The notes under the pieces: model-generated | What the model was told of the DNA's origin: nothing | Seen by the model: only the letters and a program-made list of their open reading frames with translations | The model's database searches: none | Shown here: positions 1 through 64,000 of the stretch, in pieces | How the letters are laid out: each line of letters starts with the position of its first letter | Position numbering within the stretch: the first letter of the stretch is position 1 | Assembly (NCBI GenBank): GCA_958510825.1 | Contig: OY294048.1 | Location: 19,423,589 to 19,487,588, forward strand | DNA: 64,000 nt | Reading direction: 5' to 3' | Source: Brachypterus glaber | Taxonomy: Eukaryota; Arthropoda; Insecta; Coleoptera; Kateretidae | Program-made: the position numbers and the translations under genes

Positions 1-523
1 TTTATATACCTAATGCTTAATAAAAACAATTAACTGCCTATGTTACAGGATAAAATGTAGGTAATTTTTATTGTTTTTCTTTTTGTGAGAATTGTGATGC
101 AAAGTAGTAATTTTTACTTAAGTTTTTCTTTTGGGGTATGTTCAAGATAAAAACATTAAAAAGTAAGGTTATGTCGTTTATTTATTTACATTTTACCCAC
201 TAATTTAAATTTCCCGGCTGATTTCTGCGTAACTTCCGATCAAAATGGAGGACTCGTAAATTTGTATATAACCTTGAGATGACAGCTCATCTATGTTCTT
301 TGTCTATGGATTGAATATATTTAACAGTACATATAGGTGCTAAAAAAATATCTATTATGTAGGTACACAGCATCGAATTTCTGAAAATAATATAACAGCG
401 TGGACATGACAGTCCAGTTATTGAAATAAAGTTCAAAGTGTCTGATCTAAAAATAAGTGTTTTTTTTTATTTAAATTTTTGCAAGCCCCAGGTAAATGAA
501 TAATTTGAACCGACCTCTACCGA
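1..523. other. AT-rich intergenic stretch
   Basis: No gene or structured repeat was recognised. The last ~50 bases (a gcaagccccaggtaaatga-type sequence) resemble the right terminus of the TIR element at 30339-30690, so a decayed copy of that element may end here. Confidence 0.4.
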
Positions 524-2019
524 TAGTAGTAGTAGTAGTTGTAGTAATAGTAAATTTTATGGATGGCCAAAGCTGGACAACTAGGCCATCTATGGCCTTT
601 TTTTTACCCCAGGAAATCCCAGCCATTTACTAATTTAAGCCCTCCTTAAACCTGCCCGTCTTTCAATAAAGGTCAGGATATTCGCCCAGGGGAGTTTTCT
701 GAGCTCCTCTTGGTTGAGTCTTTGAGTTTTCTTGCAGTTGACTTGTAACCTGATTCTGTCGTATCTAACATACTCGGCTAAGTAATGAGAGGATGTTTCA
801 ACCTCTCCACACTCTGGACATAGCGGACTCTCTAGAATTCGCATAATTGTCAGGTGTTTCCTTAGCTTGCAGTGGCCCGTGAGGACCCCCACAAGTTATC
901 TGAGTGCAGTCCTTCCTTTTTCCAGCAACCAGTCGGTTTTCGATTTGCTTGAACAAGCCAGGAAGTCCTTGGCTTGCTGGCAACCATCGACCGTTCTCCA
1001 TTGCTCATTTAGCATGGAATAAGCAGTCTTTACCTGCTTCCTAGTAACACCAAGTATAGGTTCCGGTCTAGCGCAGGCCATCCCAGATCCGAGTCTTACA
1101 AGTTCATCTGCCTTCTCGTTTCCCGGAATTCTACTATGACCCGGCTCCCATACCAGTTGAATCTTGTTGGTCCTTGCTTATTCTTCCATGGCTTATACAC
1201 ACTTTCTGACTAGGAGTGACCTAGTGCTGCAATGCCTTTAGAGCAGCTGGACTGTCCGAGCAAATGTACACATCGTGCCCCCGGTACTGTTTTATTTCCC
1301 TGCAATTTTCCGCTTCCTGTATGGCATAGACCTCAGCTTGGAACACAGTGAAAAAGCATCTAAGTGGAAAACTCTTTTGTAAGTCCAGGTCCTCCACGAA
1401 AAGACCTGCCCTAGAGCTTTGGATGCCTTCCATACGCGAACCGTCTGTATAGCACACCAAAGCGTTTGGGGTAAATTGTATTTCTTTTATTTCCTTTGTT
1501 AGGATCCTGAGAGAGAAGCTTCTACAAACTTTAATTGGTCCTCTGCCTCAATCACTCTGATACTACTACTTGGGATGTCCCTTTCGGCAATGTCAGCGAT
1601 TTTTCCGTGGCCGTAGTTCGCATTCCCACCTATCCAACTACCAGAATCTAAGTAAAGCCAGCCATTGTCTCCTTCTGGATGTAGAAAGTGACGTCATTCC
1701 CAGCAGAACATCTAGAACAGCTTGGGGTGTTGTCCTTATTACGCCACTGATTTAAAGACAAGCTAGTCTTTGAATTTTTCCAGTTTCTGGAATATTATGG
1801 TTTTCCTGACCCTAGGTCACCAGACTACTGAACCATATTGGACTCTTGGCCTTATGACATATGTGTAGATCCATCCAAGGACTTTGGTTTTTCCCATAAT
1901 CCGACGTATTTGCGAAAAGGTATATGTAGATTTGTCAAGGACCTTATCTACATGGGCCTTCCAGCTAAACTTGCTATCTAGGGTTACTCCGAAGTACTTT
2001 ACCTCCTGAATTGACCCCT
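524..2019 (-). pseudogene. Non-LTR retrotransposon remnant: RT C-terminus plus RNase H
   Basis: Read on the minus strand from 2019 downward. The first block (about 2019-1800) encodes the end of a reverse transcriptase domain, with VKYFGVTLDSKFSWK followed by the usual thumb-like region and an ACLCISGVIRTTPQAVL block near 1760. RNase H follows, with its acidic and histidine motifs visible: YTDGSR near 1450, AEVYAI near 1330, CSDSPAALKAL near 1250 and PGHSRIPGNEKADEL near 1130. A zinc-knuckle-like CPECGEVETSSHYLAEY lies near 800, and a stop at 635 ends the reading. Several in-frame stops and at least two frame changes (around 1640-1460 and 1220-1150) make it non-functional. The 3' end carries a CTA/TAC trinucleotide tail (524-550 on the plus strand). 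The 5' part (endonuclease and RT palm) is missing, as expected of a 5'-truncated insertion. RNase H points to the I/R1/Loa group of non-LTR elements; the clade is not resolved. Confidence 0.85.
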
Positions 2020-3450
2020 AGTAATAATCAACAAAAAATTTCGTTTAAAACATTAATTTTAGTACTCTGTGAGCCTAGATATTTTCCAAAAATACAAAAA
2101 CAGACTGTTTCAAACAAACAAATAAACCAACTTTCATGTGATGGCTTATTTATAGCGGTCCTTCCATCAGCGCAAATGTTGTTTAGCTGAATTTTTGTAT
2201 TTAAATATCTTGGAAATTGAAAAAAATCGAAAAAAAACAGTTGCTTAAACCGGTTTATACTGGTAAAAGAAAACAGTGTTTTTTAGTAAAAAGTATAGAT
2301 TTTTTGGGTGAAATGGTAAAAAATATAATATAAAAGCTAAGTTAATAAATCTGGAAGTATATTTTTAGCTTTTTAATACGACCCTCCCTTTAAACACGCC
2401 TTGTGTATAATTTATTATGCATGATTCTTGGAAATGTAAACATTTGGTTTTATAAGATACACTGTGGAAAAAACCGGTTGGTATTCTTCTTGTGTTTCTT
2501 CTTGTGTTGGTTAAAATGTGTTAATTTCGTTTTGCCATTTTTTTTAATTGAATATTTAACACATTTATAAATAGTTGGAAAATTTGCATAGAAGATGACG
2601 TTTTCTTTAGTCGTCAAATTTCTGTTAACCTTGTTTTTAGTAGTCAAAATTGTCTAGCATTTTTTTAGTCGACAAAATTAAATGGATAATCTCCATATTC
2701 TACACTGAACCACTGTTAACAAATAACTCAATCCGTTCGGTAGTTATTATTGTTTTAATAAAAGTCTAAACATTGTGTTTTTCTGAATATATAGGGCTGA
2801 ATTGACCTGCCCAACAAAAGTATGTAAATTTTCGTGAAAAAAGTAAATGTTATAAAAAAAAAATAGTAATAATAATAATTTTTAAAAATGTGAAAAATAA
2901 TAAAATTCCCGAAAAAAATGTTTCCCCCAATACATTTTCGAAATCCATAGGAAATTTCCATACATATAGCCATAAATAAATATTAAGGTATCTTCTTTCT
3001 CTCTTTTCAATTATATTTTCACTCTTCTATATTTGTATATTTGTATACTTTAAAATAGTCCTCTTCAAAATTAGTCATTTCATTTGTAAAAACTGAAAAA
3101 AAAAACGTAGCCAACATATACATTTGTATGTCTTACTCGCACAGCTTTGTTCTAACAGAGACAACAATAACAGTTACTGGTAATTGTTACTGTTCAGCCT
3201 GAATATACCTACTATTTGTTTACAAACAACCCGAGATGTTGGCGATACTTTATATTAACGGTATGCGTGTTCTAGAGAGAAGAGTTGTTAGTTCGTTGGC
3301 ATTTTCCGGTATTTTCTACATTGTATTTTTTAGACATTGGGAGTCTATTTATTTATTTATTTATTTTTTATACTCGTACATGGGACCTTAATTCTAAGAT
3401 ATTTTAATCACAGTATTAATCTAACTAAAATTTTAAAACTTTGCCCTTTC
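2020..3450. other. AT-rich intergenic stretch
   Basis: No coding region or clear repeat recognised. Open frames here are short and low-complexity (Phe/Tyr/Lys-rich) and look like chance ORFs. Confidence 0.4.
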
Positions 3451-3764
3451 TCAGAGCCGGCCTTTGCACGGCGCCAAGTGAACTCCATATGCTAAAACGC
3501 GCCATCGAGGGGCGTTTAAAAATATTTTTTTGTAGTCATCAAACGTTTTTGCAAGGGGTAAAGTTTTTTTTTAGAGGTGAGCACCTTTTTTTCTAGTCGT
3601 CAAAATTTTTCCCGCCAGGGGTAAAACGTCAAAATTTTCCGCCATGGTAAAGATTTTTTCTAACTTTTTTTTTGGTTATTAAAATTTTTGCATTATCATT
3701 AAATAATTGGGGCGCCAATGCAAACGCTTGCTTCAGGGCGCCGAAATAGTAAGGCCAGCCCTGC
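3451..3764. mobile_element. Short TIR element of the GGCGCC repeat family
   Basis: The left end (agagccggcctttgcac then ggcgcc) is matched in inverted orientation by the right end (ggcgccgaaatagtaaggcc then agccctgct). The interior holds short degenerate units around gtcatcaaa, ggggtaaagttt and ttttttt. The same ends and interior recur at 30720-30992 and 50866-51606, and similar interior units occur at 14490-15790 and 18930-19160. No ORF is present, so it would be non-autonomous. Confidence 0.55.
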
Positions 3765-4189
3765 TTTTACTTTTGTTAATAATAATAAAAATAATAACTT
3801 CGCAGATATAATATTTTGCCTTGCTATGGTACCCAATGTGGGATTATTCTTTAAAATAACTTTTGTTACGTTTTCGTTAAGAACAAAACAAACGTTAATA
3901 CCCTCTGGCAAATTAGCATAACAATAATAAACATCGCAATACAAATAAACAAAATTTAAGCGAAACTAATTTTTGGGGGCCCCTTCACGGACGAGAGCGG
4001 TTAAAATTTAATGTGAAGGCCAACCATTACGTCATCTTTGTATAAAAATATAATGGGTTAACTAATTATTTGCTGCGTAGCATTTTAGAACGAGGATTAA
4101 TTAAAATTTCAATTTATAAAACGTTTCGAGAATTTAGTAACTTTTTACAAGGTTTTCCAATTAGGTACAATGTATGATAGGTATAGCAA

Positions 4190-4725
4190 ATAATGTTATA
4201 TCCCGAGACCTAATGATTTAACCGGCTAAACTGCAAGTAGCTGTTTGTTTGTTTGTTTGTTTGTTTAACCTCGTACTATTCTACTTAATTAAGCATCCCC
4301 TAAGTCCAGGACTTGTGTGGGCTAGTAGTAGAGGGAACCACCGGCTTATACTGACTTTCGAACCAGTTTCTAGGGAGTTTCCGTTTCACTTATCGCCTTC
4401 GCCAAATTTCAATTATTAACTAACTGAAAAAAGCAAATCGGCGCCAGTGAGAATCGAACTCACGATAGTAGACTTGCTATGCATACGCGCTAGCCACTAC
4501 GCTATGCCTCCCACAGCTGTGTTTTTATTACTTTTGAAAAATGTTTGAAACTTAATAATTCATTATAAAAACTTCGAGACCACAGGTCGAGAGCTTTTTT
4601 ATGAATTATTAACTTAAAAACATTTGCTTAAAAGCAAAATAACCAAAAATACAGCTGCTTGTAGTTAAACTACAACTACAGCAGTTTAGATGGTTTAAAT
4701 CATTAGGTGGAGGGATATATTTCAA
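4190..4725. repeat. Foldback element carrying a SINE
   Basis: The left arm from 4199 (tatatcccgagacctaatg, then tttaaccggctaaactgc) is repeated inverted near 4655-4722. A second nested palindrome at 4550-4615 pairs cttaataattcat with atgaattattaa around a short loop. The tRNA-derived SINE at 4240-4515 lies inside the left half. No coding potential. Confidence 0.55.
4240..4515 (-). mobile_element. tRNA-derived SINE
   Basis: On the minus strand a tRNA-like head starts near 4512. It has an internal Pol III A box TAGCGTAGTGG (4494-4504) and B box GAGTTCGATTC (4451-4461). The T-arm GTGAG/CTCAC stem is perfect, while the acceptor stem pairs at about 5 of 7 positions and the anticodon arm is degenerate, so this is a SINE head and not a working tRNA. 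A tRNA-unrelated body follows (shared ACCACCGGCTTATA block near 4340, also at 35040-35055), ending in an (AAAC)n tail (GTTT repeats at 4242-4266 on the plus strand). Confidence 0.7.
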
Positions 4726-6879
4726 GACTATATCACAAGTGCAAATTACACTATTTCATAAAAAAATAAACAAGGTGATTATTGCACTAGAGCAATATTC
4801 AGTAGTAATATCATAAGTGCATGTTAAATTATCAATAATTTTTTTACTGTATTAAAAAAATATTTTGCTTGGCAATTTCCTTAAGCAAAAATTTTTTTAT
4901 ATACAGAAAAAAAACTATGTACATGCACGAATGGTATTTTGAAAGACTATTTCACAAACAAAATAAGGAAGTATATAATTTTACCATGTTTAATGTTGTT
5001 TCATATTTAAATTAAAAATTTAAGAACTAAAAAACAATATTATATACAACTATAATTAAAATTTTAAATCAAGCAAGTCTGAACTTTGCTTGAGGGATAT
5101 TTTATGCTTGAAATTATTCCAATAAAATAGTTGTTATCATATATTTTAGCATTTAAATAAAAATCATTGCTGTTTTTGTTTAAAAAGTTTAGTTTTCAAC
5201 TGAAAAGAAATAAAATAAGGGTTGTTTCCACCCGTAAAACCCCAATTTGCGATCGGTTTATAATAAAGTTTGGAAACGCTGTACTGGTACCAGCGCAGTC
5301 ATTTGATGCTTTGATTTCCGTCATTTAAAAGAAGTAAATTATTTACTTCTTCACTGTAAATATATTTTTAATAAATAAGTGTTTAAATTACTTTTGAGTG
5401 GCTTGTTTTTAATGCCAAGATTCAATTAAATAAATTAGAATTTATGAATATCAGTGATTTAAAACTTTTAAGATGGAAAGTGCATAAAATATAATATATT
5501 ATCTGAAATGAATTAGGGTTTATACTAGGATGTTTTGGTAATAAAATAAGCATTTATATTGCTTATCAATAAAAATAAATCAACTACATAATTTAGTTTA
5601 CCTTTAAGGTAAGCTTCACAAATTAAAAACACATTTTGCAAAAATATAACATTTATTAAGACGTCAGTAACTGTCAGTTTTTTGTTTCCATAGTAACCAA
5701 GTGATAATTGCACATGTGCAAAAATTATCAGATTTATTTTGATCTGATTGGTCAAGAAACTAAAAATGCAAGGCTTTGATTGGACTATATATTGTTTGTG
5801 AAAAAGTCACTTATATAATTATATAAATTATAATTTGCACTTGTGACATGTCTACTATAGAATACTACGACTATGGGCTGCTCAACATTAATGATTTGGG
5901 AGCAGATTTAGACATAAAATTTGTGTTCGGTGATTTGGAGGGATAAAAGAATGCTGCAGGATTAAAGAAAGATAGGAAAAATCTTTCGAAACCGAGCACC
6001 TCATATTTTACTGTTGGGGGTTTTATAATATGGAGATATCCTACTAACAGGATTAGATCTTAATTTGCGTTGGGAAGTCTCTTAAACTTAATGTCCATTC
6101 AGCATTAGCGTGCTATGCAACTTTTACAAAGTTTGATAAAGTGGCGCATTAAAGGGTTAAGTCAGCGCACTATATTGCAACGGGAAAAAAGCGTCCATAA
6201 ACAGGCCTATAAAATTAATAAATCATCAAAAACCATTTAAAGTTATTCATTATACTTTTCCGCATTAGAAAAACTCATTATTTTTATTTGCAATAAATTT
6301 ATGGATATGCGCCAATGCAATATTAATGTTGATGGACAACGGTTGCTCAAAAATCTATTTTGACATGCTTTCACTAAAAACATCCTAATTTATAAACAAA
6401 CTAATATTTTTGCTTAAAATTTGGAAGAAGCATAGCAAGTACATGTCTTTAAACATTAATTAATAAATATAAACCAAAAAACATTTTTTACCTAAAATTC
6501 TAGCGATAAATTTGAGGCCCTTCTTTTTACGTGTCTGTGGCACATAAAATTTGAGAATAGTTTCGTTCGTCCATCGTCGTCCATTAGATATATACTTAAA
6601 ACTATTCTTAAATATGCAATTGTAATACTGTATAAATATTAGATTGCCTATTTTGGCCCAATGGAAGATATAAGCACTTCTTTTGCGATATATTTTCACG
6701 TTTTTGCCATTTTAAAAAAAATTATATTAAAATTTTCCAGCCGGCTCTTTAAGCTTGGGTACTCATTTCTTAAAAACTGTTGAGCCTGGGAAGCTAAAAT
6801 TTGGTATGCAGGTAATTCTTATACTAAATAAGCCAAATAAAATTATTTAGACCCGTCTCCTTCCCCCGGAGGTGGAGTG

Positions 6880-6882
<3 letters not shown>
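4726..6882. other. AT-rich stretch with weak long inverted repeat
   Basis: No gene seen. cacaagtgcaaatta at 4736 is repeated inverted near 5832, and ttcacaaacaaaat near 4950 is inverted near 5790. The 4.73-5.85 kb segment may therefore be an old foldback element. The rest (5.87-6.88 kb) shows nothing recognisable. Confidence 0.35.

Positions 6883-6932
<50 letters not shown>
6883..6932. repeat. (AT)n microsatellite
   Basis: Uninterrupted AT dinucleotide run of about 50 bases. Confidence 0.95.
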
Positions 6933-6934
<2 letters not shown>

Positions 6935-7469
6935 CAAATAAGTCAAAGAACACTCCTCAAATGAACCCTTTTAGTCCTAAAACTTCAATATTAAAACTTA
7001 AAATTGTGACTAAACAATTTTTATGCATATTAAAGTGTTCCCACCTTATTTTAATGATAAAATAATTTTGGACATTTTTTCTTCAATTGGCGACATATTG
7101 CAGCGCCTTGTTCGTCGGTTCAAACAAGGTCCTTTCGGAGGAAATCTACAATTAATTACATAATAGAAACTATTTCTGAAGACCAACAATTCTACGTGAG
7201 ATTTAAAAAGTATGTGGGTTGAATAGATGTTGTAAGAAGTGAAAATATTTAAGCTATGCCTGAATTGTACAGGTTGTTATTAAAACTAGCCACAGGTATA
7301 AAATTCCATTCTCAATTCCGAAAAAATAACGTTACCTTCTCGAATTGAAATTAAATAACCTAATACCTAATCTAAGAATAAATACTTTTAAAAACAGATT
7401 TTTTTTAATAAGTACAAATAAGTATTACTTAAGGTTGATTTACCCAATCATTAACACTAAACCTTGCAC
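6933..7469. other. AT-rich intergenic stretch
   Basis: No gene or repeat structure recognised. Confidence 0.4.
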
Positions 7470-8712
7470 TAGGGTAGGATCACCGGTTTTAGCCATTGCA
7501 CCGGTTTTAGCCAGAGTAGTTTTTTGGGTATAGCTAAGAAATAGGAGATTTTAGATCAAAATTATCGTTTAAATCCGATTTGAATGATAAAAGTTGGGAC
7601 AACAAATATGTTAAATAGGTTTTAACTGTAGCGAAACGAATACAGCGCCTATTTAAAATTTTGATTTTGAAAAAAATGTCATTTCTTATGACTTTTCTTA
7701 AGAAACCGCCAGAAAAATAATTTTAAACATCTAATTCAGGTAAAATAAAATTCGTAAAACATTTATATCAAATTAAAGGTAAGTCATTAAACAGTTACTT
7801 TATTAATATTTCAATACATATTTTGCAGAATTTATTCTTAAATTTTCATGGCGATAACTGGGACACTAATATGCTTCTCTTTCTAGCTATAGCCACAGAA
7901 TTGGCTAAAACTGGAACCTAAGTAGTACCAGTTATAGCCAATGTCAAAAAATATCAATATGTCAAAATTACTGTACAAATAATAAAGATTTTAGCGAAAA
8001 CCGCCTTTAAATATTATCCAATAATACATTTAAATTAAAAAAGGAGGAGTATTATATAAAATATAGTCGAGAACGGGCCATCAAAATGACTCAAATGATT
8101 CAAGACTGAAGCTGAAAACTAAACATGTCACAATGTGAAACTGTAACATACATGTAAACTTTTTTGTAAAACTTATAGTGTCGAATATGGTATAAACTAC
8201 CAGCTGGTTCAGATCCCAAAAAGACTATAAACAAATAAATAAAAAATAAACAAAATTAATAAATATTTATAATTATCGGATAATTATCCAAGAAAAGATG
8301 TATGTAAGAAAAAATGTAATAAAAAACGAAATCATTTTAAATATTGATTAAGAAGTATATATTTTTAAAAAACTATAAATTTTAAATGTTCCAAAACTGT
8401 TACAAAAATATAAATAATTTATTTTTAACATCTTTTTAGTTTTTTTTTAATGGTGGCTATATCTGGTAAATTTTTATGGCTAAAACCGGTGCTTGGGTGG
8501 CTAAAACTAGAGAATTAGTATTATTTTGTTTGTTTTTATTTTATAACATATCAGCTGAAGTTATATGGTTTAAACATTTATTTTATAGTAGAGATATATT
8601 GTAAGTTTCAGAAAAACCAAAACTTGCAACCTTAACATTATAATGGAACATAATAAAAATAAATAAAAACAGAATTTCTCTTAAGGTGGCTATAACTGGG
8701 GTATCTACCCTA
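7470..8712. mobile_element. Non-autonomous TIR element, TA-flanked
   Basis: Left terminus TAGGGTAGGATCACCGGTTT and right terminus (reverse complement TAGGGTAGATACCCCAGTTA) form imperfect TIRs. The interior repeats tggctaaaac/ggctataactgg motifs in both orientations (near 7500, 7900, 8480, 8690). TA at both ends fits a Tc1/mariner-type duplication. About 1.24 kb with no transposase ORF. Confidence 0.6.
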
Positions 8713-8732
8713 AACTAACTAAAAATAAAGAA

Positions 8733-8952
8733 AACTTTTCGCAAAAAAATGAACCGACTTCTGTCTCCAAAAAGTAAAAAATAAAAAATACTTAAATCGG
8801 TCCCAATTTCACCATTCCCTAAATTAATTACTAACAATTATTTTTTTATTATTTTATTATTGTTTGCTGTGAAATTCGCACCGACTTATGTATTTTTTAT
8901 TTTTTACTTTTTATAGACAAAGAAGTCGGTTAATTTTTTATGCGAAAAGTAT
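8733..8952. mobile_element. Foldback MITE with ~60-bp arms
   Basis: The left arm (8733-8793: cttttcgc, aaccgacttct, aaaaagtaaaaaataaaa) is repeated inverted at 8891-8952 (ttttattttttacttttt, agaagtcggtt, gcgaaaag). The spacer is ~97 bp. The segment at 10535-10552 (tagtcggttaaaaataaa) looks like an isolated end of the same family. Confidence 0.65.
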
Positions 8953-9256
8953 TTCTTTTTTACTTTTTAGTGACACAGAACTTGTAGATTTGTAACGTCA
9001 CCTAAGCTAAATTATAGTTGTCCTTCCATCTCGGCAAGCTGCTGACGCCTTAACGCACTGTTAGTACGTTGTGACGTCATTATATTAAAGATAAATAAAA
9101 GTAATATTTTTATTTCAGCTCCCAAGAGTCCAACCAACCCTATTTTAAACGAAACACTAAAGAAAATCTTGTTAAACTTTAAGCGTTAAGTAATAATCAA
9201 ATAACGCCTTATGGTATAATCACAAAATTTATCATTTTCTCTTGGTATTTTAATAT

Positions 9257-10222
9257 TAGGGGAGAGTGGGGATGTTTCGAGCTCTTAATGTTTAAATCGT
9301 TTTATAAAATATTTAATAAATTATTTTATTTTTTTATACCAATCTATAGTTTAATATGTTTTCTACGAGGTTTTCTATTAAATAATATAGTACAAGTTGT
9401 ATTAATTTAAAGAATAATTAGTTTTATAAATTAAAATAAAAATAGTTACATTTGGTTAAAACATCCCTCTAGGGTGGGATATTTCAACCAGATGGTGGGG
9501 ATGATTAAACCAGGGTGAATAAAATTATAAATTTTATTAAAATATTTAAAATTTATTATTAAAACTTTAAATATAGTTCTAATATAGTTATAAAAATATA
9601 GCACCAACATTAAAATGAACCAAAAATTAATAATGTTTTATTAAAAATAACTAGAACATGAACAAATAATATTAGACTAATATTAACAGGAACCAGAAAC
9701 GATATTAAAAAAACAATACAAAACTACCTAGTAAGTAGCAGGTAATCTAAAAATACGAACCAATATCAAAAGTATATTGGAAAACTAAAAAAAAGGATTG
9801 GATTTTTAATATTATCTTAAATTTTCGAATGTTCTATCCAGTGGTCGAACAATCCCTATATTCTCATATTTTAAATAATATGATGATACCCGGTAAAATA
9901 AACGAATTAGGTTAGGTTCAGTGCATGAAAATGAAGCCAATAAAACACTTGTTTAATCATATAAAACCGATTTTGAATAGATTTTACCACTAGAAAAATA
10001 TCAATAAAAAAATGTAGAACCAAAACCTTACCTGATTTTCACAAAAAATTGATTTTTTCGTAATTTTTCTTAGACCTTTCCGAATTTGACCAAACTAACT
10101 AGGCACTATAGCCACTAAACTTATTAGTTGGCACTACTGGACACACGCAAAATTAAAAAGTTTTTAAATAAAATCAAATGGTTGAATCCTGCCACTGGTC
10201 GAAACATACCCACTCTCCCCTA
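9257..10222. mobile_element. TIR element beginning TAGGGGAGAGTGGG
   Basis: Left TAGGGGAGAGTGGGGATGTT and right end (reverse complement TAGGGGAGAGTGGGTATGTT) are near-identical TIRs of ~25 bp with terminal TA dinucleotides, which suggests a mariner-like TA target. About 966 bp, AT-rich interior with internal repeats of the gggatgtttc/gggatatttcaacca type near 9470-9500. No ORF. Confidence 0.65.
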
Positions 10223-11137
10223 CAGGTCCAGAGAATCAAGTTTAGCGGCATTTAAAAAGATTTTCAGTGTGCCGTAATAATTGAGTGACCCCTTAATCAA
10301 GTTATCCGGCTTATATGAGTTATCCGATATTTCTCTAAAAATTTGATTGGTAGTAGAACCAAATTAAGCCGTTTTTAAGTGAAATTGCGTTAAAATGATT
10401 GAAACGGGACCACCTCATGAATGCCCTCTTTAAGTTTCAAAAAGTTTCATCAAATTCCGTTCATTCATTCCAAAGTTATGCGGGATCAAACATAAAAAAA
10501 AACAAAGTCACACCTCGAATTGATAACCTCCTCCTTTTTGGTAGTCGGTTAAAAATAAAATGAAATGTGCAAAATATTTCTGACATTTTATTGGTCAAAC
10601 TCTTAGTTATAACTAGGTATGTAGTAGTAAGTAGTAGTAAGGAAGGAGAGGACAAACCTGGCAACTAGACCGTATGATCCTTTTTGCCTACCCCGAAGCC
10701 ACTCTGCATTTTTTAAAAAGTACAAGGTGTCAAATTCGAGGGGGAAGCATGGATCATCCAGGGAAGGCCATGCCGGCATGTCCATTCAAATATCACTGTG
10801 GGCCAGAATTTTTTCCGCTTCCAAAATACTGCATCTTCGTAAAAATTAGTATAGGAAAGTCGCCTAATTTCGGATACTATTTACAATTTATCCAATATTT
10901 AATAGGCGGTATTCCTTATTTTATTTTTATATAACCACATAAAACTTATTATAACGAGCCATGATTGATTATAAAAACAATTTTTTCTACGATCTAATAG
11001 AGAATTAACATTTCTACAAAAACAAATGAAGTTTTCAGATCGTAGCAGTTTACTTTTCTGCCCGTTAACCTGACAGCAAGCGCAAAATTTAATTTTGCGC
11101 GCTAGATTGCAGGCAACCTTCAGTTCAATCATAAAAC
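10223..11137. other. Intergenic stretch with possible retrotransposon 3' end
   Basis: 10603-10830 is richer in GC than its surroundings. On the minus strand it reads as a short open frame (FDTLYFLKNAEWLRG) ending beside a TAG-rich tract (10620-10640), comparable in layout to the tail of the element at 524-2019. It may be a 3' non-LTR remnant, but the match is by layout only. The rest holds nothing recognisable, apart from ttttttctacgatct at 10980, which is inverted relative to the 451-bp units that follow. Confidence 0.3.
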
Positions 11138-12486
11138 AGCTGTCAGTGATATACCACAAGATGTGGTCCGACATTTTTTTAATATAAAACTATTATTTAT
11201 TTTGAATCAAATCTCAATTTCGTGTGCTAAATATTTGTGTGCTAAATATTTTTTGTTATAAAGGAATTATAGAGAGTTACAGTGATGAGGATTTTACTTC
11301 TACACCAACAGATTTGCAGAAAATTGTACTTACGTATTTATTTATTTTAGATCGTAGAAAAAATGTTGTTTGTATTACGAGCGCAAAATGTGATATCTGC
11401 TTTCGCGTGGTTGCTGATATCGGCTAGACCCCTCGATCAGAATATTCCACGCTAAAGCCCAAAAACATTTTGCGCTCTTAATACAAAAATAACTATTTTT
11501 ACAGTTTATTTTTTTTTTTTCAAAAAATAAGGTTAAAAAGACTGCGCATTTTTGTGCATTTGGAAAAGGGTTCCTAATTTCGTTTGGAGCTGTCAGTGAT
11601 ATACCACAAGATGTGGTCCGACATTTTTTTAATATAAAACTATTATTTATTTTGAATCAAATCTCAATTTCGTGTGCTAAATATTTGTGTGCTAAATATT
11701 TTTTGTTATAAAGGAATTATAGAGAGTTACAGTGATGAGGATTTTACTTCTACACCAACAGATTTGCAGAAAATTGTACTTACGTATTTATTTATTTTAG
11801 ATCGTAGAAAAAATGTTGTTTGTATTACGAGCGCAAAATGTGATATCTGCTTTCGCGTGGTTGCTGATCTCGGCTAGACCCCTCGATCAGAAAATTCCAC
11901 GCTAAAGCCCAAAAACATTTTGCGCTCTTAATACAAAAATAACTATTTTTACAGTTTATTTTTTTTTTTTTTCAAAAAATAAGGTTAAAAAGACTGCGCA
12001 TTTTTGTGCATTTGGAAAAGGGTTCCTAATTTCGTTTGGAGCTGTCAGTGATATACCACAAGATGTGGTCCGACATTTTTTTAATATAAAACTATTATTT
12101 ATTTTGAATCAAATCTCAATTTCGTGTGCTAAATATTTGTGTGCTAAATATTTTTTGTTATAAAGGAATTATAGAGAGTTACAGTGATGAGGATTTTACT
12201 TCTACACCAACAGATTTGCAGAAAATTGTACTTACGTATTTATTTATTTTAGATCGTAGAAAAAATGTTGTTTGTATTACGAGCGCAAAATGTGATATCT
12301 GCTTTCGCGTGGTTGCTGATCTCGGCTAGACCCCTCGATCAGAAAATTCCACGCTAAAGCCCAAAAACATTTTGCGCTCTTAATACAAAAATAACTATTT
12401 TTACAGTTTATTTTTTTTTTTTTTTAAAAAATAAGGTTAAAAAGACTGCGCATTTTTGTGCATTTGGAAAAGGGTTCCTAATTTCG
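11138..12486. repeat. Three tandem copies of a ~451-bp unit
   Basis: Units start with agctgtcagtgatatacc at 11138, 11588 and 12040, spaced 450 and 452 bp. They are almost identical; differences are single bases (for example gatatcgg versus gatctcgg) and poly-T length. Each unit has an internal inverted pair: ttgtattacgagcgcaaaat (near 11370) against attttgcgctcttaatacaa (near 11470), able to form a ~20-bp stem. Each also encodes the same 67-codon open frame, which has no recognisable domain. Junctions are seamless, as in a recent tandem amplification. Confidence 0.9.
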
Positions 12487-12672
12487 GAAATATCCGATTT
12501 TTTTTTCAAAGTAGATCTGGATCCAATTGCTTATGTTTCTTGTTAATCCTTGACATTTTATTCTGGAAATAGGAAGTAATTTAATCTTGAATTTAATCAA
12601 TAAGCAATTTTTTAAGAATACTATAGGAGCCATAATTTTGCCTTTTGTAATTTGAACGATTTGTGCTGCCAT

Positions 12673-12775
12673 TTAAAAGCATATCCACAAGCTCCCATAA
12701 CAACACACGTCAAGCCAATCACGGAATCGAATTCTTATGTACTATGTTGTTATGCGAGCTTGTGGATATGCCTTA
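12673..12775. mobile_element. Hairpin MITE, family 1 copy A
   Basis: gcatatccacaagctcccat at the left pairs with an inverted copy ending gagcttgtggatatgcc at the right. Interior motif ccaatcacggaatcgaattc. A relative lies at 48891-49034, and both abut TTA. About 100 bp, no coding capacity. Confidence 0.7.
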
Positions 12776-12839
12776 ACGGGGAGAAGGAGAAGGATTTAGT
12801 TTGACATTTGGTTTCACATAAAAGTAAGTTTTTGCTTAC

Positions 12840-13730
12840 CTTTGCAGGAATTTCGCTAAAACCGAATCCAATATTAAAAATTAAAATTTTTTAATTAATT
12901 TAAATTAAAAAAAAAAACGAATCCGATATGACGGAGATTTTTGTGAATTTTAAGGGATTTCGATAAAAAATGGTATTAAGGGGTCGCTGAAAGCAAACGT
13001 AATATTAAAAATGTTATATTTAGAATGGCCGATTCAATATGGCAGATTTATTTTCTGGGGTTTTGGGGCACTTAAACTAAATTCAGTATTAAAAAATAAA
13101 ATTCATAATGACCAGGACAGATCCAATATCTGTTTTGGAAACATTTACTGTGCAATTTTAATTGCTTGATGAAACAGACCATAATAATATATATAATGGA
13201 ATGGGTAGAATTACATAACTTGTTGTACTATTCACAGCGCCTGCGCTAGAATAGTATAATAAGGTAGACTCAAATTTGCCAAAATCGCCAAAAATCGTCC
13301 CAGACAAAAAATTCTTGGATACAAATGTGTTTCATAAAAAACAAGAAACTTTAAAAATGTACGTCCATCCGTCCTTCCGTCTATCCGTCTGATGTCACGT
13401 TTTTATGTACACGATAACTCAAGAACCATAATCCGATCGATTTGAATTTTTTAGAAAAAATCAAGTTCTATGAGGGGAAGATCTCTATTGTGTTTGAAAG
13501 TAATCCCTCCAAAAACAAAAAAAGTTATGGGGGTTAAACTTAAAAAAAAAATCGAAAAAAACTGTAAAAATATTCCGATAAACCCAAGTTTTTCAGGAAA
13601 AATTACTTTTATTATAAGGTAATCCTTATAATTCTACCAATTTCGAAAGTAATCCCCCCAAAAACAAAAAAGTTATGGGGGATTAAACTTTTTTTAAAAT
13701 TAAAAAATTGTCATTAATAAAAAAAAATAC
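12840..13730. repeat. Degenerate tandem repeat region (TGAAACCGAATC family)
   Basis: Loose repeats of a ~110-120 bp theme: a ggggttttggggcac/gggtcgctgaaagc line, then aatattaaaaatt, then a gatccaatatggcag-like line. The same theme occurs at 25860-26720 and 38280-38700. From 13330 the sequence changes to gtccatccgtcc-type runs followed by cgataactcaagaac, which also accompanies the 25.7-kb block. No gene. Confidence 0.45.
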
Positions 13731-14489
13731 AATGAAGGATATCGTTTTAAAGGCGGGTTTTGGGCTAAATGAGAAAAATATGTTTTTGATTAAAACAGTG
13801 CAAAATTATGAAAAAAAAATGATAAAAAACTGTTTACAAAGTTTATTGGCAGAAAAAAATATTACATAAAAAAATATTTTACATTTTTGTGTTATCGTAA
13901 ACCTGACAACAATGCATCATTTTAAAACTCGTCATGCGCTAAGTGACTCTTAGCCTAATGTTGATAAGATAAGATAATTTATTTAACGTATTAATGCCAC
14001 CATGGTGGATATACAAGTCAATTCTTGTTGACAATTTAAATTCTTTCAATTTTTTGTATATTTTTGTGTTTTTTGTAATAAATCCACTTTCAATCATTTT
14101 GTGCATTTGCTCATATCGAGGTTATATATCGTATATTATTTTGCAGCTATTAAATGTTTTGGGAAAATAATTTTAGTTTTGAGGTATATATATATATTCG
14201 TGCATTAAGAGAAGAAGAATGCGTAGTATTACATATCTTCACGGCTTGTTTAATTTTAATATTACTTTCTAATTTTACACCCATTTTTTACAGTGTATGA
14301 CCGCGTTTGTAATATTAAATGTTTACATAAATAATAACATTATTCTAAGGCATTTTTATACAAGCTATCAAATTAAACTAGGACGAAATGTTGAATAACA
14401 ATTCAAGATAATAGTAACACAGGCCCACAAAAAAAAACAAAATGTTCTTTCTTACAGACCTCGCTTTTTATAATTTTAGAAATGCTCAG
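13731..14489. other. AT-rich intergenic stretch
   Basis: No gene or repeat structure recognised. Confidence 0.4.
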
Positions 14490-15790
14490 GTACAGAGTTT
14501 TTTTTTCGGAGTGTGTTTTTGTTTTGTTTTGGTAGGGGCGCCAATTTAATTTTTGTAGAAACGCTTAGGGACAAAGTTTTTTTCCGGAGGGTATTTTTTT
14601 TTGTTTTGATATTTTCGGAGGGTACTTTTCTTTTTTGTTTTGGTAGGGGCGTCAAATATAATTTATATTGTAGAAACGCTCACGGACAAAGCTTTTTCTT
14701 TTTTTTTTGGGAGGGGGCCAAATTTGGTAGAAATGTTCACGGACGACAAAGCTTTTTTTTTTTCGGGGTGTTTTTTTGATGGCAGAGGCGTCAAATTTTG
14801 TAGAAACGCTCACGGACTAAGCTTTTTTTTTTTTTCGGATTTTCGGATGGTGTTTTTTTTTTTGTTTTGGCAAGGGCGCTAAATGGGGCGCCAGATTTTG
14901 TAGAAACGCTCACGGACAAAGTTTTTTTTTTTCATTTTACATGAGAATTCCAATTTAGGTCCGGGTCAAGATATTTTACATTTGTAGGGTTATTAAAAGT
15001 ATATAGTGGTCGATGAGTAAAGAATATATGTACAGTTTTATTAATATTTAACGAAAGTCTATTTGTTGAAAACCAATTTTTTGCATATGCGCCAATTCTT
15101 GTAGAATCGCTTAGGGACAAAGTTTTTTTTTTGTTTTTTTTTGAGGGTATTTTTTTGTTTTGGTAGGGGCACCAAATTTTGTAGAAATGGTCAGGGACAA
15201 AACTTGTTTTTCGGAGGGTACTTTTTTTGTTTTGGTAGGGGCACCAAGTGGGTTGCCAAAGTTTATAGAAACGCTCACCGACAAGGCTTCTTTTTTTCGG
15301 AGGATACTTTTTTTGTTTTTGAAGGGCGCCAAATTTTGTAGAAACGCTCAAGGGATCAAGGGACAAAACTTGTTTATCGGAGGGTACTTTTTTTGTTTTG
15401 GTAGGGGCGCCAAATGGGGCGCCAAGTGAGGTGCCAAATTTTATAGAAACGCTCACTGACAAAGCTAGGGTGGTTTTTGTTTTAGTAGGGGCGCCAAATT
15501 TTGCAGAAACGCTCACGGACAAAGCTTATTTTTTCGGAGGGTAGGGGCGCCAAATTTTTTTGTAGAAACACTTTGTTTTCGGTCTAGAAACACTTTTTTT
15601 TCGGTCGGAGGGTGTATTTGTTTGTTTTGTTTGGTAGGGGAGTCAAGTTCTTTAGTAGAAGCGCTCAGGGACTAATCTTTTTTTTTCGAAGGGTACTTTT
15701 TTGTAGGGGCGCCAAATTTTTCTAAAAACGCTCAGAGACAAAGTTTTTTTCCGGAGGCTGTTTTTTTCTTTTGGAAATGCCCTAAATTTA
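14490..15790. repeat. Array of ~70-95 bp GGCGCC repeats
   Basis: About 15 head-to-tail, partly degenerate units. Each reads gggcgccaaattttgtagaa, then acgctcacggacaaagc, a poly-T tract, cggagggtac, and ttttgttttggtagg. Unit length varies through the poly-T tracts and through extra ggcgccaa duplications (near 14880, 15240, 15415). The reverse-oriented theme is built into the 451-bp units at 18878-19779. Long frames across this block are translations of the repeat and not genes. Confidence 0.85.
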
Positions 15791-15805
15791 ATAAAAATGA
15801 CAAAT

Positions 15806-16580
15806 ATTTTTTTATGTCCAGTGGTGTGGAGTCTGGGGAGTTTAACATTGCACATGTCAAAATAAATATATCATAACATCGTCTGATACCCTTAACCAGA
15901 CTCAAGGTTTTTTTAGCGATATAAACAAATTTGACAATAAAAGACCTCCATGATCCCTAATTTGTTTCAAAACGACACGCACAGTGGAAAAAAATTATCA
16001 AAAATCTGGTAAAAACCTAAAATTTTACAGTGCTTTACCAGGGGGTCGGAGGGGGTCAAAATTGACCAAAAAGTGCATTGCGTAATACTTAAACGGCTAT
16101 ATTTTGTTTTTCATTCATTTTAAAAGTCCGAACGAAAAAGTGCAATAATGCTTTCCCGTAAAAATAAAATATTAAAATCGGAAACTATGTATACATTAAT
16201 ATTCAATATATTTATAAAAAAATTATATGATAACTAATTATTTTTATCACCATATTGAATCTGTAATTTTATTTATTGAAAATTTATTACTACTTTTAAA
16301 AAAACCTCTTAAATTCTTGTTTGCCAGTTTTGCAAAAAAAAAAGATTATTTTTATTACTAGCTTTATGATAAAATGTTTTCACTGTGCATGTGCTTTTGA
16401 AAAAAAAAATTAAGTATTAGGGAGGTCTTTTATTGTGAAATTTGTCTCGGAATTTGTTTAGATCACTAAAAAAACCTTGAGAAAAACAGTCTGGTTAAAG
16501 GTATCACAAAATTCTATGATATATTTTTGACATGCGAAACGTTAAACCCCCAGACTCCCCATCACTGGAGATAAAAAAAT
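15806..16580. mobile_element. Foldback element with ~150-bp arms
   Basis: The left arm (ttttatgtccagtggtgtgg, agtctggggag, acatgtcaaaa, taaccagactcaagg) recurs inverted at 16430-16575 (ccttgagaaaaacagtctgg, ttgacatgcg, cagactcccc). The middle contains gcgtaatacttaaacgg, resembling the termini of the AGGGAACGTTCAAG family. No ORF. Confidence 0.65.
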
Positions 16581-17329
16581 ATATGTAATTTTTAAAGCCT
16601 GTGTATGTAGGAGTATTAAATACATACGTTTTTGCCTGTATCTGTATTATTTATATAAAATTTTAATAAAATATATTGGTAAAACACAAAAAAAGAGCCA
16701 TATTTGAAGTTTGTAGCCCTGTAAAAAATTAACTAGATAGATATTTAAAATCTGCAAGTTATGGCATGAATCATTTTTATTTAGAAATATTTTCATAAAA
16801 AGACTTTTCCTGAAATCTTGCGGATTTGAGTGCATACAAAAAAAAACAATGTGCGCTATATCTCAAGATTTTGAGGGCCAAGAATTTTTTTCATTGCCAT
16901 ATTCGTTTTCAGCGCCCCAAAATACGCAAAAGAAATATAGTTTGGTTTATAAAAAAACAACTTTATTTTTTTTGTAGTCATGTAGGATAACTTATCCACA
17001 TCAACTCTCGATAAGTATAGGTACCTAATAATAATTTATTTAGTATAGTTACTAATATAAAGTAGGTTTACTAATTTAATGTGATTAAAATATTATAAAG
17101 CCATTTTAAAAATATACTTAAGGTTACGGAAATTTTACAGCACTAGGAAAAAAATATAAGGCTTAAAACCTGACCTCATCATTTCCGAGAAACGAAGAAC
17201 GCCAGGTAAGAGTTTTAATATTTTTTATGTAAAATCTAAACATTCTTATGTTTAAAAGTTTTACTTTAAATGGCATACCTCGTGAAAGGTAAAAATCTTA
17301 AAGATTTTAATTCGTTTAATCCCTGTAAA
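16581..17329. other. AT-rich intergenic stretch
   Basis: No gene or repeat structure recognised. Confidence 0.4.
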
Positions 17330-18270
17330 GAAAATCCTATAGGTTACATATAGGAAATTTCCACGAGGATCAATATAGGATTTTTTCCTAGTCGTTCCAC
17401 ACATGAAATTTCCTTTAAATTGTAGGAATTTTGAAAAAATTTCCTATGTTGTACCACATGGACCCACACAAAAATTTTCAGATAATTTAGACTGGGAATC
17501 TGTAGGAAATTTCCTAGTGGTTCCATATGGGAAACTTTCACGCGGAAATATATAGGATTTTTGTCGCATTTCCATGAGTGCATACATACAATATACATAC
17601 AATACATACATATGTGGGGGTGAATTTCAAAACGCAGTTTTTGACTTTGTGACATAGCAGCTTGTCAATTACTTGACAATCAAATTGTATTGTTTACTAA
17701 GTGACAAGCTGCTATGTCACAAAGTCAAAAACTGCGTTTTGAAATTTATCTCCTTATATAATTTACATACATACATATACATACACATGTATAAAAAAAA
17801 TTTCTTTAAATTATGGGAATCCATAAGAAATTTCCCGTGTGTTTCATATATGAAATATATTCAATATATTGAGATGGCATCGGAAGATAATTGCCTAGCA
17901 TAAAAAGTACCCGAGCCCGTAGTCAAAAGGCCTTCATCCATTGAAAAAAAGTACATAATATGTATACAATTTATTTTTAATTATTTACTTATACAGCAAT
18001 TTCCGTGTGGTTCGGCGTGATTTGATATTGAAATCACGTGGAAAATTATAACATGGAAACAATAGGAAATTTCCTTAAAAAATGTGTGGAATTCAGAAGG
18101 AGATTTCTTAAAAACCGAAAGAAACAATATTGTTTCCGTCGAGGTTTCCGTTATTTCATATTTATGAAATTTCATCAAAAAAAATTGCGAGATTCAAAAG
18201 ATTTCCTAGAAGTTCCACAATTATCTCCTATAATTTTCTACAATACCACGTGGTTCCAAGTTGTTTACAT
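17330..18270. repeat. Degenerate repeats around AGGAAATTTCC
   Basis: Many loosely spaced copies of aggaaatttcct with flanking gtggttccatatgg/accacatgg appear on both strands, inverted either side of the hairpin at 17623-17746. The block looks like a decayed palindromic element. Frames reading through it are repeat translations. Confidence 0.5.
17623..17746. mobile_element. Perfect 45-bp-arm hairpin
   Basis: 17623-17667 is exactly complementary to 17702-17746 (45 of 45), separated by 34 bp. The arms include aaaacgcagtttttgac and gtgacatagcagcttgtca. Perfect arms imply a recent insertion or active homogenisation. Confidence 0.9.
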
Positions 18271-18877
18271 ATGAACTTTTACAGCAGGGAGAGAAAGGCT
18301 TGCTCTTACATTATTTACAGATGTAAAAGCAAGCCAAATGACTGGTTTTGGAATAGAGAATCCTTACACTTTCCTTTAGATTAGCAATATTTTCCAACAA
18401 ATTTTTTTATTAATAAATTATTCTTCACATAAAATTAATCTTTGGCGATGTATCCTACTTCATAATCAGGATATTTTCCTGCGATCCCGCTTGAATTAAA
18501 GTGGAAGAATTTTTTAAGCATGGATAAAGTAATGAAAAATATATTGAAATTCTGTGACCACCCATGGATTCATGTATGGCCGCCCTTTACGTTTTACCGA
18601 CTTGTGGGGTGCAGAGGCGATGGAAACAAGCACTTGCTGAGGTCGTCACTATGAGACTTAAAGAAGTTCAGAGGCGTACTAACTTCTTTCGATATATAGA
18701 TGTATAAAACCAGTTCCGAGCACAGTCGGTATGAGCCCGGGTACAGGAAGGACACTGGGCCCCCCAAAAATTAGACAAAAAAAATACTTTTAAGTTAAAA
18801 TAAAGCATTTCGGCATTGCACTTTATTTGGAGCACCTAGATTTACTCATACACAGCTTTTTTTCTAAATACTGAAGA
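18271..18877. other. Intergenic stretch, nothing recognised
   Basis: A moderately GC-richer patch at 18560-18760 has no open frame or known motif that could be supported. It may be an old transposon fragment. Confidence 0.3.
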
Positions 18878-19779
18878 TATATTTTTATGTTTTGTTGTAT
18901 TTTTAATACAATCTTATTTGTTAATACATACACTTGGCGCCCATACAAAAAAGAATTGGAGCCAAAAAAATACCTTCATGAAAAAAGCTTTGTCCCTAAC
19001 GGTTTCTACCAAACTAACTTGGCGCCCCTGCAAAAAAAATTGGCACCCCAAAAAAAAAATTGGCTCCCCCTACCGCCCAAAACTTACCTTTAAGAAAAAA
19101 AGCTTTGTCCCTGACGGTTTCTACCAAACTTGGCGCCCATGCAAAAAAAGTTAGCTCCCAAAGCTAGCGAAACAGGAAGCCTTATCAGTTTTTTGCTCAA
19201 TTTTTTTTATTTTCATGTAACTTTTTGTAGTTTTATTATTAGAATATGATTTCATAGGTAAAATACATAAAAAATACCTTGTTGTAACACCGTAGCTACG
19301 GTGTTACAATGTTAGCATTAACTGTTTATATATTTTTATGTTTTGTTGTATTTTTAATACAATCTTATTTGTTAATACATACACTTGGCGCCCATACAAA
19401 AAAGAATTGGAGCCAAAAAAATACCTTCATGAAAAAAGCTTTGTCCCTAACGGTTTCTACCAAACTAACTTGGCGCCCCTGCAAAAAAAATTGGCACCCC
19501 AAAAAAAAAATTGGCTCCCCCTACCGCCCAAAACTTACCTTTAAGAAAAAAAGCTTTGTCCCTGACGGTTTCTACCAAACTTGGCGCCCATGCAAAAAAA
19601 GTTAGCTCCCAAAGCTAGCGAAACAGGAAGCCTTATCAGTTTTTTGCTCAATTTTTTTTATTTTCATGTAACTTTTTGTAGTTTTATTATTAGAATATGA
19701 TTTCATAGGTAAAATACATAAAAAATACCTTGTTGTAACACCGTAGCTACGGTGTTACAATGTTAGCATTAACTGTTTT
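18878..19779. repeat. Two tandem copies of a 451-bp unit
   Basis: Copy 1 (18878-19328) and copy 2 (19329-19779) are essentially identical. Each contains two reverse-oriented GGCGCC-family units (tttgtccctgacggtttcta, then caaacttggcgccc) and ends with a perfect 28-bp palindrome centred on GTAGCTAC (19282-19309 and 19733-19760). The 98-codon and 68-codon frames are repeat translations. Confidence 0.9.
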
Positions 19780-19866
19780 CGACTAAAATGCATTTTAACA
19801 AGCATTTAAAAATAAAATTTCACGTTTCGTAGACCAAAAATTAAACACTAAAGTGTTAAATATATA

Positions 19867-20824
19867 CAGGGTGATCAATAACTGAAATGCCAAAATTTAA
19901 GAGGTGATTCTGCAAAATACCAAAAAAAGTTCCTATAAAGGTTGTTCCACAAATGAGCCCTAAGGGATCTACGGCCCTTTAAAATTGTAATAAAAATAAA
20001 GTTTTTAATTAATAAATCTGGTACCCTTTAAGCTAGAGCGACGGGCTTTTACATGTATACTATTATTAATAAAGGCAATAATAATTATGTTAATTTATTT
20101 TTTTGAATTTATACATTTTTGCCCGAAACTTTTTTATGTGTATTTTTTTGGATTTTTTTTTAAAAAAAGTGGATTCCTTGAGTAAATACATAAAAAATTT
20201 CATAGTGTAACACTGTAGGAGGAACCGTTTTCAAAAAAAAAAATCCAATTAAGAGGAAGTATAATCTTGTGCCACCAAAAACGTTACTTTTTAAAAGGCT
20301 ATTACTCCTTTAATATTAAATTTAGGTGTTTTGGTGAAGAATACTTTTTTGCTCAGTTTTAAATGAAGAATCACCCTGCAGCATTAAAATTTTAATTATG
20401 CTTTTTTTGTTCCCCTTTCAATATGTCATCTTCAAAGGGCCGTATCTCGAGAGGGATCCCTTAGGGCTCATTTCCAGACCAACCTTTAAAGAAACCTTTT
20501 TCATATTTTTGGATGTAGAATCACCTCTTAAATTTTGGCATGGCAGTTACTGATCACCACGGGTCGGATCGAAGTAGCCATTACCGGGGGCATGCAAAAA
20601 CTATTTTTTCAAGTAAATAGACACTTTAAACTATTGTTCACCAAGCGGAATGTCATGTCGACGCTGTTAATACTCAGTGAATGACGTGGTCATTGTCCAT
20701 GACTCATAGAGAGTCTTTATTTTTTTTTTGAAAATTGTTTCCCTTTTCAAAAAACGAATAATTAATAAAAAAAAACAATATTTTTGTAATGGGAACTTTG
20801 ATCCGACCCGTACTGATCACCCTG
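19867..20824. mobile_element. Mariner-like MITE interrupted by a second element
   Basis: TIRs start CAGGGTGATCAATAACTG on the left and, reverse-complemented, CAGGGTGATCAGTAACTG on the right. They continue for ~45 bp (ccaaaatttaagaggtgatt) and are flanked by TA. Terminal CAGGGTG with a TA duplication is typical of mariner-type elements. Without its insert the element is ~695 bp and lacks a transposase. A second copy is at 59344-60042. Confidence 0.8.
20559..20811. mobile_element. TIR element inserted in the MITE, 10-bp target duplication
   Basis: Starts acgggtcggatc and ends gatccgacccgt. It is flanked on both sides by actgatcacc (20549-20558 and 20812-20821), a direct 10-bp duplication of the host MITE sequence. 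It contains cactttaaact and gacgctgttaa blocks shared with the element at 30339-30690. A 9-10 bp duplication suggests a Mutator-like superfamily; this is inference, as no transposase is present. Confidence 0.8.
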
Positions 20825-21729
20825 TATGTCAATATCATAAAACTAGGAAAAAAGTTCCTAGACAAGGATCTTTAGAAATGGTCCATTTTAGGACACCGTA
20901 ATTCCGACATTCCCTTAGGATAGCTTCTTGGAAGTTCCTACATGCATTATAATAGGTGTGAGTAATTTCCACTCGGTTATAAAAAGTACAAAATGATTGG
21001 AAATTGGAAATTAGACTGCAATATGTACGTAAAAACCAAAGTAGTGTTGGTGAAACGCTTTTGTTTAAGCCTGGAGCCACTTTACATAGCCATTGTTTGC
21101 GTTTTCTTTATTCTAACCAAACCGGCGCTATGGAAGAAAGAACATGCTGTTAAAATTATAATTTTTAAGTAGTTATGGGTCGTAATTGTGCATTCTCATG
21201 AGAACGAAACGCTGTTAAAAAAATACATAAACAAACTTTCAATTCTTCTATTTCAGTTTTATTGCAATTATTTCCCTCATATAATATGGACCGTGTTTTC
21301 CAACATGTTAAGCCACATTGTGATATGACAGTACACAGTGCGGTGGTAGGACAATTTAAATTAACTTAAAATTAACCCATTTCTGTTTCTATACGTCGAT
21401 TCTATGAGACGTAAGGATTCATCATGATTTTGACCAAAAATAAAAAAAAACTATCGATCACTTTATCTTATTAACCCTTTCGCTCCTGTAGGGACATATA
21501 CGTCCCAACAGATGTTGAAAGATCCATTTCGCTCCTGTAGAGACATACCTATATGTCCCAGCAGATGTTAAAAAAATCCTATAGTCAAAAAAGAACATTT
21601 AAAATGCACAGAACAGGGACATTTTTTTTTATAGTCCAAACTTGATATCAAGTAATATCAGTACTTAGCTATAAGTTGCTAATGGGATATATTTATCCAG
21701 CTTTAAAACACTGTATGTGCACATGCACA
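20825..21729. other. Intergenic stretch with one short tandem pair
   Basis: 21480-21570 contains two ~55-bp repeats (cgctcctgtagggacatata, then gtcccaacagatgtt). No gene was recognised. An 81-codon minus frame at 20835-21080 has no identifiable domain. Confidence 0.4.
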
Positions 21730-21899
21730 TGTGACACTGCACAAAGAAACCCTGTTAGCACAAAGAAACCCTGTTAGTGTGTCAAATTTACGTATTTCTT
21801 TTTTTGTCAAATTCTTATGTAGAGAAGTTTTTTATATAAGAATCCGATTTTTTTTTAATTTTACACACTAACTGGATTTCTTTGTGCAGGGTCACATAA
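21730..21899. mobile_element. Small MITE with TGTGACACTGCACAAAG ends
   Basis: The left end tgtgacactgcacaaagaaa matches the inverse of the right end (ttctttgtgcagggtcaca), with taaccctgttag-type subterminal sequence repeated twice on the left. ~170 bp, no ORF. Confidence 0.65.
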
Positions 21900-22240
21900 T
21901 ATGTTATATTGGGAGAAACCTATCCCACTTATTTTTTTTTTTGTAAAAGAACATTAAAAAAATATATTTCACTTGCCTCGTTCTTTTGATAGCATTTTAT
22001 TTTATATAAAATCCATATACTGGGTGTTTCACGGTAGACAGATCAGACGATTTGTGGCGTTATAGACCCAATCTTTAATTCTCTACTCACTTTTGTTTTT
22101 GAGCTAGAGCTCCACAGAAGCATTTTTTTGCACATAACAACCTTTTTAAATGCTAAAATTTAAAAGAATTGCAACTTTTCTTTGTCATACAATACTTTTT
22201 TTACTAAAAACATTAACTTTTAAATTTGAAGTCAAAAAAG

Positions 22241-22388
22241 GCCTATTCACATGTACCATTGAAATCTATTCAATATTGACAAACATTGCAATACCATGCA
22301 GTTTTAATACAGTTGACGTAAATGACCTTGCAATTTTCGTCAATATTGCCACAAATTTCAATCTCAATGGTACATGTGAATAGGGCTG
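22241..22388. repeat. Imperfect hairpin
   Basis: gcctattcacatgtaccatt at the left pairs with aatggtacatgtgaataggg at the right, with ~148 bp in total. Short non-coding foldback directly upstream of the nested transposon stack. Confidence 0.7.
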
Positions 22389-22444
22389 AAAGCAAAGGAA
22401 CCTATACTGCCCTACAAAGGGAACGTTCAAGTATTACGTAACGC

Positions 22445-24391
22445 CCCTGATAGCACCAAAACCTCCCAGGTAGCAAAATAACATCACATTCATGTTAGAA
22501 CCATGTTAATATGTGACTTGTGATGTTACAATACTTGTGGCATTAACATTGATGTGACATCGCATGGATGTCCTAAGTCCTACTTCATTAACATCACAGT
22601 GTGATGTCCCAAAAATAACGTGTTTGTGATAACATCAATGGGATGTAACAAAAATAACGTGTTTGTGATAACATCAATGGGATGTCACAAAAATAACGTG
22701 TTTGTGATAACATCAATAATATTCTTATTATTATTTAAGTAGGTATATCCAATAACTAATAATAATTAATTATTAAGCTTGAGAAAAACAATACATTTCG
22801 TAATAAATATGCAATAAAAAAAAATAATACAACAAATATTAGGTTAGTTTTGTCAAAACAGTTATTTCGACCACTTATACCTAGCTAATTATAAATATAA
22901 TTTGTTAATACTTACACCTAGTTGATCCATTTCACACAAAGACTATTATTTCTTTGATTTCACACCACAAATCTCAGTATGTCTGTTTTTCACACCAATA
23001 GAAAATATTACTTTGTAAAAACCAAAACTCGCGTGGCAATATGAACATGTGATGAAAACAACCAATGGGAATCGAGAATGTCCGCGTTGGTAAGTTGTAG
23101 TTCATTTGGGGACATCATTTAATATCACAAATTTCACATAGATTTAACATCAGTTTTTTCACATCGCATTAACGTGTTCAATTTAACATCAACTTTTTCA
23201 CATTACAGTAACGTGTACACATTAACATCAAAAAAATTACTATAATGTGATGTTAAATTCTAGTAACATAACATCACACGCTACCTGGGCTTCTAAGAAT
23301 ATTCTTAAAATAAATAGCCGGAAGTACAGCATGCTTCTTAGAAGCATGTCTATTTTGCTCAGGATATTCTAAGAACGATTAAAGAAATGCAAAGGATACC
23401 GTTTTAATCGTGCTGGGAGTTCCTAAGAAGGTTCTTAAAAGCCTCTGCATCAAATAAGAATGTTTTAAGAAGCATGTTAAGAATATTCTTAGAAGTAGGT
23501 ACATGTACTTTTAAGAATATTCTTAGCATGCTTCTAAAAATATTCTAATTTGATGCATTTAAGTAATAGTATTGAATATTGCGCATGCGCAAACAAAGTA
23601 GGTAGGCGTTTCAGAATTCTGCATTAATGTAGTTTTTCTCTTTCTTTTAATTTTATTTTATAATACTCTATCCTTTTTATGGAGTGATATCATAAATTTG
23701 GACATGGCGAAAATTTTTACATCTTTGTGATAAACCTAATAATTAAAGTATATAAAAATCTTTAGATATAGCATCCATCAGGTAAGATTCATATGGGATA
23801 TGCAGTTTTACTGTGAAAGTAAACTTTGTACCAAACATAAAAATCATGCGCCACACAAAAATCCAATGTTTAGAGAAAAAAATAGTAAATAATTATCATT
23901 TCAAAAAATAATAATTTTAATTTTTTGTCTAAAACTATATAATAATGACTTTATGTCTAAAAATACATCCATTTGTACTACTACTACGGTAAAACTTATG
24001 TTATTAACTACAATTTTAAGAATATTTGTAATTCTAACCTAATAAAATTAAAATAATATAAGGCCATATTACTATTCTAAAAACATTCCCATTAGAATAT
24101 TTTAAGAATATGTATTTGAGCATATTCTTAGCAAAATACTCTAATCATGCTTAGCATGTGCACTATAGCATTATTCTAAAAATATTCCCATTAGAATATT
24201 TTAAGAATATGTATTGGGAATATTCTTAGCAAAATACTCTAATCATGCTAAGAATGTTTAGAGTAGAAGCACTTATGCTACTACAGCAGTGCACCTTTTA
24301 AGAACATGCTTAGCATGTTTACAGCATTATGCTAAGAACCTTTTCAAGGGAACGATTAAAAAACCTTCTTAGGATGAAGTGTGTTATCAGG
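22445..24391. mobile_element. CCCTGATARCAC element rich in AGAATATTCTTA
   Basis: Left CCCTGATAGCAC and right inverted CCCTGATAACAC delimit an insert into the preceding element. Comparison with 58885-59033 gives an inferred empty site and a 2-bp GC duplication. Its own body (23291-24390) holds many copies of palindromic ttaagaatattcttag, aagcatgct and tctaaaaatattc motifs on both strands. No ORF. Confidence 0.6.
22467..23290. mobile_element. CCCAGGTAGC TIR element, innermost
   Basis: Left CCCAGGTAGC and right GCTACCTGGG flank 824 bp densely filled with aacatcac/gtgatgtt motifs. A 36-39 bp unit (aaaataacgtgtttgtgata, acatcaatgggatgt) is repeated three times at 22612-22710. No transposase. A 2-bp CT duplication is possible. 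Confidence 0.7.
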
Positions 24392-24511
24392 GGCAAATTG
24401 TGATCATTTTGGACCCCCACCCCCCCTGTAACGCTACTTTCCTAAACCATTAACATGGGCGTAACACTCCAAAATCAGCGTTACGTAATACTTGAACGTT
24501 CCCTACGCTAG

Positions 24512-24615
24512 AAAGCAGTAACTCCATTTGTCGCATAGCAGCGTTTTCAAAGTTTTACATCAGAGTTGACGTGAAAACGTTCGTTGCTATGCGACAAACG
24601 GAGTTACTGCTTTCC
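24512..24615. repeat. Hairpin with ~31-bp arms
   Basis: gaaagcagtaactccatttg, then tcgcatagcag at the left pairs with ttgctatgcgacaaacggag, then ttactgctttc at the right with only a few mismatches. Confidence 0.8.
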
Positions 24616-24702
24616 CAGTCCGCACATATATGGATGCAACATGGTAAAGAAAGATTTTTTAGGTAACATGTGCCATATTACATGAGACATAACATACATA
24701 TG

Positions 24703-24742
24703 TATGATACATAACATGCAATATTGCATGTTATGTATCATA
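24703..24742. repeat. Perfect 40-bp palindrome
   Basis: Twenty bases, tatgatacataacatgcaat, are followed immediately by their exact reverse complement with no spacer. It lies in a block of tacataaca/atgtatca repeats (24640-25400). Confidence 0.9.
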
Positions 24743-25629
24743 TATATGGTACGAGAACATACACGATACATAAAATGTTATGAATTCAATACTAAATATG
24801 GCGTCTATATTATTTTAATTTTTATAGGTTAGAATCACTAATATTCTTAAAATTGTTGTTAATAATAAAAGTTTTACCCTTAAGTAGTAGAAACGCATGT
24901 ATTTTTAGACAACTAAACCGATTTTAGATAATTTTAGACAAAAAATTAAAATATATATATTTTTTAAAATGATTATTTGATATTTTTTCTCTAAAAATTG
25001 GCTTTTTATGTGGCCCATGATTTTTAAGCCTGGTAGAAAGTTTGCTTTCACAGTAAAAATGCACATCGTATAAGAATTTTGCCTGATGGATGCTACATAT
25101 AAAGATATTTATATACTTTAATTATTAGGTTTATCAAAAAGACGTAAAAATGTTCACCATGTCTAAATCTATGATGCACTCCATAACAAGTAAAATTCGG
25201 AAACGCCTACTTTTATTGTTATGTACCTAGTATGTATCTGATATGTAGCATGTTATGTAGCTGATACATAACTTGAGGCGGAATTGTTAAAGTCCAAGGA
25301 CTATACATGGACTATAAAAATTACATGTCTGCAACATTACATAGAACAGTGGTTATGTACCTGCTATGTTCCTGCCATGTATTTGTGTTGACTGGGTTCT
25401 AGCGTAGTAGGGCACTATAGGTTCCTTATCCAAAGTTCTAGGCTGGGATTGTTTTTGGTAAAAATGCGGGTGATGTAAGGGAGCAATATGGGATGAAAAC
25501 TACAAAACTACAAAAACAAGTCCAAACTTGATTTTTTTTTTTATTTTACATTTTTTTTTTCACCTTTCAATTGCTTTCCTATTTTAAAATTTTTTAAAAT
25601 TTTAGTAATGCCTTGTACCTATTCGTGCA

Positions 25630-26720
25630 AAAATGTTTAAGAACTTTTATTGCGTAATTTTGCGTTTTACGACTTTTTATATAGATATAAATCAGGTTAG
25701 AGCAAAAAAGATTGTAGCTAGATCGGTCGGTCTGTAGGGGAAATCTTTTCAGCACGATAACTTAAGACTTGAAATTTGGCATACCGGTATGTTACCAAAT
25801 GTTCTCGCTCGGGATTGTTTTTGGTGAACTTTGGTGTGGGGCAAGGGGGGGAAATGTGGCAAAAGGGAAAAAATATATTTTTTCACAAAAATTGTTTTGA
25901 GGTTGTTGAAATTGAATCTGTTAAAAAATAACTCTAACTCCACCCCACGGGGGTGATGGGGTAAATATTTTTAAATATGTTTGTCAAATTTGGTGTATAG
26001 GGGTTTTTGGGGTTGACAAAACTAAATCTGATAATCAAAATTCACCAAATCAATCAAAACTCTACCCGCTAAGGGGCGGGGGTATATATATATATATATT
26101 GTGAAAATGGTATACCTATAGGGGTTTTTAAGGTTGCTGAAAGTGAACTATAATAATAAAAAAAATCGAACTCCACCCACTGAGGGGCGGGGGGTACTTT
26201 TCTTGAAAATTAATTTACAAGAATTATCAACTGATATATGGGGGATTTTGAGGTCGCTTAAACTGAATCTTAAATATATTTTTTTTAATCCACCCCCTGA
26301 CCCAGACAGCACATGATATCTTAAAGACGTCTTTTTTAGATAAATTTTGTTGTTCATTTTCTTTTTAATTTTCTTTTTACGAAAAACGAAAAAATTAAAA
26401 AAAAAAACTCAAAAAATAAATTTTCAAATCTTTTTTCGACAAATAAACTACCTCTCTCCAAACACCTTCAAAGTTATATTTTTGGTGAATGCGTATTTTT
26501 TTCCTTATGGATGCCCCCCCCCCTTAAAATGAAATAAATTCGCCCCTGGTACATTGGGGTTTTTGAGTTTGTTGAAAGTGAATCTGATAATAAAAAAATT
26601 CTAACCACACCCCCTGAGGGGCGGGGGGTAGTTTTCTTGAAAATTAATATATTCTAAAACCACATTTTTATATTGGGGATTTTGAGGTTGCTGAAAGTGA
26701 ATTCACTTTCATTTGGATTA
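25630..26720. repeat. Degenerate ~115-125 bp tandem repeats
   Basis: Six or so copies of a theme: ggggtttttgaggttgctga, aagtgaatctgataataaaa, then ccaccccctgaggggcgggg. Copies begin near 25893, 25998, 26118, 26235, 26551 and 26667. The spacing is broken by 26290-26530, which is probably an insertion. Related blocks are at 12840 and 38280. The block ends about 400 bp before the first candidate IAP exon. Confidence 0.6.
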
Positions 26721-26934
26721 ATCTGATAATAAAAAAATTTCACGCGCTGAGGTGAAAAATGGGAAAGCTTTCTTACTGGGCAGTGTAATTTTTTAAAAAT
26801 CATTTCCTGTTTTAATGAACCAAATTGTGATTGGTAACAACTTTGACAACAGCGTTTCAAAAAATATATAGGTATTTTTCCCCCAGCCCTCGAACCCAAT
26901 CCAAAATACTAGCCAAATTTCCCACTTTTTAATT

Positions 26935-26996
26935 AAGAGGCGCCTCCACATAAATCTATCACTTTAACTTATGTGCACATGGGCGCCTCTGATTGC
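26935..26996. repeat. Short hairpin AGAGGCGCC/GGCGCCTCT
   Basis: taagaggcgcctccacataa near the left end pairs through agaggcgcc with ggcgcctct at the right end, ~60 bp overall. Confidence 0.55.
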
Positions 26997-27078
26997 AATT
27001 TGCAAATATGTAGTTAATTATTCATTGCACCAATAATAATTGTTGTAAAAAATGTGCATAAAGGTACCCGGTACCTAT

Positions 27079-27299
27079 AGATATAAAATCGTCCACCCAC
27101 AATTCAAGCTGTCCCACCAGAATGCACTCCGATGTGATGACTGGCCGCATAGTTGCATTTTAGTTCAACTCAAAACTTCGAGTGGTTTTGACGGTCGTTG
27201 AAATTAGTGTCTGTGTACATCTACGTGCTATAATGTTAAGTGTTACGATACTATAAACTTTCATTTTGGATTTCTATTTACACAACCAAGCAATTAAAA
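27079..27299 (+). promoter_or_regulatory. Candidate promoter and first non-coding exon (A) of the IAP gene
   Basis: A TATA-like tataaaat lies at about 27080, and a splice donor AAAA|GTAAGT falls at 27299/27300. Splicing to the acceptor at 28768 would join this leader to the coding exon through a ~1.47-kb intron. The segment is less AT-biased than its surroundings. This is inferred from splice signals only; no transcript evidence is available. Confidence 0.35.
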
Positions 27300-27752
27300 G
27301 TAAGTCTTCACTCGTTTTGCAATTCAAATTTCGCGCCGAATTTTATCGATTTTTTACTTTGGATTTTATGCACATTTTAATGCACTTTGACTCGTAATAT
27401 TCCACATTTGATATTCTTTTAAAGATAACGTGGTCATTACTGACAATATTTCATGGTCATTTAACATATTTTTTTATAAATATGCCTAATTTAATAATTA
27501 GTGAGGAAATTCCCCAGACAAATACTCTGTTTTTTAGTCGGCATTATTAAAAATGAAGTCTATTTTAGTAGTTACCTCTTGTAAAATGATATGTGTAATA
27601 TTTACTTGTGCCAAGTGGGTTTTAAATACCCCATACAACTTTGGATATTAAAGTTTTAAAAGTAAAATAAATACAAAACCACCGTCTGCTGAAATCCGTC
27701 TCCTTTCTTTGCGACTTGCGCACATAGCGCCACTATTGAACAGAAACGAAGT

Positions 27753-27872
27753 TCAGTGTGGTCTGTGAATACGTGTTTCGTTCTCACGGTGTCGAGTTTG
27801 TAAAAACTTTCTAAAATGAACATAAAATCCTAAATTAACGTACAAAATTCGAAAACTTTCAAAAACTAAAAG
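27753..27872 (+). promoter_or_regulatory. Candidate alternative first non-coding exon (B) of the IAP gene
   Basis: An arthropod initiator-like TTCAGT lies at 27752-27757, and a donor AG|GTCAGT follows at 27872/27873. The exon would carry one short upstream ORF (six codons) and splice to 28768 through a ~0.9-kb intron. Two leaders feeding one coding exon is a plausible arrangement, but it is inference. Confidence 0.35.
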
Positions 27873-28803
27873 GTCAGTAAATGTAGAAAACGTAGATATA
27901 AGTTTGCAAAAGTGTAATTAATAGTAGTTTTTTGCATGAAACAACTGTGTAAAAGCAGCCATATGTCGTATCCTTGTGTTCTACTTTATTCGTAACGATT
28001 TCTATTTACTTGATCGGTGCTTGCGCACCTAATTTTAATAAAAAAATCTCATTATCGATTGTTCTCATTATGTTTATCACAAGAGCCGGCGCTTTTCTAA
28101 GAATTCGTCTGGGATAGAAAGAACTGTAGGTCTATCTCTGTCCTTAGATTATGCTTTTTTTGTGTTTCCGGCGCTCGGTCATTGATGTGATCTCAGTGGA
28201 ATGTGGTAGGGCTGGATACTTTGAAATTACCAATGGGACGGGGAGCGGTGGGAATGGAATGTTGGAAATCGTGAATGGTTTCTGAATTCCAACAACGTTG
28301 CCATCTTAGTACTCTTGCACCCATTATTGAGCTTGAAAGTTGGGCTACATTGTACACTGTTGTATTAAGCGGCGAGTAGAAAGGCAGTTGTACTGTTATT
28401 TGAACTGTTCTAAAATGTATACAATATTGGAATGTGCAGTACTGTAAAATGTAATGAATATTTTATAAATATTTACCTCACACCAAGGTAATTTTGGTAG
28501 TAACAAAAATTTGTTTAGATTCAATGTTATAAGAATTAATTATTCTAAGTGCCTACCTAATAAGCTTTTAATATTAAATTAAAAAACCTAAAACTAAAAT
28601 TTTTAAATTATTTGAAAATATTTAATATTTTTTATTCTTACCTAATTTTTTGATATTTTTAGATTAAATTGTGCAAATGATATACATGTTGAAAGAAAAA
28701 TATAAACAACTTTTGTTTTATAAACAATTTTAAATTATGACACTAAATTTTGTTTTATTTTATTACAGATACTCTTTAACAACCTATCGAAACACTAAAA
28801 GAA

Positions 28804-29781
28804 ATGATTAACATTAGAAACCAAGTTATAGCTGCGATAAACATTAAACAATCTGAAGAAAAAGAAGACACTGACTTACATAAAGTAGAAGGACGTTGTA
28901 AAACATACAAGGACTGGCCAAACTCAAGCATTGAACCCCTAGTATTAGCACAAGCTGGATTTTACTATACGGGTATAAATGACATTGTCCGATGTGCATA
29001 TTGTCCAATAGAAGGACACCGGTGGGAATCCCAAGATAGTCCAATGGAAGATCACATAAACTGGAATAGAGAACAGAACCGTAATTGCCCGTTTGTTGCC
29101 CATGGTGACAGTGATGATTCCAGTAATGAAACCCCATCTGTTAGTCATGATACATGTGGCAAGTACGGAGTAGAAATTTTACCCCATTCTTTGCCTGAGA
29201 ACGTAAAACATTTAGAAAAACTAGGTATTACAATTGCAACAGCACCCACACATCCAGAACACATTACATATGATAATAGATTAGCAACGTATTCCCTTTG
29301 GCCTAAATCTTTAAAGCAAAAACCGAAAGATCTAGCGGCAGCTGGTTTCTTCTATCTGGGAGTGGGTGACCAAACATTGTGCTTCCATTGTGGAGGGGGT
29401 TTAAAGGACTGGGAAGAAAGCGATGATCCATGGGAACAACATGCATTATGGTTTTCAAAATGTAATTATTTAGTACTCAAAAAGGGACAAGATTTTATTA
29501 AACAAGTACAGGGGAAGAGTAAGGACACTCCAAGTGCTAGTGCAAGTGCTTGCACTACAAATACTACTACATCTGATACCAAAGAAGACAAAAAAGATGA
29601 AGATGATGAGAAGAAGGTTGAAGAAAGCACACTCTGCAAAATTTGTTTTAAAAATGAGTTAGGTGTGGTATTTTTGCCTTGTGGACATATTGTAGCTTGT
29701 GTTGATTGTGCATCAGCTTTGAAAAATTGTGCAGTGTGCCGAAAACCTTTAGAAGCAACTGTTCGTGCGTTCCTATCATAA
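28804..29781 (+). CDS. Inhibitor of apoptosis protein, two BIR domains and RING (DIAP1-like)
   Basis: Encodes 325 residues, an intracellular caspase-binding E3 ubiquitin ligase by family. BIR1 spans about residues 28-98, with zinc ligands C64, C67, H84 and C95. BIR2 spans about 158-224 (C193, C196, H213, C220), with the conserved CGGGLKDWEESDDPWEQH groove region that in this family binds IAP-antagonist N-termini. A Ser/Thr-rich then Asp/Glu/Lys-rich linker (240-275) precedes a C3HC4 RING (C278, C281, C293, H295, C299, C302, C309, C312) that ends the protein, as in other insect IAPs. The spacing in BIR2 is canonical (CX2CX16HX6C). In BIR1 the last gap is X10, four longer than in BIR2. The protein is shorter than fly DIAP1 because of short linkers. 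The ATG lies 35 bases after a strong acceptor (tttattttattacag, ending 28768), so this is probably the first coding exon of a gene with a spliced 5' leader, and the whole coding region is one exon. It is the only confidently intact host gene in the window. By family it restrains caspases and is removed when death signals arise. The two BIR domains plus RING fit the DIAP1 type better than other IAP subtypes, but orthology needs a tree. Confidence 0.95.
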   Translation: MINIRNQVIAAINIKQSEEKEDTDLHKVEGRCKTYKDWPNSSIEPLVLAQAGFYYTGINDIVRCAYCPIEGHRWESQDSPMEDHINWNREQNRNCPFVAHGDSDDSSNETPSVSHDTCGKYGVEILPHSLPENVKHLEKLGITIATAPTHPEHITYDNRLATYSLWPKSLKQKPKDLAAAGFFYLGVGDQTLCFHCGGGLKDWEESDDPWEQHALWFSKCNYLVLKKGQDFIKQVQGKSKDTPSASASACTTNTTTSDTKEDKKDEDDEKKVEESTLCKICFKNELGVVFLPCGHIVACVDCASALKNCAVCRKPLEATVRAFLS

Positions 29782-29832
29782 ACAATTTTTTCTTATATGG
29801 ACAGTGTATTTTCTTCTAGTCTTTTAATTTGA

Positions 29833-29838
29833 AATAAA
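29833..29838 (+). terminator. Poly(A) signal of the IAP gene
   Basis: AATAAA 52 bases past the stop codon, followed by an A-rich stretch. Further AATAAA motifs lie at about 30230 and 30278, so a longer 3' UTR is possible. Confidence 0.6.
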
Positions 29839-30338
29839 AAAAAATTAATGAAAAATTGATATAAACACTTTTGTTCAAATTTATGTGAAGATATATTTTT
29901 ATACTACTTCTACTGACACATACAGTACAAATACATTATTTAGTTAAATGCTAATGATTACGCTTTTTAATTTATAGGGTATTTTTTTATTTTTGAAGTT
30001 TGAACTTCGTGACTGCACATTTATCAATTTATGTGCATGTACCTACTGTACATTATTTAAATTCCTGTTATTGTATGTCAGTGTGTATTTTAAATATAAA
30101 TAGATTTATAAAAATATTAATCAATTTTTTTTTCTTTGTTCCGCTTTACTCATATACAAAGAGATGATCCATAGCAAAAATTTTAGGCATCTAGCCAAAT
30201 TTTAAAATTAATGAGAAATTAATTAAATTAATAAACAACGGGCAGAAAGACCTCGGTCGTTAGCCCTTTGGGTAACCAATAAACATTATTATTATTATTA
30301 TTTGATAAATTCTTGGGGTAATAAGTAATACAAATCGT
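29839..30338. other. IAP 3' flank with (ATT)n retrotransposon tail
   Basis: No gene. The segment from 30237 (gggcagaaagacctcggtcg, then aataaac followed by ATT repeats to ~30302) looks like the last bases of a non-LTR element with its ATT tail. Confidence 0.4.
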
Positions 30339-30690
30339 TAGTGGTCGGATCCAAGTATTCAATTACCGAACACTTTTAAAAATTAGAATTAAAAAAACAA
30401 TTTTTTTTGAGTAAATAAACACTTTAAACTGTGTTTCACTAACTGGACTTTTATGTTGACGCTGTTACGGCATAGTGATTTACTTGGAACACGAAAAAAA
30501 AAATGTCCTGAAAAAAAAACCTAAATTATTTTTTTTTAAATTAAAAATTAAAACATTTTTCGATTTTTTTTTCAACGGTTGTTTTATTTTTCACGTTTTA
30601 ACTGTTTCTTTATTTTAAAAATTGTTTTTTTTTAATTATAATTTTTGTGAGCCCCCGGTAGATGAATACTTTGATCCGACCAGTGCTCAT
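30339..30690. mobile_element. TIR element related to 20559-20811
   Basis: Left gtggtcggatccaagtattc and right end (reverse complement ctggtcggatcaaagtattc) form ~30-bp imperfect TIRs. It shares the interior cactttaaact and ttgacgctgtta with the 20.5-kb copy. No matching target duplication is visible, so it is older. Confidence 0.7.
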
Positions 30691-30719
30691 CATAATGTTT
30701 GTTACCATGAATTAAGTGA

Positions 30720-30992
30720 ACCCCCTGCTTCAGGTCGTAGATGGGCGTTTTTTTTTCTGTCCGAGTCGTAAAAAAAATTATCAGCGAGGTGCAGTAAAGC
30801 TTTTTCTATCAGGGAGGGTAAACTTGCTTTTCAAGAGGTGAGTTTTTTATCTTAATTATCAGGGGGGTAAATAAACAGGCATTCAATCTTTTTTTAGTGC
30901 TCAAAAATTTTTTTTTCGTGTTTTTTTTTTGCTAGGGGCGTAAGTCCAACGCTTGCTTCAGGGCGCTAAAATGCAAAGGCCGGACCTGTTAC
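30720..30992. mobile_element. GGCGCC-family element, decayed
   Basis: The right end gcttcagggcgctaaaatgc, then aaaggccggacctg matches the right end of the 3451-3764 element. Interior taaagctttttctatcaggg and poly-T blocks are of the same family. Confidence 0.5.
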
Positions 30993-31077
30993 CATGTTAT
31001 GATAGAGATATATTCACAGATATTCGGAATGACGTCAAAATAGTACCCAAATACGGTCTTATTTCGCATAATAATGA

Positions 31078-31227
31078 CCACGTTTACATATAGCGCTAAC
31101 TTTCGTGATTTAAAAATCTAGACAGCAGTCTGTGTTTTTCTATCAAGTTATTTTAGAGAAAGACTCTTTCTGGGAGACTGTTACAGGAGTTATAAATCTC
31201 GGTAGTTAGCGGTATATGTAAACGTGG
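31078..31227. mobile_element. 150-bp MITE with 23-bp TIRs
   Basis: The inverted pair ccacgtttacatatagcgct and agcggtatatgtaaacgtgg extends to 23 bp with one or two mismatches. No ORF. Confidence 0.7.
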
Positions 31228-31339
31228 TAATTGATAGGTATCCATTTTACCATGGTAATTTGCTATTATGGATTATTTAAAATAGGAAACTAACATGGTT
31301 AAATGCAAAATACGGCGGTATTTAGATATTATTTTGTTA

Positions 31340-31735
31340 AAAAAATTCCGGGGGTGCTGAGCACCCCCTGACAGAAAATTTTTTTTTGAGGGGGGAGAGC
31401 AAATATTTCCCAACTAAAAATTTCAAAGTTGAGAAACCCAAATAAAAAACAGCTTTAACCCAGACAGTGAAATTTTGCTTTTTTGACTAAAAAGTAATTA
31501 GATGAGGACCTTAAGGTCCTCATCTCTGAAAAATTCCCAACCTTTCCAATTTTCCCAAGTAAACAATTTGCAGACAAGCTTCCCTTTACCCCTCAATTTC
31601 TCCAACCTACATTTTACGAAATCTGCCACTCAATTTTACCAACTGGACTTGAGCACCCCCCGTGGGGGTGCTCAAAATCATGCCAGGGGGTGCTGAGCAC
31701 CCCCCTAGCACCCTCCCAGTTACGGACCTGGATGA
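31340..31735. repeat. GAGCACCCCC palindrome block, GGCGCC-related family
   Basis: Repeated gggggtgctgagcaccccc palindromes at both ends (31354, 31655-31700) flank short units of the aactaaaaatttcaaagttg and ccaactttcc type that also occur at 32975-33480, 33860-34130 and 35894-36170. It ends in ttacggacctgg, like other members of the family. Confidence 0.5.
31500..31525. repeat. Perfect 26-bp palindrome
   Basis: agatgaggacctt is followed by its exact reverse complement without a spacer. Confidence 0.9.
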
Positions 31736-32974
31736 CGATAGTCCGATCGGACTTTTTAGCTTAATTTGACTCTATTTAATTTTTTTTTTTTAGTAAAACC
31801 TATCGTTTTTTTTTATTTTCTTATTTGGTGAATGCGCGAGTATTAAAGTATGTTAAATAAAAAAAAATCACTGATGTGATATTAATTTTAATATCTGCAC
31901 ATAATACTAGATTAACTAGTTAGTTATATTTAAATATAGGATCAACCCTTATTTAATACCTACATTTCGGGTTTTAACAAGGGTTTTAATTTCATAAAAT
32001 CGAGTAAAATAGTTACTTTTGGAGATCTGCGGCTCGTAGCCAACGAATCGTGGGTTAATTTTGTCAAGGGAAAAATCTACGTTTTTATTCCTTCGATTGT
32101 TGAAAACAAAAATAATAAAAAAATAACACAAAAACTATTATTTTTTATAAATAATCATAGGGACCGTAGAATATATTCTTTTGTTGCTTCAAACAATTTT
32201 AGAAAAAAACTATAATTTTTAGGGATTTCTGCATATTTTTATATTCAGTTTGCAAAAAATGTTTTAGATCACAAAAAAAGATCACATTAAATTTTTTTAA
32301 ATTCATTTATTCTACTTTTTTTTTGTTAGGGTGTACTTTTTAAATTTTATATGTTCACTTATTTATTTTAAACAAGTAGGTACCGAAATACCTACAATTT
32401 AGTTTTAATTTAAAACTTAAAAAAAAATTCGATGTAGATCTGTATTTCGAGTGCTTATTACGTACCTGGATTTTTAAAGATTTCTTAATGAATGAAAAAG
32501 ATGTGAGCGCCATCTACTCGTTCGATAAATTAATAACACCTGTTGATTGACTAAAATTGCAACTTTCTGTAACCTCGATGTAACCATAGGCAACAGTTTA
32601 TACCAGCCCACGTATAGTATGTTGCCTACGTGCAATCCCTTCAAATTTACAGTCCACGCTTGCGCATTATTAGCGCAAGAACTGTCAGATTCAGTCCTGT
32701 ATTTGTGTATGAAATTGTTTTTTAAATTCTCTTTAAACCTGCTTGTGACAGGTATAACGCGTTATCGTTAAGTGTGAATAAAAAATAAAATGTTATTAAC
32801 AGTAGTTGAACAATAAATGTAAATTTAGTTTTACTGTGAATATGTTTAAGTGGAATTTTTATAATTATCACGGACTTTTTATTCAAGACCGACAAGGTAA
32901 CTTTTTATTGATTTTTTTTCCTAGGTTAAGGACACATGTGATTTATTATAACATGTAAACATTATAGATAACAT
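31736..32974. other. AT-rich stretch with one unassigned GC-richer patch
   Basis: No gene supported. 32500-32770 is less AT-rich and includes an initiator-like TTCAGTCC near 32690 and a donor-like CAG|GTATAA near 32750, but no acceptor or coding exon could be tied to it. Confidence 0.3.
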
Positions 32975-33480
32975 ATGCAGATGAGTCGGAACGCGTCCTT
33001 TAGGACTCCTGAATTAGAAGGAGAGAACAGGGGTGCTCCAAAGCGATTTTATAAGAGGGGAAGGGGCGAAACCAATATTTCCAACTCAAAATTAACAAAA
33101 TTCCCAACTCCAGTCTTGACCATAAAGGAGCTGCCTCAAATCAGCTTTGTTTACCCCTGACAGGAAAATGTTCAATTTTCACCTCTGAAAAATACCTAAC
33201 TGGAGAAAAAAGCTTTACCCCTGACCCAGCTATACTACTCCAATTTTTCCAACTGTACTCCATTTTTTCCCAACTAGAGAAAAAAACCCAACTGTATACT
33301 CAATTTTCCCAAAATCAACCACTTGATTTTACCAAATGGACAGTGGGTTTTCCCAACATAACAGCGGGGTTTCCCAACTGAACAATGTATTTTCCGAACT
33401 CGAGAGTGGCTGGGGGAGGGTGGCGCCCCCCTACCCCCCCTTCCTTGGAGAGAGCAGCCTGCCCTGCCTTGGGTAGGGGG
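32975..33480. repeat. Short degenerate repeats of the TTTCCCAACTG theme
   Basis: More than ten copies of ttttcccaactgtact/ttcccaactagagaaaaaa and ctttacccctgac, bounded by a ggggtgctccaaagcg block on the left and ggcgcccccctacccccc on the right. Belongs to the dispersed family also at 33860, 35894 and 47270. Confidence 0.6.
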
Positions 33481-34147
33481 CTTGAAGTTTTCTCTAGACC
33501 TGATATGTCTTACAAAATAGTCAAAAAGGTACAAAACAATAAAAAACTATAGACAAAAAAACTATAAAAGAAAACAGTAGATACCCTTTTCAAGTAAGGA
33601 CACTAGATCTGTGGTACTGCCACAGGAAACTGCACAGATTAAGTGTCCTTATTCTCAAGACCCTTCACTTTATCACAGTTCTGTCATGAGTCATGACTCA
33701 TGAAGGTCTTTAGAAAACAGCACAGATATACAAAAATAGCTGTATGGAGTGGGAGTTTGTACAAGGCAGATGTGTAGGGGTGTTATATTCCCCAATTCTC
33801 CTCAAGTTTATTTTTTAAAAGTCCAATTGGTTTTTTTAATATTTTTGCCAGAGGCATAAAATTTTTGGAAGTTGTCTCCCTTAAAGCAGGGGGAAGGCCT
33901 CGTATTATTTAAGGTGGCTGTTGCCAGGGGTGCCCCAAAGCAATTATTTGGGGGGATTGGAGCAAATATTTCCCAACTTAAAGTTGAAAAATTTCCAAAC
34001 TCTAAAAAAGCGTTACCCCTGACAGAAATCTTTATCTCCTCTGAAAAAATCCCAACTGTATCCAATTTCCCAACTACATAAAAAGTTTTACCTCTGACAG
34101 AAAGAAAATTTTGATGACTAAAAACAAATTTCCAACTGTTCTCAATA
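33481..34147. repeat. Intergenic stretch with second copy of the TTTCCCAACTG theme
   Basis: 33596-33645 forms a small hairpin (aaggacact/agtgtcctt), and 33687-33704 is a catgagtcatgactcatg palindrome. 33860-34130 repeats the family block (ggggtgccccaaagcaatta, then cccaacttaaagttg). No gene. Confidence 0.45.
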
Positions 34148-35893
34148 GAGTCACTTCATCTTAGTCTTACTTTGTTCTTTCGTTCTCTTTCGTTAGTTTT
34201 CGGTTTTTGGACTTAGCTTTTCTCTTTTCGGGTAGCGCCACACAATAAAAGAGCATCGCACTTCCCCTCCTTTACCCTTAAGCTTAGGGGTACGATACGT
34301 GGATTTTTTTTTTGACTAAAGTACCGCAATTTTGTCAAAAAGAAACGCGCTGTGTCTTGCTTTGGCAGCCCCAGAAATAATTTCTGACATTTAAATTTTG
34401 TAATTTTGGACATCTATCAAATTTTAAACTAGTTTAAAAAATGTTTAATTTTTTAATGTAATACAAATGTAAAGTATGTTTTGGTGTAAAAAGTTATAAA
34501 ATACATTAATGTACTAAATATGATCTCAACATTCAATATTTAATTAAAATTATTCTACACAGCCTGAAAATAAATCTGAACTCAGAGTACAATAATATTG
34601 TGAAAAGGTAAATTTTTAATAATAATTGATCATTTTTATACTGCAATAAACGAGTTATTTTCATTTTAGAGAAACATGCTATGAATGGGAGAAGAGCTTT
34701 CATATTTTTAGTATTCTACACATATATTTTTGCACATAAATACTATATTGGGTTAAAACAAGAATTAAAAGGTTAATTTAATCAACATTTCGAAAATGAA
34801 GATAATTCCTAATATACTATATATAATATAGTACAAGGCCATTATTTACACTCAGGAGGTGGCCAACATTTAATGACGAATCACATGACTTATAGATCCC
34901 AATTTAAAAGAGTTGGCAAAGTTGTATTGAAGGGTGATAATACCCCATGTGGTACTGTGCACAGTAATGCCTGATAATATAACTTGCACGCAGACCAAAT
35001 GCCCATTATGCCCACTATGATAGTGCATACCTTCTGTGGACCACCGGCTTATAGCGACTTCCAAACCACTGTTTTAAGGCACAGATAATTTTTTTGTACA
35101 ACAATTCTTAAAGTAGTCCCTATTCTCCCCTCAATCGATAGGTTTCCTTCTTTTATAGAAATTCAACAAAGTATTATTTCTGCTCCCTAGCTTAATTTAA
35201 GGCAAGTAGAATTAAATTTAATAATTTATGATAATTCCGCTAAAAGAGCAGCCTTACTGTATAGTCGGCCACAATTCTCCATATCACAAGGTTTTAAAAT
35301 ATTTTTATATAATATATATTATGTTTACTAAAATATTTCACTTTAGAAAATAGAAACAAAATAAAGAGAGTAAGGCTTAAGCTTATTGGAAGGTCACTTG
35401 AGGAGAGTCAATAGTTACTCGTTTGTGAGGTGAGCTGGTGCTATATGGAGTGACTATACTTCAGTTCAAAAAATGGTTTTAAATCCTCTTATATTATTGC
35501 TAAGATAATACATAATTTTCTTACCTTAGTATTTTATTTAATAGATAAGTATATTTTTTAGATTTTTAATGGGAATTAGGGTTTTAAATCTTACTTATAA
35601 AACATTATTTATAAAATTCTATTCTACTGACACCTGCCTAAATCAAAAAATTTACATTGTCAAATCAATGTAATAGGGTTGCCGTCTTGAGTTAATGAAG
35701 GCTTCTACATATATTTTTTTAAGCTACGGCACCGGAACCTTAGAAAATGAAATTCCAAATCTCGTATCCCTAAGCTTAAGGGGAAAAGTGGGGAAATTTT
35801 CGATCTTCATTTGTTGTGTGGCGCTACCCGAAAGGAAGAAAAAAACGAAAACCAGAGCAAAAACGGACCAAGTACAGATGAAGTGACCCTAGT
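34148..35893. mobile_element. Foldback element with ~160-bp inverted arms
   Basis: The left arm 34148-34310 (gtcacttcatctt, cgggtagcgccacacaa, ccttaagcttaggggta) is inverted at 35740-35893 (tccctaagcttaagggg, tgtgtggcgctacccg, agatgaagtgac). The interior is AT-rich and holds a SINE-like fragment at 34855-35075. No transposase. Confidence 0.7.
34855..35075 (-). mobile_element. SINE-body-like fragment
   Basis: Shares the ggaccaccggcttatagcga block with the body of the SINE at 4240-4515 and is of average GC in an AT-rich host element. The tRNA-like head is not seen, so this is a partial copy or a related repeat. Confidence 0.4.
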
Positions 35894-36170
35894 TCTCAAC
35901 TCTGAAAAAATACCCAACTGTTACAGTACTACTCCAGTTTTCCCAACTGTACTCCAGTTTTCCCAACTAGAGAAAAAAGCTCCAATTTTCCCAACTAGAG
36001 AAAAAAGCTTTACCCCTGGCGGTATTTACTAACCAATTTTCCAAACTTTCTACCAATTTACCGAAATTTACGAGTAAGTTTACCACTCAATTTCCGAAAT
36101 TTGCCACTCATTTTACCAACTGAACAGTGGATTTTCCCTATTCCTGGCTGTTGCAAACCACTATTTTATG
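35894..36170. repeat. Third copy of the TTTCCCAACTG theme
   Basis: actccagttttcccaactg appears twice at 35931-35960, then agagaaaaaagctttacccc and caatttccgaaatttgcca. Immediately flanks the foldback element, mirroring 33860-34130 on its other side. Confidence 0.5.
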
Positions 36171-36230
36171 GTTCTTACCCCCCAGTATTTTTCCTTTGCA
36201 CCCCGTTACCTTGCAAAAAATTAATACCTA

Positions 36231-37950
36231 CCCTAATGAAACAAACTAGTAGAAAACTCGCTCAAACTCTTAAAAATAATATACGAGTATTGAACGAGTA
36301 TTGTTCTCCGTTTAGTGAAACAGTATTAACGAGTTTAAGCGACGAAAAAATCGTAGTTTTTTACCAGTTTCTACGAGTATGTTATGAGGAAATTCCAGTG
36401 AAAATTTACGAGTATTTGCAAGTATTGAACGAGTATTTAAAATACTGCATTTTTCTACGACCATAAACGAGTTTGAGCGAGGAATAAATCGTAGTTTTTT
36501 ACAAGTTTTTACGAGTATTTACCATATTAACGAGTATTTACGAGTTTGAGAGAGGCCAAATCCATATAGTTACGCAGCGGCCCTCGGGGTATCACAACTT
36601 CTTAAAGTTACATAGAAATATTATATTATTCCTATTTCCCATATTATGGGAAACATTTTTTGGCCTTGTCCAGTGAAGAGAACATTTAGAAAATCCATGC
36701 TAATCCGATAATTTGTATCAAATAACCTAGTTTGGAGATTAGCAATGAGGGTATTCATTTCAGTATTTATTAATTTTAAAAGTTTGTTTAGTGGTAGGAA
36801 ACAATATGTGGCGCCACCTATAGCATAACGATGTCAAGCGCACATTCTTTACAAGTTTCTACGAGAATTTTATGAGGAAATTCCAATGAAAATGTACCAA
36901 TATTGAACCAGTATTTTTTACGAGTATTACCTAACGAGTTTGATCGAGGAAAAAATCGTAGTTTTCTATAAGTTTCTACGAGTATTTTGTGAGGAAATTC
37001 CAATAAAAATTTACGAGACTTGTTAAAATCTATTAAATCCTCTTAAAAATAATAGTTATTTATACACCAAGGGACTAAACTGGCTGTTTTAGTCCCGCTG
37101 CATGAATGTTTCCTGAGCGAGCGTAGCGAGCGAGGGAAACAGAAATGCATGGAACTAAAACAGCCACGTTTAGTCCTGAGGTATATACACTATTTTTTGC
37201 AGGACCAAACATAATTTAGGTAGGTAGATAAAATCAAAAACCATGCTTCTAAAATCGGTTGTTTTATTTTCGTAATTTAATCAAGATGCCTGTAAATTGC
37301 GAAAAGTTTCACGGCTATCGCGATTTCAATTGTTTTTTAATATCGTTGACACAAACGTCAAAAAAATGGACGAGGTTGATAAATTTATGTTATGTATAAA
37401 TTGTTATAACAATGTTATTTTTAAAGGTTTTCTTTGTTAAAATCAAAAAAAATCGGTTGAATCGCTAATTTATTACAAAACATCAGCAAACCTAATAGTT
37501 GAACCAGCAAAGCACATAGTAAGTATAATATTTTAATATTATCAAGGTTGCCGTGATTTTTATTCCCTCGGGAGAAAAACGGCAAGTTTAGTCCCGAAAA
37601 TAAAAGCTATAATTAGGTTTTAGTCTTGGTCGTGCAAAAAATATATTATTACTCGCTGGGACGAGTAAAAAAATTTTCGTTGTACAAAACTAGTGAATAC
37701 TCTTAAAATGAAAGTGTATTAATACTCGCTGAAACAAGTTAACGAATTTCATCGTTCATCCTAGTAAAAATTATTCGTACTAGCAAAAATAAAATGTAAT
37801 ATTACTCACTGGAACGACTAAATTTTCCTCGCTCAAACTAGTTGGGTTTTTACGAGTAAATAAATTTACTCATTAAAGATTAAAGCCTAATAAAAACTCG
37901 TAAAGATTCTACAAGCTTTAAAGAGTTTTAACTAGTTTGTTTCGTTAGGG
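36231..37950. mobile_element. TIR element dense in ACGAGT motifs
   Basis: Left CCCTAATGAAACAAACTAGT and right end (reverse complement CCCTAACGAAACAAACTAGT) are near-perfect TIRs, with TA on both outer sides. The subterminal regions (36240-37030 and 37640-37940) contain dozens of tacgagt/actcg hexamers in opposite orientation, including tandem ~150-bp units with gagcgaggaaaaaatcgtag. No transposase ORF; an internal element is described separately. Confidence 0.75.
37057..37640. mobile_element. Foldback nested inside the ACGAGT element
   Basis: gggactaaactggctgtttt, then agtcccgctgcat is inverted as atgcatggaactaaaacagc, then cacgtttagtcc at 37140-37175. Similar tttagtcccgaaaataaaa ends at 37600-37640. 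The loop contains gagcgagcgtagcgagcgag. Confidence 0.55.
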
Positions 37951-38700
37951 TAGTAGTTTTTGAAAAACCAAAATTTGAAAACAGAGGCAAGCATACAAGT
38001 TAATTAAAAATTTTATGAATTGGTATATAAAAAAACTATAACTTATGTAGCTATATGTCTTGATTATGATACAAATAAAAAAAATATTTTATAACTAAAC
38101 ACAAAAATACTCATGTTTAAACCAACCATATTGAATATAATAAATTTAACCTGTCTAAGTTAACATTAAATTTGATTTAACAATACCGTATGCTTGATTT
38201 AACCATATAATGTGTAATTTAATTGTACTTATGGGCCAGGAGACCTTTGTTTTTGGCCAAAACTCGGCTTTTGGCCGTAATATCGTAAAACTTAATAACA
38301 GTTGGTTTTCGACGATTCTGAAACCGAATCTGTTTTTAAAATTTAAAATTCAAAATGGCGGATCCAATATGGCGGCCAAATTTGTTAGATTTGATTGGAT
38401 TCTGATGAAAAGTGATATTCAGGGGTTTTCGAGGGGTGAGTGAGTGATATTCGGGGGTTTTCAAGGATGCTAAAACAGAATCTATTTTTAAAATTTTAAA
38501 ATCCAATATGACAGCCAAATCTGTTAAATTTTATTGGATTTCAATGAAAACTGGTATTTAGAGGTTTTTGAGGATGCTGAAACAGAACCTTTTTTTTTTA
38601 TAAATTGAAAATTCAATCTAGCGGCAAGCTTTGATCTGTGGATGGATTATAAAAAAAGTTGGTATTGATACCACAGATCTTTGGGTTTTTGAGTTTTTTT
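37951..38700. repeat. AT-rich stretch followed by degenerate ~110-bp tandem repeats
   Basis: Nothing recognised to 38279. 38280-38700 holds about three copies of gctaaaacagaatc-like, tttaaaattcaaaatggcgg, then gatattcggggg themes, related to the blocks at 12840 and 25860. Confidence 0.5.
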
Positions 38701-40043
38701 AAAAATCTAAAAATTTTAATTGCAATGGTTCAAAAAAATAAAAAAAGCTGTATTGTTGGTTTAACACATGTTTTTTTGTGTGTAGTTGTAAATTCGAGTA
38801 AGTCCTGTAAAATTATCTTCTGATTTTTAACAGCAGACTGCCAGCTGAAACTGCTGAAAACTTCAAAACCTTTTTTGTGAGTATTTTTGAAAATATGTAC
38901 CTAATGGTGATGGAATTACTTCTAATAAACATACCAATTGGTATGCATATCTTCTGTATATATTTTTTAAATAAGTTAAAAATTGACAGTCCATAAAAAT
39001 ATAAACGTTTGTCGGTTAATAACCCACACGTCCTCCAAATAGACATAGGTTTAAAAAAAATAGCAAACTTAGGTGATCATAAATCATGTGAGCAAAGGGT
39101 CTTCACAATTCAAAACCTCGACCAAATCCTAATGAGTGTGAATTCGTAAATAGTGGTGAAAGTTCTTCTGCAGACTATATGCTAAACAACAGTAACAAAC
39201 TGCAAATTCTTTTGCACAATTCTAATAGTGTTTTTGTTGCTGATTTCGATTATGTTTAGATCAAATCTCTATCTCTTTCCGTTTTTGAGAAATACCCTGC
39301 TGAAAATTCGAAAAAATTAAAAAATGTAATTTTAGGTGGACAATAAATAAATTATTGAAGCACCTACAAAGGTTTTTTCTAGCTTGAATTCAAGTTATAT
39401 ATTTGCTCTATAAAACCGTATAGAAAAGTATCTGGATTTCATTTCCGGTGTCCAACTGAACACCAGTTTTTAAGACATCTGCAATGACGATTCAGTGTTG
39501 CTGTTTAAGACTATTTTGGGCAGTATATGTCATATTTAGCAAAATTGACAAACACATGGGCTTGACAAATATAATGAATTTGACGTTAAATTTATAAAAA
39601 CTGCTTAAAAAAGATAAATTCACCTTCTTTTAAAGATCATTGCAGAGACATCAAAGCTGTTCATTAAATGAACTTTTAAAATGATTTTCACATTTTTCGT
39701 AATTATTTTATAGAGAATTGATGTAACTTCAATTTAAACTAGAAAAACCTTTTGTAGCTGCAATAATACATTAAATATAAGCCTCCAAAAATGAGAAATT
39801 ATAGTTTTTATAAAATTTTGGAACGGTTTCTTAAAAATGGAAATAGATAGAGATTTGATTTAAACAAAATCAAAATCAGCTACAAAAACACTATTAAAAT
39901 TGTGCAAAAGAATTTGCACTATATAACTGTGGTTTATCATACAGTCTGCGGAAGAACTTTTACCACTAAGAACTGGCGCTCATTAGGATTTCGTTCATAG
40001 AGGTTTTGAATTGAACAGACCTTTTGCTCACATGATTTAACAT

Positions 40044-40506
40044 ATTATTCCATCAATCTATTTTCTAATCATCGTACAGAGTGATATTGGTAGACTGACA
40101 GTTTCGGGCTGCTGGCCCTCTTCAGTACCAAGAGTCAACTCTGCATGCTGATTAAGAAAACGTTTTTAGACTTTACTCGCAAAAGGAATATAGCCATTAG
40201 ATTGATGTAGACTTGTGCGCCATCTATTTCTAGATGTAGACAACTACTCATACCTCTCCTAATCTGGAGACTTTGAATGGTAGCAAGTTGAAGACTTGTG
40301 TGTCTCAAGCACATAGTACCACTAACGGGTGGTTAGACGTAAAATTAGTAAGGACAGAAATTTTTAATTTTAAACAAAATTATAAAAATATTAATTTATT
40401 ATTCCATCAATCTATTTTCTAATCATCGTACAGAGTGAAAATAGATTGATGGAATAATAAATTAATATTTTTATAATTTTGTTTAAAATTAAAAATTTCT
40501 GTCCTT
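40044..40506 (-). mobile_element. Penelope-like terminal repeat insertion with 12-bp target duplication
   Basis: 463 bp flanked by direct atgatttaacat (40032-40043 and 40507-40518). It begins with 41 bp (attattccatcaatctattt onward) that recur 354 bp later at 40398-40438, so one full tandem terminal-repeat unit plus the start of a second is present. The second is followed by an inverted copy: 40350-40419 and 40437-40506 are perfect 70-bp arms around a 17-bp loop. Tandem plus inverted terminal repeats with an embedded hammerhead ribozyme are the hallmark of Penelope-like retroelements. No reverse transcriptase is present, so this is a terminal fragment. Confidence 0.75.
40077..40143 (-). ncRNA. 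Type I hammerhead ribozyme
   Basis: A self-cleaving RNA. Read on the minus strand from 40143, the outer stem I is CAGAG paired with CUCUG, and an internal loop (UUGACUC opposite UAUCA) follows. The inner stem I is UUGGUA paired with UACCAA. The core CUGAAGA is next, then stem II GGGC/GCCC with loop CAGCA, then GAA, and stem III ACU/AGU with loop GUC. The cleavage-site triplet AGUC puts C17 at 40093, so cleavage falls between 40093 and 40092. Every invariant core nucleotide (CUGANGA, GAA, UH at the cut) is present and all three stems pair perfectly. The internal loop in stem I opposite loop II fits the tertiary contact of natural type I hammerheads. Short stem III is usual in ribozymes of Penelope-like elements, where it may process tandem transcripts. 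Activity is inferred from structure. Confidence 0.88.
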
Positions 40507-40646
40507 ATGATTTAACATCACCTAAGTTTGCTATTTTTTTAAACCTATTTCCATTTGGGGGGTCGTGTGAACCGGATATAGATAACTTAACCGACAAACG
40601 TGCAGTAACTATATGTTTTTATAGACTATCAATCTTTAACTTATTC

Positions 40647-40932
40647 AATTATGCTTAACCGGCTAAAGGTTAATATATTATATATAATGGTTTGGACTTT
40701 TGAATGCATGTTACTGTACACCTTGCTGTACACCCTAAATAACCGCGATTTGCCTTTTGGGAAGAAGTTGACAGATAACAGTGACCACATCAATACTTTT
40801 ATATCTATCCAACGTTTCATTTAAATATTAACAACATACAGGATACACAGTGCTGATGATTCAAAAAAAGGATGAAATGGTACTATTCACTGTTTCCTGT
40901 CCATTTGATTTTAACGACAAATGGATAACTTT

Positions 40933-40991
<59 letters not shown>

Positions 40992-41379
40992 GTAGAACTA
41001 TCAATAGGAGGCCCGATACATAGCATAGGTGATTCGAAGCCCGGGTTTAGGGGCAAGGAAAAAAGATATATGTGTAACGCTAATACGAGTCCCTATTATA
41101 TTTTCCGGTCATAGCAAGCCCAAATGCATATTTTTTTGATTTTTCACAGTTATTTGAAGCCCTGCGATGTTGCCAATATTTCCTACTTATAAATTCGATA
41201 TAATAATTATTTAAGCTGTATGAAAGTTTAACGCTTGTTTTTTAATGATAAATGAATAATATTGTTATAAAAGTAGTTTTTATTTTTAATATTTAAAATG
41301 TTTAAAATGTAATGAAACTATTTTGTTTTTTATTAAAAAAGTGATGTTTTGGTCTGGTGTAAAAAAATATCAACATAAT
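40647..41379. repeat. Intergenic stretch with (TA)n microsatellite and flank module
   Basis: (TA)n runs from 40935 to 40988. It is followed by tatcaataggaggcccgata and attcgaagcccggg, a module that appears inverted at 46300-46482 beside another (TA)n run, on the other side of the satellite. No gene. Confidence 0.6.
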
Positions 41380-44300
41380 TTGGAATTAGTTTCAAAGGGG
41401 GAAGTCACCCTTGAATATTGTTCGATGGGGTTGAAATTTTATGATGGGATGCAGAAAGGTCCCTTAAGTCAGCATAAAAAATTTTATACCGATCGGATAA
41501 TTTCAAGTACTCGTTTTTTACTATTCCTCAGAAAAAATCGTTTCGGAGGCGTAAACCAACCCTAAATATTTTCCAATGGGGTTGAAATTTTAGGATGGGG
41601 TGCAGGAAAGTCCTTTAGGTCAGCATAAAAAATTTCAGCTCGATTGGAAAATTTAAAGTACTCGTTTTGTTTCATTCCGCAGATAAAAATCGTTTCGCAG
41701 GCGTAAACCAACCCTAAATATTTTCTGATCGGGTTATAATTTTAGGATGGGGTGCAAGAAGGTGCCTAAAGTCAGCGTACAAAATTTTAGACTGATCGGA
41801 TAATTAAAAGTACTCTTTTTTTACCCTTCCGCAGGAAAAAATCATTTCACAGGCGTAAATCAACTTAAAATATTTTCCGATCGGGTTATAATTTTAGAAT
41901 GGGGTGCAGGGTGGTACCTAAAGTCAGCATACAATATTTCAGCCCGATCTGATAATTTAAAGTACTCGTTTTTTTACCATTCCGCAGAAAAAAATCGTTT
42001 CGTAGGCGTAAACCAACCCTAAATATTTTCATATGGGGTTGAAATTTTAGAATGGGGTGCAGGGAGATCCCTAAAGTCACCACAAAAAATTTCAGCCCAA
42101 TCGAATAATTTAAAGTTCTCTTTTTTTACCGTTCCGCTGAAAAAAAAAATGGTTCAAAGGGGGAAGCCACCGTTAAATATTGTCCGATGGGGTTAAAATT
42201 TTAGGATGGGGTGCAGGAAGGTCTGTAAAGTCAGCATACAAAATTTCAGCCCTATCGGATAATTTAAAGTACTCGTTTTTTACCATTCCGCAGAAAAAAT
42301 CGTTTCGGAGGCGTAAACCAACCCTAAATATTTTCCGATGGGGTTAAAATTTTAAAATGGGGTGCAGGGAGGTCCCTAAAGTCGCCGTAAAAAATTTCAG
42401 CCCGATCGGATAATTTAAAGTTCTCGTTTTTTACCATTCCGCAGAAAAAAATCGTTTCGCAGGTGTAAACCAACCCTAAATATTTTCCGATGGGGTTGAA
42501 ATTTTAGGATGGGGTGCAGGGAGGTCCCTAAAGTCACCACAAAAATTTTCAGCCCAATCGGATAATTAAAAGTTCTATTTTTTACCGTTCCGCTGAAAAA
42601 AAATGTTTCAAAGGGGGAAGCCAGCCTTAAATATTGTTCGATGGGGTTCAAATTTTAGGATGGGGTGCAGGAAGGTCTCTTGAGTCAGCATACAAAATTT
42701 CAGTATGATCGGATAATTTAAAGTACTCGTTTTTTACCATTCCGCAGAAAACATCGTTTCGGAGGCGTAAACCAACCCTAAATATTTTCCGATCGGGTTA
42801 TAATTTTAGAATGGGGTGCAGGGGGGTACTTGAAGTTAGCATAAAAAAATTCAGCCCGATCGGATAATTTAAAGTACTCGTTTTTTACCATTCCGCAGAA
42901 AAAAATCGTTTTGCAGGCGTAAACCAACCCTAAATATTTTCAGATGGGGTTGAAATTTTAGAATGGGTTGCAGGAAGATCCCTAAAGTCACCACAAAAAA
43001 TTTCAGGCCAATCGGATAATTTAAAGTTCTCTGTTTTTACCGTTCCGCTGAAAAAAAATGTTTCAAAGGGGAAGCCACCCTTAAATATTTTCCGATGGGG
43101 TTTAAATTTTAGGATGGGGTGCAGGAAGGTCTCTTAAGTCAGCATAGAAAATTTCAGTCCGATCGGATAATTTAAAGTACTCGTTTTTTACCATTCCGCA
43201 GAAAACATCGTTTCGGAGGCGTAAACCAACCCTACATATTTTCCGATCGGGTTATAATTTTAGAATGGGGTGCAGGGTGGTACCTAAAGTCAGCATAAAA
43301 AATTTCAGCCCGATCGGATAATTTAAAGTACTCGTTTTTTACCATTCCGCAGAAAAAAATCGTTTTGCAGCAGTAAACCAACCCTTAATATTTTCAGATG
43401 GGGTTGAAATTTTAGAATGGGGTGCAGGAAGATTCCTAAAGTCACGACAAACAATTTCAGGCCAATCGGATAATTTTAAGTTCTCTTTTTTAACCGTTCC
43501 GCTGAAAAAAAAATGTTTCAAAGGGGAAGCCACCGTTAAAATTTTCCGATGGGGTTAAAATTTTAGGATGGGATGCAGAAAGGTCTGTAAAGTCAGCATA
43601 CAAAATTTCAGCCCGATCGGATAATTTAAAGTACTCGTTTTTTACCATTCCGCAGAAAAAATCGTTTCGGAGGCGTAAACCAACCCTAAATATTTTCTGA
43701 TGGGGTTGAAATTTTAGAATGGGGTGCAGGGTGGTACCTAAAGTCAGCATAAAAAATTTCAGCCCGATCGGATAATTTAAAGTACTCGTTTTTTACCATT
43801 CCGCAGAAAAAAATCGTTTTGCAGCAGTAAACCAACCCTTAATATTTTCAGATGGGGTTGAAATTTTAGAATGGGGTGCAGGAAGATTCCTAAAGTCACG
43901 ACAAACAATTTCAGGCCAATCGGATAATTTTAAGTTCTCTTTTTTAACCGTTCCGCTGAAAAAAAAATGTTTCAAAGGGGAAGCCACCGTTAAAATTTTC
44001 CGATGGGGTTAAAATTTTAGGATGGGATGCAGGAAGGTCTGTAAAGTCAGCATACAAAATTTCAGCCCGATCGGATAATTTAAAGTACTCGTTTTTTACC
44101 ATTCCGCAGAAAAAATCGTTTCGGAGGCGTAAACCAACCCTAAATATTTTCTGATGGGGTTGAAATTTTAGAATGGGGTGCAGGGAGGTCCCTAAAGTCG
44201 CCCTAAAAAATTTCAGCCCGATCGGATAATTTAAAGTTCTCGTTTTTTACCATTCCGCAGAAAAAAATCGTTTCGCAGGCGTAAACCAACCTTAAATATT

Positions 44301-45905
44301 TTCCGATGGGGTTGAAATTTTAGGATAGGGTGCAGGGAGGTCCCTAAAGTCACCACAAAAATTTTCAGCCCAATCGGATAATTGAAAGTTCTATTTTTTA
44401 CCGTTCCGCTGAAAAAAAAATGTTTCAAAGGGGGAAGCCACCCTTAAATATTGTCCGATGGGGTTCAAATTTTAGGAAGGTCTCTTAAGTCAGCATACAA
44501 AATTTCAGTCCGATCTGATAATTTAAAGTACTCGTTTTTTACCATTCCGCAGAAAACATCGTTTCGGAGGCGTAAACCAACCCTAAATATTTTCCGATCG
44601 GGTTATGATTTTAGAATGGGGTGCAGGGTGGTACCTAAAGTCAGCATAAATAATTTCAGCCCGATCAGATAATTTAAAGTACTCGTTTTTTACCATTCCG
44701 CAGAAAAAAATCGTTTTGCAGGCGTAAACCAACCCTAAATATTTTCAGATGGGGTTGAAATTTTAGGATAGGGTGCAGGGAGGTCCCTAAAGTCACCACA
44801 AAAATTTTCAGCCCAATCGGATAATTGAAAGTTCTATTTTTTACCGTTCCGCTGAAAACAAATGTTTCAAAGGGGGAAGCCACCCTTAAATATTGTCCGA
44901 TGGGGTTCAAATTTTAGGATGGGGTGCAGGAAGGTCTCTTAAGTCAGCATACAAAATTTCAGTCCGATCGGATAATTTAAAGTACTCGTTTTTTACCATT
45001 CCGCAGAAAACATCGTTTCGGAGGCGTAAACCAACCCTAAATATTTTCCGATCGGGTTATAATTTTAGAATGGGGTGCAGGGGGGTACTTGAAGTTAGCA
45101 TAAAAAAATTGAGCCCGATCGGATAATTTAAAGTACTCGTTTTTTACCATTCCGCAGAAAAAAATCGTTTTGCAGGCGTAAACCAACCCTAAATATTTTC
45201 AGATGGGGTTGAAATTTTAGAATGGGTTGCAGGAAGATCCCTAAAGTCACCACAAACAATTTCAGGCCAATCGGATAATTTAAAGTTCTCTGTTTTTACC
45301 GTTCCGCTGAAAAAAAATGTTTCAAAGGGGAAGCCACCCTTAAATATTTTCCGATGGGGTTTAAATTTTAGGATGGGGTGCAGGAAGGTCTCTTAAGTCA
45401 GCATAGAAAATTTAAAGTACTCGTTTTTTACCATTCCACAGAAAACATCGTTTCGGAGGCGTAAACCAACCCTAAATATTTTCCGATCGGGTTATAATTT
45501 TAGAATGGGGTGCAGGGTGGTACCTAAAGTCAGCATAAAAAATTTCAGCCCGATCGGATAATTTAAAGTACTCGTTTTTTACCATTCCGCAGAAAAAATC
45601 GTTTCAGAGGCGTAAACCAACCCTAAATATTTTCGATGGGGTTGAAATTTTAGAATGGGGTGCAGGGAGGTCCTTAAAGTCGCTGTAAAAAATTTCAGCC
45701 CGATCGGATAATTTAAAGTACTCTTTTTTTACCGTTCCGCTGAAAAAAAATTGTTTTAAAGGGGAAGCCACCCTTAAATATTGTTTGATGGGGTTGAAAT
45801 TTCATGATGGGGTGCAGAAAGGTCCCTTAAGTCAGCGTACAAAATTTCAGCCCGATCGGATAATTTAAAGTACTCTTTTTTTACCGTTCCGCAGGAAAAG
45901 ATCGT
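41380..45905. repeat. Satellite array, ~152-bp monomer with trimeric higher-order unit
   Basis: About 30 monomers. Each reads ctaaatattttccgatgggg, ttgaaattttaggatggggt, gcaggaaggtccctaaagtc, agcataaaaaatttcagccc, gatcggataatttaaagtac. Two types differ at the junction. Type A ends in cgcagaaaaaaatcgtttcg and aggcgtaaaccaac. Type B ends in cgctgaaaaaaaatgtttca and aaggggaagccaccc. Type B starts fall near 41393, 42155, 42609, 43064, 43519, 43973, 44426, 44868, 45323 and 45757. The pattern is one five-monomer block, then eight B-A-A trimers of ~454 bp; two of these are shortened by internal deletions of ~12 and ~20 bp. Minus-strand frames of 64-86 codons are translations of the satellite. Confidence 0.92.
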
Positions 45906-46299
45906 TATTTTCCACTGTGAATCCCACGAGAGTCCGTTAACGGAACTTGATAGACAGTTTTTTTCTTACAATAAAAACTCTTTGAAATATAGAAAATATT
46001 TAAAGTTATTTATTGAATTTAGGTATGTTACGTTAACTTACCTTGAGCTTTTAAAGCAAGCTCTAATATCTTCTTAGACCTATTCATTTCTTCTTTAACA
46101 AGCACATGACCACAAAAGATTTAGCGCCAATTAATACTACAGTGCTGAACAATTTAAGTTGAAGTAGTCAACAACGTTGCCAAATCTTAGGGACTCATAT
46201 CATATGACAACTACATAAAAATACATGCAACATACAGTTCTACTGTGTCGCCATCTAGTTCAACTTCCGTGAACACAGGCGCGTATATTTTGATGGGTA
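45906..46299. other. Intergenic stretch, nothing recognised
   Basis: No gene or repeat structure seen between the satellite and the flank module. Confidence 0.4.
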
Positions 46300-46481
46300 T
46301 TAGAATAATAGGAAGCCCTGGGCAATTTTTCAAGTCTTCTTCTTCTACTATATTTAAGGTCCAATAAAACGATATACACTATAAAAAATTCGAAGCCCAA
46401 AACCGGGCCTCGTATGTCGGTAGTGGGCTTCGTATCGCAGGTCGAACATGCAATTTCGGGCTCCCTATTGATGGAATATGA

Positions 46482-46568
<87 letters not shown>

Positions 46569-46570
46569 TA
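46300..46570. repeat. Flank module and (TA)n run before the gap
   Basis: gaagcccaaaaccgggcctc and cgggctccctattgatgg are inverted relative to 40989-41050. A (TA)n run from 46483 to 46570 leads into the gap. Confidence 0.7.
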
Positions 46571-46770
46571 NNNNNNNNNNNNNNNNNNNNNNNNNNNNNN
46601 NNNNNNNNNNNNNNNNNNNNNNNNNNNNNNNNNNNNNNNNNNNNNNNNNNNNNNNNNNNNNNNNNNNNNNNNNNNNNNNNNNNNNNNNNNNNNNNNNNNN
46701 NNNNNNNNNNNNNNNNNNNNNNNNNNNNNNNNNNNNNNNNNNNNNNNNNNNNNNNNNNNNNNNNNNNNNN
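46571..46770. other. Assembly gap (200 N)
   Basis: Exactly 200 N directly after a long TA run. The round number suggests a placeholder of unknown true length. Confidence 0.98.
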
Positions 46771-47435
46771 AATAACGGGACTTACATAAAGAAAACTAAG
46801 CTTAGCACAGGGCTTTGCAAAAAAAACATAAACATGGAATTTTATCATCCGTCATTATACAGTGTCCAAATCCGCCCTCCCTTTAACTTTTTAATGGCTT
46901 AAGATACCAACTTGAAATTTGGATCCCGTAATAAATATAACCCAAATAATATTTTGGTTTGGATATATTTAATATGCTTAGGGGGCAAGGAGAAATATTG
47001 TTTTAAATGGAAATGTACACCTACTTCCAATTTTTGGAAGTACTTACTAATTAATTTCTTACTTGTATGTACTTCTACATTTTTGCAAGTACTTCCATGT
47101 ACTTCCACACTTTTTGCAAGTACGTCCATGTACATACTTCCAAATATTTTGCAAGTACCACATTTTTGCAAGTTTTTCCAATTACTTCCAAGTTTTTTTA
47201 AGTACTTCCATGTAATTTCAAGGTGATTTCATGTACCTACTTCCAAGGTGATTTCATGTAACAAATGCGCATCTCGCCTCTAATCTAAAAAAAGCTTTAC
47301 CCCTGGCAGAAAATTTTGAGGAATAAAAAAAAGAAAAAAAAAAGGTCCTGACCACTTACTGAAATTTTAATGACTAAAAAAATGCCATCGCCTCTAAAAA
47401 AGCGCAATACTCCTTTCAATTTTTACAAGTAGGTA
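46771..47435. repeat. AAGTACTTCC tandem motif and GGCGCC-family fragment
   Basis: 47020-47250 repeats tttttgcaagtacttccatg and gtacttcca about ten times with variation. 47270-47420 carries aaaagctttacccctggcag and gcgcaat blocks of the dispersed TTTCCCAACTG/GGCGCC family. No gene. Confidence 0.5.
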
Positions 47436-48050
47436 AAACCCCCAATTATTGGCACTTTAAGAAATTTTCCAGATATATTTCATTATAACTTATTAAATAT
47501 TTCATGTTATTAAGAATAAAATATTTTACATCATTTAGTTATTATATTTTATATATTATATAAAATTTAAACTGAGATCTTTATAATATTAAAGAATTTT
47601 TTTAATTAATTACAAGAATACACAATTTCGTATTATTGGCACCTTTTTGCTAATGATTGGCATCCAGATTTTCCTATTATTGGCACCTAATTTTTGCTTT
47701 GAAACAACGGAAAAGAATTACTGAGTACCTACTTATAGTTGAATAATAAACATTTTAGTATTAAAATAAAATATTTAAATTGGAATATTGCAGTTTTATA
47801 CATATTAACTAAAGGCTGTAAACAAAAACTCAAATTTATTTTAGAATTACAAAATTTTAAATATCTGTATATTAGAATTAAAATATTAGTTACCTAATAC
47901 TAATTTGTATCCATAAAATAATACCCAGTTACTTAGGTACACTTATCTAAAAGAATTATTAGGTTTTTAGACTAATTTTGATACAATAAACATGTGCCAA
48001 TAATAGGAATTTAATATAATTTGGACGCCTATTATGGGCACCGTGATAAA
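47436..48050. mobile_element. Probable foldback element with ATTATTGGCAC motifs
   Basis: cccaattattggcac at 47439 and cgtattattggcacc at 47631 face the inverted gtgccaataatagg at 47994. The layout resembles the 7470-8712 element, though the ends are not sharply defined. Confidence 0.4.
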
Positions 48051-48890
48051 AAATAAAATTCTAAAGAAAAATTAAGTTTATAGACAAAATTAAGTGTAAA
48101 ATGTATTTACGCACATATTTATTGAGGAAAACCTGTAAGGTTTTCATTAAACGCTGTTTAGAACTCATTTATTTGAAATAGGTTTTTAGCAAAAACTGTA
48201 TCTTTTGTATAATCGTTACGCCGCGTTACAGAGGAGGGGTGGGTGTCAGTAAAAATGTTACGTAACACTTAAAAAACTATAAAATGTTTATTGGATCATC
48301 TTAAAGAGACGGATTCCTTGCAAATTTTATGAAAAAACGAAAATGTTACGCCGCATTACATGGGGGGGGGGGTCAAAAATGGCCAAATTTTGCGTTACGT
48401 AATACTTGAACGCTCCCTTGTTATACTTTTTTAAAATAGTAAACCTTGTAACGTAAGGAATATATTAAACAAATAAAAAGTACTAAAATTTTTACATAAA
48501 ATCTCAAAAACCACATTTTTTTGTTTTGCTCGGACCCTAAATGATATAGATCGACGTTATTACTCATGAAAGTAGGAAGGCTGTTATGTGCCTTGTTTGA
48601 GCGCCTAATTCAAATAGTCTTGGTAGTTAGAGCGACTGGTTGAATGTGCCCCTTGGTTGAACCATCCCCCTCTTCCCCTATATTTTATTTTATTTTATTT
48701 ATAATTATTTTGTTTTGTTTTATTTTTATTTTATTTTTTAATCATTTTATATTATTTTGTAGTATATGGCCATTGTGCTGGAATAAATTAATTATTATTA
48801 TTATTATTATTATTATATTTTTTTTTTGACACGCACTTTATAACTTTTTGTGGCGTTCACTAGGTTCTCCAAAAATAATTTGCAATTTAG
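48051..48890. other. Intergenic stretch with transposon end pieces
   Basis: 48391-48417 (tgcgttacgtaatacttgaa, then cgctccc) is an isolated end of the GGGAACGTTCAAG family. 48650-48680 (ccccttggttgaaccatccc) resembles the end of the 9257-10222 element. A retrotransposon-like ATT tail lies at 48792-48816. No gene. Confidence 0.45.
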
Positions 48891-49034
48891 TGCCTATTCA
48901 CAGGCTCGCATACGAACATAATACATAACAATGCGATGCCGTGATTGGCTTTATGTGCCGCCATGTACCTTGTAAGCCAATCACGGCATCGGATTCTTAT
49001 GTTATATGCTCTTATGCAAGCTTCTGGATAGGCC
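48891..49034. mobile_element. Hairpin MITE, family 1 copy B
   Basis: tgcctattcacaggctcgca at the left pairs with gcaagcttctggataggcc at the right. The interior is a second inverted pair around gatgccgtgattggctt/aagccaatcacggcatc. Same family as 12673-12775. Confidence 0.75.
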
Positions 49035-49298
49035 TTTAATCGTATTCAGGGATATAGATGAAGTTCTATACGTCAGTTTATGGTAATGTCATTGACATCT
49101 TGAAACCTAAACTTTTGCATGAATGTAAGATATAATCTTCAGTGCAGATTCGTTAGATGACTTTCACGTTTTAATGTTGTTTTACCTTCTAAAATGATCT
49201 TGTAAAGTTTACGTTTATTGTTGGTAAAATAAGCGTAGATATAGGAGTGTATTGCTTAATTATTTTATTATCTAAAACCCTAAAGGTACATATTCCAA

Positions 49299-49728
49299 CT
49301 GCACGGAAAGAAATTAGTGTGCTCTGCGCTATACATTATAAGATATTTGGTAACAGTGGCAAATTATAGTGATTTAAGCTATAGATTATAAGGGACACAA
49401 TAACTAATAATGTTAAAAATAAATTGGAAACGATTATATATATTACAGACACGATTATATTTATTACAGGCACTATTATAAATTTACAGAAATTTTATTA
49501 TATTATAAAAATTATTAGCACGGACAATAATTAAATCTATTTAAGCTATAAATGCCATACTATTTGTTATATTTTATTATTCACTAAACAATTAAAGTAT
49601 TTCATATAAATTTTTACACTGACTGCCATAATTGTAAGAGAAAGCCTTGTATTTATATAATAAGCGATTATAATTTGCTTGGTATGTGTGTTATAGCGCT
49701 CCTAGCTATAATTTTTTTTTCCGTGTGC
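49299..49728. mobile_element. TIR element with TGCACGGAAA ends
   Basis: ctgcacggaaagaaattagt at the left and the inverse of ttttttttccgtgtgcacc at the right. The interior has tatagcgc/gcgctata and many ctataa/ttatag motifs. No ORF. Confidence 0.55.
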
Positions 49729-50076
49729 ACCTATTATTTTTTCCGAAAGTTGATTTAAAAATCTCTAGATGTAAAAAGGCGAAGTTACTTTACCTTTTTA
49801 CAATTTTAAAACTTTAAGTAAAATTTTCCGAATAATATTCATCATCATTTTATGATTAAATGCCTAACAGACGCATGTTAACAGTTTTTACTACGTTAGT
49901 ATATGTAGTGCTCATTTTCCACCCGTTGCCATGACAGCGGTCGGGAAGTGAAAATCAGCTGATTTTAATAAATTGCTGTCAAAGAATGAGTAAACGTCAA
50001 ACACATAATCTCAAATTGACAAATTAATTTTTAGACAATTTTTGCGTTTTTTTATGTTTATGTGTTAGAAAAAATG

Positions 50077-50187
50077 GTATACGCACCTCAACGCAAACCA
50101 TTTTCAGTGCACTTCGAGTGCTTTTTTACTCGACTCCGTCTCGTGCACTGAAAACTAGGTTAGCGTACTCGGTGCGTAATACACGAT
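50077..50187. repeat. Imperfect hairpin with GTGCAC arms
   Basis: aaccattttcagtgcac (50096-50112) pairs with gtgcactgaaaactaggtt (50143-50161), and outer atacgcacc pairs with ggtgcgtaat. Part of a possible MITE that begins near 49900. Confidence 0.6.
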
Positions 50188-50339
50188 TTTTGTACAATTA
50201 TTTCCCTTCAACTGATTTTGATCAAATATACATCGAGAGAGGACAAACCGATAGAAATAAAAACCAGTCGTCTCGAATGAGCTAGAGTACTTCCTCATAA
50301 TAAAATTAATCATTAATATAATTAATAATTTTTGTGATT

Positions 50340-50830
50340 TTATTTTCTATGGATGATAGTGTGGACATTTTTTTACATTTTGGGAGAGGGGGACCATGGC
50401 AAAAGTTTACATATTTTTTTTTTGTATTTTTTTACTCCTTAGGTGGTTTTTAATTTTTTATATTTTTTTATTGTGAATAATAAAAAAAGTTATGTACAGA
50501 AACATTTTTTACGTTTTGGGGGACAGGGTGGGATCATGAAAACAATTATAATAGTTAAAAATTTTTGGGTAATTTTTATTTACCTTTTAGGTGGTTTTTA
50601 AAGCTTTCTTCTATTATAAATAATAAAAAAGTTATAGCCCAAACAAAAAATTGGGGATAATTTTTTGTTGTGCCTATAGCTTTTTCAACCGATTTTACTG
50701 AAATACAAGCTTGACCAAGATCATATAAAAATACACTTGCATACCAAATTTTAAGTCTGTACCTCAAAGTTATAATATAATACATTTAGTAGGGGGAGAT
50801 CACTTCACGCCTTCCTTTTATACATTTTTT
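50340..50830. repeat. Degenerate tandem repeats, ~150 bp
   Basis: Two to three copies of acattttttacgttttgggg, accatggcaaaa/atcatgaaaac, ttaggtggtttttaa, ataataaaaaaagttat. No gene. Confidence 0.5.
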
Positions 50831-50865
50831 TTTTCAGTTATCAATGATAACTTATCATATATGAT

Positions 50866-51606
50866 CAGGGCCGGATTCAGGGGGGGAAGGGGGACGATTT
50901 CCCGAGGACCGGGTTCGAGTGGGGCTCGGCGTCGGAAGTTTCTTTAAGTTTAAAATAAACAGTTTATTTATTTATACCCCAGTATGATAAGGGCGTCAAA
51001 ACAAGCAAATATGCAGATACTTTTCCCTTTAAATTCGTCAAAATTTTCTTGCGTTTTTGTAAAACTTGTGTGCACTTGCATTAATATGTAACTTGAAATT
51101 GTATAACTGCAGTGTTACAGATTTGATACCTGGTCTATTCTAATTTTAGAACAGTGCACTTTTCTAAAATAGAATAGACTAGGTATAAAATTTGTAGCTT
51201 TTGGGCTTTTTTACACTTTTTTTATTTTGAGCTTGTAAAACTTGGGCGTAAAATTTGTAAAAAAAAATTCCTGCTGCGCTGGAGCTTGCATTTTTATGAA
51301 ATTTGAAACACTGTTAACACGTGTTAAAATTTAAATGGACTATCAATTTAATTTTTTTTTCATTTAAAATTGTAAAACAAAGTTAAGTTTAGAATATGAA
51401 ATTAAAAAAAGTCAGAAATTAACATAATTCGCAATAAAATTTGCCTGCGCCGCTAACTTAGTTAATAAATGGGGGCGCCACTTCAGCCCCCCACTGTAGA
51501 AGTGCCTTAGCTACAGGCATGCGCGTGCCAACTTTTTTTTTGGAAAAATGGGGGCCCGAATAAAAAGTTTCCCCGGAGCCCGGGCTGGCTCTTTCCGGTC
51601 CTGTAT
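50866..51606. mobile_element. GGCCGG-ended element of the GGCGCC family
   Basis: Left atcagggccggattcagggg and right inverse ctggctctttccggtcctgt delimit ~740 bp, with gggggcgccacttcagcccc near the right end. No transposase. Confidence 0.5.
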
Positions 51607-51817
51607 ATGATATAACTATTCGTAAATTTGGAAAAAAATACAGTTTAACCTGAATAATATTTATTTTTACCAAAACCACAAGCATTAAAAAAAACGTAAC
51701 TTTTCCCTTTTATTTCAAGGAAACGGTAATTTTCAATGGGACAAAAATAGAAAATTGCTATTAAAGATAACTAACCAGGAAAATAATTAAACAGGTAGGG
51801 ATAATAATTCTATTATC

Positions 51818-52161
51818 TAAAGAACTTTCACTTTCGGGTTTAGACCGTGTTAATTGATTTTCACTTTCCGACGTTTCGTCTCTTACTACTAGAGACATCT
51901 TCAGGGATTAATCTGAAACTAAGTTTCGAATCAACTTGTGTCACTATTTATGACGAGTTGTGGTTATTCAATATTCAATAACCACAACTCGTCATAAATA
52001 GTGACACAAGTTGATTCGAAACTTAGTTTCAGATTAATCCCTAAAGATGTCTCTAGTAGTAAGAGACGAAACGTCGGAAAGTGAAAATCCATTAACACGG
52101 TCTAAACCCGAAAGTGAAAGTTCTTTATATCTTAATGGCCGTGAAAGCTTAAAATCTAAAA
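51818..52161. mobile_element. Penelope-like inverted terminal repeat, 151-bp arms, 12-bp target duplication
   Basis: Arms 51818-51968 and 51977-52127 are complementary at about 149 of 151 positions around an 8-bp loop, followed by a 34-bp tail. aattctattatc flanks both sides (51806-51817 and 52162-52173). The arms carry CTGAAGAT, GTCTC...GAGAC, GAAACGTCGG (left arm, minus strand), which is hammerhead-like but with an extra U before stem II and no room for a stem III loop. The right arm has CTAAAGA, so that copy is mutated in the core. Confidence 0.75.
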
Positions 52162-52173
52162 AATTCTATTATC

Positions 52174-53280
52174 ACCAGAACTAATAAAAATAAACCTATT
52201 ATTTCACTTCAAACTTAAATAAATTGCTGATAAAGTGTTAAATTCTTTTTTTACATAAAATTTAAATAATTTTACCAAACTTTGATTCATTTTTTTTAAA
52301 TCAATATTAAATATTAGTTTGTTTTGAGTTCTAAAGGTGCCTTTTCACCGAGTCACTGCGCATGCCTACAGGCAAGTTTGATGCTATTTTCGAGCCATCA
52401 AATGATTTAGAACATGTTCTATTTTTCGGAGATTTTCACGCAAGTTTTATAGCAATATGACCAAGAATTTTATTAAGCAACTAACATAGATTATTTTAAA
52501 CCCAAATTTATCCATTTATAATATGTATTTCCAATATTTTTTGAAAAAATATATGCATTTTACAAAAAAATGTTTTTTTTTGCTGGTTAGGAATTGTTCG
52601 ATGTTGGCAAAATTTGGTCTGAAGCATTTTTTTATAGGGGAAAATAAAATGAGGGGATAGCCCGTTAAAATTTAAAATTTGTGCATTTTAAGAAGCACCC
52701 TAATGTTTACAACTAACTTTAATTGATTTTGACTTTGGAATTCCATTAAATCTATACAGTTTATTTCGTTTTGTATCCATTATTCATATATTGAAACAAG
52801 GAAATAAGATTCTTATCGCATGCATCATACATTATGATGTTTTTTTTTTAACAATGTATATTTATTTAGGTAACAGTTTTTTTTTTAACGCATCAAATCC
52901 TCTACATTATTTCTCGATGATGAAATGTTAAAATAATTAATTTTTAGCGAAAACATATTATGTATTTTAAATCTAAATTATCTACAATAATGCAAAATGT
53001 CAGTCGTCCCGGCTAAGATAGATTAATTAGTCGAATCGAAATAAAATTTATGTCAGTTATTATACACCACAAAACCGATATGTTTGCCTAAACAAATGTT
53101 TTCTACTGGCTTGTATTTCTGAGACAATAATATTAAAAAAACATTAAATATTAAATTATTCTTTAATTTATTTACCTTGGCTAAGCAAATCATAATAATA
53201 TTATTATTTTTTAATTAATTTCTTTAAAAAACTATTAATTTTTTTATCAAGAAATGAATTTTACTTATTTTAATTGCAAT
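52174..53280. other. AT-rich intergenic stretch
   Basis: No gene or repeat structure recognised. Confidence 0.4.
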
Positions 53281-53283
53281 TAA

Positions 53284-53533
53284 GGGAACGTTCAAGTATT
53301 ACGTAACGCAAAATGTACCAAAATTCATACACTTCATACCTCGGTTCTCGCGTTATTCAAGGCTGTAGACATTTCATATTTTGGCAACCCCCCCTCCCCC
53401 CCAACACACCGTCTAATAGGGGGGTGGGGGGTAGACAAAATACGAAATCTCTAATCTATAATAACGCGAGAACCGGGGTATGAAGTGTATGAATATTGGT
53501 ACAATTTGCGTTACGTAATACTTGAACGGTCCC
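53284..53533. mobile_element. GGGAACGTTCAAG MITE, TAA target duplication
   Basis: Near-palindromic 250 bp with GGGAACGTTCAAGTATTACG ends, flanked by TAA on both sides (53281-53283, 53534-53536). The arms continue through cacttcatacctcggttctc, then gcgttat and its inverse. TWA duplications are typical of the PIF/Harbinger superfamily. Confidence 0.8.
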
Positions 53534-53536
53534 TAA

Positions 53537-55257
53537 GGGTTGTGCAAATTAAATATCAACATTATAAATGCCTTGATAAATGTCATAACGGGTAACGTAA
53601 AAGTACCATAAAAGAGGCTTAAATGAACTCTAACACTTTAGTGTTAAAAAGTACAGTAGTTCCATCTAGGAAATATTTTGGATACCTGAAACACTTAACC
53701 ACAGATGCTAGCAAGGAAATTATTGTAATTTTAATAAAATAATAAATTAGGATTATTCCAAATGAAATTGTCAGATACAAATTATGAAATATTATTTGCA
53801 GTGACGCACCCATGATTTTTCTTGCGGTGGCAAGCCTATTCAGCTTTCCAACAGTAGGTACCAATAAAAGGTTTTTGTCAAGTAACAAACAAGGGTGTAG
53901 CCAGACTTGTTGGCAATATTGGTAAGCAAGTTTAGCGCTACAGCCAATTGATTAGTATTATCAAAGCTTTATTAAAAAAAACTTCAAATAGACCGAGGAA
54001 ATCAGGAAATGTTAAGTTTTTGCATTTTCCAGATACCTCAGAATTTGATATATAAATAATTTTAAAAAACCTCTTAATTAAAATTTTAATAACACATTAA
54101 GTAATGCTAATCAAGTTTAGCGCTGCAGGCAAGTTTAGATTTTTTTAATATAGACAATTTCTAAGAATTTGAAAAGCAAATTATTTTATAAAACTTCAGA
54201 TAGATAAAGGAAACCTCTTAAAATATAACATCATGTTTTAGCACGCAGGCGAAAATTTTTAGAAATCTTACTTTTTTACATTTTCCAGACACATTAAATG
54301 TAAATAATTTTCTAAAATGTATTAAGTATGATTAAGTATGATTGGTAATATTATTTTATAAAATCTATTAACAAAAGTCCAAACATTAGCGCCACAGGCG
54401 AAATGTTTTGAAAAGCTAACAAGCAAAATAGTTTAAAAGCCATTTAAAAAAAATAGAATTTGAGGGCTTGGTGGGCTGTCGCCCGCCAGCCCCCCCCCCA
54501 TGGTTGGGCCACTGATTAATTGATCAATGTATAAAGAATAAGAATATTCTTTTAATTTTAGTATTTAAATTCAAACTACATAAAAAAATCTTGTCAAATA
54601 AATTATATCTCAAAAACAAAAACTAGTAAAAAACTTTTTTTTATGCACACTTATAGCTTTTTGGGTGTATATTGAGCAAATCGTAATTATAATATTTTAT
54701 AAAACTGTTTTGGTTTGGATGTTAAAGCAGTTTTTTGTGTTTAGAAAAGTTTTAGTACGGGCTAATAATATTAGTATAATTACAAAATCTAAATTTGGAT
54801 GATCTGATAGGTATAAACAATCCAACTTTTTTGGACTTTTAAATACAACTCTATCAAGTCTATTTACGTGCGTACGTGCGTAAACAATATTGTTATTTTG
54901 GCAATATTGGCAAAAATCGCATGCGATTTCTACTCTATTTCCATATTAGTTTCCGAGATATAGGCATTTTAATAAATTTTGATATATTTTTACATTTTTA
55001 ATTAGTTGTCAAGTTTTTCCACTAGTAAAATTTCAATCACAGGTAAAATTATTTTGAATTAACTTTTCATTTAATAAATTTCTGATAAGGGACAAAATTC
55101 AGTAATGGGGAAAATATGTCTCTAGCTCCAAAAAAACTTAAATATGGACTTTTTGTGCAATTTAGTTAATGAAATGTCTTCAATATTAACTTATTTTGAT
55201 ACTCAGTTACTAATAGCTTCTATAAATATCGTCTGTTTTGAAAATCTGATATATTAA
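53537..55257. repeat. Stretch with degenerate repeats around TTTAGCGC-CAGGC
   Basis: At about 53928, 54113, 54236 and 54388 a gcaagtttagcgctacagg-like line recurs, 125-185 bp apart. A C-rich ggctgtcgcccgccagcccc lies near 54490. 54520-55257 shows nothing recognisable. No gene. Confidence 0.4.
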
Positions 55258-55381
55258 CCTAAAAAACGTAACGACGGTCCCTTGTCTCCCGTAACCTTTT
55301 TTGACATACAATCCATATTTGTATGTAGATTACCTTAATTGAACTTTGCAAAATATTTTTTAGTTAATCTAAGAACTGTTA

Positions 55382-58300
55382 ACTTACGTCATAAGACGCT
55401 TCTTATATTAGTAAAATCCGACTCTGCTAGAATGCCGATCGTGGTACGTTAAAATTATTAGTAGAAGATCAGTACCAAGTATTTTTATTACGTGTTAAGA
55501 GCGGTAAGTACTTCTAATTGTAAATATGCATTTAATAAATTTAGTTTAAGCGATGTTTTAATACGTACTTTTTTAATGAACAACGCCGGTCCCTAATATT
55601 AATTGTTTTTAATTATATCTCAGACTAAAATTTTTAGATTTGTACAATAACATATACAATACCTAACCTGAAATTTGCAGGAACTGATCTCAAAGACCTT
55701 GATCCAAATCCCACTAATTGTGTCTAAACGTAACGACGGTCCCTTGTAACGACGGTCCCCACGAAAAGGAACCATTGTTGCTAACATAGGGAACGTCGTT
55801 ACATATTTGAAAAATTATGCAAATTTTTACTCTGTTAACATTGTTCTTTCTAAAACTTTTTGTTGAAGAATAAATAAATAAATATATTCCAAACTCAAAA
55901 AAAAAACAATATAATGCCTAAAATTAATCTTAGAGAAAGCCAATTGGATGAAAAGGGGAGTGAGAAATATAAAAAATATTATATTAAAAATATTAATTTT
56001 ATTTTTAAATTGAGAAAATTTGATCCCTTTGCTAAGAACAACGGTCCCTATAAAAAAATAACGACGGTCCCTATAAATAATAACGACGGCTCTAAGAATA
56101 ATAAAATTGTTGCTAATCAACTATATGTACAACCCTCTTGGATTTGATCTTTTATTACAATATGAAGAATAACTATGACAATTTTTTCTTTTTTTAATAT
56201 ATTTTTTTTAATTTATAATTATTAAACCAATTTATACCATTATTAAATTTTATCCCATAAAGCTACAAAGAAGAAACAAAAGGACATGGTCCAAAAATAC
56301 AGGAAAAGTGAGGTCAGTTTAATATCTTATTTTATAAACTGCCTCATTTTTCCACCTCTCTACAAAAGGACTCGTTTCACGTTTCAATATTTCAATTTGC
56401 ATGCTATTTATTAACATTATCATTTGTAATTATTATGACTTACGTCATAAGACGCTTCTTATATTAGTAAAATCCGACTCTGCTAGAATGCCGATCGGGG
56501 TACGTTAAAATTATTAGTAGAAGATCAGTACCAAGTATTTTTATTACGTGTTAAGAGCGGTAAGTACTTCTAATTGTAAATATGCATTTAATAAATTTAG
56601 TTTAAGCGATGTTTTAATACGTACTTTTTTAATGAACAACGCCGGTCCCTAATATTAATTGTTTTTAATTATATCTCAGACTAAACATTTTAGATTTGTA
56701 CAATAACATATACAATACCTAACCTGAAATTTGCAGGAACTGATCTCAAAGACCTTGATCCAAATCCCACTAATTGTGTCTAAACGTAACGACGGTCCCT
56801 TGTAACGACGCGTCGTTACAAGGGACCGTCGCGACGGTCCCCACGAAAAGGAACCATTGTTGCTAACATAGGGAACGTCGTTACATATTTGAAAAATTAT
56901 GCAAATTTTTACTCTGTTAACATTGTTCTTTCTAAAACTTTTTGTTGAAGAATAAATAAATAAATATATTCCAAACTCAAAAAAAAAAACAATATAATGC
57001 CTAAAATTAATCTTAGAGAAAGCCAATTGGATGAAAAGGGGAGTGAGAAATATAAAAAATATTATATTAAAAATATTAATTTTATTTTTAAATTGAGAAA
57101 ATTTGATCCCTTTGCTAAGAACAACGGTCCCTATAAAAAAATAACGACGGTCCCTATAAATAATAACGACGGCTCTAAGAATAATAAAATTGTTGCTAAT
57201 CAACTATATGTACAACCCTCTTGGATTTGATCTTTTATTACAATATGAAGAATAAGTATGACAATTTTTTCTTTTTTTAATATATTTTTTTTAATTTATA
57301 ATTATTAAACCAATTTATACCATTATTAAATTTTATCCCATAAAGCTACAAAGAAGAAACAAAAGGACATGGTCCAAAAATACAGGAAAAGTGAGGTCAG
57401 TTTAATATCTTATTTTATAAACTGCCTCATTTTTCCACCTCTCTACAAAAGGACTCGTTTCACGTTTCAATATTTCAATTTGCATGCTATTTATTAACAT
57501 TATCATTTGTAATTATTATGACTTACGTCATAAGACGCTTCTTATATTAGTAAAATCCGACTCTGCTAGAATGCCGATCGTGGTACGTTAAAATTATTAG
57601 TAGAAGATCAGTACCAAGTATTTTTATTACGTGTTAAGAGCGGTAAGTACTTCTAATTGTAAATATGCATTTAATAAATTTAGTTTAAGCGATGTTTTAA
57701 TACGTACTTTTTTAATGAACAACGCCGGTCCCTAATATTAATTGTTTTTAATTATATCTCAGACTAAACATTTTAGATTTGTACAATAACATATACAATA
57801 CCTAACCTGAAATTGGCAGGAACTGATCTCAAAGACCTTGATCCAAATCCCACTAATTGTGTCTAAACGTAACGACGGTCCCTTGTAACGACGGTCCCCA
57901 CGAAAAGGAACCATTGTTGCTAACATAGGGAACGTCGTTACATATTTGAAAAATTATGCAAATTTTTACTCTGTTAACATTGTTCTTTCTAAAACTTTTT
58001 GTTGAAGAATAAATAAATAAATATATTCCAAACTCAAAAAAAAAACAATATAATGCCTAAAATTAATCTTAGAGAAAGCCAATTGGATGAAAAGGGGAGT
58101 GAGAAATATAAAAAATATTATATTAAAAATATTAATTTTATTTTTAAATTGAGAAAATTTGATCCCTTTGCTAAGAACAACGGTCCCTATAAAAAAATAA
58201 CGACGGTCCCTATAAATAATAACGACGGCTCTAAGAATAATAAAATTGTTGCTAATCAACTATATGTACAACCCTCTTGGATTTGATCTTTTATTACAAT

Positions 58301-58572
58301 ATGAAGAATAAGTATGACAATTTTTTCTTTTTTTAATATATTTTTTTTAATTTATAATTATTAAACCAATTTATACCATTATTAAATTTTATCCCATAAA
58401 GCTACAAAGAAGAAACAAAAGGACATGGTCCAAAAATACAGGAAAAGTGAGGTCAGTTTGATATCTTATTTTATAAACTGCCTCATTTTTCCACCTCTCT
58501 ACAAAAGGACTCGTTTCACGTTTCAATATTTCAATTTGCATGCTATTTATTAACATTATCATTTGTAATTAT
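55382..58572. repeat. Three tandem copies of a ~1.06-1.08 kb unit
   Basis: Units start acttacgtcataagacgctt at 55382, 56438 and 57521 (1056, 1083 and ~1052 bp) and are nearly identical. Each holds about seven copies of AACGACGGTCCC or close variants, one of them inverted (GGGAACGTCGTTAC). Each also has a stem pair gaggtcagttta/taaactgcctc near its end and one 77-codon plus-strand frame (55914-56147, 56997-57230, 58053-58286) that is identical in all copies. The frame starts MPKINLRESQLDEKGSEKYK and is Lys/Asn-rich with no domain I recognise. Part of the frame is made of the AACGACGGTCCC repeats, so it may be incidental. A related single head lies just upstream (55258-55381). Confidence 0.9.
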
Positions 58573-58884
58573 TTGTTGAACGATTTAAAATAAAAGTGAA
58601 AATTTGACCATCCTTAAAATAGTATTAATATCCAGTAATGCTGTATACTTTTTAATTACTATATTAGACAATGTGAAAGTGTAAGAAAAAACTTGCGATT
58701 AATTTGACAGGATACTTGAGTAAATACATTTTAATTACTCTTATGTTGTGTATATTGTACTGAATGAATGGAAATGTATGAATGAGTAAAAATTGCGAAA
58801 CTGGGTAATTAGTTACAGTCGAGTTAACACTATGTTACGAGACAAATTAGTATATTTCTTCAAGGAATTTTCTTACTTTGGTTA
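58573..58884. other. AT-rich intergenic stretch
   Basis: Nothing recognised. Confidence 0.4.
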
Positions 58885-59033
58885 GGGAACGTTCAAGTAT
58901 TACTTAACGCTCCTAGTGGGGGTGCGGGTCATTTTGGAATGTTATGCCCATTTTAATGGTATAGGAAAATAGCGTTACAGGGGGGGGGTCCAAAGTGATC
59001 AAAATTTGCGTTACGTAATACTTGAACGTTCCC
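58885..59033. mobile_element. GGGAACGTTCAAG MITE, TTA target duplication, short intact copy
   Basis: 149 bp with GGGAACGTTCAAGTATTAC ends flanked by TTA on both sides (58882-58884, 59034-59036). The interior has a G-run gcgttacagggggggggtcc. Serves as the reference for the interrupted copy at 22419-24503. Confidence 0.85.
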
Positions 59034-59036
59034 TTA

Positions 59037-59343
59037 CCTACGTTTGTACAGTATAATTTTTAGCACTTTAACTGCTGCGTATTTTTTTTTAATTTTGCAA
59101 TTACGTAGGAGTCATTTTAATTTTATTTTTTTATGGCAAAACAGGTGGAAGAGCACACAGGGGGGAGGGGGTCAATATTTTCGAAAAATTGAGTTACGTA
59201 ATATAAACAAACATTTTTTTTTTAGTAAAATTAGAATGTGACGTCGCATAGGGGGGGGGGGGTCCAGACTTTGTGACAGTGTGTGATATGAGAGAGGGGG
59301 TCTAAAATCACCTAAAACAGTGTGACGTATTTTATGGACGACT
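59037..59343. other. G-run rich stretch
   Basis: Contains cgcatagggggggggggtcc and repeated gtgtgacgt, which look like pieces of a related G-run transposon. No gene. Confidence 0.35.
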
Positions 59344-60042
59344 CCTTGTGATCAGTAACTGCTATGCCAAAATTTAAGAGGTGATTCTACATCCAAAAAT
59401 ATGAAAAAAAGTTTCTAGGGTGGTCCGGAAATGGGCCCTAAGGGAGCTACGGCCCTTCGAAGATGACATATTAAATGGGGAACAAATAAGAGCATCAATA
59501 AAATTTTAATGCTGCAGAGTGATTCTTTATTTAATATTGAGCAAAAAAGTATTCTTCACCAAAACACCTAAATTTATTATTAAAGGAGTATGGCATTTTA
59601 AAAAGTAACGTTTTTGGCGGCACAAAACGGTTGCTCCTACAGTGTTATATGACATTTTTTATGTATTTTTACTCAAGAAATCTATATTTTTTACAAAAAA
59701 ATCCAAAAAACTATAGTTTGTATATGTATACATATAAAAAAGTTTGGGGCAAAAATATTTTGTCTGTCTAGGTACGACTTTTTAATATAAATAAATAAAA
59801 AAAGCAAATTAACATAAACTTATTGTCCTTATTATTACTTGTATACATGCAAAAGCTTGTTACTCTAGCTTAAAGGGTACCAGAGTTATTAATTTAAAAC
59901 CTGATCACAATTTAAATTTGTAAATTACAATTAAAAGGGCCATAGCTCCCTTAAGGCTCATTTCCGGACCAACCTTTATAGGAACATTTTTTTTATATTT
60001 TTGAATGTAGAAATTTTGGCATGCCAGTTATTAACGCTGTGT
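59344..60042. mobile_element. Mariner-like MITE, second copy
   Basis: Matches the 19867-20824 element without its insert: gatcagtaactgctatgcca and ccaaaatttaagaggtgatt on the left, gggccctaagggagctacgg inside, ttggcatgccagttatt on the right. The ends are decayed. Confidence 0.75.
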
Positions 60043-60245
60043 GTGAGTACTTAGTTGTGAATCCATCTAGGTCTAACAATATTGCTTTGGGAGAAACATC
60101 GGTTATTTGAAGTTTAATCAAACTTTTCATATGATGTTTTTTTTTTCTTTTTGTAAAAGTCGACAACTTGTATTGCTTGTAAAATTGCTTTGTAAACGTT
60201 GATTTGAAAAGAGTTTAATAAAATATTGCAATTTCTTTTTTATAG

Positions 60246-60374
60246 GATTGATATTAGAAAAGTGTTGGAAGTCCCATGGGCCAATGTATGTCTCGTAAGG
60301 CCGCAGGGGCCCTTGCAGCGTCAACAACCGCCGCTCACAATCGACCGACAACAATGAACAAGCAGAAATTGACG
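60246..60374 (+). CDS. Candidate 5' coding exon with N-myristoylation signature
   Basis: A pyrimidine-rich acceptor (tttcttttttatag, ending 60245) and a consensus donor (GACG|GTAAGT at 60374/60375) bracket a GC-rich island in AT-rich DNA. From ATG 60276 (context tcccATGGG) the frame is open for 33 codons to the donor, phase 0. It starts MGQCMSRKAAGALAASTTAA and continues with a Thr/Asn/Lys-rich tail. MGxxxS/T followed by basic residues is the N-myristoyltransferase motif, and Cys4 could be palmitoylated. If real, the protein would be membrane-anchored and its remaining exons lie beyond a long intron downstream, which would contain the RT fragment at 61480. The gene is not recognised. Another frame, starting at the acceptor, is also open for 37 codons before a stop. 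Confidence 0.45.
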
Positions 60375-60490
60375 GTAAGTAACAGCATGTTATTTACGGA
60401 AATACCGTGCAATTATAAAGTGCCGAACACTTTTTAATGCAAAACTGGCATTAGCGATGAGTAAAATGCAAGTAAGCTGTGTGCGTTTTA

Positions 60491-60843
60491 CTGGCCACCG
60501 AGCTGTTGTATCATATGGGCTTGTCGCGCACAACAACAGAGGCGTGGCTTCAAACGAAGAGTATTTTCTTTTCAAACTGTTCGGCACTTGTCTTTATTAC
60601 GGCAGATTAATTACAATAAAGTATTACAATAAATTAAGGCGAAGGGCGAAATATAGGTGGATTCATTACTGGCCACCGAGCTGTTGTATCATATGGGCTT
60701 GTCACGCACAATAACAGAGGCGTGGCTTCAAACGAAGAGTATTTTCTTTTCAAACTGTTCGGTACTTGTCTTTATTACGGCAGATTAATTACAATAAAGT
60801 ATTACAACAAATTAAGGCGAAGGGCGAAATATAGGTGGATTCA
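60491..60843. repeat. Two tandem copies of a ~178-bp unit
   Basis: ggccaccgagctgttgtatc starts at 60493 and 60671. The units include gaggcgtggcttcaaacgaa and aaggcgaagggcgaaatata and are nearly identical. Frames across them are not convincing as genes. Confidence 0.85.
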
Positions 60844-61479
60844 AATGATCCCAGCATAAATAAATAATCACAACTAAGTGCACAATATGCGCGCAAGTTT
60901 GTGATACAGATATGCACATAGAACCAGTCGCATGGTATATTATAATACGAAGTCTTTTTCTGGTTGCTGCAACCAGAAATCTGGAAAAGGCAATATTATT
61001 ATCTTATTATAAGATAAATTGTTGTGCTTACCAGGTCCTTAAAAAAAAATTGTTTCTGGACACCGCAGCTAGTTATCTTATTGCCATTACCAGATATCTG
61101 GTTACAGAATCCATAAAAATAGTTGTTTTTTATGCCCTTTCCACATGATAACCTTTTCGCTAATTCTGTCCAATCGCACTCGTTTATAACTCTATTGAGC
61201 GTCCTAACGCGTCTAATTTTGCTTAAACAGGTGCCTAAAAATGCTTAGGTTCAGAGTTATGGACATTTGCCCGGTAAAATGCGAAGCCAGTCCGACATTG
61301 ACTCTATGTGTTCTAGAGCACTGGATAGGCAGGTGGGTTAGGGTAGGTAGATAGTTTACACACTACACAAAAGAGAGTACCGACATACACGAAATTTTAT
61401 ACCGAAAATGGCGGACAAAAGTGCGTCATCAAGAGGATAATTTTAACAAAATAATTATGCGAGTCAGCAAAAAAATTCG
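60844..61479. other. Intergenic or intronic stretch
   Basis: No gene recognised. Small hairpin tttctggttgctgcaacc, then agaaa near 60956-60980. Confidence 0.35.
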
Positions 61480-62174
61480 TTGGTAGAAAAAAGACAGAAA
61501 GACATAATAAAGAATGGTTTGATAAGGAATGCAAACAATTAATCCAACAAAAAGTTAACACAATATTAAAATGGCTAAAGACTAAAAACGAAAATGACAG
61601 AAATTAATACGAAAGAATAAGAAAAATAAGCTTACTAAAAGAAAAAAGATAGAATGGCTAGAAAACAAATTAAAAAAATTGAAATGGGAAGCACAAATAA
61701 AAACACAACAAGCTTCTATCAAAAAATTAATAAACAAAACAAAAGATATAAAGGAAATATAAGTGAAATAAGAGACAAAGAGGGAAAAATAATAGATGAT
61801 GACGAAGAATATAAGAAAAGATGGAAAGAATACTTTGAAGAGATATTAAATGATATACAAACAAAAGAAATTGAAAACAGTGACGAGCAACAACACGAAA
61901 ACGAAGTGCCGACAGAGGAAGAAATTAAAGAAATAATAAGTAAATGTAGAAATGGAAAAGCACCCGGCGAAGACGGCATAAATATGGAAATGATAAAAAA
62001 CGGCGGAGATAATTTACTATGTATATATAAGTTAATAAAGAAGTTTGGAAAAAAGAACAAATGCCAAAAGAATGGGAAATGAGACAAATCATAACTATAC
62101 ATAAAAAAGGTGACCAACAGCAGTGCAAAAATTATCGAGGAATAACACTACTTAATGCTGCATATAAAATCCTG
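61480..62174 (+). pseudogene. Non-LTR retrotransposon fragment: linker and start of reverse transcriptase
   Basis: From 61503 one frame reads HNKEWFDKECKQLIQQK, the usual segment between endonuclease and RT, until a stop near 61605. From 61654 to about 62040 the frame reads a typical RT N-terminal region: FYQKINKQNK, YKKRWKEYFEEILND, then NGKAPGEDGINMEMIKNGG. A frameshift near 62040 moves the rest ([38 protein letters not shown]) to another frame, ending at a stop at 62175. The catalytic YADD part is absent. The fragment is truncated at both ends and non-functional. The clade is not resolved. Confidence 0.85.
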
Positions 62175-64000
62175 TAAACTTCGTGCATTTTATTTTATTC
62201 CAGACGAACCAATTAATATAATAATAATAATATTTATTGCATAGAAAGGACTTACATAATATATACAATGGTAATCATTTTCAAATAAATATGCTAAAAA
62301 ACAGAAATGTAATAAAACATTTGAGCGTGCCTTTAAAATATTTTCTAAAACTAAATACAATATTTTCAAAATTTATAAGAATACGAGGTATATAATATAT
62401 AATTGATAAAAATGTACAGAGGTAAGTATTGATAATTTTCCATAAAATGCTAAACAAAAACACGTTACAACATAAATATACAAACAACTAAATAACTATA
62501 TAAATACATAAATTACATTACATTACATTAATAATTAAATAAATAACATTGGCACAATAACATAAAGTTTATGATTAAAAACTATTATAACGAGTAAGAA
62601 TAAATTAATAAATAATTGGGTAAAAATATTATTTTTTAAATAAATAATATTTTTTAGGTATTTTTTAGATCAATTTGTTTAATAACGGTTTCTCTTGGTA
62701 ACTGAAAGATATAATTTTTGCATAAATCAATTTATTAATTTCAATTCATTAATTTTTATTAATACAAAATATTTACAACTTAAATTGTTTATACAACTGT
62801 AGTGATGTTGAAAATTCGATCTAATTTAGTGATGTGGTATATAATTCGGTTATAGCCGAGCAGTTAATTATAACTTTTATTATAACTTACTCAGTTAGGT
62901 TGGCCATACAATCTTCTGTCATATTTAAAGTATACCCGAGCGGAGAATATACTTAACCACTTATCACTTTATTCGGGAGCGGGTATTCTAGGAGACGGCG
63001 CTTTGGAAACAGATAAAACGATTTCTTCTTAACTTAAGAATAATATATTAAATAAATGTGAATAAATTCTTCAAGATCATGAAAGATCAATTCTTAATTC
63101 TAAGTCCTATTTCTATGCAAAGCCCTTAAATTTTAATTTTCATTATATATTAGTTTTCCATTAAATACTTCTAACTTAAAACATTCTATGTTTGAAATCC
63201 CAACTATTCGCAATCATTTTCAAATCCCAATTTATTGTCCACATTTTTCTTAGTGTATATTAAAACTGGTTCGTATAAGTCTTTTAAATAAGTTTACAAA
63301 ATATTTTTCAAAGTTAAATAATATTCGTCAAAATTTCATACTAACAGTATTTATAAGTGTCCAATTATTTTTATGTCTGATAAAACGAGTCTCAAAATTT
63401 TTCTAAGTTTAACAACTATTTTTTAATTCAAGAATAAATCTCAAAATTAATTCTCACAGAAACTACATTTTCACTTTTGAATTTGACATAGCGACACCCT
63501 GAATATAACTGAATAATTATGAATCTTTTCATAAGTTTATATACCCAATAAGAAGGTCACTAGTTAAATTTATTTGACAATGCTATTAGCGCAAAATATC
63601 TACAAAGATACCGCGCATATTTAATTACCCCGACAAAAGAGTTTCAGTCTCATCAATTTGCAAGCTAATTGCTATTTCTGACATCTGAAACGATCATTTT
63701 GACCATAAATTAAATTTGTATAAACAATTTAGATTACTAGACAACTTTTAAGTTATACCGACAAGAATTACCGAGGAGGGGTCCGAACAAATGTAGGTCA
63801 AACCGAACTCTGCCGATTCGTGAAGCCCCACCACATTTGCGCTCCTCTTAAAGAAATATTATTTTAAAAATCCCAACACCATATAAAATATGCTGATCAT
63901 AACACAACCTATACCCGCCTAAACTTTCGTTTGTGTGCGGATAACATACTTAATAAAAATCAATTTATAATTTAATTATAAAACATTAGAGTATTTTAAT
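62175..64000. other. AT-rich stretch, nothing recognised
   Basis: ATA/ATT-rich tracts at 62215-62240. GC-richer patches at 62930-63010 and 63770-63850 have no open frame or identifiable motif; a decayed LTR-type element is possible but not supported. Confidence 0.35.

Follow-up and report, generated by a model that had tools for sequence, protein, structure and literature searches.

Results

A retrozyme insertion in the window

The window, by which we mean the whole 64,000-nt stretch of Brachypterus glaber DNA analysed here, carries on its minus strand a short insertion with a hammerhead ribozyme and, 10.3 kb from the ribozyme, an IAP gene with BIR repeats and a RING domain (Table 1). A first reading of the letters, made without database searches (hereafter the sequence-only reading), had placed this gene about 10 kb away, and the distance was confirmed; no sign of a link between the IAP gene and the hammerhead was found. 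Among the best 120 of 528 relatives of the IAP protein, the named ones near the top of the list were mostly from beetles, with 53-58% identity, and the top-scoring one was from a stick insect, with 45% identity. The window also holds a tRNA-Ala (AGC) gene at 4439-4511, called by ARAGORN and matched by the Rfam tRNA model; near-perfect short tandem arrays at 11138-12486 (452 bp), 18877-19778 (451 bp) and 60488-60843 (178 bp); and, 0.9 kb from the insertion, a satellite array at 41414-45906 with a unit of about 151 bp and a 454-bp three-fold higher-order period.

Table 1. Features of the window, with positions counted from its first letter
Feature	Position	Strand	Basis
IAP gene, BIR repeats and RING domain	28780-29781		
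Empty site: second arm of inverted duplication, target once, no insertion	39005..39168	plus	77% identity
Right target-site duplication, ATGTTAAATCAT (minus-strand letters)	40032..40043	minus	flank sequence
Retrozyme insertion, 463 nt	40044..40506	minus	12-bp duplication bounds, empty site, genome-wide matches
Forward part (F), 394 nt: unit 10-354, then 1-49 of next unit; ends at site A	40044..40437	minus	direct repeat
Type I hammerhead ribozyme	40077..40143	minus	sequence, pair check, structure scan unique in window
Zone B, unit positions 92-103	40344..40355	minus	copy ends over 55 loci
Zone A, unit positions 50-60	40387..40397	minus	copy ends over 55 loci
Inverted 5' head (R), 69 nt: reversed unit positions about 97 to 29; outer end = site B	40438..40506	plus	inverted repeat
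Left target-site duplication, ATGTTAAATCAT (minus-strand letters)	40507..40518	minus	flank sequence

The empty site matches the joined flanks of the insertion at 77% identity over 181 columns; since the target is duplicated on either side and stands once at the empty site, 40506-40044 is an insertion. The large inverted duplication that surrounds it spans 39005-39330 and about 39780-40620, and its arms are 88% complementary over the best ungapped 142 nt. A 48-nt direct repeat spaced 354 nt within the window gives a unit length of 354 nt, too short for a reverse transcriptase (RT) plus an endonuclease, and we number the unit from 40092, the first base after the predicted ribozyme cut. The copy is itself hairpin-like, with an inverted repeat at 40349-40419 and 40437-40507 that is 71 nt long, 100% identical and separated by 17 nt. 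In the 463-nt insertion there is no open reading frame of at least 110 aa, which says little for a unit of this length, and none joining RT with GIY-YIG. Only one hammerhead lies at this locus; its RNA could therefore be cut once and could not release a unit-length molecule.

The hammerhead ribozyme

On the minus strand, from 40143 to 40077, the ribozyme reads CAGAGT-TGACTC-TTGGTA-CTGAAGA-GGGC-CAGCA-GCCC-GAA-ACT-GTC-AGT-C-TACCAA-TATC-ACTCTG. It has the type I elements CUGANGA, GAAA and NUH and three stems, with stem I open: stem I has two 6-bp segments around a 6/4 internal loop, stem II has 4 bp and the loop CAGCA, and stem III has 3 bp closed by a 3-nt loop. At N7, A replaces the usual U, a change that is tolerated at this position. 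The cleavage triplet is GUC, and cleavage is predicted between 40093 and 40092, in agreement with the sequence-only reading. All 19 of the 19 base pairs are standard. A home-made scan for type I hammerheads, which demands the core and all three stems, picked out 40143-40077 and no other place when run over both strands of the window; 40 simulated 64-kb single strands with the window's base-to-base frequencies gave no match. The sequence, the pairing and the scan thus uphold the earlier claim of a complete minus-strand type I hammerhead with an intact core. The accompanying claim of perfect stems stands as regards the pairs of stems I, II and III, but stem III is only 3 bp long with a loop of 3 nt.

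The covariance-model search that the sequence-only reading had proposed as a check came out against it, as Rfam RF00163 (Hammerhead_1) did not report this hammerhead at its gathering score over the whole window, nor at E up to 10 in the 2.5 kb searched. The miss is probably due to the shortness of stem III (3 bp) and of its loop (3 nt). An Rfam scan of the genome (73 of 69,482 candidates scored) likewise missed the family described below and gave one match, to another hammerhead. The latter, at L024:1500-1548 (G000:C10:30938340), scores above the Rfam cut-off and is a canonical type I hammerhead distinct from that of the window. Covariation was seen in none of the 19 pairs (0 changed on both sides) among 18 distinct sequences, because the copies are too alike.

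Predicted folding energies were -15.6 kcal/mol for the hammerhead fold versus -24.6 kcal/mol for the best fold. Over two units, a double-hammerhead fold with a stem III of 4 bp, U.U and 4 bp was predicted at -41.5 kcal/mol versus -49.3 kcal/mol for the best dimer fold, so that the hammerhead folds are 8-9 kcal/mol weaker than the competing predictions. In this folding model, the double-hammerhead dimer is possible and not favoured.

BLAST of phage records gave no match. Hammerhead-like cores with stem II GGGC/GCCC were observed in 23 viral contigs (L001-L023), with eight core-pattern matches in L023 and four each in L001, L011, L012 and L013.

A retrozyme family dispersed through the genome

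A search of the genome (648 Mb, 842 contigs) with the 33-nt hammerhead core returned 5,348 places at up to 2 mismatches, and 0 with the reversed pattern. Across 30 loci examined, 354-nt units stand head to tail in arrays with up to six hammerheads; in 6 arrays, the nearest relative of a unit lay in its own array for 8 of 15 units, a share that speaks neither for nor against a circular template. The family thus has the features of retrozymes, namely a 354-nt unit with a type I hammerhead that falls within 170-400 nt and lacks a protein gene, copies both tandem and dispersed, and target duplications of more than 4 bp. We assign the insertion to a new metazoan non-LTR retrozyme family with a 354-nt unit, likened to published retrozymes by description. 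Tandem arrays are also what would be seen of an ordinary satellite that carried a hammerhead by chance and had spread through duplication and unequal exchange, and hammerhead-bearing satellites are known (PMC2808323, in the part available). Against this reading stand dispersed short copies with target duplications of their own, an empty site and ends at two fixed places, and we give it next to no credence.

From the same 30 loci we compared 52 distinct full-length hammerheads, after dropping 15 rows without motif coverage. Thirteen of the 52 were identical to the window copy and the core was kept in 40, which makes present or recent activity, claimed for this copy by the sequence-only reading, plausible for the family; the less stable hammerhead fold and the lone hammerhead of the window locus stand on the other side.

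Most copy ends lie at two sites, paired A with B

Copy ends were read at 55 loci, made up of the 30 loci less 3 overlapping ones, a further 13 taken from the list that had supplied these, and the 15 new places that came first in a second search. Most lie at two sites, A at about 50-60 nt and B at about 92-104 nt after the cut. For counting, we fixed zone A at unit positions 46-68 and zone B at 88-106, together 12% of the unit and drawn on the first 40 loci. Forward ends fell in these zones in 49 of 54 readable cases (A 29, B 20). An inverted head stood at the start of the copy in 37 of the 55 loci, and the outer ends of these heads were distributed as A 14, B 14 and elsewhere 9.

Both ends lay in the zones at 25 loci, and every one of these copies had one A end and one B end (25/25; 14 A/B and 11 B/A), for which the chance given the margins is 2e-7. 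The pairing was seen in 19 of 19 loci of the first set and 6 of 6 of the second. A third sample, with the prediction fixed beforehand, comprised 5 of the 11 clusters of opposite hammerheads found among 100 places; all 4 in-zone pairs were A/B (L112-L115), and the fifth locus, L111 (59, 71), had one end outside the zones. A further A/B copy, 112 nt long and without hammerhead, was a chance find besides this sample at L092:1745-1856, where inverted positions 54-21 are followed by forward positions 31-98. Heads with an end outside the zones numbered 12 of 37 in the 55 loci, among them L104, whose stretch stops short; with the third sample included, an end was outside the zones or unread at 13 of the 42 retrozyme loci with a head. 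Were the zones widened until they met, L111 and L035 (27, 70) would count as same-zone.

Among these 100 places, which are exact matches in the first 16.4 Mb of contig C1, opposite hammerheads within 800 bp of each other were arranged minus-then-plus, with tails outward, 11 times and plus-then-minus 0 times. The flanks shared at least 9 nt at 20 of the 53 loci where they could be read, versus 1% for flanks of different loci, and at least 8 nt at 26 of 53, versus 4% for mismatched flanks; fewer were shared at the remaining 27 of 53. Shared stretches of at least 8 nt were 83% A+T, versus 68% in DNA 100-400 nt upstream, although chance matches also lean towards A+T.

Target duplications and 5' inversions are also made by LINEs, and the window contains a LINE-like reverse transcriptase fragment at 61639-62082 (named from its residues; no Pfam match), both of which would suit movement of the retrozyme by LINE-type machinery through twin priming. 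That process starts the inverted piece anywhere upstream and not at the 3'-end sites, which predicts scattered outer ends of the heads, whereas here these ends fall at the same two sites as the forward ends. Moreover, the same site was never used twice in one copy among the 25 in-zone loci, and no consistent poly(A) or simple-repeat tail was present at 40 right ends (that of L050 abuts a TA repeat). On the evidence of the retrozyme copies, we therefore regard LINE-type movement as very improbable.

Another account of the heads is self-priming, in which the growing strand folds back to copy itself, as has been proposed for Penelope-like elements (PLEs) in the available part of PMC3846280. The perfect 71-nt inverted repeat of the window copy, with its 17 nt between arms, has the form that this would leave, and in 10 of 37 heads no more than 30 unit positions separate the inner junctions of head and body. 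However, 6.4 of 37 would do so by chance and 27 of 37 lie farther apart; inner junctions so scattered make fold-back copying no general account of the heads. Nor would self-priming make heads terminate, on their outer side, at the second priming site, and we hold it to be very improbable.

Penelope-like elements of the same genome

A search of the genome for GIY-YIG gave at least 31 matches, with 150 of 419 candidates scored. We label the PLE families P1, P2, P3 and P4; P4 is represented at L088 by a 716-residue frame with RVT_1 and GIY-YIG. The hammerheads of P1-P3 are minimal, without a stem III hairpin, and read GAAACGTT, and that of P4 reads GAAACTAGTC. The P4 copies compared were 92-99% alike. 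In the P4 hammerhead of L088 (8100-8960) we noted UUGAAGA where CUGAAGA is expected, with U at core C3.

The ends of P1 copies were bimodal, at query positions 594-611 and 622-644 (40 of 1,307 candidates scored), which by subtraction places them 65-82 and 93-115 nt after the cut. Sixteen tail-outward pairs of P1 were found, and both ends were readable in 15; the two ends were discordant in 14 of these 15 and B/B in one, a discordance with a permutation chance of 0.002. P4 copies ended 51-62 or 88 nt after the hammerhead cut, and their inverted pairs were discordant in both readable loci (L087 and L091).

Comparison of the retrozyme unit with 28 PLE loci revealed no likeness beyond AT-rich stretches and retrozyme insertions in those loci, namely the L092 copy and a fragment in L071; sequence thus ties no particular PLE family to the retrozyme. 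The fragment (L071:325-400), in a locus with a GIY-YIG match, is decayed and runs from the last bases of the hammerhead to about zone A. With its 3-bp stem III, the retrozyme hammerhead falls outside the minimal PLE type, and its copies bear the insertion marks of PLEs, with an inverted head, a tail at one end and a short duplication.

The sequence-only reading had linked the ribozyme to the terminal repeats of Penelope elements. A mobile element with a Penelope connection was indeed found, but the host of the ribozyme is the 354-nt retrozyme unit and not a Penelope terminal repeat. That the insertion is a solo terminal repeat or another fragment of a Penelope element would account for the PLE insertion marks and accords with the hammerheads in PLEs of this genome. 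Yet the units follow one another head to tail and are 354 nt long, too short for a frame with RT and endonuclease, and no autonomous PLE carried it in its repeats among the 28 PLE loci (out of at least 31 GIY-YIG matches), which makes a Penelope fragment highly improbable.

Discussion

Comparison with known systems

As far as the available text of PMC7229834 (Cervera and de la Pena 2020) extends, metazoan non-LTR retrozymes resemble the present family in that a type I hammerhead sits in a unit of 170-400 nt, copies are arranged in tandem, target duplications exceed 4 bp and the genome also has PLEs. The same portion of that paper gives no description, for retrozymes, of inverted heads or of two end sites that pair, and the term 'tail' is absent. 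The plant LTR retrozymes (PMC4918200, in part) are likewise non-autonomous and hammerhead-bearing, and they form circles, which is presumed here; they differ in their type III hammerheads, LTRs and 4-bp duplications, and are likely moved by Gypsy machinery according to the part of PMC7229834 at hand. GIY-YIG PLEs, in the accessible parts of PMC11167929 and PMC3846280, share with the retrozyme head-to-head inverted copies, an optional tail at one end and short duplications. In PLEs and retrozyme alike, the hammerhead is followed within about 50-115 nt by the copy-end sites, whereas the retrozyme has no RT or endonuclease gene, has a 3-bp stem III and is much shorter.

The biochemistry of a PLE enzyme is set out in PMC11167929, of which we draw on a part. 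Both strands are cut and extended by the purified Anolis protein, which favours AT-rich DNA and begins synthesis at two neighbouring sites inside the RNA. Within the frame, the cut is at 26 nt and a main start at 111-118 nt, and subtraction puts 85-92 nt between them; the start sites show no difference between strands. Equal start sites on both strands fit a scheme in which either strand may use either site, a fit that does not by itself establish pairing. A PLE hammerhead that needs protein is also reported there. The consulted part of PMC3846280 describes PLE copies with an inverted pLTR, in which one of the inverted pLTRs may bear a 'tail', and the one-sided PLE tail is thus already known as a description. 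Neither such a mark in retrozymes nor its reading as one start site per DNA strand was found in the open-licence literature searched, and earlier statements of either may exist elsewhere.

A model for retrozyme insertion

The model starts from what we observed, namely the 354-nt unit, its tandem copies, target duplications, the empty site, two end sites, their A/B pairing and the same pattern in PLEs. These insertion marks support PLE machinery as the mover of the retrozyme family, and we consider it highly probable that retrozyme RNA is copied by this machinery from both ends of a staggered cut, at sites A and B. By analogy with published animal retrozymes, transcripts of tandem units would cut themselves and be closed into circles. 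A PLE protein, which we infer to be the actor, would then take retrozyme RNA, probably circular, as its template and make staggered cuts in the two strands of an AT-rich target, offset by about 9-15 bp and most often by 12. Reverse transcription would be primed at A by one of the resulting DNA ends and at B by the other, both sites lying downstream of the hammerhead, so that one strand is primed per site. Joined head to head, two cDNAs of unequal length, sometimes of several laps, may then yield a copy in which an inverted head precedes the forward body, one end lies at A and the other at B, and a short stretch of the target is duplicated.

We lean, with some reserve, towards a wider reading in which each insertion is a paired event carried out by a pair of PLE enzymes with one DNA end per site. 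PLEs and retrozymes would then share one two-ended mechanism, the optional 'tail' would mark the second start site, and retrozymes would be parasites of PLEs that keep only the hammerhead and a priming module of about 100 nt.

Implications

PLEs were named 'a strong candidate' for moving retrozymes on the grounds of shared hammerheads, tandem copies and co-existence (PMC7229834, in the part available), and a December 2024 review, as far as its available text goes, gives LINEs or PLEs as the movers (PMC11722881). The mover of animal retrozymes has so far been only suspected; the marks of the present family agree with those of PLEs in this genome and with what a PLE enzyme does in vitro, as given in the part of PMC11167929 used here. 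The rule that each insertion has an A end and a B end is something that models of PLE integration must explain, and it can be tested with purified protein.
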